DNA from: Verrucomicrobiaceae bacterium
GTDB taxonomy: Bacteria; Verrucomicrobiota; Verrucomicrobiia; Verrucomicrobiales; Verrucomicrobiaceae
Reading direction: 5' to 3'
Length of the DNA stretch: 64,000 nt
Assembly (NCBI GenBank): GCA_027486585.1
Contig: JAIXOU010000105.1
Coordinates: 1-64,000 of the forward strand
Shown here: piece after piece, positions 1-64,000 of the stretch
Position numbering within the stretch: position 1 is the stretch's first letter
How the letters are laid out: every line of letters starts with the position of its first letter
Made by a program: the position numbers and the translations under genes
The notes under the pieces: model-generated
Database searches by the model: none
The model's input: only the letters and a program-made list of their open reading frames with translations
What the model was told of the DNA's origin: nothing

Positions 1-360
1 CAAGAGCAGCCCGGTCAAAGGCTCCATCCGCAGCAAGCGCAAGCGCTGCTGCCTCGACCCCGCCTTCAGGACCGAAGCCACCCAACACATTTTCCATGGT
101 TTTGGTGCGTAAGCCCTGGTTAGAGGTAGGTATGCTCCAATCGTCTGCTTGACTGCTGACGTCTTCGTGATTCGTAACCATAATAAGCGCGGAGAAAGAG
201 TTTGGTCTCTCGAATAACTAGCCTAGTGTCATCCTCCGCTCCGTATCTCGCCTGCCGTAGAGTGCCTCTTGAATTTGAGTTGAGTGGTTAAAAAGCAACA
301 CCATGAATGATTCCATAAAAGCTCGTCACTCCCGTGCTGAGTTAACCAAGTCTCTAGTGA
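1..360. other. Gene-poor left edge
   Basis: No convincing complete gene. A plus-strand frame open from the window edge ends at 110-112 after 36 codons and could be the C-terminus of an upstream gene; the opposite strand also has a frame starting at 97 and open to the edge. Neither has a recognisable domain, so I cannot choose. Bases 113-360 show no clear terminator, promoter or RNA. The lipoprotein gene on the minus strand ends at 361. Confidence 0.3.
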
Positions 361-3084
361 TTATTGTCCTGGCGGTGGCTGCTGAGCCGCGCGGCGAGCA
401 GCTTCCTCGGCGGCGGCGCGTTGGGCAGCTTCTTGCTGGGCGCGCATGGCTTCTTCTTGGGCACGACGGGCAGCTTCTTGTTGTTGTTGGCGCATTGCTT
501 CTTGGGCTTCCTGCTGTGCACGCATCGCAGCTTCACGTTGAGCTTCCATGGCGGCTTGGCGCTGACGTTCAGCGGCTTCCTGTTGAGCCTGCATGGCAGC
601 TTCACGTTGAGCTTCCATAGCGGCTTGGCGCTGACGTTCGGCGGCTTCTTGTTGGGCCTGCATAGCGGCTTCGCGTTGAGCTTCCATGGCGGCCTGGCGC
701 TGGCGTTCGGCAGCTTCTTGTTGGGCTTGCATTGCTGCTTCACGCTGAGCTTCCATGGCGGCTAGGCGCTGGCGCTCGACAGCTTCTTGTTGGGCCTGCA
801 TAGCGGCTTCGCGTTGAGCTTCCATGGCGGCTTGGCGCTGACGTTCGGCGGCTTCTTGTTGGGCCTGCATAGCGGCTTCGCGTTGAGCTTCCATGGCGGC
901 TAGGCGCTGGCGTTCGGCAGCTTCTTGCTGGGCTTGCATAACGGCTTCTTTTTGGGCATTCATGGCTGCAGCTTCAGCTTGGCGGCGTGCTTGTTCTTCC
1001 TGAGCGGCTTGTTGGGCTGCCATGGCACTCTCGCGGGCTTTGCCGGCTTCCATTTCGGCGAGTTTACGTTGTTCAGCTTCTTGCTGGGCCGTTTGCATTT
1101 GTTGTTGTTTCAGGGCTTCGGCCTGCATGGCGGCTTCTTTGGCAGCGGCTTCTTGCTGAGCCATGGCGGCTGCTTCAGCCTGTTTGCGGGCTTCGGCTTC
1201 TTGCTGGGCTGCCATCAGAGCAAGCTCCTTGGCTTTTTCTGCCTCGGCCTCCTGCTGCTTCATGATGGTGGCTTGTTCTTCACGCATGGCCAAGGCTTTC
1301 TTTTCCTGCTCGGCGATCTGTTGCTGCATTGCTACAGCTTCGGCCTGCTTTTTGGCGAGTTCTTCCTGTTGAGCCGCCATTTCGGCGGCTTGTTTTTCTT
1401 TGAGTGCGGCGGCTTCTTTTTCGCTCATCTCACTGGCCTGCTTTTCACGCATGGCAGCGTCTTTTTTGGCTTGCTCGGCTAGCTGCTCCTGCATGGCGGT
1501 GGCTTCGGCCTGCTTTTTGGCAAGATTTTCTTGTTGGGCTACCATGGCACTTTCAGCAGCTTTTTGTTCAGCTAGCTGCTTTTCGCGTTCTGCTTGGGCC
1601 TCCTGCATCTGGCGCTCTGCATCTCGGCGGGCTAGGTCAGCTTTGTTGGCCGCGTCTTGAGCAATCTCTAGCTGTGGCATGGCTGGGGCGTCTCCTTTGC
1701 TGCGATCACGGCTTGGGCCGCGACCTAGCACTTCCGCCACAGTTGGTGCTGGGATGGTTGGCTGTGCGGGGGCTTCACGCACTGGTTCCACAATGATCGG
1801 GTCGGTGACGGCGAGAACGGGTTTCGGTTGAGCTTCGGTGGCTTGTTCAGTGATGGCTTTACGTAGGTTATCGCGTTGATCGGCTGGCACTTCGGTCCAG
1901 GCATCGACAACGGTCGGCGCTATGACACGTTCTGCATTGCGAGGGAGTTCAGTCGGGCGATTGGCGCGTCCTGATGGCAGCGGGGCTGCGATGAAACCAT
2001 GATCGCTGTGGCCAGGACGGCGTTCGCCTGGGCGCTCTAAGGTGTGGACGATTTGAATCGGTGCTCGCTCAATACGCTCACCGCAGCGTTTTTCGACCCA
2101 GTCTAGGGCGGGGCCACCACGTTGGACGAAGAGGTTGTTTTGCTGCTGGCGGATCTGGACGATATTGGTGACGTTGATCGTTTGATGGAAAATCTGGGTG
2201 ATGTTGGTGATGGAGAGGCTGACATTCACGTAGCTGGAGCGGCCGAAATTGGTGGCACGGATGAAGGTGTAGCTGGTCGGTGCAATGCCGTAACGGGCAT
2301 CACAATCGTGGCCGATGCTGCCATAACCGACGCTAGGGGGTAGGGGAGCCCAGCCGACGGAATCACTGCCGTAGCGCCAAGAAACCCATGAGGGTGCCCA
2401 TTGACGACCTGGAATCCAAACCCAGCCGTGACGGGCGATGCGGGTCCAGCGGCCGTAGTGATAGCAGGCCCAGCCAAAAGGTTCGTTTGAATCCCAAGCC
2501 CAACCCTGAGAGGTAGAGACCCAGCGTCCATCGACGTAAGGCCGCCATGAAGAACGTGAACCAATACGGGGGCTGAAGGCGTAGCCGTAGCCATCCACAT
2601 TCAGCCAGCGTCCATGAGGATTGAGGGAATCATAAAACATGGAGTAGTCGGCAGACGGGTCCACCCATGGACGGGAGGGGACGGATGGCGAGATCTGTGG
2701 CGGCACGTAAGGTGGCTGATAGGGCTGGCTGACGGCAGGTGGCGTGTAGCGGTTGCTGGCCAGTTGATCTCGCAGGTCTTCACTTTTTTTGCGTGCCGAG
2801 GCTGCATCGGTCATGAGTTTTTGGTTTTCGGCAGCAATCGCATCCAGCTTTGCCCTGAGGTCCGCATTTTCCTTGTCCTTGATGCTGAGCTCCAAGTCGG
2901 CGAGCTGCTTTTGCAGGGCTTCACTACGGCTTTGCATGTCGGCAGCTTGTTGCTCATAAGCAGCGCGGGTTGCCTCCATCTGCCGACGTGCTTCATCATC
3001 AGTGGCTGTATTGGCAGCTGGTTTACAAGCAGATAGGCCTAGGGCTAAGGCGCTAACGAGCTGGAGGTAGTGGCTTGTTTTCAT
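361..3084 (-). CDS. DUF6600-type tryptophan-rich lipoprotein with repetitive coiled-coil tail
   Basis: 907 residues. The N-terminus is a lipoprotein signal with lipobox LSAC (Cys20). A short coiled coil follows (about 25-105), then a Pro-rich linker. A Trp/Tyr/Gly-rich domain (about 140-260) with repeated W-x-W and GW motifs matches the DUF6600/YXWGXW style. From about 450 to 890 the protein is a continuous Ala/Gln/Glu/Arg helix carrying six near-identical 23-residue units. I infer an envelope-anchored protein with a long rod, reminiscent of TolA in composition only; function is unknown. It is divergent from nadA; the 122-bp gap between them contains a 6-bp inverted repeat at 3106-3123. The ATG at 3084 fits the signal peptide. 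Confidence 0.75.
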   Translation of the reverse strand: MKTSHYLQLVSALALGLSACKPAANTATDDEARRQMEATRAAYEQQAADMQSRSEALQKQLADLELSIKDKENADLRAKLDAIAAENQKLMTDAASARKKSEDLRDQLASNRYTPPAVSQPYQPPYVPPQISPSVPSRPWVDPSADYSMFYDSLNPHGRWLNVDGYGYAFSPRIGSRSSWRPYVDGRWVSTSQGWAWDSNEPFGWACYHYGRWTRIARHGWVWIPGRQWAPSWVSWRYGSDSVGWAPLPPSVGYGSIGHDCDARYGIAPTSYTFIRATNFGRSSYVNVSLSITNITQIFHQTINVTNIVQIRQQQNNLFVQRGGPALDWVEKRCGERIERAPIQIVHTLERPGERRPGHSDHGFIAAPLPSGRANRPTELPRNAERVIAPTVVDAWTEVPADQRDNLRKAITEQATEAQPKPVLAVTDPIIVEPVREAPAQPTIPAPTVAEVLGRGPSRDRSKGDAPAMPQLEIAQDAANKADLARRDAERQMQEAQAEREKQLAEQKAAESAMVAQQENLAKKQAEATAMQEQLAEQAKKDAAMREKQASEMSEKEAAALKEKQAAEMAAQQEELAKKQAEAVAMQQQIAEQEKKALAMREEQATIMKQQEAEAEKAKELALMAAQQEAEARKQAEAAAMAQQEAAAKEAAMQAEALKQQQMQTAQQEAEQRKLAEMEAGKARESAMAAQQAAQEEQARRQAEAAAMNAQKEAVMQAQQEAAERQRLAAMEAQREAAMQAQQEAAERQRQAAMEAQREAAMQAQQEAVERQRLAAMEAQREAAMQAQQEAAERQRQAAMEAQREAAMQAQQEAAERQRQAAMEAQREAAMQAQQEAAERQRQAAMEAQREAAMRAQQEAQEAMRQQQQEAARRAQEEAMRAQQEAAQRAAAEEAARRAAQQPPPGQ
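541..954. repeat. 69-bp tandem repeat, six copies
   Basis: Units begin at 541, 610, 679, 748, 817 and 886, exactly 69 bp apart, with a more degenerate unit beyond 954. They encode 23-residue units of the lipoprotein tail. Copies differ by a few, mostly silent, bases. Copy number is likely to vary between strains through slippage or recombination; that is inference. Confidence 0.9.
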
Positions 3085-3206
3085 ATTGATTTAAAGTGCG
3101 GACCGTGACTCAGACGAGAGTCAGGGCAGGGTTGTTCATCGGCAAGAGATAAAATGTGCAGCGTATTGTCTCTTGAGGGGGCGCAAGTCTCCGCTAAAGC
3201 TTCCCG

Positions 3207-4148
3207 ATGGTCGCAACCGCCACACCCAGCCTTATTGAAGATATCCGCCGCCTGAAACAGGAGCGCAATGCGCTCATTCTCGCGCACAACTACCAAACTC
3301 GGGACATTCAGGAGATCGCAGATTTTGTGGGGGATTCCTTGGGGCTAGCTTACAAAGCCAAAGAAACACAGGCAGATGTGATCGCTTTTTGCGGTGTGCA
3401 TTTCATGGCCGAGACAGCAAAAATCGTCAATCCGACGAAGACGGTGATTTTGCCTGATCGGGATGCGGGTTGTTCCTTGGAGCAAAGCTGCCCTGGGCCG
3501 CAGTTGGAGTCTTTCCTGAAAGCGAATGCAGAGAAGAATTATTATGTGATCGCTTACATCAATTGCAGCGGTCATGTGAAGGCGCTGAGCGACTGCATCT
3601 GCACGAGTGGCAATGCGGTCAAAATCGTGGAAGCCGCCCCGAAAGACCGTCCGATCCTTTTCGTGCCGGATCAGAATCTGGGCTCATGGGTGATGGAGCA
3701 GACAGGCCGGAAGATGGATCTTTGGAAGGGCTCCTGCTATGTGCATGTGGAGTTCACCCGTGACAGCATTCAGGCGATTAAAGACGAGTATCCTGATGCG
3801 AAAGTCGTGGCTCATCCAGAGTGTACCTATGCGGTGCGGATGCTGGCAGATGAAGTTTGTTCCACGGAAAAAATGGTGGGTTACTGCAAAAACAGCGCCT
3901 CAAATACCTTCATCATCGTGACGGAAAGTGGGATGTTGCACCGACTGGAGCGGGAGGTGCCAAACAAGCGGTTCATTCCAGGGCCGACAGGTCACTGCGC
4001 CTGTGCGGATTGCCGTTACATGAAGCTGAATACCCTGCAAAAGCTGCGCGATGCACTTAGAGATCTGACGCCGCAGGTGGAGATGCCAGAAGATCTGCGT
4101 GCTCGGGCTGAAAAGCCGATCTTGCGTATGCTGGAGCTGAGTCGGTAG
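3207..4148 (+). CDS. nadA: Quinolinate synthase NadA
   Basis: 313 residues, normal length. Condenses iminoaspartate with dihydroxyacetone phosphate to quinolinate in de novo NAD synthesis, using a [4Fe-4S] cluster. The three family cysteine sites are visible: CTSGNA (Cys132), HPEC (Cys206) and CADC near 266-269 before RYMKLNTL. HFMAETAK and PDRDAGCSLEQ are also characteristic. NadB and NadC are not in the window. The gene is monocistronic, ending at a hairpin terminator shared with a convergent small gene. The ATG at 3207 is taken because the protein begins normally with helix 1 soon after; no strong ribosome binding site decides it. Confidence 0.96.
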   Translation: MVATATPSLIEDIRRLKQERNALILAHNYQTRDIQEIADFVGDSLGLAYKAKETQADVIAFCGVHFMAETAKIVNPTKTVILPDRDAGCSLEQSCPGPQLESFLKANAEKNYYVIAYINCSGHVKALSDCICTSGNAVKIVEAAPKDRPILFVPDQNLGSWVMEQTGRKMDLWKGSCYVHVEFTRDSIQAIKDEYPDAKVVAHPECTYAVRMLADEVCSTEKMVGYCKNSASNTFIIVTESGMLHRLEREVPNKRFIPGPTGHCACADCRYMKLNTLQKLRDALRDLTPQVEMPEDLRARAEKPILRMLELSR

Positions 4149-4170
4149 ATTCTGAGTAGATACTAAATAA

Positions 4171-4212
4171 AACCGCCGCCACCTGAGATCCAGATGACGG
4201 CGGTTATTGTTT
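4171..4212. terminator. Terminator between nadA and the small Cys-rich gene
   Basis: An 8-bp perfect inverted repeat (AACCGCCG at 4171-4178, CGGCGGTT at 4198-4205) followed by a T-rich stretch on the plus strand (ATTGTTTT). On the minus strand the hairpin is followed by TTTATTTAG, so it may work in both directions. Confidence 0.7.
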
Positions 4213-4240
4213 TCAAGCACTGAGGTGCTCGATTGGCGGC

Positions 4241-4405
4241 TTACTTCTTCTCTTTGCAGCAATCTTTGCCGCAGGTTTTGCCGGCGTCTTTACAGCACTC
4301 GGCGCAGGATTTGCCTTTGTCAGAGCAGCATTTGCTACAGGCTTCACCTGAGAAGGCAGAGGTGGAAAGGGCAGCGAGGGTGAGGATAGATAGAATCGTT
4401 TTCAT
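4241..4405 (-). CDS. Small secreted cysteine-rich protein (54 aa)
   Basis: Encodes 54 residues: a signal peptide (MKTILSILTLAALSTSAFSG) and a mature chain of about 34 residues with nine cysteines in three modules, CSKCC (23-27), CAECC (34-38) and CGKDCC (45-50), separated by Lys/Asp/Gly-rich six-residue spacers. The regular spacing and the signal peptide argue strongly for a real gene although it is short. The arrangement suggests metal (copper, zinc) binding or a disulfide-tight peptide; function is inference. It lies 170 bp downstream of another exported Cys-containing protein on the same strand and ends against the nadA terminator. Confidence 0.8.
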   Translation of the reverse strand: MKTILSILTLAALSTSAFSGEACSKCCSDKGKSCAECCKDAGKTCGKDCCKEKK

Positions 4406-4575
4406 GGTCTTTGATATTTTGAATTTGAATTGAGTTTAGTTACTTTAAGCCATTTAACATGAAGGAGTTGGCCTGCCCATAGGCGTGGTGAGAGACGCGC
4501 CACAATGGCGGACTGAGGTGCTCTTTCGCACGGACAATTTCGTCGCTGACTGCCAGGGCGGTTCGCCTGTCCGAC

Positions 4576-4965
4576 TCAAATGAGCAGAGCGCTGTGCAGG
4601 TAATACAGAGGGACCTGCAAACGTGGCGGTCCGTGATTTTTGATGAACTGGCTATGGCTCAGTTCGTGACCCGTTTCGGGTAAAAAGCTCTCCTCGGCAC
4701 GCTGCCACAGCCATGGCTGTAAATCGACCAAGACCAGTCGGGGTGTGGCAGTCGTGTCAGGGGAAAGGTTTCGTTCAAGAGTGCCCTGGCAGCAGGGCAT
4801 GTCAGATTGATGCGTCGGCTGATTCGCAGGTTTGTCCTCAGGAAGCAGGAACTTGTGACAGGCCATGCATGACCCTGTTTCCTCTTTTGCCTGAGCTACG
4901 CCACACAAGCACATGGGGACTGCCATAAGCAGAGCCATGAGGAACTGAGTGAGCCGAGCAAGCAT
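4576..4965 (-). CDS. Exported hypothetical protein with CxxCH motif
   Basis: 129 residues with a signal peptide (1-26, ending AQA). The mature N-terminus has CMACH (Cys33, Cys36, His37), which fits covalent haem attachment or metal binding, and a CC pair at 58-59. The C-terminal half has no recognisable domain. It is too short and lacks the usual distal ligand pattern of a normal class I cytochrome c, so metal handling is as plausible as haem binding. It is probably co-transcribed with the 54-residue Cys-rich gene. Confidence 0.6.
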   Translation of the reverse strand: MLARLTQFLMALLMAVPMCLCGVAQAKEETGSCMACHKFLLPEDKPANQPTHQSDMPCCQGTLERNLSPDTTATPRLVLVDLQPWLWQRAEESFLPETGHELSHSQFIKNHGPPRLQVPLYYLHSALLI

Positions 4966-5022
4966 AACGAGATATTAGTAAACGGTGACACTTTCATCGT
5001 TCAATCAGATGAAAAGATTTTT

Positions 5023-5913
5023 TCAGGCTCGCGGATGAAACTGGCGATGGACCTGTTTCAGCCGCTTCTGATCTACATGCGTGTAAATCTGGGTCGTCGA
5101 GATGTCGGCGTGCCCTAGCATTTCTTGGATCACACGCAGATCAGCCCCATTATTCAGCAGATGCGTGGCAAAGCTGTGTCGGAGTAAGTGAGGGTGGACG
5201 CGATTCTCAAGTCCGGCCGTTTTGGCCCGTTCCTGAACGATTTGATAAACGCGCATCCGAGTCAGCGCGGTGCCGCGGATGGAGAGAAAGATGTGACTTT
5301 GAGTCTTTTTGCCGACCAATTCAGGCCGTCCATGATCTAGATAAGCTTGCAGGGCATCGCGAGCCGCACCGCCGACGGGTGAAAGTCTTGTTTTATTGCC
5401 TTTCCCAGTCACTCGGATCCAGCCTTCTTCGAGACTGAGATTTTCTAATCGCGCGTTGACTAGCTCGGATAGGCGCAGGCCGCTGGCATAAAAGAGTTCT
5501 AAAATGGCTCGGTCACGGCGATCGAGGGCGCTGTTTCCAGTGATCGACTCAACAAGCGTCCGTGCATCCTGCTCATTCAGCGTATCCGGCAGATGCTTTT
5601 CTTGGCGCGGAGGGAGGATGGGTTCAGCAGGATCACCGACACGCTTGCCGCGGGCGGCTAACCAGCGGAAGAAAATCTTCAGGGCCACCAGCTCAATGCG
5701 AGCGCTGGAGGCTGCAATGCCGTCACGCTTCCGGCGGGCGAGGTAGTCTGAGAGCGTTAGAGTCGTCACGGCGGCCACGTCTTCGAGCTTTTGATCTTCT
5801 TTACTCCAAGAGGCAAAAGCCTCTAAAACACCACGGACCAGGATCTGGTAATTGGTGGACAGGCCTCGTTCGGTAGCGAGGTGTAGGATGAAGCTGTCGA
5901 TGGCGTCTAGCAC
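5023..5913 (-). CDS. xerD: Tyrosine recombinase XerC/XerD
   Basis: 296 residues, the length of a chromosome-dimer resolvase. The N-terminal SAM-like core-binding domain covers about 1-100 and the catalytic domain 110-290. All catalytic residues are visible: Arg147 (GLRLSEL), Lys171 (GKGNK), His242 and Arg245 (HLLRH), His268 (LGHADI) and Tyr277 (IYTHV). Most likely resolves chromosome dimers at dif, though XerC versus XerD cannot be decided from this sequence alone. It stands alone, divergent from the cytochrome gene; no phage genes surround it, which argues against a phage integrase. Confidence 0.9.
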   Translation of the reverse strand: MLDAIDSFILHLATERGLSTNYQILVRGVLEAFASWSKEDQKLEDVAAVTTLTLSDYLARRKRDGIAASSARIELVALKIFFRWLAARGKRVGDPAEPILPPRQEKHLPDTLNEQDARTLVESITGNSALDRRDRAILELFYASGLRLSELVNARLENLSLEEGWIRVTGKGNKTRLSPVGGAARDALQAYLDHGRPELVGKKTQSHIFLSIRGTALTRMRVYQIVQERAKTAGLENRVHPHLLRHSFATHLLNNGADLRVIQEMLGHADISTTQIYTHVDQKRLKQVHRQFHPRA

Positions 5914-6012
5914 GGTGGAGATATTGGGCTATGCTGGACCGAGCGCAAAGAAGGATGTGAAAAAGACAAAATCTAAGGCGATGGTGAGTTGCACGTTTGA
6001 TTGACACCCCTC

Positions 6013-6573
6013 ATGAAAGTTTTCACAGCTCTTCTTCTCACTACCAGCAGCACTTTAGCGGCTGATTTTAAAAAAGACATCCAACCTATTTTGGAAAAGC
6101 ATTGCTATGAATGTCACAGTGAAAAGGCGGGAAAAAAGAAGGCTGGTTATGTCTTTGATGATCTAGAGACGTTTCAAAAAGACATCAATCCAAAAGGGGC
6201 AATCGTGCCTGGGAATCCTGCTGAAAGTCATCTGTTTATCGTCGTGGCAGACGCAGAGCATGAGGCGCATATGCCGCCAAAGGACAATCTTTCCAGTCGT
6301 GAAATAGAAACGATGCGGGAGTGGATTACTGAGGGGGCCGGCTTAACCAAGGATGCTCCCAAAATGACTCCGACAGCGGGCTTGGCCAAAAAAGATCTGC
6401 CGCCGATTATGACCTGGACCAATTTTGAAGGGAAGAAGATCAAGGCTGGTTTTGTGCGCCTGGAAGGTGAAAACGTCATCCTTCGCATGCCCGCCAACGC
6501 ACAAGAAGTTCCCTATGCGATGAGCAAGCTGGATGCCGCGAGTCAGCAGCAGGCAAAGGATAGCGCGCAGTAA
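6013..6573 (+). CDS. Secreted cytochrome c domain plus SHD1 domain protein
   Basis: 186 residues. Signal peptide (1-17, STLAA), then a Planctomycete-type cytochrome c domain with CYECH (Cys31, Cys34, His35) and a possible distal Met87 in HMPPKD. The C-terminal part (about 130-175) matches the SLA1-homology SHD1 fold: TWTNFEGKKI, AGFVRLEGENVIL and VPYAMSKLDAASQQQ. The ATG at 6013 is preferred over the in-frame TTG at 6001 because it starts directly at the signal peptide. In Planctomycetes and Verrucomicrobia such domains normally sit in much larger PSCyt proteins; this is a minimal version. Probably periplasmic electron transfer; partner unknown. Confidence 0.8.
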   Translation: MKVFTALLLTTSSTLAADFKKDIQPILEKHCYECHSEKAGKKKAGYVFDDLETFQKDINPKGAIVPGNPAESHLFIVVADAEHEAHMPPKDNLSSREIETMREWITEGAGLTKDAPKMTPTAGLAKKDLPPIMTWTNFEGKKIKAGFVRLEGENVILRMPANAQEVPYAMSKLDAASQQQAKDSAQ

Positions 6574-6598
6574 TAGGCTGCTTGCGATTCTCTCCCAA

Positions 6599-8074
6599 TT
6601 AGAAATCTAGGAAGATCTCTGCGCGGCGATTTTTTGATCGACCACTCGGATCGTCAGTGCCATCGGCCTTTTGGTTGGGGCTCAGAGGCTGAGCTTTACC
6701 CAGGGCAGTGGTGATCACTTGAGCTTCAGGGACACCGAGTGCCACTAACTGGACCTTGACGGTTTCTGCACGCGCACGAGACAGATTTAGATTGTAGTCA
6801 TCGGTGCCTTTATCGTCCGTGTGACCAGCGATTTTGAGCTTTTTGTTGGGATCCGATTTTAAGAGCCCAGCAACGATGTCCAACTGCTTTTGAGCGCGAG
6901 GATGCAGCGTTGCCTGATCGTATTCAAAATAGAGTGCTAGGGACTCGCCGCCAGTTGGGTTCGTGATGATGGGAGTGTAGGGAACACCCATTTTCGATGC
7001 AGAGGCGGCAAAGGAGCCTAAAATTTCTGAGAGATTCAGTCCGACGACACGCCAAGGCTGATCCACGTTAGGCCGCTGAAGTTCCAGCCCAAATTCAGTC
7101 GTCTGTTGGAGCACCTGAGATTGCACTTGGGCGACGACCCAGGAGACTTCTGGATTGGCGACGGTGATGATGAGAGGCTTGGTCGGTTTAAACTCATACT
7201 GGCCTTCCTCAAAGACGATGCAAAGACCGGCGAGGCGTTCGGCAGGCACTTTTTTCTCATCCACCATTTTCCGAGCTGTGGCGAAATCATGCGTGAGCAG
7301 AGCCCGGACGAAGTCGCTGCCAAAAGTGAGAGCATCGACCCCCTCCGCAACGGCAAACAAAGACTTTGGTTTCACGGCCATTGCAGTATCTGCAGGTGGA
7401 GCAGCAGGCCCGCCCTGCGTTGAATTGGCGGCCATGGCTGGTGGTGCAGCGGCGGGAAGGATGGAGGCTACCTCCTTCGGCAATTCCAGACGAGTGATCT
7501 TCCAGCCCATGCGTTCGTCACGCTCTAGATCCATTTGTAGTCTCAAGGTCTCGGGTTTTCCTGGCAGAGTGAATGGAATGGCGACCCGTGTTTTGTTTTC
7601 CACCATGCCGAGGAGTTCCACCTGGTCTTCTGGGCCGACTTTGGCACCCATGGTTTTCATGAGTTTCTCAAACATGGCGGCTGCGGATGTCGCCTGTGCT
7701 GGATCAGCTGCAGCAGCCATGCTGCCGACGCGGGAGAAATCACCTGTTGCTAAACTCCGTGCCATTTCTTTGGCCAGATCTAGCGGACGGGCAAAGCCAA
7801 AGCTGGGAGCTGGGGTAGGAGGAGGAGTAACCGGTGGCACTGCGGGTGTAACCGGTGGGGGTATCATTGCTGCTGGCTTAGCAGGGTTGACTTCTGGCGT
7901 CTGGATAAGTTCGGCACTGGTCAGCTCATCTTTCTTTTCGAGCTTTGGGCGGGTGTAGAAGAAGAAAACAAGCGCGCTGATGATGAGCGCTAGCACAATG
8001 ATGATAATGGGTGCAGCTCCGCCGTGGGTCAGCCGACGTGAATTTAGACGGAGATTAGAAAGGGGTGTTTTCAT
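6599..8074 (-). CDS. OmpA-family protein with N-terminal membrane anchor
   Basis: 491 residues. Cytoplasmic N-terminus, one transmembrane helix (about 20-40), a Pro-rich linker, two regions resembling repeated NTF2/DUF4878-like folds (about 95-210 and 235-345; inference), then a C-terminal OmpA peptidoglycan-binding domain (about 375-491) with FEYDQATL, GHTDDKGTDDYN, LSRARAETV and NRRAEI. Likely bridges inner membrane and peptidoglycan. It is the last gene of the minus-strand exopolysaccharide series, 88 bp behind the previous gene. Confidence 0.85.
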   Translation of the reverse strand: MKTPLSNLRLNSRRLTHGGAAPIIIIVLALIISALVFFFYTRPKLEKKDELTSAELIQTPEVNPAKPAAMIPPPVTPAVPPVTPPPTPAPSFGFARPLDLAKEMARSLATGDFSRVGSMAAAADPAQATSAAAMFEKLMKTMGAKVGPEDQVELLGMVENKTRVAIPFTLPGKPETLRLQMDLERDERMGWKITRLELPKEVASILPAAAPPAMAANSTQGGPAAPPADTAMAVKPKSLFAVAEGVDALTFGSDFVRALLTHDFATARKMVDEKKVPAERLAGLCIVFEEGQYEFKPTKPLIITVANPEVSWVVAQVQSQVLQQTTEFGLELQRPNVDQPWRVVGLNLSEILGSFAASASKMGVPYTPIITNPTGGESLALYFEYDQATLHPRAQKQLDIVAGLLKSDPNKKLKIAGHTDDKGTDDYNLNLSRARAETVKVQLVALGVPEAQVITTALGKAQPLSPNQKADGTDDPSGRSKNRRAEIFLDF

Positions 8075-8162
8075 AGCGGTGCTGCCACAGTCAGCAGCAT
8101 TTACGATGCCACGCCGCCGATTTGCAGCAAGACGGTTTTTTCATCTTTCGGTTAGCGCGAGT

Positions 8163-8933
8163 TTATTGGGCTGCGAAAAGCTGGCCGTTTTCTGCGAGCC
8201 AAGCGCCTGCTAGATGGATTTTTCCGGCATTCTGTTCATAACGGGCTAAGACCCAAGCTTTGGAGCGGCGCTGTTCGACTAAAACTGCCGGGTGCGGGCT
8301 TCCGAGCATTGTTTGCCATTCGGAGATCGATTGAAGATCAGAAAGAGTCGAAGCTGATTGCGCACAATGAATTTTAAAACTGCGCCCATGATCGCGGAGT
8401 GTGACTAGATCCGCCCATGTGGCGATTTCTAAGCCAGGCATCACACAGCCAGGTGGCAATGGCGCGGGGTCCATGAGCCATGAAGCAGGCAGAAGGCGCA
8501 TGAGGTGATCAAAGTGACTGGCGCGTAGGCTACTGATCCAGCTAGATCGCAGAGCGGGAGTTTGGAGCAGTGCAGCCCAGGTCGGATCATGCATCCATGG
8601 CAATGAGCTGCCAGAGATCTGGTAGCCCTTGTCGGACTGGCTGAGCAGGAGGTGAAACGCCTCTATGGGCGGACTGATCGGCAATGCGGGTAGCCAGAAA
8701 TTTAGGAAGGCCTTTAAATCGGCGGGATAGCGATCTTTGCTGACACGTAGTGCCAATTGCTGGGCTTCATTCGCCCAAAGCGAAATTTCATGCCCTAGCG
8801 GACGCAATTCTTTGAGCGTTTCCTTAGGTAGCTCGATCTTTTGGGCTACGTTGGGCGCAGCCATCGTTTCGAGGCTGGAAAGAAATTCTGCTGGGCATTC
8901 GGAAGTCATGCCATGCAGTGGATCAGCCTCCAT
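8163..8933 (-). CDS. Hypothetical protein of the exopolysaccharide operon
   Basis: 256 residues, no signal peptide, no membrane helix, no domain that I recognise. Trp-rich and Leu-rich, probably globular and cytoplasmic. Its ATG at 8933 lies inside the end of the Wzz/Wzc-like gene (11-bp overlap), so translation is coupled; an alternative ATG at 8909 exists, and neither has an ideal Shine-Dalgarno. The coupling suggests partnership with the chain-length protein. Confidence 0.7.
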   Translation of the reverse strand: MEADPLHGMTSECPAEFLSSLETMAAPNVAQKIELPKETLKELRPLGHEISLWANEAQQLALRVSKDRYPADLKAFLNFWLPALPISPPIEAFHLLLSQSDKGYQISGSSLPWMHDPTWAALLQTPALRSSWISSLRASHFDHLMRLLPASWLMDPAPLPPGCVMPGLEIATWADLVTLRDHGRSFKIHCAQSASTLSDLQSISEWQTMLGSPHPAVLVEQRRSKAWVLARYEQNAGKIHLAGAWLAENGQLFAAQ

Positions 8934-11337
8934 GTACGATCAAGCCTCGGAATGCGCTGCTTGACATCATGGGCTGGAGCAGATTTAGCGCGGCACGAAG
9001 TTTGGCGGGACTGGAAATGCTGGGATTATTCACCAGAAGAACGTCTGTGGCCAAAGGAGCTAGAGGGGCGACATCAGCAAAATTCCTGAGAACTGGTCCA
9101 CCGTCTAAAATGATCCAGTCCACATGCTGGCGGGCACGGTCGATCCACGCACGGTAGCCATCCAGCAATTCATTGGTCGCGTAGGCTGGTAAATCGTGAG
9201 CGGGTAGAAGAAAGAGGTGAGTATTGCCATAACGCAGGGATTCCAGATCATTGGCCCATGAGCTGTGATTGTAGGCCTGCGGGAACCATTGATGCAGTGT
9301 GGGGGAGACGGAATTGCATTCCATCATGAAGACGCTCCGGCCCTGATGACAGAAGGCTGCGGCTAAGGCAGCAGCGGAGACCGTTTTCCCTTCGCCTGCG
9401 TCGGCGCTGGTGATGAGAATGATGCCACCTAGACCACTGCGCTTGAGGGCCTGCATTTCTAAATTGGTGGTGATTTGATGGAGCGCTCCAGCTGCTCCCA
9501 TGGGCTCAGGCTTGAGCAGCTGTCCTAACATCGCTTCTGGATTGGCTGAACCAATGAGTGGAAGCTTGGCCAAGACCGGAGCCTGATTCATGCCTGGAAT
9601 CGTTAAAGGCGGATGCTGTGGTCTGATGCTAGACAGTGATGGGACCGCTATAGCTTGAGATGGAGTAGGCTGTGCCTGCATAGATGTGGCTTGGCCGATC
9701 GGAATGTGCGGCACCTGGTTGGCTGAAGGGATATTGATTGAGGGTGAGCCACCTTGGCGGATAAGCTTCATCACATGATCATCAAACAAGCCCCAGCCAA
9801 CGGGCAGTCCGATCAGAAGGATGCCAAAAATCATCAAACTGGCGACAGCTGCGATTGGTTTGTTTGGCTTGACTGGTTTTTCAGGAGGAGTCGCCACGTC
9901 AGAGAGGCTGAGGGCACCGACGTCTTTGAATTGGCCGCTGATTTCTGCTTGGTTCAGACTTTTGACAATCTTCTGATAGCTCTCTCTGTCTGTGTTGACT
10001 TGATCGGACAAGAGTCTCTGCTGCACGGTTTTACCGCTCTGATCAATCGCTGCGCCTCTGGCGTTGCCTAGCTGTTTTTCATAGTCTGTAATCTGGCGCT
10101 CCAGGTTGGTCACTTCCGTTTCAGCCATGGTGACGACGGAGTTAACGGATGCGTCTAACGCATTTTTTAAGGACTCAATTTCGCTGGCAAGGGCAATCAT
10201 GTTCGGGTGGCGACGGCCGCATTGTGCCTCAAGGGCACGACGCTCAAGAACTTTAGCCTCGAGTTCTTTGCGGTTAAAAGCCACATCTCCATTGTCTGCA
10301 ATGCTGCGCACTTCACGGAGGTCGCGTCCTGCTTGTTGTGTTGTCCTGATGCTTTGTAATTCGTTTTTTGCTCGGGCCAATTTAAGCTGAGCTTCAGTCA
10401 GTGCTACATTGAACTGGCGCACTCTTTCTCCGTCCACATCTCGGTTGTCGCCTTGCTGGAAGAGGTTTTGACTTTTACTGTAAGCGGTGAGCTCACGCTC
10501 GCTGTCTTCCAAACGTTTCCTGAGCACTTCCGCCTGTTGTTTGAGGTAAGTGCGATCACTTTCCGTCAGATTGGACTCACTTTCTCCATAAAAACGCATG
10601 TAGAGCTCTGACATGCTGTTGGCGATGTCGGCGGCCATTTGAGGATCTAGGTCACGCACTAAAAGACGAAGAATATGGGATTCCTTTTGAGGCTCGACTC
10701 GAGCAGCTCCTGCGACTGCATTGACAAAAACCTCGCGTTCAGGAGCAGTTTTCCCTGGTTTATAGAGCCCGATGGCGCTGAGCAGCTGATCTTTCCTGCC
10801 AAGTCTCTTGCTGACATCATCCACGTACTTAGCACGTTTCACCGGGTCAAAGTGATCATACAAGTAATCGGCAAAGCGATGTGACATCATCTCCGTGAGG
10901 TGGTTGTTGATCAACTGCGGAGCGCTGAGTTCTGAGAAACCTTTTTGAGATTCCCCAAAGGTGGCGACGCTGCTGTTTTGCAGTCGCAGTCTTAATTTAG
11001 CCTCCGCCTCATAGACTTTAGCCCCCATGCCAAGAACATAAAAGATCAGCATTGCGGCTGGAACGCCTGCACAAAGTCCCTTAAACCAGTGCTTTTTCAG
11101 ATAACCAAATAGATCGGTAATACTGATGATTGATTCACTGAACTGTGGCGCAGGCGTGGAGAGGTATGGGCTATGATCCACCTGTGACAGAGGTGACGGC
11201 ATTCCCAATGATGACGGAGCAATTGGCACCAAGGCGCGCGAACCCGTTACCGCGCTCGGTAAAAGCGGGTTAGTCGGCGTGGGTTCAAGTGCTAGGCGGT
11301 AGGCCATGGTGTGAGTCGAGGACGGAGTATCATGCAT
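8923..11337 (-). CDS. Wzz/Wzc-like polysaccharide chain-length protein with degenerate BY-kinase domain
   Basis: 804 residues. Cytoplasmic Pro-rich N-terminus, first transmembrane helix near 90-110, a large periplasmic coiled-coil Wzz region, second helix near 495-520 preceded by PEKPVKPNKP, a long linker, then a P-loop domain (about 630-804). Walker A is DAGEGKT (near 650) and Walker B is WIILDG (near 741). The Walker A' segment reads MMECNSVSP where active tyrosine kinases have an Asp-x-Asp motif, and no C-terminal tyrosine cluster is present. I infer a copolymerase for polysaccharide export with reduced or absent kinase activity. Confidence 0.88.
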   Translation of the reverse strand: MHDTPSSTHTMAYRLALEPTPTNPLLPSAVTGSRALVPIAPSSLGMPSPLSQVDHSPYLSTPAPQFSESIISITDLFGYLKKHWFKGLCAGVPAAMLIFYVLGMGAKVYEAEAKLRLRLQNSSVATFGESQKGFSELSAPQLINNHLTEMMSHRFADYLYDHFDPVKRAKYVDDVSKRLGRKDQLLSAIGLYKPGKTAPEREVFVNAVAGAARVEPQKESHILRLLVRDLDPQMAADIANSMSELYMRFYGESESNLTESDRTYLKQQAEVLRKRLEDSERELTAYSKSQNLFQQGDNRDVDGERVRQFNVALTEAQLKLARAKNELQSIRTTQQAGRDLREVRSIADNGDVAFNRKELEAKVLERRALEAQCGRRHPNMIALASEIESLKNALDASVNSVVTMAETEVTNLERQITDYEKQLGNARGAAIDQSGKTVQQRLLSDQVNTDRESYQKIVKSLNQAEISGQFKDVGALSLSDVATPPEKPVKPNKPIAAVASLMIFGILLIGLPVGWGLFDDHVMKLIRQGGSPSINIPSANQVPHIPIGQATSMQAQPTPSQAIAVPSLSSIRPQHPPLTIPGMNQAPVLAKLPLIGSANPEAMLGQLLKPEPMGAAGALHQITTNLEMQALKRSGLGGIILITSADAGEGKTVSAAALAAAFCHQGRSVFMMECNSVSPTLHQWFPQAYNHSSWANDLESLRYGNTHLFLLPAHDLPAYATNELLDGYRAWIDRARQHVDWIILDGGPVLRNFADVAPLAPLATDVLLVNNPSISSPAKLRAALNLLQPMMSSSAFRGLIVHGG

Positions 11338-11384
11338 CCTTAGCTTCTGAGCAAGATGCAGTGATTGTTTAAGTTCGAGGGTGT

Positions 11385-12524
11385 TTAGGTAGATTCGGAT
11401 TCATCCGCTTTTGCTGGAGCCATGGGCGCAGCCGGACATGTTAAAAGCCTTTTGAGAGTGCGGAGAATGCGGAAGATGATGCCCCTTAAGCTGAGTGGGT
11501 TGAAACATTCAATGTCGGATACGAAACGCACGCGATCACACCACTCTTTTTTATAGGGATAGTCGCCGGGCAAAAGATCATAAATACTTGATCCTGAATT
11601 CATTGCGCACTCAAAGCTCCATTGCATGGCTAGATTGCCCAGCCCAAATCGTGCGTATTGAGGATCTCTGCCAAGCTGGTATTGGAGTGTCTCGTTCTGC
11701 GAGTGCAGGCAATAAATACCCGCAATGATCACACCATCCAGTTCAATCATGGGAAGGCTGGCACGACCATCTGAAATCCAAGTGGCCATGAGCTTGCGAT
11801 GCACTCTCTGGCATTCTTCACGTAAGAAACTGCTAACACCTTCTGGATACACCATGCCATGCAGCTCGAAGAATCGGTTGATTGCGACCTGAACAGGAAT
11901 GTCCTTCCCTGCTAAGATCTTTCGCAGCGTATGATCCTCAGCCAGTTGCTCCCAGCGCTTTCTCATTTTTCGCCGCCAATTGCCTGAATGAAGCATCGCG
12001 TATTCATTCCAGTCTTCGGGTAATTTGGTCCACCGGCACTCAGTCATGTTGAGCACTCCCATGCCGCTGCCAGCCCACCGGAGTTCAGACATGATGTGCG
12101 CGTAGTTCATGGACTCGGTGGGGATCTTATTCAGTCTCACCACATCCCAAAGCTGACGTGATTCAGAAACTATCGTGACCAAAACGGAAGTGACTTCACT
12201 TTCACGACCTTCAGGCACGATGAAGTCCAGTCGCTCGCCTTGCAGCGGGCCTTTACCATTCATAAAGCCAAGGTGCTTGAGATGACGCCGAGACTTATGA
12301 GATCCAGGACCTATCACCAGCGGGGCAATTCCCTGCACCTGTCCTTCATGGTCACGAACGACTCCGATGCAGAGTTGAAATGAATCTCGGCATTCCTGCC
12401 ACCAAAGATTCACATACTCCCAAGTTTGGAAGGGACTATGAGTGAATGATTTGGCCAGGAGCTTATCCCAAGCAGGCTCCAAAGCCAGATAACCAGCTTC
12501 ATCACGGATGATTTCCAGCTTCAT
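11385..12524 (-). CDS. GNAT acetyltransferase, CelD/BcsL (FemAB-like) family
   Basis: 379 residues. The N-terminal LEPAWDKLL and QTWEYVNLWW motifs and the central acetyltransferase half (about 175-320, with YCLHSQNETLQYQLGRDP) match the family linked to cellulose and exopolysaccharide biosynthesis. Probably acylates a sugar of the polymer or its precursor in the cytoplasm. The start is certain: ATG at 12524 overlaps the stop of the preceding gene as ATGA and follows GGAGGTGG, which is encoded by the upstream protein's Gly-Gly-Gly-Lys end. Confidence 0.85.
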   Translation of the reverse strand: MKLEIIRDEAGYLALEPAWDKLLAKSFTHSPFQTWEYVNLWWQECRDSFQLCIGVVRDHEGQVQGIAPLVIGPGSHKSRRHLKHLGFMNGKGPLQGERLDFIVPEGRESEVTSVLVTIVSESRQLWDVVRLNKIPTESMNYAHIMSELRWAGSGMGVLNMTECRWTKLPEDWNEYAMLHSGNWRRKMRKRWEQLAEDHTLRKILAGKDIPVQVAINRFFELHGMVYPEGVSSFLREECQRVHRKLMATWISDGRASLPMIELDGVIIAGIYCLHSQNETLQYQLGRDPQYARFGLGNLAMQWSFECAMNSGSSIYDLLPGDYPYKKEWCDRVRFVSDIECFNPLSLRGIIFRILRTLKRLLTCPAAPMAPAKADESEST

Positions 12525-14236
12525 TTACCACCTCCTTTTTTAACAATCATCGCTGCGATAGCGCGGCGGGCATTATAAAGCTTTGTCATGTCATTATTCC
12601 AATCACCAAAACCACGCGCGAAACTAGCAGCTTTTGCCATAGCTTCACGTTCTAATCCCAGATCCTTTGCCAGCATGAGATAATCGTAATCCTCAGACAT
12701 TTCACGCAGCCATTTTAATCGTATGCTCGCCACGGGGGTGTCTCTCCCATGACGCTTTTTGGTGCCGGGATAAACGAAGCTACCGTCACCATTAAAGACT
12801 TCGTCAGTCACGTCACTGTGAAAGGTGTCTGCCTGAGTCCAGACATCGACTCCAGGATGGACGTATAGGGTGTCCCAGTAGCAAATGCCGGTGATGCCAT
12901 GACGCGGAATGACCCAGCTAAGAATGCGATGATTCATCGGCGGGAAATCCAGGCACCAGACCGGAGGATTGCTCTCTTTAATTGTAGCAGGCCTGCCGTG
13001 TGCAGCCTCCCAATCATTGGGCATTTGCACCAGCGCCGCATAGCACCAGACTTCATCTCCAGCCTTCAGGCGGCGGGCGATGTCGCGCTTACCTTTCGGG
13101 CCTTCCATGTCCTCCCAGACGCTGCCAAAATGCGGTGCCCAGATATCCACAAAGCTATCCAGATTCCCCCACCACATGGAGTCAGGTGTGGGTTGCTCTG
13201 TGACGACGAGGGGAATGCGCACACCATATCGTGCCTCGACTTCATTGTAGAAATCACCCCAGCGGCGAACGTAGGCGTAGGCCTCAGCGCTATTAGGCTC
13301 ATCCAGATCTCCATCGTTCATGTAGCCTCGGGACTCGCAGTGGAGATTACGCAGGATTTTCATCCAGTCAGCCACGTAGCGCATGGCCTCTTCACGGTCT
13401 TTTTCCAGCGGATCAGCAAAAGGCCAAGTTGGCCAGAGAGGCAGGCAGATCATGCCTGTATGACGATGCAGGAGATGTTTCCGCATGGCTTTTTCCACCT
13501 GCTCCTCATCCAGCTTACCAGTGATCGGACTCGGGTAGGTTTGGCGACTCTGGTCATAGGAGAGACGGTGCTGCACCATGAGGTCATAGTATTTCTCGAT
13601 GATGGTAATCCCTTCTGGCTCTGGCGGGTCTTTTTCATGATCAAACCCATGCACTTCCAACATCCGCCGCCAGCTTGTCATGACGGAGGATTTGAGCCTG
13701 GGTAAGACAGGTAGATCAAAGGCCAAAACACGCAGTGAGATCTTGGTCCGCTGCCTTTCACTGCCGTTGGCATCTTTTATAACAATGTCACTGCTGTAGA
13801 GGCCCGGTTTGGTGTTGTAAGGCACGAAGACGTCCACCCAAAAAGGTTGATTGATGCTCTTTTCCTCTGGGAGCTTTTGCCAAGGGAAATCTTGGGGAAT
13901 GAGCGCGTCAGGATAGTCTCCTGGCGGCAGTGGCGACATCGGGGTCGATTTGACGACGCGGACGTAATGCTCACGCAAAATGACTGGGGCTGGAATTGTG
14001 GAGGACTCTTCCCCAATCATCGCAGTCGCTTCCAGTGTGATGCCCTGAATTTCTTCCGCCGTCCCGGTGGCAATGATTTGCATGGATTCCCACTCACCGC
14101 GGGCTGCCTCCATCACGACTTCAGCATCCTTGACGGCTTCTGTGCGCAAGACACGTGTCATGGCATCCACCTGAGTTAGGTGCAGCTCGGCCTGCGCTAC
14201 TGACAGGATTAACCAAAAGATCGGCAGGAATTTCAT
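12521..14236 (-). CDS. DUF4091 / GH123-like secreted protein
   Basis: 571 residues with a signal peptide (1-16, SVAQA). An N-terminal beta-sandwich (about 20-165; PFWVDVFVPYNTKPGLYSSDI) precedes a TIM-barrel-like domain (about 180-430) and a C-terminal DUF4091 segment with ITGICYWDTLY and DYDYLMLAK. The architecture matches the glycoside hydrolase 123-like family; substrate unknown. It sits between the glycosyltransferase and acetyltransferase with 4-bp overlaps on both sides and a GAGGAGGTG ribosome site, so it is an integral part of the polysaccharide operon, perhaps trimming or editing the polymer. Confidence 0.82.
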   Translation of the reverse strand: MKFLPIFWLILSVAQAELHLTQVDAMTRVLRTEAVKDAEVVMEAARGEWESMQIIATGTAEEIQGITLEATAMIGEESSTIPAPVILREHYVRVVKSTPMSPLPPGDYPDALIPQDFPWQKLPEEKSINQPFWVDVFVPYNTKPGLYSSDIVIKDANGSERQRTKISLRVLAFDLPVLPRLKSSVMTSWRRMLEVHGFDHEKDPPEPEGITIIEKYYDLMVQHRLSYDQSRQTYPSPITGKLDEEQVEKAMRKHLLHRHTGMICLPLWPTWPFADPLEKDREEAMRYVADWMKILRNLHCESRGYMNDGDLDEPNSAEAYAYVRRWGDFYNEVEARYGVRIPLVVTEQPTPDSMWWGNLDSFVDIWAPHFGSVWEDMEGPKGKRDIARRLKAGDEVWCYAALVQMPNDWEAAHGRPATIKESNPPVWCLDFPPMNHRILSWVIPRHGITGICYWDTLYVHPGVDVWTQADTFHSDVTDEVFNGDGSFVYPGTKKRHGRDTPVASIRLKWLREMSEDYDYLMLAKDLGLEREAMAKAASFARGFGDWNNDMTKLYNARRAIAAMIVKKGGGK

Positions 14237-15528
14237 GCTTTCAGCACCTCCTCATAAACGTTCTCATAGCCACGAGCCGCGACGGAAATATCAAAATTTT
14301 CTTGAGCGTGGCGGCGCAGGTTATTAGCTGAAGGTTTTTCTAAAAGAGTCTCTTCCCATGCCAGCGCAAGAGCTTCTGGATCGCGGGCAGGGACGACCCG
14401 CCCGGCTCCTTTCAAAAGCCGTGCACAGTCACCGACATCAGTCGTGACGCATGCAACCCCGCAGGAGATTGCCTCCATGATCGTCATCGGGCAGGCCTCT
14501 GTGCGTGAGGAAAGAGAAAAAATGTCTAAAGCCGTGTAGGCACGCTCTGGGTCTGGGCGGAAGGGCGTGAAATGAATCTGTGAGCGCATAGGCATCACCG
14601 AAAGTGCGGCTCGGGCACAATCTCCTAGTTCATGTTCATCACCGCCGCACAACCAAAAGTGTGTTTCAGGCTTCTTTAATTGCAGGAGTGCGGCTGCACG
14701 CAACCAAGTGGACAGGTCCTTCATCTCGTGAAAACGACCGATAAAGCCTATGAGCGGAGCCTCAGTAGGCACGCGCAGTTCATTCCTGATCGCCTCACGT
14801 GCCTGGTCATCAGGTAAGAAGCGCTTTGTGTCGATGCCATTGGGCACCCAGACCATGGCTGCACGCGGATAGCCAAGCGGCACATGATCATCCATGGCAG
14901 CTGCCGAGCAGGAGATGATCTTCGTCGGTACGACATTGGATGAGGCACCAATCAGCTTGCGAAAGACGGCTGCACGCAAATCAGACTCTCCAGGGATGCG
15001 GTGAATTTCCCGACAATGAATGCCCCAAACCACATGATGCACACCCGCAAGTCTGGCACACCAGCCACCGACAAAATCAGCGTGGTGCATCCAGGATTGC
15101 ATCACAGCGGGGCGGATCTGACGGAGCAGTTTTACCAGCTTGACCAGCGTCGTTTTGCGCAGGAATCCGCTGCATTCTAGATCATGCACCTCGGCACCTG
15201 CCTCACGCAGTTTGGTCATCGACTCAGGCCAGGCGCGGCCATCGACGACGATGACCACTGTCTTCCAGGCCTCTTGATCCATAGCAGAAACCAGATTTAA
15301 CAGCATCGCTTCAGCGCCGCCGCCGCCAGGAGTCGATATAAAATGAACGACCGTTCGCGCCTGGCGCAGTGAGTCTGTCAGAGACTTGGATTGCTCCGTA
15401 ACTTTAGGCGTAGAAACCGTCTCCTGTTTGGAGAATAGCCGTAACTTTGGCATGAGTGCCCGACACTGATTGCCGAAGTCATAGCAGCCAGCGCTGAATC
15501 CCGCCCATGTTGGAGTGACCATTTTCAT
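14233..15528 (-). CDS. Glycosyltransferase family 4 (GT-B)
   Basis: 431 residues from the ATG at 15528, which overlaps the stop of the deacetylase gene (ATGA) and follows GGGGAGGTG; the longer frame from 15546 is not needed. The N-terminal acceptor domain has ISTPGGGGAEAMLL; the C-terminal domain has LIGFIGRFHEMKDL, then EACPMTIMEAISCGVACV, the EX7E donor-binding motif of GT4. Transfers a sugar from a nucleotide donor to the lipid-linked repeat unit on the cytoplasmic side. Confidence 0.92.
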   Translation of the reverse strand: MKMVTPTWAGFSAGCYDFGNQCRALMPKLRLFSKQETVSTPKVTEQSKSLTDSLRQARTVVHFISTPGGGGAEAMLLNLVSAMDQEAWKTVVIVVDGRAWPESMTKLREAGAEVHDLECSGFLRKTTLVKLVKLLRQIRPAVMQSWMHHADFVGGWCARLAGVHHVVWGIHCREIHRIPGESDLRAAVFRKLIGASSNVVPTKIISCSAAAMDDHVPLGYPRAAMVWVPNGIDTKRFLPDDQAREAIRNELRVPTEAPLIGFIGRFHEMKDLSTWLRAAALLQLKKPETHFWLCGGDEHELGDCARAALSVMPMRSQIHFTPFRPDPERAYTALDIFSLSSRTEACPMTIMEAISCGVACVTTDVGDCARLLKGAGRVVPARDPEALALAWEETLLEKPSANNLRRHAQENFDISVAARGYENVYEEVLKA

Positions 15529-16607
15529 GCAGCACCTCCCCGCCATTTTTTAAGGAGCTCAAAGGCACCTGAAGCCATGGCATTGGCCTCTAAAACTGTT
15601 TCAGGTGAACCATAACGCGGTAAGGCGTGGCTGGCAGATGCAGCGCTGTATCGTCCACCCATCATCGTAAAAGCCGCCTCAAATTTGTATTCGGCCAAGA
15701 TGCGCTGAGTGTCTGCGGTGAAGTCAGTCGGGCCACCATTCGTGTAAGCGAAAAGTCGTGGAGCTTGGCCAAGTTCGGCGATCATCCGATCTTGGCAGGT
15801 TTTGATCTCATCCATCTGCTCTTCAAGCGTGCAGCGTGCCAAGATTGGATGTGTGTGCGTGTGTCCACCAAGCTCGATCAATCCACTTTGTTGAAGTGTC
15901 CGCGCATTATCCCAGCTCATCGGCTGCATGACACGGGGCTGTTTTGGGGTGGCTTGGCTGGAGGACACCACACGTTTGACCTCTTTACGCATTTCAGTGT
16001 TGGGTAGTTTTTTCAGCTCAGCCAAGGCGCTGGACAACTCGGCGCCACTCCGACCCATGGCCTGATAGGCAAGATCCATCTCCTGAAACCAAAGCGCATG
16101 CGTGCCGTCCAAGAAGCCTGTGGAGAGAAAAATGGTGGCTGGTAATCCCAACTCACGCAGCACGGGAAAACCTAATTCGTAATTCGATGCATAGCCATCA
16201 TCGAAGGTGACCGCCACAGCTCGTGCTGGCAGCTTTTCTCCCTGCTGATTCATCCGCACCATCTCAGAAAGGGGCATGACCTGGTAGTTTTTGGCCAAAA
16301 ACTCGCAGATCCGGCGGAAGGTCCCAATAGGCTGATGAAGGCTGGCATCCAATGCCCCAGCCGCTGAATGATCCTCTCGCAGGCCATGAAAGGTGAGCAC
16401 GGCTCCTGTGGTATCCTTTTGATGCTGAGCCATCCATGTCAGGCCACAAAGAGTCAGAACCGCCGATTTGGCGGTCTGGCTGTAACGCTGGAGGCGGAGA
16501 GGCAGGGGTTTCAAATTATAATAATTGTGTAAAATTATCAAACTTAGACTAATAATCAAAGACTTCTCACTATTATTTTGCTTCAGTCCATGGCTCAAAT
16601 CTTCCAT
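15525..16607 (-). CDS. Polysaccharide deacetylase (NodB domain)
   Basis: Up to 360 residues. NodB domain about 65-330: AVTFDDGYASNYE (metal-binding Asp pair), GLPATIFLSTGFL, and GGHTHTHPIL with the His pair. De-N-acetylates a hexosamine polymer or precursor. The annotated start at 16607 is doubtful: the first about 45 residues come from AT-rich DNA holding a good promoter (16515-16541). A start after about 16505, for example the ATG at 16433 just before the AQHQKDTTGAVLTFHG segment, is more likely. First gene of the operon. Confidence 0.85.
   Translation of the reverse strand: MEDLSHGLKQNNSEKSLIISLSLIILHNYYNLKPLPLRLQRYSQTAKSAVLTLCGLTWMAQHQKDTTGAVLTFHGLREDHSAAGALDASLHQPIGTFRRICEFLAKNYQVMPLSEMVRMNQQGEKLPARAVAVTFDDGYASNYELGFPVLRELGLPATIFLSTGFLDGTHALWFQEMDLAYQAMGRSGAELSSALAELKKLPNTEMRKEVKRVVSSSQATPKQPRVMQPMSWDNARTLQQSGLIELGGHTHTHPILARCTLEEQMDEIKTCQDRMIAELGQAPRLFAYTNGGPTDFTADTQRILAEYKFEAAFTMMGGRYSAASASHALPRYGSPETVLEANAMASGAFELLKKWRGGAA
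16515..16541 (-). promoter_or_regulatory. Candidate promoter of the exopolysaccharide operon
   Basis: On the minus strand TTGATA (16541-16536) is followed after 15 bp by TATAAT (16520-16515) in a strongly AT-rich stretch. The spacing is short but both hexamers are near consensus. It would place transcription start around 16508. Confidence 0.45.
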
Positions 16608-16651
16608 CTTGATCCAAGACTTGGCCGTTACTATGCTCTAGGTTCCGTGAG

Positions 16652-16668
16652 TCGCCAGAGTCTGGCGA
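16652..16668. promoter_or_regulatory. 17-bp palindrome, possible operator
   Basis: TCGCCAGA, a central G, then TCTGGCGA: a perfect 8-bp dyad with a one-base centre, too tight for an RNA hairpin but ideal for a dimeric DNA-binding protein. It lies 8 bp before a TTGACA hexamer (16677-16682) upstream of the putative RNA gene and between two transcription units. Confidence 0.4.
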
Positions 16669-16716
16669 TCTGTTCTTTGACAATTTTTCGTGGTTTGGGA
16701 GATCTATTCTTCCTTC

Positions 16717-16941
16717 CACCGACTTTCCTGCAGTGTTCGTTGTCGAGCTGTTAGTGGCCCGGCCCGTTTTTATGACACCGGCGGTTTGCGACCTGGGATG
16801 TCTTGTCATGCCTTTACTGGAAGACAGCGCCCTTGTTCATGAGCCCCCACCTCGTCTCCCTGGGATACGAGGCCCTCAGATCGGACGGCACAGGTGGGTA
16901 CCCAAAGCGCCTCGGCTTTTGTCCGAGGCGCTTTCTTTTTT
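16717..16941 (+). ncRNA. Probable structured small RNA, 6S-like
   Basis: No credible protein gene occupies 16608-16959, yet a strong plus-strand terminator ends there with nothing else to terminate. Upstream is TTGACA (16677) with a weak TATTCT (16705) at non-ideal spacing. Within the stretch CCCACCT (16846-16852) can pair with AGGTGGG (16892-16898), enclosing the alternative hairpin CCTCGT/ACGAGG. Length near 190 nt before the terminator and a GGACGGCAC segment near the 3' end recall 6S RNA; the family assignment is tentative, and the 5' end is estimated. Confidence 0.5.
16904..16941 (+). terminator. Strong intrinsic terminator
   Basis: Perfect 12-bp stem (AAAGCGCCTCGG at 16904-16915, CCGAGGCGCTTT at 16923-16934) with a 7-base loop and a following CTTTTTT. 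The T-tract is on the plus strand only, so it ends a plus-strand transcript, not the isocitrate dehydrogenase gene that converges on it. Confidence 0.92.
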
Positions 16942-16959
16942 AAGGTTGCAGGATGAGTA

Positions 16960-19203
<2,244 letters not shown>

Positions 19204-19290
19204 CTAAATGGCAATTAAACGGCAGTTTTAGCGATAAACGCTCCCGAGCCACTGCGCAACGGTCAGGCGGTGCGGAAATGCAGGAAAAGC

Positions 19291-20259
19291 TCAGCGGGGG
19301 CCAAAGTCCGCTAAATATTCTGAGACGATTTGTTTGAGCGGCGGCGGCATGGGTAGCCCAATTTCCACTGCACGCGCGCCGTCCACCTGTTGTGGCCAGT
19401 TATCGACGATGCCCTGGATTCTTGCGTCAAAGGCATCCGTGATTGCACTTATCTGCATTCCGCGCTCAGCGGCGACCTCCTGGATCACTTGCTCTGCCAT
19501 TTGGGGAGTCACTCGGTGGGCAGGTAAAACATAGGCGCGATCTTTGCCGAGCTTCTCTTCAGAAACCTCACTCAAAGCGATGAAAGAGTCGATAACCGTG
19601 CGGTAACCCGTCATCGGGTGTGGCTGATCACGGCGGATCGGTAGCAGGCAGGTTTCACCATTGAGTGGCTCGCGGAACATGCCGCTCGCCCAGCTGGAAG
19701 CCGCTGCATTTGGCTTGCCGGGGCGCACAATCACCGTCGGCAAGCGCACGCTACGCCCGTCGAAGTGACCTTTGCGGCTGTGGTCATTCACCAGCATTTC
19801 ACAAATAGCTTTTGTCATGCCATAGGTGGTTTGCGGCAGTTGTTTCGTCATGTCCGACATCATTTGGGACATTTCCAGACCTCCATAGCAGGCCACACTG
19901 CTGGCAAAGATCACCCTTGGCCTGCCAGTCGCTGCGCGTGCTGCTTCAAAGACATTTCTGCCGCCATCCAAGTTCACTCGCATGGCATCATCGAATCGAT
20001 CCTCGCACTCGCCGCTGACCATGGAGGCTAGATGAAACACCACGTCAAAGGCAGATCCCATAGCTGAAAAAACCGTGGCTCGATCACCAATATCCCCAGT
20101 CACCTGCCTGATCCTTTCATCGTTGGGTGCTTCACGGAAAAAGGCATCCAGCAGGACGATTTCGGTGATTGGCCGGCCGGACCAGGTGCCGCGTACTAGA
20201 AGTTTTTGGCAGAGTTGGGAGCCAAGGAAGCCTCCGCCTCCAGTGATGATGATTTTCAT
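19291..20259 (-). CDS. denD: D-erythronate dehydrogenase-like NAD-dependent epimerase/dehydratase
   Basis: 322 residues from the ATG at 20259, which places the glycine-rich GGGGFLG motif at residues 8-14; the longer frame adds 46 unlikely residues. Extended SDR with SSVACYGG, TTYGMTK (Tyr-x3-Lys) and RLPTVIVRPG. Overall resembles DenD, which oxidises D-erythronate to 2-oxo-tetronate. It is divergent, 57 bp from an LtnD-like gene, the usual companion in four-carbon sugar-acid catabolism, which supports the call. Confidence 0.82.
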   Translation of the reverse strand: MKIIITGGGGFLGSQLCQKLLVRGTWSGRPITEIVLLDAFFREAPNDERIRQVTGDIGDRATVFSAMGSAFDVVFHLASMVSGECEDRFDDAMRVNLDGGRNVFEAARAATGRPRVIFASSVACYGGLEMSQMMSDMTKQLPQTTYGMTKAICEMLVNDHSRKGHFDGRSVRLPTVIVRPGKPNAAASSWASGMFREPLNGETCLLPIRRDQPHPMTGYRTVIDSFIALSEVSEEKLGKDRAYVLPAHRVTPQMAEQVIQEVAAERGMQISAITDAFDARIQGIVDNWPQQVDGARAVEIGLPMPPPLKQIVSEYLADFGPR

Positions 20260-20316
20260 AAAGTTGAGTGGGATGTAGATTGCCAGCCGTGGCCAGCTGT
20301 TGTGTGGTGTCATAGC

Positions 20317-21192
20317 ATGAACAAGACACTCAAAGGACACAAGATCGGATTTGTCGGACTCGGTAACATGGGCCGCGCCAACGCACGCCATTTGCATGAG
20401 GCGGGTGCGGAAGTCGTCGTTTGGAATCGCAGTGACGGCCCCGCTACCGCTGCTGTGGCCATCGGCATGAAGCGTGCCGCATCGCTGTCAGAGCTAGCTA
20501 GTGAGATTGGCAGTGGCATCATTTGCCTCAATTTGACGACGACCCAGGTTGTCGAACAGGTCGTCTTTGGCCCCGGTGGCCTGATGGAGGGACTGCACAA
20601 AGAGGCGCTCATCATCGACTTCGGTACCACTGGCGTGCCAGAGACCAAGGCCTTTGCTAAGCGAGTGAATTGGGTGGATTCCCCCGTTTCTGGCGGCCAG
20701 GTCGGAGCGGAGGCTGCCACCCTCACGATTATGGCGGGCGGCAGTGACAGAGACTTTCAGCGCGCCCTGCCTTTGTTTCAGGTGCTTGGGAAAAACATCA
20801 CCCATTTAGGCGCCAGTGGAGCCGGGCAAGTCACCAAGCTGGCCAATCAACTCATTGTTGCTCAGACCATCGATGCCGTCGCCCAGGCGTTGCGGCTTGC
20901 GGAACTCTCTGGAGTCGATTCAGCGCTCGTGCGTAAGGCCTTGCTCGGAGGCTTTGCTGAAAGTCGCATCCTTGATCTTCATGGAGATCGCATGGTCCGC
21001 CGTGACTTTGCGCCTGGAGGTCGCGCCGAACTGCAACTCAAAGACGTGCGCCTCATGTCCGAGCTAGCTGACTCCGTCGGGCTTGATTCACCCACCTTGA
21101 GAAACTCGCTCTCTCAATGGGAAACCTTTGTTCATGAAAAAGGTCACGGTGACCTTGATCACTCCGGTCTATTCCGATTATACGAGGAATAG
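20317..21192 (+). CDS. ltnD: L-threonate dehydrogenase-like / 3-hydroxyisobutyrate dehydrogenase family
   Basis: 291 residues from ATG 20317 (longer frame rejected because it overlaps the divergent gene). Rossmann motif GFVGLGNMG (11-19), DSPVSGGQVGAE substrate loop, and the catalytic lysine in GAGQVTKLANQ. Belongs to the beta-hydroxyacid dehydrogenase family; the divergent DenD-like neighbour points to threonate/erythronate rather than valine metabolism. The kinase and aldolase of that pathway are not in the window. Confidence 0.8.
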   Translation: MNKTLKGHKIGFVGLGNMGRANARHLHEAGAEVVVWNRSDGPATAAVAIGMKRAASLSELASEIGSGIICLNLTTTQVVEQVVFGPGGLMEGLHKEALIIDFGTTGVPETKAFAKRVNWVDSPVSGGQVGAEAATLTIMAGGSDRDFQRALPLFQVLGKNITHLGASGAGQVTKLANQLIVAQTIDAVAQALRLAELSGVDSALVRKALLGGFAESRILDLHGDRMVRRDFAPGGRAELQLKDVRLMSELADSVGLDSPTLRNSLSQWETFVHEKGHGDLDHSGLFRLYEE

Positions 21193-21198
21193 CTTAGG

Positions 21199-21972
21199 CT
21201 AGGAATGCATGACCTGGCCACCGTCAATGTTGAGGGTTTGACCTGTGATGTTTTTGGCATGGTCTGAGGCCAAGAAGGTCGCCATGGAGGCAAACTCTTC
21301 TGGCATTTGCCAGCGTCCGAGATGGGAGACTTTCTTGATCTTTCCCGCAGCCCATTCGTCGAAGCTGACTTGCTGTTCCTCGGGAAGCATTTTTTGACTG
21401 GCGGCCCAGATCGACTGATTCAGCTCTGTCTTCACCATCCCTGGCGAGAGAGCATTCACGCGGATGCCATAAGGTGCTAAATCCTTGGCGGCGCATTGAG
21501 TGAAGTTGATTAGCGCAGCTTTGGAGGCACTGTAAGGCGGGTCCGTTTGTGAGCCGATTTGACCAGCGACCGAGACAAGAAAAAGCATGGAGCCTTTGTT
21601 TCGAGTAATCAGTTTGGGAGCAAACGCATGGGCAACATTGACAGCGCCTACCAAGTTTATTTCCAGCACGCGCATCCAGTCCGCAGGATTCAGATTCCAG
21701 AATGGAAAACCAAATTTCCCTGAGCCAATGCCGACACAAAAGATCACATGATCGGCTTCTCCCATGTGATCGGCAAACGCCCGCACTTCGTCCAGCTTGC
21801 TCACATCTCCTGTGACGAGAGCTTTCATGCCTGGGACAGCGCCTGCTTTGACATCGCGATCAAAGCCAAACACCTGGCAACCCTCTGCGACAAAGCCCAT
21901 CGCTATGGCCCGCCCGATGCCATTTCCTGCACCGATTACGGCTACTGATTGTCCCTGCAAATAAAGATCCAT
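21199..21972 (-). CDS. Short-chain dehydrogenase/reductase
   Basis: 257 residues, classical SDR. Cofactor motif GAGNGIG (14-20), catalytic Ser134, Tyr147 and Lys151 (PPYSASK), and C-terminal ITGQTLNIDGG. Substrate cannot be named; the context is sugar-acid oxidation. Converges on the LtnD-like gene with a 6-bp gap. Confidence 0.88.
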   Translation of the reverse strand: MDLYLQGQSVAVIGAGNGIGRAIAMGFVAEGCQVFGFDRDVKAGAVPGMKALVTGDVSKLDEVRAFADHMGEADHVIFCVGIGSGKFGFPFWNLNPADWMRVLEINLVGAVNVAHAFAPKLITRNKGSMLFLVSVAGQIGSQTDPPYSASKAALINFTQCAAKDLAPYGIRVNALSPGMVKTELNQSIWAASQKMLPEEQQVSFDEWAAGKIKKVSHLGRWQMPEEFASMATFLASDHAKNITGQTLNIDGGQVMHS

Positions 21973-22089
21973 AAGTCGGAGTATGTCCTTTTTGGCAGAG
22001 AGGCCAAGCCTGATTAATGAATCGCGAGAATTTTAGGATTGCTCATTTTTGCGCAGGAACTCATGCTTTCAGTCCGATCTATCAATCCC

Positions 22090-23427
22090 ATGAATTCACA
22101 ACCTCTCTCACGTCGTCGCTTTGTCGGCGCTGCTGGTCTCGTCGCTGGCAGCATGATCACACGCCCTATTTTTGGTGCTGATGCGCCGAGTAACAAACTC
22201 AATGTCGCCCTCATTGGTGTTTGGGGACGTGGACTGGCTCATTATGAAGCCATCTCGGAAGAGAATGTCGTCGCTCTTTGCGACATCAATGAAGCCCGCT
22301 TCCCAGATGCTCTGAAGCGTTTCCCAAATGCCACGACTTATGTTGATTGGCGGAAATGTCTGGATCATAAAGGCCTGGATGCCGTCGTGATCTGCACCTC
22401 TGACCATACGCATGCTTTCATTGCCAATTGGGCATTGAAACGCGATCTGCATGTCTATTGTGAAAAGCCTCTGGCCATCACGGTGAATGAAGCCCGCACT
22501 GTCCGTGCAACCTGGGAGAGTAAAAAAGGTAAGCTAGCCACACAGGTAGGCATGCAGCGTCATGCTCAGCAGAATTTCAATCGTGTCCGCGAGCTCGTGC
22601 GTGATGGCGCTATCGGTGAATTGAAGTCCAGTTACGCCTGGGGTAATCGCAAGCTGCCAAAGCCCGGCTATTTCCCTGAAGAAGGCACTCCACCCAAAGG
22701 CTTTAACTATGATCTGTGGCTAGGCCCATCGCCGTATCACCCTTACAATCCAGCCTATTTCTCAGGTGCAGCTGGGGCCAACTGTTTGTCCTGGAATATG
22801 TTCTGGGATTTCGGCGCGGGTCAGATCGGCGACATGGGCAGCCACACGATGGATCTGCTCTGGAACGCGATCGATGCTGAGCTTCCGACTTCGGCTGATG
22901 CTAAAGGCGAAGCCATGAACTCAGACGTCACACCTGTTGAGTGCGAGTCTCACTTTGAGCATCCTGCCAATGACTGGCGTGGACCGATCACCGTGAGTTG
23001 GTTTCAGGGCGGTGCCATGCCGCGTTCGCCAAAACCATTCATCGATCTCACCAAGATCGGTCATGGGGTGATGTTTAAAGGCACCAAGGGTTTCTTGGTC
23101 GCAGACTTTGACTCACGCATGATCGTTCCATTCGGTGACGAAGCTGATCTTACTTATTACAAGCCGCGCACAGCTGAAACATTGTTGCCGCCAGTGGGTG
23201 TCTTCCAGAAGCAGTGGTTTGACGCCTGCCGTGATCCGAGCAAAAAGACCGCCTGTGATTTTGGTTACAGCTCGAACATGATTGAGCAAATGCTCCTCGG
23301 GCTTGTGGCCTATCGTGTGGGTAAAAAGATCCAATACGATCCGAAAACAGGCACCAGCCCTGATACGCCGGAAGCTAACGTCTTCATGGGCAAACAATAC
23401 CGCGAAGGCTGGTCTATCGACGGTTAA
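22090..23427 (+). CDS. Tat-exported Gfo/Idh/MocA oxidoreductase
   Basis: 445 residues from ATG 22090; the start is set by the twin-arginine signal LSRRRFVGAAG. Rossmann domain (about 35-150; GVWGRG, CTSDHTHAFIA, CEKPLA) and C-terminal Gfo/Idh domain. Secreted, cofactor-preloaded oxidoreductases of this type are frequent in Verrucomicrobia and Planctomycetes. The next gene begins 9 bp later and encodes a propeller glycosidase-like protein, so the two probably act on the same polysaccharide-derived sugar in the periplasm. Confidence 0.9.
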   Translation: MNSQPLSRRRFVGAAGLVAGSMITRPIFGADAPSNKLNVALIGVWGRGLAHYEAISEENVVALCDINEARFPDALKRFPNATTYVDWRKCLDHKGLDAVVICTSDHTHAFIANWALKRDLHVYCEKPLAITVNEARTVRATWESKKGKLATQVGMQRHAQQNFNRVRELVRDGAIGELKSSYAWGNRKLPKPGYFPEEGTPPKGFNYDLWLGPSPYHPYNPAYFSGAAGANCLSWNMFWDFGAGQIGDMGSHTMDLLWNAIDAELPTSADAKGEAMNSDVTPVECESHFEHPANDWRGPITVSWFQGGAMPRSPKPFIDLTKIGHGVMFKGTKGFLVADFDSRMIVPFGDEADLTYYKPRTAETLLPPVGVFQKQWFDACRDPSKKTACDFGYSSNMIEQMLLGLVAYRVGKKIQYDPKTGTSPDTPEANVFMGKQYREGWSIDG

Positions 23428-23436
23428 TCCGACTCA

Positions 23437-25023
23437 ATGAACTCCATGAGTAACCGCACTATTGGTCTGTGTTGCTCATGGAGTTTTCTTTTGATTGGGA
23501 CTCTGCTCGGAGCTAGCCCGCTCAGTGCTACCGACTACTTTGATGAATCGACTGGGACGACCGTGTTTGCCTTTGATCAGGCCACCATCCCGCATACGCA
23601 GAATTTAAAGCTGGAGATGTGCCAGCCTCAGCGTCACCCAGCTAATCCCGTGGTCCAGCGCGGTGCCCCTGGATCGGTCGATGCGCATGGCGTGCAGTTT
23701 TATGGATCGATCCTCAAGGAAGCAGGCAAGTATCGCCTCTGGTATGTGGCCTTCGATGATCAGGTGAAGAGTAAGGTGGCATCCGCCCGCTGGCGTGCTG
23801 CTTATGCTGAAAGTGTGGATGGCGTGACCTGGACGAAACCCAACCTTGGACTCGTGAAGTTCGCGGGGAACACAAACAACAATCTCTTGAACATGGGTGG
23901 CGAGTCCTGGGGTTTTGTGAATCTGAAGGTAATCAAGGATGAGACTGATCCTGATCCAGCGCTTCGCTATAAAATGACGACACATGTCTATTTCCGTCAC
24001 AACACGAGATTGGGCACTTTGCTGCCGTTCGTCAGTGCCGATGGATTGAACTGGAAGCCGGTAAAGAATGTAACGCCAGTGAAGGGGGAATTGAAAAAAG
24101 AAGATCTACTCCTGCCAGGCGTGCATTTTGAGCCCTGTGGCGGGCTCTATCAGTGGCAGGGGCAGTATTTAATCAATGGTCAAAACGCTTTGCCTGGCGT
24201 GCATCATTATCAGGGCCGTGTGGTGCGGACTTATCGCAGTAACGACTTCTTACACTGGTCGCCTACCAGCAGTATAGCCTTTGTCCGCACGCCACAGCAT
24301 ACCTACCTCGGCGCAGGTAGGAGTCGAGAAGGTGAACAAAATCATGAAGGCATCAGCGTCTGGAATCGCGGCAACATCCTGCTTGGCATCCATGGTCGCT
24401 GGCATGGGACCGCCGAATGGAAAGATGTGCGTGTTGATCTCGGCTTGGTGATAAGTAATGACGGGCTGAACTTCCGCGAACCCGAACACGAATGGACCTT
24501 TCTGAAGCATGGTAAGGATGGCGCTTGGGACCAAGGCGGCGTCTTGCAGGGCCAAGGCTTTGAAAACATCGGCGAACAAACGTTTGTCTATTACGGCTCC
24601 TGGGACCCGCGCGCCACCGGCGGCCCTGAAGTCGCACGTGGAGGTGTCGGCATCGCCATGTTGCCACGAGACCGTTTCGCGGCACTTCGAGTCGATGAGA
24701 GCGGCAAAGGTCCTGGCGACTATCAGTTGCCTGAGATCACCAGTGAGTTTGTTACCAAGGCGATCGCGTTAGAAAACAGCTCTCATTTTTATGTCAACGC
24801 TGACGGGCTCGGTCCTGAAGCCATTTTAAAAATTGACCTTCTGGATGATCAGGAGCAGCCAATCAACGGTTACAGCGCACAGCTTCAGCAAAGTGGTTTT
24901 CAAATCCCAATCCGATGGTCTAACGCTACGCTGCCTATTCCCAAGCAAGTTCACGTCCATGTCAGCTTCATGGGGAAAAGGAACACGGACATTCGCTTTA
25001 ACGCCTTATACCTTCGCCACTGA
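23437..25023 (+). CDS. Secreted glycosidase-like five-bladed beta-propeller protein
   Basis: 528 residues, signal peptide about 1-31 (LSATD). Blades show the GH32/GH43-type pattern: YGSILKEAGKYRLWYVAF, AYAESVDGVTWTKPNLGLV, FVSADGLNWKPV, YRSNDFLHWSPT, LVISNDGLNFREP. A beta-sandwich tail follows. No unambiguous catalytic triad can be assigned by eye, so the hydrolase role is inference. Second gene of a two-gene unit with the Gfo/Idh/MocA protein; an alternative ATG lies at 23446. Confidence 0.72.
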   Translation: MNSMSNRTIGLCCSWSFLLIGTLLGASPLSATDYFDESTGTTVFAFDQATIPHTQNLKLEMCQPQRHPANPVVQRGAPGSVDAHGVQFYGSILKEAGKYRLWYVAFDDQVKSKVASARWRAAYAESVDGVTWTKPNLGLVKFAGNTNNNLLNMGGESWGFVNLKVIKDETDPDPALRYKMTTHVYFRHNTRLGTLLPFVSADGLNWKPVKNVTPVKGELKKEDLLLPGVHFEPCGGLYQWQGQYLINGQNALPGVHHYQGRVVRTYRSNDFLHWSPTSSIAFVRTPQHTYLGAGRSREGEQNHEGISVWNRGNILLGIHGRWHGTAEWKDVRVDLGLVISNDGLNFREPEHEWTFLKHGKDGAWDQGGVLQGQGFENIGEQTFVYYGSWDPRATGGPEVARGGVGIAMLPRDRFAALRVDESGKGPGDYQLPEITSEFVTKAIALENSSHFYVNADGLGPEAILKIDLLDDQEQPINGYSAQLQQSGFQIPIRWSNATLPIPKQVHVHVSFMGKRNTDIRFNALYLRH

Positions 25024-25045
25024 AAAAGAAAATTCGGTCTTTTTC
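25022..25045 (+). terminator. Weak AT-rich terminator hairpin
   Basis: GAAAAAGA (25022-25029) pairs perfectly with TCTTTTTC (25038-25045) across the stop codon of the propeller gene. The stem is mostly A-T, so strength is doubtful. The rest of the gap to 25208 shows only CGTG-tcatg-CACG at about 25158. Confidence 0.4.
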
Positions 25046-25208
25046 TAGCAAGGTGGAATGTCTGTGTTAGGCTTTCTCATCATGATTCTTTTCTCCTTCG
25101 CTTGATCCAATCTCAACTCTGAGGTCCCCAGCTACAATGCTTGGGAACAAAGCCCGCGTGTCATGCACGTGAGGGATCAGTGCCGTTAAAGTTTAGTTTT
25201 AGAGAATC

Positions 25209-26474
25209 ATGAACCCACATCACGGGCGCGCTTGTGCACGCCCATTGGAGCCGGTTATGCCGATGATCCTTGCTGGTCGCGCTTGGACAGCGCGCAGCCT
25301 TCGCAATAATTGCCTTCGTCAGCATTGTCATGCGTTGGTCAGAACCTTCCGCCGAAGTGACTTAGCTTTGCTGAAAAAGACCTGTGCTCGCATTTTCCGA
25401 GTGCTGGAGACACGTAGCCGCGTGTTTTTAGATATCCATCCCAGTGAACTGGCCATCGTCGCTGCGGTTGCCCGGTTGGGGGCCTATGCAGATCAGTGGT
25501 TACGGCAGCCGGAGGACTGGCAGCCCAATGCTGAAGAAGATGCACCTAGCCAGTGGGCTCATTTTTTGAGACATTTGCTGGCTTATTATCCGGTGCCGAG
25601 ATCTCTCGACAGCGCTTGGCTCGCCAAAGGAAGCCTCAAGCATTTTGACCGCGACTGCTGGTGTGCGCTTGGCTATGGGCGCAGCCTACGAATGGTTGAG
25701 GGTCTTCCTTCAACAGTGACGCATCGTGTGCTGCATCTAGCACTGGCATCGGGTCAAGCCACGATGTCGAAGGCCATCTGGTCTGCCCAATTGCAGTGCC
25801 TAGGTGGATCGGCTGACTTGAGTCGCGTGATCATGGCAAGTCGAGTGATCTGTGAGCTTGGCTATCATGGATTTTGGGTGCGACTAGCGGCAAAGTTTGT
25901 TGCGAACCCTGATGTTGAGGCTTTACAGTTCACAGTGGTGGCCAACAGCCTCACGGCAATTAGGGCGCATCGGGGCGAAACCCATGTGGAGGAGCTGATG
26001 AGATTGCCACTTCGCTATCTTGTTCGGCACTGCATCAGATTCATCACGGATCTACTCCAGACGACTGGGCATGTGTTGACCGAAGACCAGATTCAACTGG
26101 CTGCACAGAAAGCCGAACTTTCCAGGCTCTCAGCATCACACTGGCAACCTATGCTCGGCTGTGAGCCGCTTAATACCGCATGGCGCATCGAAGAGCTTTG
26201 TTCAATGGATGATCTGAAGGCCGAAGGCAAGTCCATGAACCATTGTGTGGAGGGTTACGCACGGCGATGCAGACAAGGCACCTCTGCAATCTTCAGTGTA
26301 CGCCGACTGATTGCTGACTCAACTGGTGAGATGAGATCAAAATCCTATGCCACGATTGAAGTGCATCCGGCCCAGAAGAAAATCGTTCAAATCCGTGCAT
26401 ACAGCAATCGAGCTGTAAACAACTCAACGATGAATCTCATTCGATCATGGGCGGGCATGAAAGGATTATTATAG
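25209..26474 (+). CDS. PcfJ-like protein
   Basis: 421 residues. The C-terminal third has the PcfJ domain signature: WRIEELCSMDDLKAEGKSMN, HCVEGYARRC, IFSVRRL and SYATIEVHPAQKKIVQIRAY. The N-terminal two thirds are helical and unassigned. PcfJ was named from an enterococcal conjugative plasmid, and related proteins occur on mobile elements in several phyla, but no mobility genes accompany this copy. Biochemical activity is unknown. Confidence 0.8.
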   Translation: MNPHHGRACARPLEPVMPMILAGRAWTARSLRNNCLRQHCHALVRTFRRSDLALLKKTCARIFRVLETRSRVFLDIHPSELAIVAAVARLGAYADQWLRQPEDWQPNAEEDAPSQWAHFLRHLLAYYPVPRSLDSAWLAKGSLKHFDRDCWCALGYGRSLRMVEGLPSTVTHRVLHLALASGQATMSKAIWSAQLQCLGGSADLSRVIMASRVICELGYHGFWVRLAAKFVANPDVEALQFTVVANSLTAIRAHRGETHVEELMRLPLRYLVRHCIRFITDLLQTTGHVLTEDQIQLAAQKAELSRLSASHWQPMLGCEPLNTAWRIEELCSMDDLKAEGKSMNHCVEGYARRCRQGTSAIFSVRRLIADSTGEMRSKSYATIEVHPAQKKIVQIRAYSNRAVNNSTMNLIRSWAGMKGLL

Positions 26475-26496
26475 ATCCAAGATAGCCTAGAAGATT

Positions 26497-27777
26497 TCAC
26501 TTCCCAGGGACAACAGTCACAATGGCGTTACCTGCTTTGGCCGCATTGACGTTTAGAGGTGTGCCTAAAGGAGCGAGCTTGAAAGGCGTTCCGCCAGGCT
26601 GGCTAATCGTTGCGGCGAGTCCAGCGACTTCGTTTGGATGTACCTGAGCGGACCAGCGGCCTTGGGAGTCGGTGGTGACGCTCATGACAGGTGGCTGTAA
26701 AGAAGGCCCTTTGCTGCCTTCTGCCGGTGCCTGTTGGAGAAAGACACGCGCATTGGGCATTGGCTTGCCATCCTCAGAGACAGCGGTACCGCCAATACGC
26801 TGAGATGGTGCCAGAGTTAGTGATGCTCCTTGTGGAAGCTTTCCGCGATCACTCCGATTGATCGGGGAAGCATATCCGGGCATCTCAGCCCGAAGAGCTA
26901 GCGCAGTGCGATCTGTGTCAGTGCCCACGGGAATGCTGGCCCAGCCATCACTGTCAGCAGTGAACGGACGATTCGGTAGATCGAAGGAATAGTTACGTCC
27001 ATCAGCCCATACCTGCGCACCTGAAGCTGGCGAGCCGTCGGGTAGTAGCACACGCACCTTGACCATCTCGCCACCTGTTAGGCCAGGGCCCCAGCCGTAT
27101 TGGTCTGCGAGGTCGAGCGTGGCACTGTCCCACTCCCAATTGAGTTGTGTTTCATACACGTCGCCACGACAGCTGATGTTGATCACTTTATCGTAGGCAA
27201 AGGAGCGCAGCATCGGCACTACGTCACCCCATTCGCTGCGCTGGGCTTCTTTGATCTCGGCGAAGGTGCGTCCATCGCGGTACTCGATGTTACTGAATTC
27301 AAAAGCATAGGAAGGTTTGGCTACTCCAGTGTCCGCATGTTCGATGGAGAAGTAAGGGTTCGATGTATCCACTTTTTGCCTTGGGCTTATGAGCATCTCG
27401 GCGCTTACGAATTCAGGAACCAATTGCGAAAGTTGTTCGGGATAGTGACCATGTTTTTTGAGATAAGCCAGGATGCCTTGGTGAAGCTTGGTCATGTGCT
27501 CGATGTCGATCTTTTTGCAGCGTGCGATCTCGGTTTCCTCAGCGCTTAAAGGATCATGGTTATTATTCATCGTCTTGACGGTTGATGAGACCTCTGGACT
27601 CAAATCAGATGAGAGCGGTGATGGCTTTTCTGAGGATGCCGTCTTTGGATGAGTCTGGGGGTGACGCGTTGATTGAGTCGTTGAATCGGCCATCCAAAGG
27701 CCAAGTAGGCAACTAAACCCAGTGATAACGATACCCAAGAAAATAAGGTGGTTTTTCCTCATGGTTAGTGTCGTCAT
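26497..27777 (-). CDS. Membrane-anchored protein with carboxypeptidase-regulatory-like domains
   Basis: 426 residues. One N-terminal helix (about 12-30) acting as an uncleaved anchor, a Ser/Pro/Thr-rich linker, an unassigned domain (about 80-235) and two beta-sandwich repeats (about 235-320 and 325-426; VRVLLPDGSPASGAQV and GGTAVSEDGKPMPNARVF) of the carboxypeptidase-regulatory type. Likely periplasmic. Convergent with the PcfJ-like gene. The ATG at 27762 is an alternative start. Confidence 0.7.
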   Translation of the reverse strand: MTTLTMRKNHLIFLGIVITGFSCLLGLWMADSTTQSTRHPQTHPKTASSEKPSPLSSDLSPEVSSTVKTMNNNHDPLSAEETEIARCKKIDIEHMTKLHQGILAYLKKHGHYPEQLSQLVPEFVSAEMLISPRQKVDTSNPYFSIEHADTGVAKPSYAFEFSNIEYRDGRTFAEIKEAQRSEWGDVVPMLRSFAYDKVINISCRGDVYETQLNWEWDSATLDLADQYGWGPGLTGGEMVKVRVLLPDGSPASGAQVWADGRNYSFDLPNRPFTADSDGWASIPVGTDTDRTALALRAEMPGYASPINRSDRGKLPQGASLTLAPSQRIGGTAVSEDGKPMPNARVFLQQAPAEGSKGPSLQPPVMSVTTDSQGRWSAQVHPNEVAGLAATISQPGGTPFKLAPLGTPLNVNAAKAGNAIVTVVPGK

Positions 27778-27907
27778 GGGCGGATTTTTTGAGGCGCGGC
27801 TTCAGCAAGTGTCAATAACACATAGAGTCTGATTAGTTTTTGAAATTTCGTCAAGACTATCATCGTGGTTTGGAAGCTTGGATGTCTTGGCTGCGTTACA
27901 AGTCGCT

Positions 27908-28165
27908 ATGACTCTGGATCCAGTGAAGTTCCTGCAACTAGGCCTGGTGCATGCCAAACTCTGTGCGCGTATCTCGTCACAGCTCACGATTGTCAATTCT
28001 GAAGCTAGTAAGGATGACATCAAACGAATCATTGATGAACTGATTGTCTTTCGCCGCGTTCACGAAAAATCTGGCATCGGCAACTTCAACCATCTCGCAT
28101 GGGTAGAGGAGCTAAGCTGGAAGTTGTCTGAAGAATCACGCAAGGCGTCTGACTTGTATCTCTGA
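27908..28165 (+). CDS. Small hypothetical protein
   Basis: 85 residues from the ATG at 27908 (a TTG at 27878 would add ten). Helical and charged (SKDDIKRIIDELIVFRRV, WVEELSWKLSEESRK), no signal or membrane helix. It precedes the SNF2 helicase on the same strand by 82 bp. Amino-acid composition looks protein-like, whereas the overlapping reverse frame does not, but I recognise no family. Confidence 0.45.
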   Translation: MTLDPVKFLQLGLVHAKLCARISSQLTIVNSEASKDDIKRIIDELIVFRRVHEKSGIGNFNHLAWVEELSWKLSEESRKASDLYL

Positions 28166-28247
28166 GTCTTGCGATCACTGATTGTTTCATGCATGGGTGA
28201 TTTTCTCTTGTTCGATTGGGTGAGCCTTTCACAGTCGTGGCCACTTC

Positions 28248-31200
28248 ATGCCAAATGCTCAAGACATCGCTCTGACCTCCGAACAATTTCCGATTTTAGT
28301 GGAGGCCATTGAGAATCTGCCGCCTGTCATTGTTTCTCGTGGTGCAGCGCTGATGCGGGAGCGCGCGGTTCGTAGTGTGAGCTGGAGGGTGCCTTCGCTG
28401 GTAATCGAGGCAAAGGTGCAGGGATCTCGGCTTTACACGACGACGCTGACCTTTGGTGACGAGTCAGCCTCAACAGAATGTAATTGTGACTATGGAGACG
28501 ATTGCAAGCATGGGGCAGCGCTGATCCTGGAGTTACGTAAACATGCGGTGGAGGTGAAATCGGCCAAACCTTCCGCTTCGGCGGTGGTGTTGCCTGACCG
28601 GGACACATTGGCAGGTTTTGTATCAGCTAAGTTGGGCAAGCCTTTGACAAATATGGCTGCAGGCTTTTTAAAACGAGCTGAAACCTTGTGGAGGAGTGAG
28701 AAACGAGTGATCGAACAGTCCATTCTTCACGAACTCTGCGGTCGCCAGCGTTACTGGGGCTACGGGCAGATTGATCTTTATCCAGCAGAGCTAAAGCCAA
28801 CGTCAGCGGATGAATTTTTGGTCTTCTTGTCGATGGCCTTGCGCAAGTCGCAGCTGTCCATGCCATCACCGCTGGAGGAAACAGTGGATCTAAAGTTACA
28901 AAAAGATATCAAAGCCAAGTGGCAGAGGCTGAAAGAGATAGCTCAGTGGCGGCAATCACTTTCTCAATGGCAGGAAACGATGGTCAGTGATAAGGTGGAA
29001 GCACCGGAGCTCAGACTGATTCTGCTGCCATCGGCAGCAGTTGTGCAGGTGCGGCACCCAGGTGAGTCAGAGTTTGGTAAAGTGACGAAAAAGCTACTGA
29101 AGGAGCTTTCTCCAAGCGCACCGCATTATGGTCAGACGCGGCCTGTTCTAAGTGCGGGCTCCAGTCTGGTTCTGCGTGCGGTTTCGGATACCTATGGGGG
29201 TGTTCGCAGCACAGAGATTGAGGCGATGTCGGATAGCTTAGCGAAATGTTTGGCTCAATTGGCGAGTAGTGAGGACCTGTTCCATGCTCATGTTTGCAGC
29301 CCAGAAGGGGAGCGCTTGGAGTTTATCCAAGAAGCCCTGCGCTGGGAGCTGTCACAACCAATGGGGAAGTCAGGCGATTATGCGCTGAAGCTCGTCAACG
29401 ATCATGGCATCACTCCGCCACCGCCGATCTCCATTTTGCCCGGCAGTCCACTGCGCTATGTGACTTCGGAATTGGTCTATACGCTGCCTTATTGGCCTTT
29501 TGGCAATGCACGCCAAATCTGGCCGGTCATGATTCCTGCTGATGCGATCGAATCACGCGAAGGTGTCAGTGCGCTAGGCAAGCTAGGTGTGGCGGTGCCT
29601 GAGCGGTTGGCGGGAAAGGTGCGCTATGTGAAGGCGACGGTCGAGGTCCGCTGCAAGGTGATCCGATATGCTGGTAACAGCAGTGACTATTTGAATGTCT
29701 CTGGAAAGGCTGCCTTTGGTGGGTATCAGGAGGCCAGCGACTGGAATGGCATGGCCTGGCAAGCGGCGTATTCATCGAACTCGCCGATGAAAGAAATGTC
29801 CGACGACTTGATTCAAATGGACAAGTCCGCCATGCCGGCAGCGGTCGCCTGGCTCAGGCAGATGCCGATGAAAGTCGCCTCGCATGCGGACAATCGTGTG
29901 TGGATTGAGCAGCGCATTGTTGGCAAGGATTGGCCAGATCAATTTTTGGCTTGGTTGGATCGCCGGCCCAGGGATGTAACGGTGGTTCTGGATAAAGAGT
30001 TGGCCAGTCTTAAAGATGGTCGCGTGGCTGGTCAGGTTCGGCTGGACGTGGAAGAGTCTAAGACTGGCATGGACTGGTTTGATTTGAGCGTGGCCCTGCA
30101 CGTGACCGATACGACCCTGAGTGCCGATGAGATTGCTCTGCTGTTGAAGTCCAAAGGTAAGTGGGTGAAGCTCTCCAACAAAGGCTGGCGCAAGCTGGAG
30201 TTTGATCTCACGGAGGCTCAGCAGAAAGAGTTGGCCGATCTAGGACTGGCCATGAATGATTTTGATGGCACTCGACAGAAGCTGCATGCTTTGCAACTCG
30301 GCGGCCTAACGAAAGGATCGTCCCTACTGCCTGCTGAGCGCGCAGAGCAGGTTCAGAGGCGGGTGGAGGACATTCAGACTCGAATGACGCCAGATTTGCC
30401 AAAGGCAATCCAGGCCACGTTGCGACCCTATCAGTTGGCAGGCTTTCACTTTTTAGCTTACTTGACTGCCAATCATTTTGGCGGTGTCCTGGCAGATGAC
30501 ATGGGACTTGGCAAGACCCTACAAACGCTGGCCTGGATTGCCTGGTTGCGCGCGGAGAAAAAGGTGAAGGAGCCTATTCTCGTCGTCTGCCCCAAGTCGG
30601 TTCAGGATAACTGGCGTGCGGAGGTGCAGCGCTTTTGTCCGAGCATGAAGGTGGACGTCTGGAGCCGTGACACAGCGGGGAAAACAGGCCTGAAGGGGGA
30701 TGTGGATCTGCTTGTGATTCATTATCCACAACTTCGAATTCATGAGGAAGCTCTGTGTGCGATCACTTGGGGTGCGGTGATTTTGGATGAAGCTCAGGCC
30801 ATCAAGAACCCGACGGCGCAAAGCACTAAGGCGGCTTGCGCTCTCAATGCCCATCATCGTTTAGCCCTCACAGGCACTCCGATTGAAAATCGGCTCCTGG
30901 ATCTCTGGTCTATCTTTGCGTTCGCCATGCCGGGTGTTTTGGGGAATCGAGCGTCCTTTACACGGAACTTTGATGGCAAAGAAGATCCACTAGCCCGCAG
31001 GCGTTTGGCAGCTAGGACTCGGCCATTCTTGCTACGCCGAACCAAAAAGGAAGTGGCCAGTGATCTGCCAGACCGTGTGGAGGAGGACTTGATTATCGAG
31101 ATGGAGGGCACGCAGGCCAAGCTTTACCAAGCCGAGATCAAACGCGCCAGAGCCCAGCTTCTCAAAGCGGAGACGAATCAACAGCTCGACAAACTACGTT

Positions 31201-31838
31201 TCAACATTCTGACGAGTCTTCTGCGTCTGCGGCAGATATGCTGTCATCCGCGATTGCTGGGAATGGAAGCCACGGCGGCACCGGCGAAGAGCAAAAAGAA
31301 GAAGTCGGGTGATGAACTGCCCTCGACGGATAGTGCGAAAGTCAGTGCCCTCATGGAGCTCATCGAGCAGCTAACGGAGGATGGTCAAAAGGTGCTGGTT
31401 TTCTCTCAATTCGTCGAGATGCTGGAGATCATCGAAGAAGAGATTTCAGCGCGCCAGTGGCATAGTTTTAAACTTACAGGACAGACGGAGGATCGCGGTG
31501 CACTGGTCAAAGAGTTTCAAGAATATGACGGACCAGCCACTTTCCTCATCAGTCTCAAAGCAGGCGGCTTTGGCTTAAATCTGACCGCTGCCAGCTATGT
31601 GGTGCTGTTTGATCCTTGGTGGAATCCTGCCGTCGAGGCGCAGGCCATTGACCGAACGCACCGCATTGGTCAGAAGCAGACGGTGTTTGCGTATCGCTTG
31701 CTGATTAAAGACAGCATCGAAGAAAAAATCCGCCAACTGCAAAAGAAGAAAGGTGACATCGCCAATGACATTTTAGGCGAAGAGAACTTCGCACAGGCGC
31801 TGACGCTCAAGGATTTTAATTTCCTGCTGAGCGACTGA
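28248..31838 (+). CDS. SWIM zinc-finger SNF2-family DEAD/DEAH helicase
   Basis: 1196 residues. An N-terminal SWIM zinc finger (Cys78, Cys80, Cys86, His88 in CNCDYGDDCKHG), a long middle region, and a C-terminal SNF2 ATPase (about 720-1196): LADDMGLGKTLQT (Walker A), VILDEAQAIKN (DEAQ box), LTGTPIENRLLDLWSIF, LKAGGFGLNLTAAS and DRTHRIGQ. Remodels or translocates on DNA; in bacteria such proteins are mostly uncharacterised. The last 23 bp overlap the convergent DUF3616 gene. Confidence 0.93.
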   Translation: MPNAQDIALTSEQFPILVEAIENLPPVIVSRGAALMRERAVRSVSWRVPSLVIEAKVQGSRLYTTTLTFGDESASTECNCDYGDDCKHGAALILELRKHAVEVKSAKPSASAVVLPDRDTLAGFVSAKLGKPLTNMAAGFLKRAETLWRSEKRVIEQSILHELCGRQRYWGYGQIDLYPAELKPTSADEFLVFLSMALRKSQLSMPSPLEETVDLKLQKDIKAKWQRLKEIAQWRQSLSQWQETMVSDKVEAPELRLILLPSAAVVQVRHPGESEFGKVTKKLLKELSPSAPHYGQTRPVLSAGSSLVLRAVSDTYGGVRSTEIEAMSDSLAKCLAQLASSEDLFHAHVCSPEGERLEFIQEALRWELSQPMGKSGDYALKLVNDHGITPPPPISILPGSPLRYVTSELVYTLPYWPFGNARQIWPVMIPADAIESREGVSALGKLGVAVPERLAGKVRYVKATVEVRCKVIRYAGNSSDYLNVSGKAAFGGYQEASDWNGMAWQAAYSSNSPMKEMSDDLIQMDKSAMPAAVAWLRQMPMKVASHADNRVWIEQRIVGKDWPDQFLAWLDRRPRDVTVVLDKELASLKDGRVAGQVRLDVEESKTGMDWFDLSVALHVTDTTLSADEIALLLKSKGKWVKLSNKGWRKLEFDLTEAQQKELADLGLAMNDFDGTRQKLHALQLGGLTKGSSLLPAERAEQVQRRVEDIQTRMTPDLPKAIQATLRPYQLAGFHFLAYLTANHFGGVLADDMGLGKTLQTLAWIAWLRAEKKVKEPILVVCPKSVQDNWRAEVQRFCPSMKVDVWSRDTAGKTGLKGDVDLLVIHYPQLRIHEEALCAITWGAVILDEAQAIKNPTAQSTKAACALNAHHRLALTGTPIENRLLDLWSIFAFAMPGVLGNRASFTRNFDGKEDPLARRRLAARTRPFLLRRTKKEVASDLPDRVEEDLIIEMEGTQAKLYQAEIKRARAQLLKAETNQQLDKLRFNILTSLLRLRQICCHPRLLGMEATAAPAKSKKKKSGDELPSTDSAKVSALMELIEQLTEDGQKVLVFSQFVEMLEIIEEEISARQWHSFKLTGQTEDRGALVKEFQEYDGPATFLISLKAGGFGLNLTAASYVVLFDPWWNPAVEAQAIDRTHRIGQKQTVFAYRLLIKDSIEEKIRQLQKKKGDIANDILGEENFAQALTLKDFNFLLSD

Positions 31839-32790
31839 GTTTGAGGCACATGGGGGCGCCGTTTTCTGCGCCATCAAAGAAGACAAGAAGCTCCAGTCTT
31901 GTACTGCTTTCATGTAGGATGAGTAGGCCTTCCGCTTTGGCCTCGTCTGGTGTTGGAATGGTGCCAATCAGCGTCACACTACCATTAGGGCCAGACCAAT
32001 GTTGAAGGCTATAACCTGATTTCGTTTCATCACCGCCTGTTGGGCCTGCGATAAACAGAAAGCCATCTTTGATTTTCACTAGATCGCGAATGCCAAGTCC
32101 TGATTCAAGAGGGATCTGGTGGGTCCGATGTTCTGGCTCGATCGAGTCGCTAAACAAGTCATTGGCGTTGACTTCGAGGATGAAAGCGTGGCCGTTAGGG
32201 TTCGGTGAACGCAAGCCAAAGAACAGTTGGCCATCTTTTTCGGTAAGACCCTCGATATCCATGCCATCCTTGTCTGATGGTTTGCCGAGAGAAGGGCTGA
32301 GAAGCTTATCTGACCGGATGATCGACACGAGGCTGGCCACACGGATGGCCTGCTTCTGGATCACGCTTGTTTTGGGATCGATAGGTAACTGAAAAACATG
32401 CATGCGGTCGGGCTGTATTTTGCCAGTCTTTCGTGAGACGGCATGCGAGCCCGTGGCGTAGTAGCAATGGTTTTGGGAGGAGGCGACGATGGCTTCTAGA
32501 TCTAGTTCTTTGCCATCACCAGGGAGTATCGAAATAGCTTCTGAAACACTCAGGGTATGGATGGTCGGATCTAGCTTGAAGGGTTGAATCACACGGACTT
32601 CATCGCTGACTAGCAAGCCATGCTGCGTGTCTAAGATAGCTGCACCGCTGACGCTTTCGGATTCTTCGATTTTACCTGTGATACTCCAGGATTGTGGAGA
32701 TGCTTCAATCTGCCAAGGACTTGCCGTTAGGCTTTGCAGGCTTGAAAAGGTAACAAAGGCCAGTGCCGTGTAGATAGAGGCGGAGTTCAT
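31816..32790 (-). CDS. DUF3616-like secreted protein
   Basis: 324 residues from ATG 32790, which starts a clean signal peptide (MNSASIYTALAFVTFSSLQS); the frame could also start at a TTG at 32814 that overlaps the preceding stop. Beta-propeller-like repeats: SGAAILDTQHGLLVSDE, DIEGLTEKDGQLFFGLRSP, GIRDLVKIKDGFLFIAGP, DEAKAEGLLIL. This fits DUF3616, function unknown. Last gene of the VTC/DUF4956/HlyD/TolC operon. Confidence 0.75.
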   Translation of the reverse strand: MNSASIYTALAFVTFSSLQSLTASPWQIEASPQSWSITGKIEESESVSGAAILDTQHGLLVSDEVRVIQPFKLDPTIHTLSVSEAISILPGDGKELDLEAIVASSQNHCYYATGSHAVSRKTGKIQPDRMHVFQLPIDPKTSVIQKQAIRVASLVSIIRSDKLLSPSLGKPSDKDGMDIEGLTEKDGQLFFGLRSPNPNGHAFILEVNANDLFSDSIEPEHRTHQIPLESGLGIRDLVKIKDGFLFIAGPTGGDETKSGYSLQHWSGPNGSVTLIGTIPTPDEAKAEGLLILHESSTRLELLVFFDGAENGAPMCLKLSRSAGN

Positions 32791-32810
32791 GATTTTAACA
32801 CTTACTCTCT

Positions 32811-34172
32811 TCAAGGTTCTTGGATCAAGCTCAGGGCACGCTCAATGCGGATGCCAAGAGATTTTTCCAGGGACATGACCGCTTCTTGGTAGGCTGATAG
32901 GGCTGATAGTCGGCTGATCTCCATTTGCTGTGATAGGTCCTTAAATTCATGCTGAATGCGTCTGCTTTTGATCAAGTCATCGACTCCCGTCGCAGCCATT
33001 TCAGAGTCATTTAGAGACTTTTTCATGTCGGACTGGATGGCCTCTCTGTCTTTGTCGTGGCTGCCGAGCTGAGTTTCCATTGAACTCACGAGTTTCACGG
33101 CTTGCTTCACTTCAGTGCGTATAATTTGACGCTGCATCTCGATTTTGGTCTCCAAGGATTGGCTGGCGGCTTCATGGACTTGATGTTGTTTGTTAAACCC
33201 GATCCAATCCCAAAGCGGTATGGAGACACCGACTCGGGCAAACCATTCCTCATTGTTATTACTACGGCGTGGGTCATCCGTATTGGTGTAACCAAGGTCG
33301 ATAAAGGTGGTGGCTGGGATGCGTCGTGCTTTGACTTCTGAAAGTTGAGCTCGTGCCACTGCGAGTCGAGCCTGATCATTCAAAACATCCTGTCGATAGA
33401 GCATGGCGATGCTCGTCAGATACTCGACGTCCAAGAAGTTAGGGGCAGTGATGCGGCGGGAATGAATGCTAGTATCGATGCGGTTGGGGTCCTCTAATCC
33501 GCAAAAGATAGCCAATTCATCACGCACAGCGGTGCTCGTGCTCTCTAGGTCACGGATGTCGGATAGGGTCTGATAGACCTTGGCCCGAGCGGCGGCGAGA
33601 TCTAAGCCGATGCTGGGCACTTTTCTCTCTTCCAGCCAGTCGCGGTGAGATTCAAAGCCGGCTTTTCGGCTTTTTTGCAGCTCTAGTTTTGATCGTAGAA
33701 TGGCTAATTCATAAAACAAGCTGCGCACGTTGCGGACGAGTTCGTCTTCTCCTGCATAGTATTGGGCCTCGGCCAAAGTAACCTCAGCTGCGGCCCTTTG
33801 GATTCTGGCTTTACGCTCCCATGGATGCGGCACTGCAAAGCGAAAAAGCACAGCTTTGCTGATGGCGTTATCCTCAGCATAGCTCAGCCTCATTTCAGGA
33901 TTGACGAGGTCATGCGCGGCACGTTTGAGGGCGATGGCTGTGTTGGCAGTGCCACGCAGCGCTTCTAAATCTGGACGTCTAGCGATGGCTAGAAGTGTGA
34001 GTTCTCGTTCCCCAAGTTTGCCGCTTTTGGGGATCATGGTGGCGATTGCCTTGGCCGATGGAATCGGTACGCCTTGGCGCTCACTCACCGCTTTGCTTGG
34101 TGCTGGGCTCTTCGGCTCCACCGCAAAGGTAGCGCTGTAGATTAGCAGAATGAGAGCTAGGCGGAGACGCAT
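32811..34172 (-). CDS. TolC-type outer-membrane efflux protein
   Basis: 453 residues, signal peptide 1-17 (ATFAVEP). Two OEP repeats of long helices: LTLLAIARRPDLEALRGTA in the first and LTSIAMLYRQDVLNDQARLA in the second, with TFIDLGYTNTDDP between. Expected to form a trimeric outer-membrane and periplasmic tunnel. Eight bp behind the adaptor gene, so a dedicated pair. Confidence 0.88.
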   Translation of the reverse strand: MRLRLALILLIYSATFAVEPKSPAPSKAVSERQGVPIPSAKAIATMIPKSGKLGERELTLLAIARRPDLEALRGTANTAIALKRAAHDLVNPEMRLSYAEDNAISKAVLFRFAVPHPWERKARIQRAAAEVTLAEAQYYAGEDELVRNVRSLFYELAILRSKLELQKSRKAGFESHRDWLEERKVPSIGLDLAAARAKVYQTLSDIRDLESTSTAVRDELAIFCGLEDPNRIDTSIHSRRITAPNFLDVEYLTSIAMLYRQDVLNDQARLAVARAQLSEVKARRIPATTFIDLGYTNTDDPRRSNNNEEWFARVGVSIPLWDWIGFNKQHQVHEAASQSLETKIEMQRQIIRTEVKQAVKLVSSMETQLGSHDKDREAIQSDMKKSLNDSEMAATGVDDLIKSRRIQHEFKDLSQQMEISRLSALSAYQEAVMSLEKSLGIRIERALSLIQEP

Positions 34173-34180
34173 GGCCGAGT

Positions 34181-35278
34181 TTACAGGGCAGGCTCGTTGG
34201 CTGAGCTGGGAGATATCATTAAGCTTACTAATTCGCCAGGTCTTAGTTTGATGTTGGGCGGCAAAGAAACTTCAATTGGTAGGCCAACCTCTGGTGTTGG
34301 GCTCGGATGCAGCGCGGGATTGAGGATTGGCTCAAAATGCACGCCAACTCGGGTGATGGTGGCGTTACCAATCAGATTTTTTTTGGCATGAGTGCGGACT
34401 TGGACCTTCTGTCCAATCGCGGGTTCTAGGGGGAATGGCTGACGCAGATAACCTGTGATGCTCTTAGGCTCTGTGGCTGTGAGTAGGAGTAGCGGTTCGC
34501 CTGCAAGGACATTTTCACCCACATTGCGAAGCACTTTGGTAATCATGCCGTCGAATGGGGCGCGGAGTTGAATGGCTTCTTGGTTGATGGCGATTTTTTG
34601 GAATCGCTCTTCTATGAGAGTGATCTCTGTTTTCCAAGTCTCAAGACTGTCTTGAGTTTTGGGGTCCATGCTGTGGTGAAGTTCTTCGATTCGTTTGCCA
34701 AGTGTGGCGACCAGAGTTTGACGTTCGATGACTTCGGCATCGGCTGCCTCTTTGGCTAGCTGGGCTTCTTGCTGGTAGCGTCCAGTGGCTGCTGGAGGCG
34801 TGGTCACGCCTTGGGTTATTTCCAGAGTAGCGGCGGCGCTTTTAGCGGCTGAGGTGGCCTTGGAGAGATTGATTTTTTCGATCATCCAATCGAGCTGTAA
34901 CCTCTCAAAGTCCATGGTTTCACGACGTTTGGTCTCACGATTACCGGCCTCGATTCGAAGGAGATTAAGCTCGTTCTGCAACAGATCCAGAGACTGACGG
35001 ACGTCGGTGGGGCGTACTTCGGCGATCACGTCACCAGCTTTCACTAGGGTCAATCGCTGAGCGTGTATGCGGATAACTTCAGCAGCCACGGGACTGTTGA
35101 TGTTGGATTTTTGGGTGCTGACTTCTCCCACCAGCATGGCTGGAGAGATGGCCTCTTTCCAAAGCATGGCGGCCATGATGGCGGTCATGCTGAGTACCAT
35201 GAGTGGCACGATCTTTGTCTGCATAAACTGCAGCTTCCGTGCTAGCGGGATGGGAATGGGTTGTTTATCAGGCCTCAT
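34181..35278 (-). CDS. HlyD-type periplasmic adaptor (membrane fusion) protein
   Basis: 365 residues. One transmembrane helix (about 22-40), split lipoyl domain (INSPVAAEVIRIHAQRLTLV with the return LRAPFDGMITKVLRNVGENV), a long alpha-hairpin (about 80-220) and a beta-barrel with ITGYLRQPFPLEPAIGQKV. Start ATG at 35278 overlaps the DUF4956 stop (ATGA). Normally links an inner-membrane pump to TolC; here the inner-membrane partner encoded next door is DUF4956, not an ABC or RND pump. Confidence 0.88.
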   Translation of the reverse strand: MRPDKQPIPIPLARKLQFMQTKIVPLMVLSMTAIMAAMLWKEAISPAMLVGEVSTQKSNINSPVAAEVIRIHAQRLTLVKAGDVIAEVRPTDVRQSLDLLQNELNLLRIEAGNRETKRRETMDFERLQLDWMIEKINLSKATSAAKSAAATLEITQGVTTPPAATGRYQQEAQLAKEAADAEVIERQTLVATLGKRIEELHHSMDPKTQDSLETWKTEITLIEERFQKIAINQEAIQLRAPFDGMITKVLRNVGENVLAGEPLLLLTATEPKSITGYLRQPFPLEPAIGQKVQVRTHAKKNLIGNATITRVGVHFEPILNPALHPSPTPEVGLPIEVSLPPNIKLRPGELVSLMISPSSANEPAL

Positions 35279-35958
35279 ACTTCGGATTCATTCTCAGCAG
35301 CGATGGTGTGGATGCGCTCGACGCCTGGTAGTTCACGTAGATCCTGAACAAGTTCTTCGAATCGGCTGGGGTCACGCATTAACAAGCGATACGATAAATC
35401 AGTCCCGCCTGCCATGGAACTGTGGCGACTGGCCTCCAGGGCCGTTTGAGTATGAATGGCTAATAAACTTGAAAGCTCCGGCAATTCACTGATTGGGCGT
35501 TTCCAGCTCAGGTTCAGGATGTAGTCGTAACTCTGGCGCGTGCCGAATGAGGTGAAATAAAGATACACAAAAATAGCGCCGAGAACGACGCATCCAATGA
35601 TAGCGGTGGTGAATCGCTGGGTGCCTGCGGCCATACCCAAAACAATGGCTGCTAGGAGATAACTCGTATCCAGAGTGTCTCTCAGAACATTGCGAAAGCG
35701 CACAATGGCTAAGACGGCCATGAGTCCAAATGCGGTGACAATGCTGTTGGATAAAATCATCAAAACAAAAGCAACGATAACGGGCATCAAGACCAGTGCT
35801 TTGACAAAGGAGCGCGAGTAGGAGAGTCCACTATGCGTGCGCGTATAGAGCCAAGCGATGCTGTGACCGCACAGAAATGCGATCAGCAATGATAAAGAGA
35901 CAATGCGGTAATCGATCGGGGTCGCGGTGAGGTCGCCTTGAAAAATCTGGTCTAACAT
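35275..35958 (-). CDS. DUF4956 membrane protein
   Basis: 227 residues. Four or five transmembrane helices (about 20-40, 48-72, 74-85, 98-113, 116-135), with the family's conserved GLMAVLAIVRFRNVLRDTLD segment, then a soluble C-terminal domain (about 140-227). DUF4956 genes commonly neighbour VTC-domain genes in bacteria, as here. Role unproven; a channel or scaffold for the polymerase is a reasonable inference. Confidence 0.87.
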   Translation of the reverse strand: MLDQIFQGDLTATPIDYRIVSLSLLIAFLCGHSIAWLYTRTHSGLSYSRSFVKALVLMPVIVAFVLMILSNSIVTAFGLMAVLAIVRFRNVLRDTLDTSYLLAAIVLGMAAGTQRFTTAIIGCVVLGAIFVYLYFTSFGTRQSYDYILNLSWKRPISELPELSSLLAIHTQTALEASRHSSMAGGTDLSYRLLMRDPSRFEELVQDLRELPGVERIHTIAAENESEV

Positions 35959-36044
35959 GTCTTAGCTGAGGCGGTAGGATTTGATGATCTGTCGTACCTT
36001 TACTGTGAGTTGTTTAATCGAGTGGAAATGGAGTCTTGCGGTAC

Positions 36045-36794
36045 TTATTGCGTAATTTCGGAAACTCTGACAGAGTTTCTCTGTCCGGCAAAATGTTGTT
36101 CACCGATCAATCGGATGCCGCCTGCATATTTCGGGCCACCTGTTTGCACAAGGTTAAACATTCGAATCAACTCTAATATCCAATTGGGAGCGCGGTTGGT
36201 GAATTTCAGCTCAATCACTGCATTGCGGCCAAAAACCAGCACCGGATTCATCATGGTCACAACCATGTTAAGATCAAAACAAGGTTCAGCGCAGACTTCA
36301 CGGTCAATGGTGACGCGCACGGAATTGTCATCCTGACTCTGCCAGGCCTCTCTGTAATAAGAGACCTTGGCCCTCGGACTGGCTGAGATTTGGTGCATCA
36401 TTTGGCAGAAGCTCGCATGACTGGGTAGGTCTTTGGTTTTTAATGAGCGGGTATCTCCAGCCAGAACATCCATCAAAGCGGCTTTGGAAACCATGCATCG
36501 GGTTTTTTGGATGATTTCTTTATGCCTGCGCTTGAGTTCCAGGTATGCCGGAGACTCTGGATTTTCGTCATAAAAGCGGACGCGTAGTTTGAATCGGTTC
36601 CTGTCTCCCTGTCTTCCTGCGTGGTAAGTGTGAAGGTCGTCTGAGTCCAAGTAGATGCTGTGAATCTTGTAGGAGCCATCTTTCGATTGGGAGGCAAACT
36701 CGTCCAACGCCAAGTGGGATGAAACATACGACCTAACTGCGTGTGTGATGGATTCTGGGACGATGTACTTTAGCTCGTAGCGCTGCTCCTGCAT
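36045..36794 (-). CDS. VTC-domain polyphosphate polymerase
   Basis: 249 residues from ATG 36794; the frame extends to a TTG at 36836 that is not needed. The tunnel-fold residues of the VTC domain are visible: RYELKYIVPE, SIYLDSDDL, RNRFKLRVRFYD, AYLELKRRHKE, VRVTIDREV and VIELKFTNRAP. Family members make inorganic polyphosphate from ATP; the residues listed alternate basic and acidic as expected for the tunnel. No SPX domain. Followed by DUF4956 after 86 bp. Confidence 0.9.
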   Translation of the reverse strand: MQEQRYELKYIVPESITHAVRSYVSSHLALDEFASQSKDGSYKIHSIYLDSDDLHTYHAGRQGDRNRFKLRVRFYDENPESPAYLELKRRHKEIIQKTRCMVSKAALMDVLAGDTRSLKTKDLPSHASFCQMMHQISASPRAKVSYYREAWQSQDDNSVRVTIDREVCAEPCFDLNMVVTMMNPVLVFGRNAVIELKFTNRAPNWILELIRMFNLVQTGGPKYAGGIRLIGEQHFAGQRNSVRVSEITQ

Positions 36795-36865
36795 TCCTTC
36801 ATAAATCAAGAAACTGGGATTTTGTAAAGGACCCAAATGGGGATAGGCCCAAAGACATCGACTGT

Positions 36866-37915
36866 CTAAGCCTTCAATGCCCAGTCCAGCAAAGCCTGGG
36901 CATCACGCCAGACGCCGCCTTCGGTGTCATTTAGAATGACGACAATGCGACGTTTGCCATTCCGCTCACCACTCGCCACGAGGCAGTAACCGGCGGCATT
37001 CGTATAACCGGTTTTCATGCCGTCACAGTAGCTGGCGCTTTTTAGGACACGATTGGTATTGGCTAGATCTGTGACTTTACCGTTTGGGAATTTAAACTTG
37101 TAGCTTTGCAGTTTCACGATCTCGCGGATCTCGGGAAGCTTATCACAAACGCGGGCCACGACGCTGAGTTCGCGCGCGGTGCTGAATGGATCATCGCCTG
37201 TGGTAGATGGCAGGCCGTGAGGATTGACATAGTGGCTGTTCTTGAGGCCGAGTTCCGCGCACTTGGCATTCATTTTGGCGACAAAGGCCTCCACGCTGCC
37301 TGCATTATCACGGGCCAGAGCCTGGGCGATGTCGTTGGAGCTTTTGACTAGCACGGCGGTGAGTAGCTGACGGCGGGTATATTGTTCACCTTCCTTGATG
37401 CCTAGTCGGACAGGTGCACACTGTGTGTCACTCTTCTCGACAGTGATGATTTGATCCAGATCTCCGGCTTCGACGACGAGTAGGGCCGTGAGCAGCTTGG
37501 TTGTGCTGGCGATAGCTCCGCGCTTGTCTGGATTTTTCTCGAAAAGCACATCTTCAGAGGCGGGGTCAACAATGATGACGCGGTCTGCGCTGATGTTTGG
37601 AATAGGGCCCCGTAGTTTCTTGATCTCGAATTCGCGGTTCAGGCGTTTGTTTTTCTCTAATTCTTCACTGACCTGTTTTTCTTTCAGCTCGATGCTTTTG
37701 AGCTTTGCCATTAGATCCAGACGGTTGCTTTCCAGGATTTGTTTGTCCTTAAGGATCTGAGTTTCTCTCTGGATGATGCTGGCCTCCTTGGCATTAACCT
37801 CTTCCTCACGCCATTTGATTTTGGCTTCGCGCTCAGGGTCTTCACACCCTGACAGCAATGTCAGTGAGAGAAGGGCAAGGCAGTAATTTTTGCAGGTGGT
37901 CAAAGAGAGCTTCAT
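36866..37915 (-). CDS. Lipoprotein D-alanyl-D-alanine carboxypeptidase (peptidase S11) with coiled coil
   Basis: 349 residues. Lipobox LLSGC (Cys24), a charged coiled coil (about 28-98), then a peptidase S11 domain (103-349) with Ser137-x-x-Lys140 (ASTTK), Ser192-x-Asn194 (SSN) and Lys301-Thr-Gly. Removes the terminal D-Ala of peptidoglycan pentapeptides. The C-terminal PBP5 membrane-stalk domain is absent; the lipid and coiled coil appear to replace it at the other end. One base after aroD, so co-transcribed. Confidence 0.9.
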   Translation of the reverse strand: MKLSLTTCKNYCLALLSLTLLSGCEDPEREAKIKWREEEVNAKEASIIQRETQILKDKQILESNRLDLMAKLKSIELKEKQVSEELEKNKRLNREFEIKKLRGPIPNISADRVIIVDPASEDVLFEKNPDKRGAIASTTKLLTALLVVEAGDLDQIITVEKSDTQCAPVRLGIKEGEQYTRRQLLTAVLVKSSNDIAQALARDNAGSVEAFVAKMNAKCAELGLKNSHYVNPHGLPSTTGDDPFSTARELSVVARVCDKLPEIREIVKLQSYKFKFPNGKVTDLANTNRVLKSASYCDGMKTGYTNAAGYCLVASGERNGKRRIVVILNDTEGGVWRDAQALLDWALKA

Positions 37916-37916
37916 G

Positions 37917-38627
37917 TCACAGTTCGGAGAGCATTTCCTTCAGTCGAGCAGCTGGCCACTGACCTGGGGCGTTTGATTCGCCGATATAGCCGTAATTCAG
38001 CAGGCTGCCACACTTTGCAAGCACCAAGCGCGAGACTCTGCCCCATGGCCCCATTCCCATGCAGGATAGGCGCAGACGCTGGGGTTCTGAGGTCAGAGTG
38101 ATCAGGCGGGTTAGATCGGCTGTGGTATTGATAAAAGTGGCCAGCTTCACGCCATCCAGCCCGGCAGGCTGGGCAAAGCTGATGGCTCCGTGTAGGATCT
38201 CGTCTGCGGGCGTGGCCTGAAAATCGTGAAATGAACCAATGACCTGCACACTGCGGGCATGGGCTTTATCGATCAAAGGCTTCATTTCCATCGCACTACG
38301 CAGCTCGATGTCCACGATCGCGGCGAGATCGAGCAGCGGTTCGATCAAAGCCATGCGGCCAGCCGCATCGACGCTGCCTTGGCCGCCTTCGGCTGGGTGA
38401 CGTGCGGTGAGTAGGATGGGGGTCGCGTTGCCAGTCAAAGCCGTGCGGATCGTGTCAGCGGGCAGGTTCAGCGTGTCGAGCCGGAGTTCGATGACGTCGC
38501 AGGTGCTTTCACGCTCTTTGGGAGTCATTGCTGACCAGAGATCCAGCGTCTTTGTGTCAGGAATCACCCCCACGGTCAGAGGGTGTGTTGAGGAAAGCGG
38601 GTTTTTCGTGGAAACAAGTTGTGCCAT
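37917..38627 (-). CDS. aroD: Type I 3-dehydroquinate dehydratase
   Basis: 236 residues. Third step of the shikimate pathway. Catalytic residues: Glu47 and Arg49 (VIELRLD), His134 (SFHDF) and the Schiff-base Lys161 (GVKLATF); LSCMGMGPWGRVSRL completes the phosphate/carboxylate site. First gene of the minus-strand series, divergent from the glycosylphosphotransferase gene. Confidence 0.93.
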   Translation of the reverse strand: MAQLVSTKNPLSSTHPLTVGVIPDTKTLDLWSAMTPKERESTCDVIELRLDTLNLPADTIRTALTGNATPILLTARHPAEGGQGSVDAAGRMALIEPLLDLAAIVDIELRSAMEMKPLIDKAHARSVQVIGSFHDFQATPADEILHGAISFAQPAGLDGVKLATFINTTADLTRLITLTSEPQRLRLSCMGMGPWGRVSRLVLAKCGSLLNYGYIGESNAPGQWPAARLKEMLSEL

Positions 38628-38646
38628 TGGCTAGGTTTGCTATAAT
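38619..38646 (+). promoter_or_regulatory. Promoter of the glycosylphosphotransferase gene
   Basis: TTGTGC (38619-38624), 16-bp spacer, then perfect TATAAT (38641-38646), followed by an AT-rich leader up to the ATG at 38687. The -35 lies inside the start of aroD on the opposite strand. Confidence 0.55.
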
Positions 38647-38686
38647 TTTAATATAAATTTATTAATTTGAGATAATATACTGCACT

Positions 38687-40081
38687 ATGCTCGGCCGCAG
38701 ACAGGAAATCAATTTACAGCTTACGGAGTTGTTAGACAGCGCCCTTCTTGGGTTCTGCCTTTGGTTTGCCCATTTTCTGCGTTCGACTCTGGCCCTGTAT
38801 ATCTGGCCGGATATGATCACGATTCCGCCAATTGAGGAATTGTATTGGGTAATTGCAGTCATCGTGCCGTTGACTCCGGTGGTGCTGGAGTATCGCGGAT
38901 TTTACAATCATCTTTTCCATAAGTCACCCACTCAGTTCCTGCGTCAGCTTGGTGAGGCGCTCTTTATCATTGGCACCTTGATTGGCGCTTTGGTGGTTTT
39001 TATGAAATGGAATGTGCCAAGCCGTTCCGTAGTTATTCTAGCGGTTATTCTTTCAGCCATTGCTTTGTATTTGCGTGAGTCTGTGCAACGAGAAAAAATG
39101 CGCAGTCGCCTCATGACAGGGAAGGGGAGAGAGCGTGTGATCATCGCGGGAGCTGCTGCTGATATGGCTGCATTCATCGATCAAATGCCAGCAGATCAAC
39201 GCGTCATCACCGAGATAAAGGCGCAGATAGACATCACTCAGCAACCTGTCAGTGACCTTGTTCAGGCCATGCATGATCACTCGGCCTCTCGTGTGCTTTT
39301 TGCCGCTCAGCACGTGCATTTTAGTAAAATCGAGGAAGCCGTGCAGGCCTGTGAAACCGAAGGCGTCGAAGCCTGGATCGCCGCCGACTTTTTTCAGACA
39401 GCCATCGCACGTCCGACCTTTGATGTCATGGGTGGCCGCCTCATGTTAGTGTTCCATAGCACTCCCCAAGTCTCCTGGGAATTGCTCTTTAAGGACATCT
39501 TGGACCGTATTGGTGCCTTGGTTTTACTCTCTTTGTCTCTGCCCTTTTGGTTGATCGCCATCATCGGTATCCGCCTAGGGTCTCAAGGACCAATCTTTTT
39601 CCGACAGGAGCGCTCAGGGCATTATGGTAAGCCATTCCGCATGTGGAAGTTCCGTACCATGCATGTGAATGCTGAGGCTCAGCGCGCTGAACTGGAAGCA
39701 CTAAATGAGATGGATGGTCCTGTGTTTAAAATCACTGACGACCCACGCATCTTTGCCTTTGGCCGCTGGCTGCGTAAGATGAGCATTGATGAGTTGCCTC
39801 AATTACTCAATGTCTTACGTGGTGAAATGAGCCTCGTTGGTCCGCGTCCACTGCCTGTTTATGAGATCGAAAAGATCGAAAAACACGCCCAGCGCCGTCG
39901 CCTCAGCGTCAAGCCCGGCCTCACCTGCCTCTGGCAGATCACGGGTCGAAATGGGATCCGCAATTTTGAAGATTGGGTGGCTCTTGACCTTCAATACATT
40001 GATAACTGGTCTCTCTGGCTTGATGCCAAGATCCTAGCACAGACACTCCCAGCGGTGATTCGCGGCGCAGGGGCTTCGTAG
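38687..40081 (+). CDS. Polyprenyl glycosylphosphotransferase (WcaJ/PssY-like)
   Basis: 464 residues. N-terminal membrane region with four helices (about 15-115), CoA-binding-like domain (about 125-250), fifth helix (about 268-290) and bacterial sugar transferase domain (about 265-460): FFRQERSGHYGKPFRMWKFR, PRIFAFGRWLRKMSIDELPQ, SLVGPRPLP and KPGLTCLWQITGR. Loads the first sugar phosphate onto undecaprenyl phosphate to start exopolysaccharide repeat units; the glycosyltransferase operon at 8-16 kb may use its product. Confidence 0.93.
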   Translation: MLGRRQEINLQLTELLDSALLGFCLWFAHFLRSTLALYIWPDMITIPPIEELYWVIAVIVPLTPVVLEYRGFYNHLFHKSPTQFLRQLGEALFIIGTLIGALVVFMKWNVPSRSVVILAVILSAIALYLRESVQREKMRSRLMTGKGRERVIIAGAAADMAAFIDQMPADQRVITEIKAQIDITQQPVSDLVQAMHDHSASRVLFAAQHVHFSKIEEAVQACETEGVEAWIAADFFQTAIARPTFDVMGGRLMLVFHSTPQVSWELLFKDILDRIGALVLLSLSLPFWLIAIIGIRLGSQGPIFFRQERSGHYGKPFRMWKFRTMHVNAEAQRAELEALNEMDGPVFKITDDPRIFAFGRWLRKMSIDELPQLLNVLRGEMSLVGPRPLPVYEIEKIEKHAQRRRLSVKPGLTCLWQITGRNGIRNFEDWVALDLQYIDNWSLWLDAKILAQTLPAVIRGAGAS

Positions 40082-40092
40082 TCTCATAAATC

Positions 40093-41049
40093 TCAGGCTA
40101 AGTCACGTGGCTTAAAGCTAGAGCCATCGCGTAATTGCTCCCAAAGAGCACGTTCAGCATCGCTCAGCAATGTGGGTAGGACGATGGTCAGTGCCACAAA
40201 GAAGTCGCCTCGTTCACCGGACTTGCCTTTGGGCAGGCCTCGGCCGCGGACTCGGAGTTTTTGGTTATTTTCAGCTCCTACTGGGATGCGTAGTTTGATG
40301 GATCCCTCCAGCGTAGGCACCACGATCTCGGCCCCAAGCACAGCCTCCCAAGGGGCGATGTCAACTTCGTGAATGACATCTGTCTCCTCGGTAATGAAGT
40401 CAGGATGCGCGGCATGGCGCACACGCAGGAAAAGATCGCCTGAGGCCCCGCCATTGATGCCAGGACCACCCTGACCAGGGACACGAATACGGCGGCCATC
40501 CGTAGCTCCGGGTGGAATACGCACTTGGAAGCTATGGGTCTGCGCAGCTCCTGTCTGGCGGTTGGAGGTTTGCAGGGAAATCGGACGGGTCGTGCCAAGC
40601 ATGGCTTCTTCCAAGGTGACGAGGATATCGCCCTCAATGTCATGGCCTTTTCTTGGGCGTCGCTGCCGAGGGGCACCGGGTGGTCCACCAGGATCGAAGT
40701 CGCGAGCTGAACCGTAATGGCTGCCTCCACTGAAGTATTGCTCGAAGAAATCACTGAAGCCCGTACCGCCGAAGCTGAAGTCCTCTCCGCTGCCGCCTTG
40801 ATAAGGATTCCGAGCTGCGTTTTCCCAGTCAGCACCTAGCGTGTCGTACTTCTTGCGTTTTTCAGGATCGCCCAGCACTTCATAAGCTTCGTTGATCTCT
40901 TTGAACTTTTCTTCGGCTGTCTTTTGGTTCTTAGCAGTATCGGGATGATATTGGCGCGCAAGCTTTCGAAACGCTTTCTTGATCTCATCTGCGCTGGCTT
41001 CACGGGTGACGCCGAGAGTGGTGTAATAATCTTTAAAATTGGCTGGCAT
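40093..41049 (-). CDS. cbpA: CbpA-type DnaJ co-chaperone
   Basis: 318 residues. J domain (8-75) with His35-Pro-Asp37, a Gly/Phe-rich linker (about 80-135) and two DnaJ C-terminal substrate-binding domains (about 140-310). No zinc-finger domain, which separates it from DnaJ. Stimulates DnaK and may bind DNA. Convergent with the glycosylphosphotransferase gene, 11-bp gap. Confidence 0.9.
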   Translation of the reverse strand: MPANFKDYYTTLGVTREASADEIKKAFRKLARQYHPDTAKNQKTAEEKFKEINEAYEVLGDPEKRKKYDTLGADWENAARNPYQGGSGEDFSFGGTGFSDFFEQYFSGGSHYGSARDFDPGGPPGAPRQRRPRKGHDIEGDILVTLEEAMLGTTRPISLQTSNRQTGAAQTHSFQVRIPPGATDGRRIRVPGQGGPGINGGASGDLFLRVRHAAHPDFITEETDVIHEVDIAPWEAVLGAEIVVPTLEGSIKLRIPVGAENNQKLRVRGRGLPKGKSGERGDFFVALTIVLPTLLSDAERALWEQLRDGSSFKPRDLA

Positions 41050-41199
41050 GACGACACCTTCCGGCAGCTAGAGAGCTTTGTCGTTGCGATTCGGCGGGCA
41101 TTCTTTGGTAGATTAAGTGAGTGACAAGGTAGTCAATGCTTGCTACAAAAACAACTCATCATCAGTTAGAATGATTTAATGATAAACCTGTGCCATCAA

Positions 41200-42036
41200 A
41201 TGAAATTCCAATCCTTTCTACTCGGTCTTTTCTTCATGTTCACATCTGCGGCTTCACTCTCAGCTCAGACGAATTGGGGTTCTACAGGTCTTACGACTGT
41301 TTCATTAACATTGACGTTTGAGCAGCAAACCCTACCGCTAAAAGACGAGTTTGGTAAAATATTAACCGGCGACGATGCAGATCTGACATTTACAAATAGC
41401 TACACTGTTACGACCCTTTCCAATGGGAACCCGATCAAGTCAGTATCGACCAATGAAGTGGGCGGTAAATGGGTCGCTTACAAATGGGGTAATGCGGAGA
41501 TCATACGCCTCCTGGTTGAATCAGGAAGTTTGCAGCAAAAAGGCAGATTCCCATACGTCGCGGGATGGTCTATCTACATGATCTATGATGTCGAAGGAAG
41601 GGCGACCGGAACCGTCGCCCGGCATACAGACAAGACAACGATACCGATCAATCTCGCGCTTGTCTGGAATGCTGGAGTAAGGGCGATCTCTGCGAAAACA
41701 GTCGTGACTGATAACACCCCCTTGGTTGGTGCACAAAGTCGCACGGAAACACGCTCATTTACCTCAGTCCTGAAGGGGCCGGGCACCGCGACAGTTCCCT
41801 ATTTTGATGGGAATACACTGTCCTTGTTCGGACAATATTCGGGTGGGGGTCGAGTCATCCCAAAGATCCAAGGCACAGGAGTAAATCGCGTCACGACTTT
41901 TGTGTATACTAACAATGCCCAACGCTTGAGTACAATTGTCGGGGGCTCCGAGGGCTTTGCTATCGAAGGTTCTATCAGTGTTGCAGCCGGTGTGATTGTT
42001 GATCTTGACGTCTTTAATGCCGGCTCTGGAAATTAG
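41200..42036 (+). CDS. Secreted hypothetical protein
   Basis: 278 residues from ATG 41200, giving a signal peptide (MKFQSFLLGLFFMFTSAASL, cleavage near SAQ). Mature chain is beta-rich with many Thr/Gly/Asn, no cysteines, no recognised domain. The frame could start at 41179. Single-gene unit; the 129-bp upstream gap to cbpA has no clear hexamers. Confidence 0.65.
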   Translation: MKFQSFLLGLFFMFTSAASLSAQTNWGSTGLTTVSLTLTFEQQTLPLKDEFGKILTGDDADLTFTNSYTVTTLSNGNPIKSVSTNEVGGKWVAYKWGNAEIIRLLVESGSLQQKGRFPYVAGWSIYMIYDVEGRATGTVARHTDKTTIPINLALVWNAGVRAISAKTVVTDNTPLVGAQSRTETRSFTSVLKGPGTATVPYFDGNTLSLFGQYSGGGRVIPKIQGTGVNRVTTFVYTNNAQRLSTIVGGSEGFAIEGSISVAAGVIVDLDVFNAGSGN

Positions 42037-42339
42037 AAATGAAGGGGCTGTAGCTTTGAATCGCCGTTTCTGGTGAGTTTGTTGTAACAGGCCTGATGTT
42101 TTGGATATCAGGGAGCTGCACCCACAACTTCTGCAGGGATCTCTCAAACTAGGGTGACCGCGGAAAATAAAAATTCATTCAGCCTGCTGCAAAAGCGAGT
42201 GATGAGAGGGCTCTATTGCTGCCTGCATAGACAGAAAAGTTGCGATGATCAGAGACTTTGGATGCAGATCAGGAGTCAGCAACCGTTGGGTCTCTAAAAT
42301 CCGACCTTGATGCATCACGGGCTTCATCCTATTTGCTGA
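42037..42339. other. Intergenic stretch
   Basis: About 300 bp without a supported gene. A small hairpin CCTGAT-(7)-ATCAGG near 42092 lacks a T-tract and may mark the end of the secreted-protein transcript. A minus-strand frame (42175-42525) overlaps trmO and looks non-coding. Confidence 0.4.
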
Positions 42340-43014
42340 ATGATTACATTGAAAGTCATCGCCACCCTGCGGACTTGCTACACAGACAAGTTCGGCGTGC
42401 CACGTCAATCGGGCCTTGTGCCCAGTGCCTGGGGGGTTGTCGAGTTTGAGCCGACCTACCGCCGAGCAGAGGCTGTGCGTGGGATTGAGACATTTAGTCA
42501 TCTTTGGCTGATTACACAGTTCCATCTTGTCAGTGAAGAACCAACGTCCCTGACCGTTCGTCCGCCTAGACTCGGTGGCAATGAACGGCGTGGGGTGTTT
42601 GCCACCAGATCGCCTTTTCGCCCGAATCGGCTAACATTGAGTGTGGTGAAGTTGGATCGTGTCGATTGGGACGGGGATTTAGCACCGCGTCTCTTTGTCT
42701 CTGGCGTGGATCTGGTGGATGGGACGCCGATCTTTGATATCAAACCCTATGTCCGTTTTGCCGACTCTATTCCTGATGCACGCAGCGGTTTTGCCGATCA
42801 GCCGCCGCCTCATTTACCAGTGATTTGGGACACGGAAAGCGCAGTGCCTGATGAGGTGCGGATCATCATTGATCAAACCCTGGCCCAACAACCGCAGCCA
42901 GCTTATCACGATGATAAAGGTCGTGAGTATGCCACCGAGATAGCGGGCTGGCGGGTAAAATGGAATGCCACGGCAGAAGGTGCTCGTGTGAACTCTTGCC
43001 TCTTCGTGGGATGA
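42340..43014 (+). CDS. trmO: tRNA m6t6A37 methyltransferase TrmO family
   Basis: 224 residues. UPF0066/TsaA fold: GLVPSAWGVVEFEPTYRRA, GIETFSHLWLI, GVFATRSPFRPNRLTLSVV and PIFDIKPYVRF are all characteristic, and a C-terminal extension domain (about 155-224) contains the EYATEIAGWRVKW segment. Methylates N6 of t6A at tRNA position 37 using SAM. Overlaps the next gene by ATGA. Confidence 0.92.
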   Translation: MITLKVIATLRTCYTDKFGVPRQSGLVPSAWGVVEFEPTYRRAEAVRGIETFSHLWLITQFHLVSEEPTSLTVRPPRLGGNERRGVFATRSPFRPNRLTLSVVKLDRVDWDGDLAPRLFVSGVDLVDGTPIFDIKPYVRFADSIPDARSGFADQPPPHLPVIWDTESAVPDEVRIIIDQTLAQQPQPAYHDDKGREYATEIAGWRVKWNATAEGARVNSCLFVG

Positions 43015-43892
43015 AGTCATCGGAACATCTTTTTATGTCATCGCCCTCTCTATCTAGCCGCGCAGCTACAGAAACCGCCATGGCTCACGGCATCATTCCT
43101 GACCGCTGTGAGATTTTGCAAAATAGCAGCACGCTGGTTTTACGTTTAACTGAGTCCTTGGTCGCACGAGTCGTGCAGGATACCGACGGACCACGTCAGG
43201 GCACTGAATGGTTCGAGCGGGAAAATGCCATCGCGCTGCATCTCACGCTGGCTGGCGCGCCAGTGATCCCACTGCATCCAGATCTGCCGCCTGGGCCTCA
43301 TCAACATTTGGGATATCCGATGAATTTTTGGCAGTTCGTGACTCGGATTGCAGCTGATCCAGACCCTCACTCGGTGGGGCTCACGCTGCGCCGCTGTCAT
43401 GAGATCATGCGCCACTTCGTCAAACCGTTGCCCAAGCTGGCCATCCTCACGGAGAGCCTTTGCATCCTCCATGACCGCGAGCTTTTTCCAAAAGCCACAC
43501 AGCAGATGCTAGTGGATCATCTCACTGAAAGCATCACCGTGCTCATTGAGTATCCGCATCAGCCTCTTCATGGAGATGCGCATCTGGGAAACTTCATGAA
43601 TACCACTTCTGGGCTGCTGCTCACCGATTGGGAAGATACCTTTTCTGGTCCCGTCGAGTGGGACCTCGCCTCGGTCATCTGGAACGCGCAGCTTTTAGAA
43701 AACGACGACGCTACTGTGAAAGCCATCCGAGATGCGTATGGCTCGGTCGATGAGCGTGCTCTGCATCATAGCCTGATTGGTCGTGCTGTTGTCATGACGG
43801 CCTGGTATCCCATTCTCTACCCCAATCCCAACCCTGAGCGTCAGTCTAGATTGCAACGTCGTATCGAGTGGTTGGAATCGATGCAGAAGTGA
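43011..43892 (+). CDS. Aminoglycoside phosphotransferase-like kinase
   Basis: 293 residues from ATG 43011, which overlaps the trmO stop. APH/choline-kinase fold: PLHGDAHLGNFM holds the catalytic HGDxHxxN and LLTDWEDTFSGPVEWDLA the metal-binding Asp. The substrate is unknown; the family covers small-molecule kinases as well as antibiotic kinases, and coupling to trmO suggests housekeeping. ATG 43035 is an alternative start. Confidence 0.85.
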   Translation: MKSSEHLFMSSPSLSSRAATETAMAHGIIPDRCEILQNSSTLVLRLTESLVARVVQDTDGPRQGTEWFERENAIALHLTLAGAPVIPLHPDLPPGPHQHLGYPMNFWQFVTRIAADPDPHSVGLTLRRCHEIMRHFVKPLPKLAILTESLCILHDRELFPKATQQMLVDHLTESITVLIEYPHQPLHGDAHLGNFMNTTSGLLLTDWEDTFSGPVEWDLASVIWNAQLLENDDATVKAIRDAYGSVDERALHHSLIGRAVVMTAWYPILYPNPNPERQSRLQRRIEWLESMQK

Positions 43893-43914
43893 TTTGCGGC
43901 TTCGCTGCCTAGTC

Positions 43915-44943
43915 TCAAGCAATCGCCGTCAGGACATCTTTCACTAGGCCTGGACCGCGATAAACAAGGCCGGAATAGACTTGGACGAGGGCGGCACCCG
44001 CTTGGAGTTTTTCCTGGGCATCAGCTCCGCTAAGAATGCCGCCAACACCGATGATGGGAGTTTGTTCGCGGAGCAGTTCACGGAAGGCCGAGATGACTTG
44101 CGTCGAGCGCACTTTCACAGGCGCACCGCTGAGACCCCCAGCTTCGTTTTCTAAAGGATGGCCACTGATGGCGGCACGATTGATGGTGGTGTTCGTGGCG
44201 ATCACGCCATCGACTGCCAATTCATTGAACACTCGTGCTAAAGCCTCAATCTGCGCGGCTTCCAGATCTGGAGCGATCTTGACGAGCATCGGCACTTTTT
44301 TGCCCGTGTCTTTTTGCAGGCTTGCCTGCTCTTTTTTGAGCGCACCGAGCAATTGTCGGATCGACTCCTCTGCCTGAAGATCCCGCAGGCCCTTGGTATT
44401 GGGTGAGCTGATGTTCACGGCGATGTAATCCGCCACGGGGTAGGCCACTTTCAGGCAATACAGATAATCGTTCACCGCAGCCTCATTGGGCGTATCGAAA
44501 TTTTTACCAATGTTCACACCGACGACGGCTTTGCAGCGGCGCTTTTCCAGGCGCTTCACCGCAGCATGAATGCCCACATTATTAAACCCCATGCGATTGA
44601 TCAGGGCTTCATGTTCAGGCAGACGGAAGAGGCGCGGCTTAGGATTCCCGGGTTGTGGGCGGGGCGTCAAGGTGCCGACTTCGACAAAGCCGAATCCAAG
44701 TGCGCTCCAGGCCTCGACGGCTGAGGCAGATTTATCCATGCCAGCGGCTAGGCCGAGGGCATTTGGGAAGGTGAGCCCAAGGCACTGAACAGGAGTTTGA
44801 GGCAAGCTACCCTGTCCTGCGGTGAGCAGGCCAAAGCCATTGGCAATCCGCATCATCCGAGTCGTCCATTCATGCGCCCGCTCGGCATCCATTTTAAAGA
44901 GCCAAGGTTTCAGGGCGGGATAGAGACTGGCGACGAGTGACAT
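43915..44943 (-). CDS. pyrD: Dihydroorotate dehydrogenase (quinone), class 2
   Basis: 342 residues. Membrane-associating N-terminal helices (MSLVASLYPALKPWLFKMDA) then a FMN-binding barrel: FPNALGLAAGMDKSA, NRMGFNNVG, VNIGKN, VNISSPNTKGLR with the catalytic Ser, and GVIATNTTI. Fourth step of pyrimidine synthesis, passing electrons to quinone. Convergent with the phosphotransferase gene. Confidence 0.95.
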   Translation of the reverse strand: MSLVASLYPALKPWLFKMDAERAHEWTTRMMRIANGFGLLTAGQGSLPQTPVQCLGLTFPNALGLAAGMDKSASAVEAWSALGFGFVEVGTLTPRPQPGNPKPRLFRLPEHEALINRMGFNNVGIHAAVKRLEKRRCKAVVGVNIGKNFDTPNEAAVNDYLYCLKVAYPVADYIAVNISSPNTKGLRDLQAEESIRQLLGALKKEQASLQKDTGKKVPMLVKIAPDLEAAQIEALARVFNELAVDGVIATNTTINRAAISGHPLENEAGGLSGAPVKVRSTQVISAFRELLREQTPIIGVGGILSGADAQEKLQAGAALVQVYSGLVYRGPGLVKDVLTAIA

Positions 44944-45021
44944 TCCTCTTCAAAGCCTCAGCCACGCCCAGTGTCAATGAAGAGTCCTCGGGGGCTCTCG
45001 CCTTTTCTAGTGAAACGGCGG

Positions 45022-45050
45022 TTGCTTCGAACTGGCCTTACATGTAGGAT
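45022..45050 (+). promoter_or_regulatory. vapBC promoter with overlapping dyad
   Basis: TTGCTT (45022-45027), 17-bp spacer, TAGGAT (45045-45050), only 9 bp before the ATG at 45060, so the message would be nearly leaderless. The dyad TACATGTA (45039-45046), extended imperfectly to CCT/AGG, overlaps the -10 and is a plausible site for VapB-VapC autoregulation. Confidence 0.4.
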
Positions 45051-45059
45051 TTTCCCACT

Positions 45060-45296
45060 ATGACTACCGTGCTATCACAAAAGGGGCAAGTCGTGCTCCC
45101 TGGCCTTGTGCGCCAGCAGTTGAATCTTCAGGCTGGCGACGATTTCGAAGTCTTCGTCGAAGACGATGACAGCATCACGCTTCGACGTATCAGCAAGCCT
45201 GCAAATCATGGCTTGGTCGATCTCCTGCTTGCCTGCCCCACGTCCTTCGAGATCCCCGTGCGCGACCGCGACGACTCCGAACCACCTGCGCTGTGA
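45060..45296 (+). CDS. vapB: VapB-type (AbrB/MazE fold) antitoxin
   Basis: 78 residues. The N-terminal swapped-hairpin DNA-binding domain is clear (VLSQKGQVVLPGLVRQQLNL, GDDFEV, ITLRRIS). The acidic C-terminus should wrap the toxin. Overlaps vapC by 4 bp (GTGA). No ribosome-binding site precedes the ATG. Confidence 0.88.
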   Translation: MTTVLSQKGQVVLPGLVRQQLNLQAGDDFEVFVEDDDSITLRRISKPANHGLVDLLLACPTSFEIPVRDRDDSEPPAL

Positions 45297-45709
45297 GCTA
45301 CCTTGTCGATACTAATATATACAGTGAACCGGTTAAACCCAAACCGGAGCCCAAGGTCGTCGAATGGCTACGCAAACACGAGCGTGAACTTTATATCAGC
45401 ACTGTCACCATTGGTGAGATACGCCGCGGTATCGAACGGCTGCCTGAAGGCAAACGCAAGGCCCAGTTGCGCTTATGGTTGCAATCCATTTGCGACTGCA
45501 TGAAAGGCCGCGTCCTCAGTTTTAACATTAGCACTGCTCATGTTTGGGGACAGCTAAAAGCCAAGTGGGACAAGGCAGGCATCAACGTTCCGTCGCTTGA
45601 CAGTCAGATCGCAGCGACAGCCCATCGGCATGGATTGACAGTGGTCACGAGGAATACCGCGGACTTCAATAAGACAGGCGTGAAGATTCTGAATCCTTTT
45701 GATATCTGA
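45293..45709 (+). CDS. vapC: VapC PIN-domain toxin
   Basis: 138 residues starting at GTG 45293, overlapping the antitoxin stop. PIN-domain acidic residues: Asp6 (LVDTNIYSE), Glu42 (GEIRRGIE), Asp103 (SLDSQIAATA) and Asp124 (TRNTADF). Magnesium-dependent ribonuclease, typically cleaving tRNA or rRNA. All active-site positions are intact. Confidence 0.92.
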   Translation: MSYLVDTNIYSEPVKPKPEPKVVEWLRKHERELYISTVTIGEIRRGIERLPEGKRKAQLRLWLQSICDCMKGRVLSFNISTAHVWGQLKAKWDKAGINVPSLDSQIAATAHRHGLTVVTRNTADFNKTGVKILNPFDI

Positions 45710-45716
45710 GTCACCC

Positions 45717-45751
45717 GAGACTCACGCCTTTTCAAAGGCATCCGCTACGCG
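45717..45751. repeat. 35-bp direct repeat, outer copy (gatA 3'-end remnant)
   Basis: Matches 46462-46496 at 33 of 35 positions. Read on the minus strand it encodes the same last nine residues and stop as gatA (RVADAFEKA); both differences are silent. It is therefore a detached copy of the gatA 3' end, 745 bp from the original, on the far side of parDE. Confidence 0.9.
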
Positions 45752-45791
45752 CAGCGGACTGTCACATTGCCCTATTCCTTATACAATCCAG

Positions 45792-45824
45792 ACACTCGAC
45801 AAACCGAGTGTGGTTTGATACAAT
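45792..45824 (+). promoter_or_regulatory. parDE promoter and operator
   Basis: TCGACA (45796-45801), exactly 17 bp, TACAAT (45819-45824); each hexamer differs from consensus at one position. A perfect inverted repeat ACACTCG (45792-45798) and CGAGTGT (45805-45811) overlaps the -35 and is the expected place for ParD autorepression. The ATG lies 9 bp after the -10, giving a near-leaderless message. Confidence 0.65.
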
Positions 45825-45833
45825 CTCACAATC

Positions 45834-46127
45834 ATGTCCACAGTAGCCATTCAGCTCCCAGACGAACTTACCCAGTTCGTGAATCAATCGGTTCGCTCCG
45901 GTGGTTTTCACACGACGGACGAATTCTTCATCAGTATTGTCTCGATGTATAAGGATCAGGTCGAAGAAAGTCTCAGTGAAGCTGATCAAGTGAAGCTCGA
46001 AAGCCTACGGTGTGATCTTCAGATTGGTATTGACCAGCTCGACCGCGGCGAAGGCAGCGAAATGGATTGGGATGAGTTTTTTGCTGATCGCCACAGAGCC
46101 TACGCAGATCGTCACTCCGCCTCATAG
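45834..46127 (+). CDS. parD: ParD-type antitoxin
   Basis: 97 residues. N-terminal ribbon-helix-helix segment (MSTVAIQLPDELTQFVNQSV, GGFHTTDEFF), acidic helical C-terminus with QIGIDQLDRGEG typical of ParD. Ends 3 bp before parE. Antitoxin and autorepressor. Confidence 0.88.
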   Translation: MSTVAIQLPDELTQFVNQSVRSGGFHTTDEFFISIVSMYKDQVEESLSEADQVKLESLRCDLQIGIDQLDRGEGSEMDWDEFFADRHRAYADRHSAS

Positions 46128-46130
46128 TTC

Positions 46131-46427
46131 ATGGCTAAAGTCGAGTATTCGAGTGCTGCTAAAGCTGACCTACGTGAGATCTGGGACTATATCTCACTAG
46201 ATAGCCAGTTCCAAGCAGATCGGCTGATTGCCAAGTTCCGCGAAAAACTTCAGCACCTCGCGAAATGGAACACGATGGGGCGCCCTCGTCCAGAATTCGG
46301 CAAGGACTGCCGCAGTTATCCCTTCGGTAAATACTGTTTCTACTTTAGGCCCATTGAAGACGGAGTCGAAGTCATTCGCGTGCTGCACTCTGCACGCGAC
46401 CTCGATCAAATCGGCTTCCCTGAGTAA
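46131..46427 (+). CDS. parE: ParE-type toxin
   Basis: 98 residues, RelE/ParE fold: KVEYSSAAKADLREIWDYI at the N-terminus, FREKLQHLAKWNTMGRPRPE in the middle, SYPFGKYCFYFRPIEDGVEV, and IRVLHSARDL at the end. Family members poison gyrase. Intact length. Ends 35 bp before the gatA-side copy of the 35-bp repeat. Confidence 0.9.
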   Translation: MAKVEYSSAAKADLREIWDYISLDSQFQADRLIAKFREKLQHLAKWNTMGRPRPEFGKDCRSYPFGKYCFYFRPIEDGVEVIRVLHSARDLDQIGFPE

Positions 46428-46461
46428 TACCTTAGATCGTGTAAAACAGCCCAGTTCCACA

Positions 46462-46496
46462 GAGACTCACGCCTTTTCAAAAGCATCCGCCACGCG
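46462..46496. repeat. 35-bp direct repeat, gatA copy
   Basis: Inner copy of the duplication, covering the last nine codons and stop of gatA plus five bases beyond. See the partner at 45717-45751. Confidence 0.9.
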
Positions 46497-47888
46497 AATG
46501 AGCGTCATTTCATCCAGCGGCTTGCCGATGATCTGAAGTCCGACGGGCAGTGACTTGCCATCTTCCAGGGCCGTGCCGCAGGGCACGCTGATCGCTGGAA
46601 GTCCGGCAAGATTCACGGGGATGGTGAAAATATCCTCCAGATAGGCCGCCAGCGGATTGTCCTTCAGAGCACCCAGTTTGTGCGCTGGAGTCGGGCTGGT
46701 CGGACTGACGATCACGTCCACTTTTTCAAATGCCTGCTCAAAGTCCTGTCGGATAAGCGTGCGGGCACGTTGGGCTTTCAGGTAATAGGCATCGTAGTAG
46801 CCACTGCTGAGCACGTACGTGCCGAGAAGAATACGGCGCTTCACTTCCGGGCCGAAGCCCTCTTCCCGAGACATCATGTAATGCTCCATGAGATCCGCGG
46901 CTGCGGCGCTACGGTGACCATAGCGCACGCCATCAAAGCGCGCCAGATTGGCTGAGGCCTCGGCTGGGGCGATGATGTAGTAAGTGCTCACGCCGACATC
47001 CGTATGCGGCAGACTGATCTCGACTGGGATGGCACCCAGCGCTTCGAGTTTCTTGATAGCTGCATTTACGGCAGCGGAGACGCCCGCATGAATACCAGAA
47101 ATAAAATACTCCTTCGGCAGACCAATGCGCAGACCTTTGATATCCTTACCCAGCGCACTCGTAAAGTCCGGCACGGAGACATCCAGGGAGGTGGAGTCAC
47201 GCGCATCTTTGCCACAAAGATGGTTCAGCAAAATGGCTGAATCCTCCACCGTCTTCGTGATCGGGCCGATCTGATCCAGCGATGAGGCAAAGGCGACCAA
47301 GCCATAACGGGAAATGCGTCCGTAAGTCGGCTTCAGGCCCACGCAGCCGCAAAGCGCAGCTGGTTGGCGGATGGAGCCGCCGGTATCAGAGCCTAGTGTG
47401 GCGATGGCCAGATTCCCAGCCACGGCAGCGGCACTGCCACCGCTGCTACCACCGGGGATACGCTCCAGATCCCGAGGATTGCGCGTCACTCCCAGGGCTG
47501 AGTTTTCGGTCGAAGAACCCATGGCAAATTCGTCCATGTTCAGGCGGCCAAAAGGTACGGCACCCGCGCTGCGCAGCTTCACGATAGCGCCGGCGTCATA
47601 GGGGGCCGTGTAGTTCTCTGCCAGCATCCGCGATCCACAGGTGCAGGGCTCACCGATGACGTTCATATTATCTTTGATCCCAATCGGGATGCCACCGAGT
47701 GGCTGAGAGACATCCGCCTGATCCGCCTCTTTGAGCGCCTTTTCCAGATCCCAGGATAGATAAGCTCCGATACTGGCATTTTGCGTATCGATGGCCTTGG
47801 CCACATCGGTCACGATGTCACGCGGGGAGATTTCTTTGGCAAGCAAACGCTGACGCAGCGTGGCAATGGTGGAGTTAGCGAGGGACAT
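46467..47888 (-). CDS. gatA: Aspartyl/glutamyl-tRNA amidotransferase subunit A
   Basis: 473 residues. Amidase-signature enzyme with the Ser-cisSer-Lys triad: GGIPIGIKDNMN (Lys), GGSSGGSAAAVAG (cis-Ser) and GSDTGGSIRQPAAL (nucleophile Ser). Releases ammonia from glutamine for transamidation of misacylated Glu-tRNA(Gln) or Asp-tRNA(Asn). gatC lies upstream; gatB is not in the window. Its 3' end is duplicated beyond parDE. Confidence 0.96.
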   Translation of the reverse strand: MSLANSTIATLRQRLLAKEISPRDIVTDVAKAIDTQNASIGAYLSWDLEKALKEADQADVSQPLGGIPIGIKDNMNVIGEPCTCGSRMLAENYTAPYDAGAIVKLRSAGAVPFGRLNMDEFAMGSSTENSALGVTRNPRDLERIPGGSSGGSAAAVAGNLAIATLGSDTGGSIRQPAALCGCVGLKPTYGRISRYGLVAFASSLDQIGPITKTVEDSAILLNHLCGKDARDSTSLDVSVPDFTSALGKDIKGLRIGLPKEYFISGIHAGVSAAVNAAIKKLEALGAIPVEISLPHTDVGVSTYYIIAPAEASANLARFDGVRYGHRSAAAADLMEHYMMSREEGFGPEVKRRILLGTYVLSSGYYDAYYLKAQRARTLIRQDFEQAFEKVDVIVSPTSPTPAHKLGALKDNPLAAYLEDIFTIPVNLAGLPAISVPCGTALEDGKSLPVGLQIIGKPLDEMTLIRVADAFEKA

Positions 47889-47915
47889 GAAGAGAAAAGT
47901 AAAAAGTGTTTCGTT

Positions 47916-47976
47916 TTGAGTGCTTAGTCCAGAGGGCCTTCGTGTGTTCTTCGATCAAACGACACTGAGCACTCAA
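47916..47976. repeat. 13-bp inverted repeat between gatC and gatA
   Basis: TTGAGTGCTTAGT (47916-47928) and ACTGAGCACTCAA (47964-47976) are complementary except one position that would be a G-U pair in a plus-strand RNA. The 113-bp gap separating two genes that are usually adjacent is occupied mainly by this structure. Confidence 0.6.
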
Positions 47977-48001
47977 GACCAAACACAGGCTTGGGCGCGC
48001 C

Positions 48002-48286
48002 TCATTCCATCACCTTCGGAATCTGGAACTGATCCATGGCACGTCGGGGCGCGTTGGAGAGCGCTTCCTCCTGAGTAAACCCAGGCCGGGCGATGTCTGG
48101 GCGGATCACATCAAAGATGGGCATCGCATGAGCACTCGGCTCGGCATCCAGTTGATAGGTACTGAGCTGGTCGATGTGACCCAGGATACGATTGAGCTGC
48201 CCTTGATACTGCACCGCCTCCTCCTCAGAGAGGGCTAGGCGTGAGAGCTTGGCAATGTGGTGGATGTCGATCTGCGGGGACGGCAT
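48002..48286 (-). CDS. gatC: Aspartyl/glutamyl-tRNA amidotransferase subunit C
   Basis: 94 residues, normal length. Signature IHHIAKLSRLALSEEEAVQY and LNRILGHIDQL, with the FDVIRPDIARPGFTQEEAL segment. Stabilises the GatA-GatB complex. Transcribed with gatA. Confidence 0.93.
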   Translation of the reverse strand: MPSPQIDIHHIAKLSRLALSEEEAVQYQGQLNRILGHIDQLSTYQLDAEPSAHAMPIFDVIRPDIARPGFTQEEALSNAPRRAMDQFQIPKVME

Positions 48287-48420
48287 ACCTGCTTTTTAAA
48301 CCGGAGAACACGCCGCGCAAGCGGCCCTTTCGCAAGCGCTAAGACTCTGATGAGGGCAGCAAGCCGTTCCCCGTTTTTCCGCGCACAGGATTCGATGGAG
48401 CTTAGGCGTCCTCGCCAGAC

Positions 48421-48444
48421 ATCGGCCAGAGGCGTCTGGCCGAT
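48421..48444. terminator. Perfect 10-bp hairpin between gatC and fic
   Basis: ATCGGCCAGA (48421-48430), 4-base loop GGCG, TCTGGCCGAT (48435-48444). Very stable, but no clear T-tract on the minus strand, so termination of the fic transcript is only probable. The rest of 48287-48552 shows no gene. Confidence 0.45.
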
Positions 48445-48552
48445 TTCTCCGAATCGAAAACCAGTCAGCTGTTGGCGGTTGGTTTAAAGACCAGCTTCCA
48501 GGCATCTTTTCTCTGTTGAAAAAAGGTCGAAGGCAGAAGGGTGACGGAGGAA

Positions 48553-50028
48553 TCAGAGGTCACCGAGCTCGGGCATGTGATCGGCATAAGAGATGCGGAT
48601 GGCGTCTTCGAGGTCAGTGATCTCCGTGTCGGTGAGTTTCTCAAACTGGGGGATGGAGCGCTTTTTCTTGGAGAGACGGCATTTGTTTTGCAGGGCGAGC
48701 TTGAGGAAAAGGTTGGCGTGCGGTTCGGGGAGGTCCACGATCTCTCGCATGGCGGCTCGGGCCACATCGTAGCAGCGGAGGAAGGAGAGTTCCCTCGGCA
48801 ATTCTTTGTCGATGGTCTCGGCGACGAAGGCGTAAAGAGCCTCGGCCATGACTGTGCAGTCGATGTAGCGGAAGTGGTCGAGCGTCTTATTAGTCACGGT
48901 CATCACATACTCCTCGGTGAGAGTGTATTCCGAGCGCTCCTTCAGTGGAACAGAGAAAGCCTCCAGGCTGGCGTCATAGTCCGCAGGTCGGTTTAGCATA
49001 ACGGCGGAGACGGGAAAGACGATGCCGTCAGGGCCGAACTTCCGCCGTGTTAGGACATGGTGAATAAGAAAGCGGTGGATACGGCCATTGCCGTCGAGGA
49101 ATGGATGAAAGAAGACAAATTGATAGGCAACAATAGCTGCCGCTGGCACGGAAGGGATGTAGCTGCTAGTGGCGAGAGCGCCGGAGACCTTGGCCCACTG
49201 TTCCATGAGGAAGGAAAGGTTTTTGCCGGGTTTCGGTGGCACGAGGTAAACTTCCTCCATGCCGAGAGCCAGAGTCTGGCCGACGAAGTTCTGTGTGGTG
49301 CGAAAGGTTTTGGAAGAGAAGCGCGGGTCCACAATGGCTTGCTGTAAACTGCAGAGGGCTTTTTCGCTGAAGTAGTCCTGTTCACCAGAGGCACGAAGGA
49401 GGCCGGTAAACTTGCCTGTACGATTCTCGTCCGGCACTTCCTGCTCGATGGCGTAGGAGGATTTGGTTTCCTTGGAGTAAAGCCAGGAGAGGGCACGCTG
49501 GTAGAGGTTGACCGGGTATTGATCGAGCACCTGCTTGCACTTCTCCGCCAGCCCGGCCTGCTCCCACTCCAGGAGCCGTTTCAAGCGGCGGAGCATGGGG
49601 GAAAAGTGAATGTTGCCGATGAGGTTGTTGACGATACGCCAGCGGGGGTAGCGCTGCTCTGGCCCTGGATAGTAGATCTCGGGATCAGCCAGGGACACGT
49701 AGTTGCCGATGGAAATGTCAGGGATGTCGAGTGACTTGTCGGTGAAGCGCTCCCAGAGATACCAGAGGCGGCGGGCTGTGGCACCGGTGGGTGTGGCTCG
49801 GACAAAGGCTGCGACTTCAGCCGCGGGAACTTGCGGTAGAACCGCGCGAATTAACTCCAGGTGAAGGCCCTCACGCTTGATGGCAAACTCCAAGTGATCG
49901 CAGACGGATTTGAGCTTTATAGCTGTCCAAGGATAAATTTCCCGTAAACGGCCATCTGCCTGTTCGACGGTCTTTCGCTCGCCCGGCTCTGCCACAAAGG
50001 ACTCGACGTAGTGAGGCATGGCATTCAC
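48553..50028 (-). CDS. Fic-domain protein (probable AMP transferase)
   Basis: 491 residues. The Fic core has HPFLDGNGRIHR with catalytic His and phosphate-binding GNGR, and FHPFLD preceded by AAAIVAYQFVF. An upstream KSSYAIEQE (about 195) resembles the inhibitory helix motif (S/T)xxxE(G/N), suggesting autoinhibition in cis. N- and C-terminal helical regions (winged-helix-like end near 445-485) are unassigned. Target unknown. ATG 50019 is an alternative start. Alone, without a separate antitoxin gene. Confidence 0.9.
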   Translation of the reverse strand: MNAMPHYVESFVAEPGERKTVEQADGRLREIYPWTAIKLKSVCDHLEFAIKREGLHLELIRAVLPQVPAAEVAAFVRATPTGATARRLWYLWERFTDKSLDIPDISIGNYVSLADPEIYYPGPEQRYPRWRIVNNLIGNIHFSPMLRRLKRLLEWEQAGLAEKCKQVLDQYPVNLYQRALSWLYSKETKSSYAIEQEVPDENRTGKFTGLLRASGEQDYFSEKALCSLQQAIVDPRFSSKTFRTTQNFVGQTLALGMEEVYLVPPKPGKNLSFLMEQWAKVSGALATSSYIPSVPAAAIVAYQFVFFHPFLDGNGRIHRFLIHHVLTRRKFGPDGIVFPVSAVMLNRPADYDASLEAFSVPLKERSEYTLTEEYVMTVTNKTLDHFRYIDCTVMAEALYAFVAETIDKELPRELSFLRCYDVARAAMREIVDLPEPHANLFLKLALQNKCRLSKKKRSIPQFEKLTDTEITDLEDAIRISYADHMPELGDL

Positions 50029-50464
50029 TTTGAAAGTGACTGCCAGCCAAGCTTAGCCGACGGGGCGGTAGGTTTTGTCAGATGCCATGAGTGAATCGTT
50101 AAACAGGCATAGTTTGCCGATAGTTTTATTATCGGGAACAGGAATTTGTTAATTTCGGCGGATTCTTTGTGAGAATTGTTAATCAATTCAGACTCTGTCA
50201 GAAAAAACAATTGACATTCAACCTTCGATTCATTCGCAAATGACCGTCCAGCGGATGGTGAATAGGGTTGAGACTTCGGTCCTGTGTTGCTCCACTTGTC
50301 CAGGGCTGCAACAATGCCCCTCTGTCAGCCAACTTTTCCGTCTTTTCCCCAATAGCAATCACCTTCTCTGACCCCGTTGTCATGCAGACCCCGTTCTCAT
50401 GCATGGGTCATTTTTTGAGGCCACAGGTGACGAGTTTGGACTTCTCCGCTAGATATCATCTTCT
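50029..50464. other. Intergenic region upstream of fic
   Basis: 436 bp without a supported gene. Contains hairpin CCGATA (50117-50122) and TATCGG (50130-50135) with a 7-base loop, in AT-rich DNA upstream of fic (minus strand), a candidate regulatory site. Two GACCCCGTT-like segments (about 50372 and 50389) form a short direct repeat with CATGCA. No terminator for fic-side transcription. Confidence 0.4.
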
Positions 50465-50809
50465 ATGAATTGGACACTCATTAAAGCAGTCGCACTGCTG
50501 ACAGCCTCGAACGTCTTTATGACCTTCGCTTGGTATGCTCATCTGAAGGAACTCAAAGCCCGTCCTTGGTTTATTGCAGCAGTCATGAGTTGGGGAATAG
50601 CCTTTTTTGAGTATCTGCTTCAAGTGCCAGCCAATCGTATTGGTAGTGAGACCCTTAGCCTACCACAGCTCAAGATCATTCAGGAGGTGATCACCCTATC
50701 CGTTTTTATACCGTTCGTCTTATTTTACATGAAGCAGCCGCTGAAATGGGATTACCTATGGGCCTGCCTTTGCATGGGCGGGGCCGTTTACTTCATCTTT
50801 AGAAAATAG
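50465..50809 (+). CDS. DMT-family small membrane protein (DUF486)
   Basis: 114 residues with four transmembrane helices (about 5-25, 33-52, 70-88, 95-112). LIKAVALLTASNVFMTFAWY, FFEYLLQVPANRIG and LKIIQEVITLSVF are characteristic of DUF486. Function unknown; related by fold to small drug/metabolite transporters. Normal length, intact. Confidence 0.88.
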   Translation: MNWTLIKAVALLTASNVFMTFAWYAHLKELKARPWFIAAVMSWGIAFFEYLLQVPANRIGSETLSLPQLKIIQEVITLSVFIPFVLFYMKQPLKWDYLWACLCMGGAVYFIFRK

Positions 50810-50932
50810 AATCAGATTCCAGCGGGAATCGTCATGAGATTTCAAGCTTCGGCAGCACCTTCCCGATCTTCCTCGTCTCTAGGCTCAGGCTGATGACACG
50901 CAGGAAGAGTTCGAGGGGGTATTTGGCAATAG

Positions 50933-50952
50933 TAAAGTGTCCGGCCCTTTGC
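50933..50952. repeat. 20-bp direct repeat, copy 1
   Basis: TAAAGTGTCCGGCCCTTTGC; matches 51577-51596 at 19 of 20 positions. The 644-bp spacing encloses the gene-poor scar. The core AAAGTGTCCG-CCCTTT is imperfectly palindromic, like REP-type sequences linked with IS200-like transposases; that relationship is inference. Confidence 0.7.
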
Positions 50953-51576
50953 GGCGCTGCCATTGACGAAACGATCTGATTCAGTGGATCTACAGAATTT
51001 GTCAGCCAGTTGCAGCCTGCCCCCAGTTTCCCGTCAGAGTGACCACCCGTATCGTCGGCGCACGCGTCGGCCTTGATCCTTGGGCAGGCGCTTCAGGGAG
51101 CCACTCAAGAGCTTTAAGCCGTTGTCCAAGTCGATCCTGGACTGTGGTGAAAGCACGGCGGAATACTCCGGCAGCGGCACTTCGTTGGGTGAACCTTTCT
51201 TAGCCAAGCGACTGATACTCATAGAGCGGATTTTGAGGCGCGGACTCGAAAGAGTCAACTCTGTTCAGCGCCTCGCGGAGTTGACGGTTCTTCTCAGGAG
51301 CTGCTGCCACGTCTTGCCCATTGGCCGCCTCGTTTTGGATTGCCCTCCGATCGGGACCTTCGACACTTTACTCCGACCATTAAAACAGGCACACTACATT
51401 TGTGATTCCCCTTCGAATAGAGTCCTGATGCTTTTCGGCCAATATGAGACCAAAGACCAACGCCCCAATCATTCTCAATGAACGCGAAGAGAAGCGCGAA
51501 TTCTGGGCACGCTTTGAAGCCCGAATGAAGGCCCTACAAAATTCCCAGCAGTCCAGCCCCGTCCGCTCCCGGGTTA

Positions 51577-51596
51577 TAAAGTGTCCGTCCCTTTGC
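51577..51596. repeat. 20-bp direct repeat, copy 2
   Basis: TAAAGTGTCCGTCCCTTTGC; partner of 50933-50952. Lies 33 bp before the end of the restriction endonuclease gene. Confidence 0.7.
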
Positions 51597-51629
51597 AAAG
51601 CTGTTCAAAGTAGCGAGGGTGCGGGAATT

Positions 51630-52640
51630 CTAGGTATTTGAAGTCATGTTTTCTTTCGGCATCACATCAGGATAAGGCCCCAAGAACCGCTCTCCGTTGA
51701 AGTGGATCATGTGGTCGGGGTCTTCGGCGATCCAGACCTCGGATTCCCAGGCGATGTGCGACACGAAGCTCTGCATGGCTTTGCGACTTTCGAAGGCGGT
51801 CACGAAGACGAGGCCTGCTTTGCAGCCTGCAAAGAGGTCTTTGAGTTCCTTGCGGCGCTTCCCATCAACCGGACCTGCACTAGTAACCGCTTCGATGAGT
51901 AAGAGCCAATTGCGCTTTGTATCGTGAACGATGACATCAGGAATCTTGGCGGCTGAATCCAGGGTGACTCCGAGTGCGGTCAGACTTTCGGTCTCTAAGT
52001 GGACGAACTTGTTTTCGGTATCGCCGATGTAGAGGACCACACCGCCGGGAGCAAACGCGGGGCAGAAGTGTTCGATGATGGACTTAATGAGTGGATTCTG
52101 GCCGCCAGGAGAAAGCGCGACTTGCGATCCATCAGGCAACGTCACAGGCACGCGGGCTAGATCGCGTTTTCGGCTTATCTCATGTTTGAGGCTTTCGCGG
52201 CTTGTGAGGTATTTCTTCAAAGCGGGGAACCAATCAAGACTGCCAAGCTTACGGAGAAGTGCGAGGGCAGTCGGTTCAATCTGATAGACTGTCTTGGCGC
52301 TGTTGGTCGGACGATTTGGATCGTCAGGATTGCGGAGCAAAAGTCCTTCTTCGACAAAGAACTTTACGGCATCGTCGCGGATGGTTTCACGTGTGTTGGG
52401 TGCGTAGCGGTTGCCGTAGGCGGTCGCGATGAAGTCGATGATGGGCGTGATGCCACGCAACGGAGCTTGCGCGTCAGCCCATGAGGCATCTGGCTGGAGG
52501 TCAAGCAGTGCAAGCAACGTATAGGCGGCGGTTTCATTCCGTTGCTTCGGGCCGAACTCCAAAGCCGTGAGTGCTTCGATGGTTTCGGCGAGCCGCTTTT
52601 TCCGAGCGGTGGCTTTGCGGCTAGGTTTATCGGCAGGCAT
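51630..52640 (-). CDS. BsuBI/PstI-type restriction endonuclease
   Basis: 336 residues from ATG 52640, overlapping the methyltransferase end by 14 bp. N-terminal helical/winged-helix region (about 1-170) and a C-terminal nuclease domain with DVIVHDTKRNWLLLIEAVTS then AGPVDGKRRKEL, the PD-x-(D/E)-like core of the BsuBI/PstI family, whose members cut CTGCAG. Specificity here is inferred, not shown. Confidence 0.88.
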   Translation of the reverse strand: MPADKPSRKATARKKRLAETIEALTALEFGPKQRNETAAYTLLALLDLQPDASWADAQAPLRGITPIIDFIATAYGNRYAPNTRETIRDDAVKFFVEEGLLLRNPDDPNRPTNSAKTVYQIEPTALALLRKLGSLDWFPALKKYLTSRESLKHEISRKRDLARVPVTLPDGSQVALSPGGQNPLIKSIIEHFCPAFAPGGVVLYIGDTENKFVHLETESLTALGVTLDSAAKIPDVIVHDTKRNWLLLIEAVTSAGPVDGKRRKELKDLFAGCKAGLVFVTAFESRKAMQSFVSHIAWESEVWIAEDPDHMIHFNGERFLGPYPDVMPKENMTSNT

Positions 52641-54108
52641 GAAGATGTTTGGTGACGAGTTGATCAATTTCGTCCTGCGAGAGGTCGAGGGCTGTCATTT
52701 CGCGGCCCATTGCATTGAGAGTGTTGCGGTCTGGATAGCTCAGGGTGCGCAGGTCAGTCGCGTTCACCTGAGTATGACCACTAAAGCGACGGAAATACTG
52801 ATCAACGACTGTCGAATTTAGAAAGGCAAAGAGACCGGCCGCCAGATGACGCTCCAATCCACGACCACTCGCGTGGAAGTAGTTCAAATGGTTCTCAAAG
52901 CCCACCCAATCCGTTTTCACCTGCTCTGGGTCGAACATGCAAGCAACAAGGCGGCGACGCTCCTCCTTGGAAGTGAAGCGCTTCGTCAGCAGGTACATTC
53001 CTGTTGGCACCAACCACTGCCGCGTCTCAGCATTGTCCATGATTGCATTGGGTTTACGGGCTTCGAGCTTGGGCCAATGCACGGTGCCACCGTTGAAATG
53101 ACAAGGATAGAGGAGTGGCACTGTGCCGGACTCCGGTTCCTTGCGCAGTGCTTCTTTGAGCCGGAAGTCCACCACACGACCCGTGGATACGGTCAATCCC
53201 AAAGCGGCGAGTGACGTGGTTAGGCCATCCATTGTTTCTTTCGCAGCGCCATGACTGGAGCATGACGGGATGTGAATGAACTTCTCCGAGTCGTTAGGGT
53301 GTACGATCTCGGCGAACGGAAAGACAGTCTTCGAGACCTCGCTGCCAGCCTCGCCACTGCTGCTGGAGATGATCAGTTCACGAGGCTGAATCCGTCCCTT
53401 CACAGCATGGAAGATGATGTTCTCCTGCAATACGCTGTCTTCGCGAAAGGCAGCTTGGCGTGAATCGAAGACGTGTAGTCTGCGTAGTTCCAATTGGCTC
53501 AAGAAGTCTTCACGGAACGGGCGGAAGTATGGCCCATTGCAGAAACTCCGAGGCGTGATGCCGACGAGTTGGCCGCCTGGAACTAAGAGACGCTGAATGA
53601 GGGCGATGAAGCCGGTGTAAAGGTTGCTGGTCTCGACTCCTATCGAGCGGAGAGCACGCCTCTCAGCTGAATCGGTGCTGATTTTCTTATACGGCGGATT
53701 CGCAATGGCTGCATCAAAAGCCGGTGGCAATGTGCCGAACAAATCGACCGCCAAACGAGCTGACATCTCCTGAATGAAATCGGTGGAATGGATCGCAAAA
53801 GTGAATGTGATTCCAGCCGCCGTGCATTGGCTCTGGCATTCTCGCATGGTCGCGTGCAGCGCATCGAGGATGTTTGAATCGACTTCGTAGAGAGTGACTT
53901 CTACCGCGCTGACATATCCATAATTAGCGCAAACATGCTTCACGAAGGCCGCAGTAAGAGCACCTGCGCCAGCGCCCGCATCCAATAGGCGAACCACACT
54001 TGGCAAAGGCCCGAACATTGAAGCCATGAAATCCGCCGTCGGACTCGCCGTGAGGAACTGTCCAAGTTCCTCCTGCCGAGATCGTCCGTTCGTTTTTGTG
54101 GCTGTCAT
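52627..54108 (-). CDS. Adenine-specific DNA methyltransferase of the PstI/BsuBI-type system
   Basis: 493 residues from ATG 54108; the longer frame adds 36 residues without support. SAM-binding motif I LLDAGAGAGALTAAF, catalytic motif IV AIANPPYKKIS, motif with VPGGQLVGITPRSFC, and a C-terminal target-recognition region. Gamma-class N6-adenine methylase. Precedes the nuclease, so host DNA is protected first; the two genes overlap and are co-expressed. Confidence 0.92.
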   Translation of the reverse strand: MTATKTNGRSRQEELGQFLTASPTADFMASMFGPLPSVVRLLDAGAGAGALTAAFVKHVCANYGYVSAVEVTLYEVDSNILDALHATMRECQSQCTAAGITFTFAIHSTDFIQEMSARLAVDLFGTLPPAFDAAIANPPYKKISTDSAERRALRSIGVETSNLYTGFIALIQRLLVPGGQLVGITPRSFCNGPYFRPFREDFLSQLELRRLHVFDSRQAAFREDSVLQENIIFHAVKGRIQPRELIISSSSGEAGSEVSKTVFPFAEIVHPNDSEKFIHIPSCSSHGAAKETMDGLTTSLAALGLTVSTGRVVDFRLKEALRKEPESGTVPLLYPCHFNGGTVHWPKLEARKPNAIMDNAETRQWLVPTGMYLLTKRFTSKEERRRLVACMFDPEQVKTDWVGFENHLNYFHASGRGLERHLAAGLFAFLNSTVVDQYFRRFSGHTQVNATDLRTLSYPDRNTLNAMGREMTALDLSQDEIDQLVTKHLHACR

Positions 54109-54236
54109 GATTCTGAATCTACGTGTGTTGACTATCCTAACGTGAACTCGCCTGCTGTCACAAATTTTAACGTTATCAGCCGTTCGCCTGAAAAAATCTT
54201 GCCAAAAAGGGGCCAATTCCGGTAAAAACCAATTCC

Positions 54237-54815
54237 ATGTCGCAACCTTTTACATGGAATTCTAACCTAGTGTGGAATGCACCAGGGGCTGTGTGGAATG
54301 GCTCGACTAACGTCAGTAACCCCACCAAACCAATGACAAACGATAATAAGATTAGTGCGTCACTTACGGCGCAGGACATGACAGACATGATGGCCGCTTT
54401 TGCTCTCATTAAGGCAAAGCTGCCCTTTCTCATCAATCTAACTGCGGCGGAAAAACGCCGTATGCCAAACATCAGCACCGAGCGTGGTGGCATGGTGGAC
54501 ACCTTCACCATTGAGATGGGACTGCACCCTGACCTGGTGCCTACCTATGTGGATACGCCGGAACTGGCCAAGGATGCTGCGCTGCTGGCCCAACTAGAAA
54601 CTCTGCGCGCCTGCGCTAATGAACTGTGTGAGGGTATCAATGACACACATCAAGCCGTCGGCTCTGACATGTATCTGGCCTACCTGAGCTTTTACAACAA
54701 TGTGAAGCAGGCCGCGAAGCGCGCCGTGGTAGGTGCAGATGCCGTCTTTGCCAATCTGCGCCGCTTCTTTCAGCGCGGTGGTGGTGACACGCCGCCTCCT
54801 GCACCGACGCCCTAA
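54237..54815 (+). CDS. Hypothetical protein with Pro-rich tail
   Basis: 192 residues, possibly shorter from ATG 54333 (MTNDNKISASLTAQDMTDM). No signal peptide. Helical, with FALIKAKLPFLINLTAAEKR, VPTYVDTPELAKDAALLAQL and SFYNNVKQAAKRAVVGAD, ending GGGDTPPPAPTP. No family recognised. A strong terminator 50 bp downstream supports expression. Divergent from the restriction-modification genes. Confidence 0.72.
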   Translation: MSQPFTWNSNLVWNAPGAVWNGSTNVSNPTKPMTNDNKISASLTAQDMTDMMAAFALIKAKLPFLINLTAAEKRRMPNISTERGGMVDTFTIEMGLHPDLVPTYVDTPELAKDAALLAQLETLRACANELCEGINDTHQAVGSDMYLAYLSFYNNVKQAAKRAVVGADAVFANLRRFFQRGGGDTPPPAPTP

Positions 54816-54867
54816 CGAAGCCGCAGGTGTGCGCGGGCGGAGAAATGCCCCCGCACAAGGCTCTGAG

Positions 54868-54905
54868 CCCGTTTTGAGGGAGACTAGACTTCAAAACGGG
54901 TTTTT
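54868..54905 (+). terminator. Strong intrinsic terminator
   Basis: Perfect 10-bp stem CCCGTTTTGA (54868-54877) and TCAAAACGGG (54891-54900), 13-base loop, followed by TTTTT (54901-54905). An additional GC-rich imperfect hairpin lies just upstream (about 54827-54856). Confidence 0.9.
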
Positions 54906-55007
54906 CCGTCAAAACGGCCATTTTCATTTCCAACCCACGGGTCTGCATGGTGAAAATCGCGATTAATCAGCCAACTGGCGATAATCGAAGATCGGTAAAC
55001 ACCTAAA

Positions 55008-55286
55008 ATGGCCCGAAAACCTCGAAACAAGCCTATATCCGCCATGCTTTCCGTCGAAATCACGAACACGAAGGAGCCAATTTTGACTAAATTTCAGTCA
55101 AATTTGACTGATTTTTGCTCAACGATGACCGATTTTCAATCGCCATTGAGCGGCGTTCAGTCGCTCTCGAGCACTGGTCGGTCAACGCTGAAGGATTTTG
55201 GGTCATCGGCGATCCGTGATCCGTCAGTGCCGAGCGATTGCCGATTAAGCGTGAGCAATGACCGCTCAACGCTGAGCCAAAAATAG
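55008..55286 (+). CDS. Possible small protein with heptapeptide repeats
   Basis: 92 residues. The first 25 are basic and non-repetitive; the rest is a run of degenerate seven-residue units of the type x-L-T-D-F-x-S, produced by a 21-bp DNA repeat. The minus strand over the same repeat is also open and also gives heptads, so the reading frame may be a by-product of the repeat. No ribosome site is clear. Confidence 0.35.
   Translation: MARKPRNKPISAMLSVEITNTKEPILTKFQSNLTDFCSTMTDFQSPLSGVQSLSSTGRSTLKDFGSSAIRDPSVPSDCRLSVSNDRSTLSQK
55083..55271. repeat. 21-bp minisatellite of palindromic units
   Basis: Nine consecutive 21-bp units start at 55083 and keep strict period despite strong divergence. 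Each tends to begin TTGA(C/G) and end with (G)TCAA, so single units have dyad symmetry; the first reads TTGACT-aaatttc-AGTCAA. A partial tenth unit runs into the stop at 55284-55286. Confidence 0.75.
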
Positions 55287-55369
55287 TAACCGTTTCTGCC
55301 ATCTCTGCCCTGACCCAACTCATGCGGGCAAAATAGCCCGCAACACTCTGAACCAAGAACTTCACAGCC

Positions 55370-56101
55370 ATGTTCGACCCAACTCTCCCCCAAGAAAACA
55401 CCCTCGCAGACGCCGCGCAGATGCGCAGTCAGCTCAACGGGCTGAAAGCCATCATTGATGCCATTCTCACCGTCACCGCCGCGCAGGTGGACAGCACGAG
55501 CACGTTGCCGCAGGGCAATCCCGCGAATGCCAGTGTGAGCGTGATCGGCAACACCCTGCACTTCAGCTTTGAGATCCCGCAGGGTCAGGATGGCGCGCAG
55601 GGACCACCGTTTGCCCAAGCAGTGGTGGACAGTGTGACGACGCTGAATCCCTGGGAATCGGCCTCTGTCGGAGTGAGCTTTGATGGCAGCAACGTGCGCT
55701 TCAACTTCGCGATTCCGCGTGGCAATGACGGCAGCCAAGGCCCACCCGGCGGCAGCGGCAGTGATGGTGGTCAAGGACCGCAAGGCATTCAAGGCCCGCC
55801 CTTTGCCCAAGCGGTGGTGGATGGCGTGACCACACTGGACCCAGGTCAGCCTGCGACGGTGCAGACAAACTTTGATGGCAGCAACGTGCGCTTCACCTTT
55901 GGCATTCCGCGTGGAAACGATGGTAGCAATGGCAATGACGGTTCCCCTGGGGACGTGAGCCAGGCTCAGCTGGACAACGCCATTAGCGGCACGAGCAATA
56001 ACACGAACAGTGTGGGCACCCTAGACTCGGGCTTTGCCGATGCTGACATGGAGGCGCTGCGCCAGAAGATGAACGAGCTGATCAGCGCGCTGAGGCGTTA
56101 G
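55370..56101 (+). CDS. Collagen-like repeat protein
   Basis: 243 residues. Short N-terminal helix (about 10-40), two copies of a module combining a beta segment (FAQAVVDSVTTLNP / FAQAVVDGVTTLDP), FDGSNVRF and IPRGNDGS, separated by Gly-x-y stretches (SQGPPGGSGSDGGQGPQG, NDGSNGNDGSPGD), and a C-terminal helix ending QKMNELISALRR. Collagen-like trimers are common in tail-fibre and surface proteins; no signal peptide is present. A 7-bp GC stem hairpin (55323-55342) lies in its leader. Confidence 0.82.
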   Translation: MFDPTLPQENTLADAAQMRSQLNGLKAIIDAILTVTAAQVDSTSTLPQGNPANASVSVIGNTLHFSFEIPQGQDGAQGPPFAQAVVDSVTTLNPWESASVGVSFDGSNVRFNFAIPRGNDGSQGPPGGSGSDGGQGPQGIQGPPFAQAVVDGVTTLDPGQPATVQTNFDGSNVRFTFGIPRGNDGSNGNDGSPGDVSQAQLDNAISGTSNNTNSVGTLDSGFADADMEALRQKMNELISALRR

Positions 56102-56103
56102 GG

Positions 56104-56145
56104 ACTTTGTGCTTTGTGCTTTGTGCTTTGTGCTTTGTGCTTCGT
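56104..56145. repeat. 7-bp microsatellite (six units)
   Basis: Units of GCTTTGT, the first ACTTTGT and last GCTTCGT, directly after the collagen-like gene's stop. Slippage-prone; non-coding. Confidence 0.9.
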
Positions 56146-56179
56146 TCGGTTCCCTCGTGCGGGACCTCTTCACTCAGGT

Positions 56180-56248
56180 GTGGTCCAAGTTTACAGGAAA
56201 ACAGAAAGACAGGATTGACAGGTCAGGACCCATTCCTGTGAATCCTGT
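56180..56248. repeat. 69-bp hairpin repeat, copy 1
   Basis: Identical over 69 bp to 56416-56484. Internally it holds a near-perfect 14-bp inverted repeat (ACAGGATTGACAGG against CCTGTGAATCCTGT, one mismatch), so it can fold as one long hairpin. After the copy the GTGAATCCTGT end is repeated once more. Confidence 0.9.
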
Positions 56249-56287
56249 TTTCTTGTGAATCCTGTGACTAAAAACTCTCGACACGAA

Positions 56288-56407
56288 ATGAGTGGCACGA
56301 GTGATAACTCAAACAGCATCAGCACACTGGACTCGGGGTTTACCGATCCCGACCTAGAGGCTCGGCGCCAGAAGATGAACGAGATCATTCTAAACGGGCG
56401 GCGTTAG
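56288..56407 (+). pseudogene. Detached copy of the collagen-like gene's 3' end
   Basis: A 39-codon frame whose product matches the last 39 residues of the collagen-like protein at 26 positions (for example TLDSGF, RQKMNE and final RR). No start signal or upstream coding part. A duplicated, diverged gene end lying between the two 69-bp repeats. Confidence 0.8.
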
Positions 56408-56415
56408 GGGTAGTC

Positions 56416-56484
56416 GTGGTCCAAGTTTACAGGAAAACAGAAAGACAGGATTGACAGGTCAGGACCCATTCCTGTGAATCCTGT
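56416..56484. repeat. 69-bp hairpin repeat, copy 2
   Basis: Second copy of 56180-56248, placed just after the gene-end fragment, as copy 1 is placed downstream of the intact gene end. Bases 56485-56570 carry nothing else recognisable. Confidence 0.9.
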
Positions 56485-56570
56485 GATTAGAAACTCGAAT
56501 CACGAACAGTCTCCTAGCATCCATGGCGGGCGGAACAGCGCGTCACTCTACGGCAAGTGAGTCGGGAGGC

Positions 56571-57125
56571 TTAATTCAGCTCCACATCCTCTGGGACATG
56601 GGCAATGATCTGGTAAACGGGGCCCATTTCCTCGAGCACGGCTGACCATAGGGCGGTCGGGGGGCTGGTGGTGAGGATGGTCTTTTTGGCGGGACTGATG
56701 ATCCAGGAGCGGGCTTCCACTTCCTTTTCCAGTTGGCCTTCTGACCAGCCGGAGTAGCCAACAAAACCACGCACCTCATGACCGAGGCTGAGCTCATCCA
56801 GGGCATCTGAAACGGACAGGTGAGTCCGGCAGCGCAGGGTGCTTTTTTGGCGATTCCAGTGCAGTGAGGCAAAAGCCAGCTTATCTGTGGCCACGGGACC
56901 ACCGACAAAGATCGGCACATCTGCCAGAGCGCCCAGTGCTTCGTCAGGCAGCAGGTCAGACACACACTGCTCCAGCGGACGATTCAGCACATAACCAAAG
57001 GCTCCTTCTTCTGCTGAGTGGGCCGCCATGAAGATGACCGTGCGGGAGAAATTGGGGTCCCGCATTGACGGAGCGGCTAGTAGCAGACTGCCAGTGTAAA
57101 GCTTGGTGTCATTGGTATTCGACAT
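56571..57125 (-). CDS. AlgH/YqgE family (UPF0301) protein
   Basis: 184 residues, normal length. LYTGSLLLAAPSMRDPNFSR, FGYVLNRPLEQ, VPIFVGGPVATDKL and RGFVGYSGWSEGQLEKEV are the family signature. Cytoplasmic; first linked to alginate regulation in Pseudomonas, molecular function unsettled. Single gene. Confidence 0.93.
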   Translation of the reverse strand: MSNTNDTKLYTGSLLLAAPSMRDPNFSRTVIFMAAHSAEEGAFGYVLNRPLEQCVSDLLPDEALGALADVPIFVGGPVATDKLAFASLHWNRQKSTLRCRTHLSVSDALDELSLGHEVRGFVGYSGWSEGQLEKEVEARSWIISPAKKTILTTSPPTALWSAVLEEMGPVYQIIAHVPEDVELN

Positions 57126-57254
57126 GACTTAGCCTATAAATGGAGGGAGAAGCAGAGCCGTCAACTCTGCATCTGTTTTTGTGAATCCTAATTGGGTTCG
57201 GTGTATTTATCTGGAGTTTCGTCCGCTCACCGCTAGCATCGCCGCCCATTGATC

Positions 57255-58607
57255 ATGCCTTCTGAAACCAAATCCCCGCTCGACCGTGCCCGCCGCAAAG
57301 CCTTTTTGCGTTTGCTGCCTGTGCTTTTCATTAGCTACATGATCGCCTATGTGGATCGCGTGAACGTGGCCGTGGCAAAGCTGACGATGGTCAAAGACAT
57401 GCCGGATTTCACTGACGCGGTGATCGGCTTTGGTAGCACGCTTTTTTTCATCGGTTACTTTTTATTAGAGGTGCCTGGCACGCTGATGGTCGAGCGCTGG
57501 AGCGCGCGGAAGTGGATCTGCCGCATCATGGTGACCTGGGGTTTGATGGCTGGATTGACGGCGTTTGTGACCACGCCGACGCAGTTTTACAGTGTGCGGT
57601 TTTTACTGGGTTTGGCAGAGGCGGGCTTCTTTCCAGGCGTGATTGTGTATCTGACGCATTGGTTCACTTCGCGGGATCGGGCCAAGGCGCTGTCGTATTT
57701 CCTGATCGCGACGCCGTTTGCGCAGATGCTGAGTCCGATCTCGAATTGGCTGCTGAAGTTTGGCACGACGGAGGTTCTCAAAAACGGTGAGACTCTGGTG
57801 CATCCGCCTTTGATGGGATTGGTTGGCTGGCAATGGGTGTACATTTTCTGGTCCATCCCCGCCATCGTGCTCGGCATCGGCGTGCTGTGGCTGCTGACCG
57901 ATCATCCGCGCCAGGCGAAATGGCTGACGTCTGAGGAAAGTGAAGCCCTGGAAGCTGAGCTAGCCCGGGAACGTGAGATCAAGACCCGAGGCAAACGCAT
58001 GTCTGTACTGGAGGCCTTTGCGCATCCAAAAGTGCTGCTGCTTTGCGCGGCTTATTTCTTCATCACGACATGCAGTCACAGCATGGAGCTTTTCATGCCG
58101 AGTGTGATTAAAGAATGGTATTCGCTGAGTCGAGATGAGTTCACTTGGTTAATCGTTCTGCCGCCGCTACTGGCCTTGATGGGACAACTTCTCGGTGGGT
58201 GGAGCTCAGATCGCTTCCAAGAGCGCAGGCTGCATGCCTGTCTGCCCATCTTGATCGGTGCCATAGCGATGCTCTGCGCGCCGGCCACGATGGGAACGCT
58301 GACGCTGACCATGCTTTGCCTAATGGTCGCCTTTGCGGGCTTCAAGACTTACATGCCCGCCTTTTGGTCGCTGCCGAGTCTTTTCCTCGCTGAGGCGGCA
58401 GCCGCTGGTAGTATCGGGCTGATCAATTCGGTGGGAAATCTCGGTGGAGCTGTGGGTCCAGCCATCATTGGTAAGCTCAAGACCAGCACAGGCTCCTTCA
58501 CCAGTGGTTTTTGGTTTCTCGGTGCTTCCATGCTTGTGGCTTTCCTGATCATCTTCTTTCTTGGCCTGGGTACACGGAAATCCGAAGCTGAGCGGCTAAA
58601 AAACTGA
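57255..58607 (+). CDS. MFS transporter, anion:cation symporter type
   Basis: 450 residues from ATG 57255. Twelve transmembrane helices; YVDRVNVAVAKLTMVKDM in helix 1 and FFPGVIVYLTHWFTSRDRA after helix 4 are typical of the ACS family (hexuronate, tartrate, galactonate, phthalate carriers). Fifty-two bp before the hydantoinase/oxoprolinase gene, so it probably imports that enzyme's substrate. Confidence 0.9.
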   Translation: MPSETKSPLDRARRKAFLRLLPVLFISYMIAYVDRVNVAVAKLTMVKDMPDFTDAVIGFGSTLFFIGYFLLEVPGTLMVERWSARKWICRIMVTWGLMAGLTAFVTTPTQFYSVRFLLGLAEAGFFPGVIVYLTHWFTSRDRAKALSYFLIATPFAQMLSPISNWLLKFGTTEVLKNGETLVHPPLMGLVGWQWVYIFWSIPAIVLGIGVLWLLTDHPRQAKWLTSEESEALEAELAREREIKTRGKRMSVLEAFAHPKVLLLCAAYFFITTCSHSMELFMPSVIKEWYSLSRDEFTWLIVLPPLLALMGQLLGGWSSDRFQERRLHACLPILIGAIAMLCAPATMGTLTLTMLCLMVAFAGFKTYMPAFWSLPSLFLAEAAAAGSIGLINSVGNLGGAVGPAIIGKLKTSTGSFTSGFWFLGASMLVAFLIIFFLGLGTRKSEAERLKN

Positions 58608-58659
58608 CGATGTAGAACGCTTCATGCTAGTCCATGAAGTCTGATCTCATTCTTGTCGC

Positions 58660-61600
58660 ATGTCTCTCCCTCAAAAGCTCCCCCCCTGGCGCATTGCTGC
58701 TGATACGGGCGGCACGTTTACGGATTGTCATGCGCTAGACCCTCAAGGCGGCGAGAGCCGTTGCAAGGTGCTTTCCACAGGGCATTTGCGCGCGAGTTTG
58801 GTCAGTCGCATGGGTTTTCTGGCCCGTGTTGCTGGACTGCCTCCGCTTCCAGAAGGCTTTTTAGTCGGCTTCAAAGTGCAAGCCGTCGGAGATGATCAGA
58901 CGTTCACGATTGCCGATTGGCAAAGTGATAGTTCAGAAATCACGCTCAGTGATAAACCTCCAGCCTCATGGCAATCCGGCATGCTGCTAGAACTTAGCAC
59001 CGGAGAAGAAGCGCCTGTGCTGGCCGCACGCGTGCTGACGAACACACCTCCCGGTCACGCTTTCCCGCCGCTGAGTCTGCGTCTAGCGACCACGCGTGCG
59101 ACCAATGCGCTGCTAGAACAAAAGGGCGGACGCCTGGCTCTGTTTATTACGCGCGGTTTTGGGGATCTACTTCAGATCGGGGATCAAAGAAGGAGCGATC
59201 TTTTTGCGCTTCAGCATGAACCGAGGACGATTTTTCATGAGCAAGTCTGTGAAGTGGTCGAGCGTGTTAGCGTGCAGGGTCAGGTCGTCGAAGCCTTGGA
59301 TGAGGTTGCTTTACGGGCTGCAGCTCAGCGCTGTCTTGACCTGGGGATTCAAACGGCGGCGGTCTCTTTGCTGCATGCCTATGCGCATCCTCAGCATGAG
59401 CAGCGGGTCGGTGTGCTTCTGCGGCAGGCCGGGTTTAAGCACATCACCCTGTCTCATGAGACGGCTGCCTTTGCCAAGCTTCTGCCGCGCACTCAAAGCA
59501 CTGTGGCGGATGCTTATTTGCATGGACCTGTGCGGGCTTTTTTAGATGCGATCCATCAAGTCACGCCGGACATGCTGGTGATGACGAGTGCGGGTGGATT
59601 GAAGACAGCGGAAGAAATCCGGCCCAAAGACATGCTGCTGAGTGGCCCTGCAGGTGGTGCCATCGGTGCAGCGAATGCAGCGCGCCGATTAGGCATTCAA
59701 AAGATCATCACCTTTGACATGGGTGGCACCAGCACAGATGTGGCTCGGATCGATTCGCGCCCAGGTTATCGCTTCACCCAAGAGGTGGCTGGCATGAGGC
59801 TCCTAGCGCCCTGCATTGACATCGAGACCGTGGCAGCAGGTGGTGGGTCCATCTGTCAGTGGACACATCATGGGCTGGCGGTCGGGCCTGAAAGTGCAGG
59901 CTCCAGTCCAGGCCCTGCCTGCTATGGCAAAGGCGGACCGCTGACAATCACCGACGTGAATTTACTTCTGGGCCGATTTGATCCAGCTCGTGCGCCGATT
60001 CCGCTGGATCTAGCGGCCGCTCAGAGACGGCTTAGTGAGCTGCATCAGCAGACGGATGGCAGGCTGAGCGAGCCTGAGCTATTGCAGTCTCTATTGCGAC
60101 TGGCCATTGAGCATATGACGGATGCCATACGCCGGATTTCCATCGGTGAAGGTTATGATCCTACAGAACATGCACTTTTAGCCTTTGGTGGGGCAGGTCC
60201 TCAACATGCCTGTGCCGTGGCTGCGCAGCTCGGCATCAAAACGATCTTGGTGCCGGAACATGCCGGCATCTTGAGTGCGGTCGGATTGCAGGAGGCTGTG
60301 CCGGAGGAGATCCATGAAACGGAAGTCAGAATGCCCCTGATGCAGGCTCTGGAAGCTTGGCCAATCGCGGATGAAGCTCCCAGCTTAAAACAACGCATTC
60401 AAATCGCTGAACTCCGTCTGATGGGGCAGGATGCACCGATACAGGTGGAGTTTCAGCAGCCTGCGGATCTGCCCGCTGCTTACCAAAAAGCTTATCAGCG
60501 TCTCTTTGGTTATCCGCCACCTGCCAATCGCCAGATTGAGCTTGTAAGCGTTCGAGTGATTCTTCGCGAAGCTGAGGAGATCATGGAGCAGTCAGCTCTC
60601 GTTGTTGAAAAGTTAGAACCGCCACCCGGTCTGATTCAAGATGCCTTTAGCACCATCGTGATCGAGCCCGGCTGGCAAGTGGAGCGTGTGATCGGTTTTG
60701 GTCATGTCCTACGGCAGCAGCAGGCAATGCAGAAAGGCAGTCATCTAGAGCGGGATCTCGTTCGTCATCGCTTTCACTCCATCGTCACGGACATGGGGGC
60801 TTTATTGTGCCGCACGGCTATTTCCACGAACATCCGTGAGCGTTTGGATTTTTCCTGCGCCTTGCTTGATCCCGCAGGGCGTCTGATTTCCAGCGCGCCA
60901 CATATCCCAGTTCATCTCGGCGCACTCGGCGTTTGCGTGCGTGAAGTCGCGGCGGCTGTGAGCCTGCAACCGGGAGATACGATCATCACCAATCATCCTG
61001 CTTTTGGCGGATCCCATCTGCCTGATGTCACCCTCATCACGCCTGTGCATGATCAGCATGGCGCACTGCTGGGCTACATCGCCAATCGAGCCCATCATGC
61101 CGAGATCGGCGGCATCACGCCGGGGTCCATGCCAGCCAATGCCACCCGCTTGATTCAGGAGGGCGTCGTCATCTCGCCGCGACACTTGATTCGCGCTGGA
61201 GAGTCCTGTTTTGATGAAATCAGTCAGCTGCTCACCCGTAGCCTGTACCCAACACGCAATCTGGCAGACAACTTGGCAGATCTGCATGCACAGCTGGCGG
61301 CGAATGCCCATGGCGCAGCTCGTTTGATCGAGCTGGCTGGTGAGCAGCCTGAGGCTCTGCGCCGGATCATGGCAGAAATCATCGCGCACTCGGCTGGTGT
61401 GATGCGCCAGCAGATTCAGCATTTGCCAGAGACTTTTTGGGCTGAGGAAAGGCTTGATGACGGCAGTGTCATCACGGCTGCCTTGAGACGTGAGGACGAT
61501 CGACTTATCATCGACTTCACCGGCACCTCGGCTGTGCATCCACAGAATCTGAATGCCACGCAGGCCATTGTGCGTAGCGCCGTGCTTTATGTGATGCGGC

Positions 61601-62274
61601 TGATGCTTCAGCAGGATCTGCCGCTGAATGAAGGCCTGTTAGAGCCGGTGCAGATCATTTGCCCAAACTCCTTTTTGAATCCGACTTTCACGGGAGATGC
61701 TGCGCAAGATCCCGCCGTCGTCGGTGGCAATGTCGAGGTCAGTCAAAGGCTCGTGGATACTCTGATCAAAGCGCTGGGACTTCAGTCATGCAGTCAGGGT
61801 ACCATGAATAACTTCCTTTTTGGTGGTGCCGGTTTTGGGTATTACGAGACCATCGCTGGCGGCGCAGGTGCTGGCCCAGGTTATCACGGTGCCTCCGCTA
61901 TGCACACGCACATGACCAATACGGCAATCACAGATCCTGAAATCATTGAGCAGCGTTACCCAGTGCGTCTGCATCAATTTGCCATTCGCCGAGGATCTGG
62001 AGGAGATGGCAAGTGGCAGGGTGGTGACGGAGTCATTCGCGAGTTTGAGTTCCTGGAGCCACTGACCGTCAGCCTGCTCACCCAACATCGGCATGAGGCC
62101 CCATTTGGTCTTGATGGGGCCTCTCCAGGCAGCCCTGGAAAACAATGCCTGCTGCGTGGCGGCAGCGTAACCGCATTGCCCGGGTGCACCAGCTTCCTTG
62201 TCGAGGCACAGGATCGAGTCCTCATCGAGACTCCTGGAGGTGGTGGCTATGCTCGTGCGTGTGCGGGAGTCTGA
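58660..62274 (+). CDS. Fused hydantoinase/5-oxoprolinase (HyuA-HyuB)
   Basis: 1204 residues, the fused eukaryote-like length. N-terminal ASKHA half: DTGGTFTDCHALD (15-27), TTRATNALLEQKGG, FDMGGTSTDVARID (about 365). C-terminal HyuB half from about 690: HRFHSIVTDMGALLCRTAIS, THPAFGGSHLPDVT-type segment and GGGGYARA at the end. ATP-dependent opening of a cyclic amide: 5-oxoproline or a hydantoin. Between residues 40 and 110 an insertion-like stretch precedes the usual fold. Substrate undecided; the MFS neighbour suggests uptake and catabolism. Confidence 0.92.
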   Translation: MSLPQKLPPWRIAADTGGTFTDCHALDPQGGESRCKVLSTGHLRASLVSRMGFLARVAGLPPLPEGFLVGFKVQAVGDDQTFTIADWQSDSSEITLSDKPPASWQSGMLLELSTGEEAPVLAARVLTNTPPGHAFPPLSLRLATTRATNALLEQKGGRLALFITRGFGDLLQIGDQRRSDLFALQHEPRTIFHEQVCEVVERVSVQGQVVEALDEVALRAAAQRCLDLGIQTAAVSLLHAYAHPQHEQRVGVLLRQAGFKHITLSHETAAFAKLLPRTQSTVADAYLHGPVRAFLDAIHQVTPDMLVMTSAGGLKTAEEIRPKDMLLSGPAGGAIGAANAARRLGIQKIITFDMGGTSTDVARIDSRPGYRFTQEVAGMRLLAPCIDIETVAAGGGSICQWTHHGLAVGPESAGSSPGPACYGKGGPLTITDVNLLLGRFDPARAPIPLDLAAAQRRLSELHQQTDGRLSEPELLQSLLRLAIEHMTDAIRRISIGEGYDPTEHALLAFGGAGPQHACAVAAQLGIKTILVPEHAGILSAVGLQEAVPEEIHETEVRMPLMQALEAWPIADEAPSLKQRIQIAELRLMGQDAPIQVEFQQPADLPAAYQKAYQRLFGYPPPANRQIELVSVRVILREAEEIMEQSALVVEKLEPPPGLIQDAFSTIVIEPGWQVERVIGFGHVLRQQQAMQKGSHLERDLVRHRFHSIVTDMGALLCRTAISTNIRERLDFSCALLDPAGRLISSAPHIPVHLGALGVCVREVAAAVSLQPGDTIITNHPAFGGSHLPDVTLITPVHDQHGALLGYIANRAHHAEIGGITPGSMPANATRLIQEGVVISPRHLIRAGESCFDEISQLLTRSLYPTRNLADNLADLHAQLAANAHGAARLIELAGEQPEALRRIMAEIIAHSAGVMRQQIQHLPETFWAEERLDDGSVITAALRREDDRLIIDFTGTSAVHPQNLNATQAIVRSAVLYVMRLMLQQDLPLNEGLLEPVQIICPNSFLNPTFTGDAAQDPAVVGGNVEVSQRLVDTLIKALGLQSCSQGTMNNFLFGGAGFGYYETIAGGAGAGPGYHGASAMHTHMTNTAITDPEIIEQRYPVRLHQFAIRRGSGGDGKWQGGDGVIREFEFLEPLTVSLLTQHRHEAPFGLDGASPGSPGKQCLLRGGSVTALPGCTSFLVEAQDRVLIETPGGGGYARACAGV

Positions 62275-62298
62275 CTCAAATATACTTCGACCCCGCCA

Positions 62299-63060
62299 TC
62301 ACATGCTTTTAAAACGTGACTGAAAAGAGGCACTGACAGGCAGGGATTCTGAAGACCCACGCAACTTGGCATGGAAATGTCCCAGCGCGTCTTTTTGCAC
62401 CCGCTCAATGACACTCGCACGGACAATGAAGCTGCGGTGGATTTGCCAAAAGGTTTCAGGATCTAGCTGGGAAATGAGATCCTTCAGTGGCGTGCGGATG
62501 ACGGCTTCATCCGTGGGTGTGACGACGCGCACATATTTGTCCTGAGCTTGAAAGAAGAGCACGTCGTCAATGGGGAACATCTTGACGGTATCGCCAAGAC
62601 TGGCGGTGACCCACTTGAGATGTGCTTTGATCTGATTGCTTCGCAGTCGGATATCCAAAGCTTCAAGCAACTGACTGAGATTAGCTTCCGGTGGCTGAGA
62701 AAGACGTTTTTGCACACGGGCGATGGTTTGCTGAAGGCGTTCTGGCGTCACGGGTTTCAGCAGGTAATCTGCCGCGCCTGCGTCAAAGGCAGCCACGGCA
62801 TACTCATCGTAGGCGGTGACGAAGACGATGTGAGCGCCAGCTTCAGCAGCGGCACGGGCGACTTCGATACCGCTGAGACCTGGCATGCGAATGTCGAGAA
62901 AGACGATCTGAGGCTGCTTTTCCTGCAGGGCTTCCAGTGCTGACAGTCCATCCTCACATTCAGCCACAAGCTGGAGCTGCGGCCACTGCTCATGCAGTAA
63001 GCGGCAGAGGCTGACGCGCTGAGCGGGCTCGTCTTCGGCGATCAGGGCTGTAGGATTCAT
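62299..63060 (-). CDS. LytTR-family response regulator
   Basis: 253 residues. CheY-like receiver (1-120) with acidic pocket Glu9/Asp10, phosphoacceptor Asp56 (VFLDIRMPG) and Lys in LLKPVTPE; LytTR DNA-binding domain (about 150-253) with IDDVLFFQAQDKYVRV and FWQIHRSFIV. Overlaps its kinase by 4 bp. Target genes unknown. Confidence 0.93.
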   Translation of the reverse strand: MNPTALIAEDEPAQRVSLCRLLHEQWPQLQLVAECEDGLSALEALQEKQPQIVFLDIRMPGLSGIEVARAAAEAGAHIVFVTAYDEYAVAAFDAGAADYLLKPVTPERLQQTIARVQKRLSQPPEANLSQLLEALDIRLRSNQIKAHLKWVTASLGDTVKMFPIDDVLFFQAQDKYVRVVTPTDEAVIRTPLKDLISQLDPETFWQIHRSFIVRASVIERVQKDALGHFHAKLRGSSESLPVSASFQSRFKSM

Positions 63061-64000
63061 GCGGGCACAGGAAGAGTGATTTCTGACATGGTGCCGCCTT
63101 CTGGGCGACTCACAACAGTGAGCCGAGCGCGGCTCTGATATCGAAGCAGCAATTGCTCACGAATATTCGCCAAACCAACTCCGCTTTGCAGCCCATCTCG
63201 TAAGCCCACTCCATCATCCAGCACTGCGGCGCTCAATTCTTGGCCATGGCTCTGAGCGCGGATGATGAGGGTGCTTGGGCCAGGCTTTGGCTCTATGCCA
63301 TGCTTGATGGCATTTTCTACCAAGGAAAGCAGCATGAGCGGGGGGAAGTCGATGCTGTGGAGTTCCTCTGGTACATGCATTTCAAACTGCAATCGGTCCC
63401 CCATGCGCGCCTGCATCACGGCAAGGTAGCTGCCACAGATCTCAAGCTGCTGGCCAAGGGTGTGGGCTCCGCCTTCACGCATTTTGGGCAGTGTTGCGCG
63501 GAGGTGATCTGCCAGAGCATCCAGCACTTTTTCAGCCTGTACGCTGTCTTCGCGGATCAGTGGGCGGATGGCCGCAAGGGTGTTAAAAAGAAAATGCGGC
63601 TCGATCTGCGCCTGCAGCACACTGAGCTGCATGTCAGACTGAAGCGCATGACGTGCCCACCAGCGGCGGCGTTCGGAAAAGTAACCCAAGCAGGCCAAAC
63701 CACCTCCGCAGCCAAAGTAGATGAACAGAGCGCCGAGCTTGGCGAGTTGCAGCGTGGCTTCTTCCAGCTGGCTAATCTTTCGTTCGGCGGCAGGCACGGG
63801 CTTTTCTGCTAGCTCAGTTTCGATGTGACTGGAGGCCCAAGCGTCTGAAAATAGGGCAAAGATAATGCCAAGGACGACAGCTCCGACAATGGCTAAGCCC
63901 TCGCGTTTCATGCCGCGATGCCGCACCCAGGAGGCCAGCGATGGGCCGCCATTGAGCATGAGTAAAAAGCCCGCGATGAAGTAACCCGTTGTGGCGAGAT
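63057..64000 (-). CDS. LytS-like sensor histidine kinase (partial, cut by window end)
   Basis: The frame stays open to base 64000, where 13 further codons (ATTGYFIAGFLL) complete a transmembrane helix, so the apparent ATG at 63959 is probably internal. From there: helix about 21-40, short periplasmic loop, helix about 74-94, then His-kinase domain with phosphoacceptor His122 (QIEPHFLFNTLAAI), N-box NAIKHGIEP and G-box DDGVGLRDGLQSGVGLANIR. Phosphorylates the LytTR regulator. Confidence 0.92.
   Translation of the reverse strand, partial: LATTGYFIAGFLLMLNGGPSLASWVRHRGMKREGLAIVGAVVLGIIFALFSDAWASSHIETELAEKPVPAAERKISQLEEATLQLAKLGALFIYFGCGGGLACLGYFSERRRWWARHALQSDMQLSVLQAQIEPHFLFNTLAAIRPLIREDSVQAEKVLDALADHLRATLPKMREGGAHTLGQQLEICGSYLAVMQARMGDRLQFEMHVPEELHSIDFPPLMLLSLVENAIKHGIEPKPGPSTLIIRAQSHGQELSAAVLDDGVGLRDGLQSGVGLANIREQLLLRYQSRARLTVVSRPEGGTMSEITLPVPA

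Follow-up and report, generated by a model that had tools for sequence, protein, structure and literature searches.

The plus strand of the window, by which we mean the whole 64,000-nucleotide stretch of DNA analysed here, carries at 16722-16904 a full-length 6S RNA (SsrS) gene of the Prosthecobacter group of Verrucomicrobiota, whose membership in the 6S family is, as judged by comparison with related genomes, secure. We consider it probable that 16609-16941 (+) is a complete 6S transcription unit with a leader boxA that recruits Nus factors; most likely, Nus factors of the rRNA type would bind the nascent leader and aid the synthesis or the folding of 6S RNA. The 6S gene itself is a member of a known family that was overlooked by cut-off, and the boxA leader of 6S is new; our literature search found no report of boxA linked to 6S RNA. 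The features of the locus are collected in Table 1.

Table 1. Features of the 6S RNA locus and its neighbours, in window coordinates.
Feature	Position	Strand	Basis or remark
Polysaccharide-deacetylase-like ORF	15525-16607	-	named from reading of the translation
Predicted sigma70-type promoter, TTGATC-17-TATGCT	16609-16637	+	pattern and family comparison
Leader hairpin 1 (perfect 17-bp palindrome TCGCCAGAGTCTGGCGA)	16652-16668	+	just before boxA, the place of boxB in rrn leaders
boxA-like element TGTTCTTTGACA	16671-16682	+	includes TTGACA
Leader hairpin 2	16690-16719	+	between boxA and 6S
6S RNA (SsrS), full length	16722-16904	+	RF00013 and model R1
Closing stem, 5' strand	16727-16741	+	pairs with 16884-16898; covariation
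Predicted product-RNA template, 5' side of central bubble	16754-16768	+	start at U16768 predicted
3' side of central bubble, small hairpin (CCTCGT/ACGAGG form)	16849-16871	+	
Closing stem, 3' strand	16884-16898	+	pairs with 16727-16741; covariation
Intrinsic terminator of the 6S gene (12-bp stem, CTTTTTT)	16904-16941	+	
Monomeric isocitrate-dehydrogenase-like ORF	16960-19188	-	named from reading of the translation

Routine annotation misses this gene because its score falls under the Rfam cut-off. At the curated cut-offs, Rfam gave no match in the window, nor was a tRNA or tmRNA found there. When positions 16560-17000 were searched with an E-value threshold, 6S RNA (RF00013) was the best of seven matches and was aligned end to end (positions 1-187 of 187; E 6e-6), although its 36.5 bits lie below the curated cut-off of 46.4 bits. 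Such a covariance-model search had been suggested by the first-pass annotation, which guessed at a 6S-like RNA from the size of the element and from a 3' segment, GGACGGCAC, that is indeed present at 16883-16891. The other six matches (anti-hemB, ncS54, BSnc120, ncS01, suhB/mmgR and mir-1251) all take in the terminator hairpin and were rejected as lying far under their own cut-offs. Genome-wide, 16722-16904 is the sole RF00013 match (E 2.1e-5). A second model (R1), built from 18 family members with this genome and genome G003 left out, scored the locus at 165.7 bits (E 1.4e-44) in a search of the genome, the next best match having 12.9 bits. The guess is borne out by the end-to-end match, by model R1 and by the covariation described below.

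RF00013 under-scores 6S RNA in this order, where the gene is easily missed: at least 84 of 141 order genomes have a match and 29 of these pass the cut-off, the figures for the phylum being at least 143 of 288 genomes with 100 over the cut-off. Both counts, with one match listed per genome, are lower bounds, and the stricter filters missed the present genome itself. The named contigs with a 6S match include Prosthecobacter debontii MAGs, Brevifollis gellanilyticus and other Verrucomicrobiaceae. One P. debontii MAG (G010) also holds a second, decayed 6S-like copy (L101:1456-1603, contig C45), which consists of the 3' half and the terminator region and scores 26.3 bits with R1; an intact 6S lies elsewhere in that genome, and the gene directly before the decayed copy is one that we take to be a serine tRNA.

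The fold was examined in two alignments. Alignment A1 holds 61 sequences of the order, obtained from 77 by dropping 16 with at least 95% likeness; the 77 comprise this genome and 76 of the 84 order genomes matched by RF00013, the remaining 8 being members of family f2. Alignment A2 holds 20 sequences hand-picked from the 32 of the family to which this genome belongs (f1). On A2, RNAalifold returned the architecture of 6S RNA, i.e. a closing stem, a GGC/GCC helix, a large central bubble between helices and an apical stem. This family consensus has 41 pairs, with 95.6% of cells paired; helices 3-6 are 91.5-100% paired, and the 15 pairs with changes on both sides all lie in helices 3-5. None of 500 shuffles was as good, and slid versions of the structure paired at 39-48%. 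With A1, part of the apical stem was missing from the RNAalifold result, which we put down to the aligning of variable parts. The closing stem, left in doubt by the first-pass annotation, is nearly invariant within f1, varies across the order and yet stays paired: 98.2% of its cells are paired in the 61 sequences of A1, 5 of 11 pairs have changes on both sides, and the outermost pair is C-G in 41, A-U in 12, G-C in 4, G-U in 3 and U-A in 1, and is broken in none. These compensatory changes confirm the stem. Two local pairings had also been proposed from the single sequence, and all four segments are there. The helix of CCCACCT (16846-16852) with AGGTGGG (16892-16898) is not conserved, showing no compensatory change and a broken pair in 8 of 20 sequences; AGGTGGG is part of the closing stem, and CCCACCT contributes its first three bases, CCC, to the apical stem. 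The pairing of CCTCGT (16850-16855) with ACGAGG (16867-16872) survives as the local form of the small hairpin on the 3' side of the central bubble, a form compatible with no more than about half of the family members.

It is because of conservation among relatives, and not because of the fold or the number of terminators, that this stretch stands above chance. Folded singly, the sequence is no more stable than its shuffles (z +1.27; 183 of 200 shuffles as good), and terminator-like sites occur in this area at the chance number (5 found, 4.9 expected). By DNA similarity, 16722-16941 is kept at 72-91% identity in 22 of the 23 same-genus genomes examined, the twenty-third having one partial match, at a contig end; upstream of 16722, conservation at length was found in G003 only. 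The terminator stem at 16904-16934 (12 bp, 8 of them G-C pairs, followed by CTTTTTT) had been noticed at first pass as one without a protein gene to serve, and no plus-strand protein gene ends at it, both flanking ORFs being on the minus strand. It has by far the longest stem of these terminator-like sites, a stem and then a T-run stand directly 3' of 6S in most family members inspected, and it is the 6S gene's own terminator. Its assignment to the opposite-strand isocitrate dehydrogenase gene was rejected, as that strand has no T-run. A protein gene on either strand was likewise rejected: the lengths of 20 relatives fall into all three residues modulo 3, and among these relatives no reading frame is open throughout on either strand. 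Nor is there a conserved gene neighbourhood, with a full-length isocitrate dehydrogenase neighbouring 2 and a deacetylase neighbouring 3 of the 63 named 6S loci. We consider it exceedingly improbable that the element is some other structured RNA with a mere likeness to 6S, or that it acts in cis on the adjacent genes. The Rfam score below cut-off would fit a look-alike; yet the match runs from end to end, the 6S helices covary and the 6S RNAs of same-genus relatives score above the cut-off, while the genes that a cis element would serve are common only to the closest relatives.

Upstream of 6S, the sequences of the relatives have little in common beyond one short motif. In the window this motif is TGTTCTTTGACA, which lies downstream of the predicted promoter and agrees with boxA, the element bound by NusB-S10 in the leaders of rRNA operons. 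The hexamer TTGACA (16677-16682), which the first-pass annotation had listed, is the end of this boxA-like element; a promoter scan reports none there, and TTGACA was rejected as a -35, the promoter being further upstream, beyond the region then described. Within 100 nt upstream of 6S, the relaxed pattern GHTCTTT (H = C/T/A) is present in 32 of 32 genomes of f1, 5 of 6 of f4, the single genome of f6, 8 of 14 of f3 and 0 of 23 of f2 (G071 was dropped, its upstream sequence being too short), compared with 85 of 4391 control windows from those loci. Over the same distance it precedes 6S in 44 of the 62 named contigs (out of 63) that have enough upstream sequence; the stricter GHTCTTTGA, within 160 nt, is found in 33 of the 62 as against 20 of 5582 controls, and TCTTT[GA]A, within 160 nt, in 33 of 77 order genomes. 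At the 30 best-scoring 6S loci of the phylum, GHTCTTT occurs in 14, compared with 35 of 1710 control windows. Within f1 the pattern is found before RNase P RNA in 0 of 21 genomes and before tmRNA in 2 of 18 (3 of the 21 have no complete tmRNA locus), and its enrichment before 6S in this family is specific. As the relaxed pattern was chosen after the sequences had been viewed and the genomes are related, so that the counts are not independent, the evidence is given as a contrast with controls and no P value is attached. No boxA motif was found in the 170 nt upstream of ssrS at the one E. coli locus inspected. Elsewhere in the present genome there are 10 further exact boxA matches, mostly inside predicted coding frames. 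An exact TGCTCTTTGACA at G000:C63:4637-4648 (-) (locus L106) is apparently intergenic; no known RNA lies behind it, and it possibly leads another boxA-led RNA.

The motif is missing from f2 (Akkermansia-type), from some of f3 and from half of the phylum sample. Promoters abutting the start of 6S were counted in 20 of 23 f2 genomes versus 2 of 32 in f1, by a looser promoter pattern and without a control of its own. As judged from these loci, the boxA leader of 6S is a lineage trait that accompanies the presence of a leader, because the f2 promoters abut 6S and there is neither leader nor boxA. Across a large share of the boxA-less members of the order (loci L136, L140, L145, L146, L149, L153, L154, L156, L158, L176, L181, L189, L192 and others), the sequence just upstream of 6S is a conserved segment resembling AAACTTTTGGATTCCCT...GTAGAATTCAGGTAA, seemingly the 3' end of a single same-strand gene, and at these loci 6S may arise by co-transcription or processing.

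Of the 32 family genomes, 24 have a promoter pattern of the form TTGN3-17-TAN3T at a distance of 35-68 nt before boxA, compared with 2 of 1624 control windows, and in most family genomes the -35 starts 52-68 nt upstream of boxA. This rather fixed distance, together with a boxA-to-6S distance that varies widely (12 to 75 nt across the family), is what might be expected of an ordinary 6S gene in which TCTTTGA acts as DNA, for instance as a downstream promoter element or a transcription-factor site, instead of working as boxA in the RNA. We consider this unlikely, because the motif is that of the rrn-leader boxA of the same order (GTTCTTTGAGA, GCTCTTTGACA) and is absent where the promoter abuts 6S, and before RNase P RNA. 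It also fits, bar one G/A, the published boxA consensus GYTCTTTAANA, which is gamma-proteobacterial (PMC5725501), and this too argues for an RNA boxA. The 16S leaders were compared in relatives, as the assembly of the present genome contains no 16S gene. They carry a motif of the boxA kind 150-255 nt before 16S, in the form GATCTTTCAGAAAACA in most of f1, GTTCTTTGAGAGAAAT in f4, TGTTCTTTGAGAAAACA in f3 and AGCTCTTTGACAGTATG in one f2 genus; the family form GATCTTTCAGAAAACA differs at two positions from the 6S form, GYTCTTTGAMA. A boxA of the TCTTT type is absent from the 450 nt before 16S in two Akkermansia-like genomes of genus g2 (G076 and G035; L116 and L117), whose family is the one without boxA before 6S.

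Two hairpins flank the boxA in the leader, the first of them being the perfect palindrome already recognised at first pass. In rrn leaders the order is boxB, boxA, boxC (PMC10250234). At the position of hairpin 1 several relatives carry hairpins of unrelated sequence, and the mean folding z is -1.0 over 32 family leaders versus -0.2 for the control, a weak signal, and the conservation of hairpin 1 is not clear-cut. At the position of hairpin 2 the mean folding z is -2.6 over the 21 family leaders of sufficient length (control -0.2), and here again the sequences are unrelated.

We propose the following course of events. The sigma70-RNA polymerase would start near 16644 and transcribe a leader of about 75 nt, comprising a hairpin, boxA and a second hairpin, and then the 183-nt 6S RNA, stopping at the intrinsic terminator. 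As happens in rRNA operons, NusB-S10 and further Nus factors would be brought to the polymerase by boxA; a nusB gene is present in the genome. With the 5' part of the transcript tethered at the RNA exit, pairing of the far ends of 6S into the closing stem would be favoured, and tethering would be apt for 6S because the 15-20 nt at one end have to pair with the 15-20 nt at the other, as the rRNA leader does with the trailer. The leader may also shield the untranslated transcript from Rho, and would afterwards be trimmed off 6S. In rrn operons, boxA-modified polymerase resists Rho and still stops at intrinsic terminators, which would fit the strong terminator here. An RNA of 183 nt that ends at an intrinsic terminator has little need of protection from Rho, and the 12-75 nt spread of boxA-6S spacing might not be tolerated by a strict tether. 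According to the model for rRNA, NusB-bound boxA at the RNA exit holds the 5' leader near the polymerase, where it pairs with the emerging trailer, and in E. coli rRNA the mutation of boxA is described as costing just 2-3 fold (PMC10250234).

Under nutrient shortage, mature 6S RNA would hold sigma70-RNA polymerase by mimicking an open promoter, as 6S does elsewhere, until the synthesis of short product RNAs from U16768 releases the polymerase-bound 6S. This position is the predicted equivalent of E. coli U44, at which the product RNA of E. coli 6S starts (PMC8876501): the final U of CCGUU is at 16768, just as U44 closes the CCGAU of E. coli, and the CCG of the start site is present in 61 of 61 sequences of A1 and the final U in 56 of 61. 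The predicted product is AACGGGCCGGGCCAC, with U16768 as its putative start.

Since 6S and ribosome synthesis respond to the same growth signals, the boxA leader might be no helper at all, 6S expression answering instead to free NusB-S10 by feedback or repression in the manner of suhB. Repression of E. coli suhB by Nus factors through a boxA in its leader has been described (PMC5725501), and provides a precedent; that repression acts via translation, whereas 6S is not translated, and nothing in the present data favours repression. Such regulation by NusB-S10, to which we assign a low probability, is the main rival on the function of the leader, and the data do not separate it from the helper role that we prefer. 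Extending the helper role beyond this locus is a tentative step, and we regard it as possible, with some doubt, that in much of Verrucomicrobiota 6S is made by an rRNA-type, Nus-modified polymerase, with boxA tying the output and folding of 6S to the ribosomal supply of NusB-S10, and that this shared control was lost in the leaderless f2. If true, ribosome production and polymerase sequestration would be under one control via shared factors. The boxA leader is weightier than the filling of a gap in 6S annotation. So far boxA has been known mainly from rRNA operons, a few mRNAs and CRISPR arrays, and a large boxA survey, as described in PMC5725501, left non-coding RNAs out of consideration. A boxA-led 6S would be a short, tractable RNA for asking whether tethering helps distant ends to pair, a question raised for rRNA as well (PMC10250234).

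Set against known systems, the gene resembles E. coli ssrS in its length of 183 nt, in its closing stem, central bubble and apical stem, and in the CCG(A/U)U at the start of the product RNA; it differs in having a leader with boxA between two hairpins, and its neighbours are not zapA and fau. The order of promoter, hairpin, boxA and then a structured stable RNA is that of an rRNA operon leader, whereas here a short leader, with putative binding of Nus factors, is followed by a single regulator of 183 nt that has an intrinsic terminator. With the suhB and CRISPR leaders it shares a boxA outside rRNA operons, and in CRISPR arrays boxA likewise precedes a non-coding RNA (PMC7862264); unlike either of these, the RNA here is short and, being a 6S RNA, should itself bind RNA polymerase. 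The Ms1 RNA found in Actinobacteria is structurally 6S-like and binds RNA polymerase (PMC9130861). It is a binder of the core enzyme, whereas the RNA described here is a direct homologue of RF00013 and comes from another phylum.
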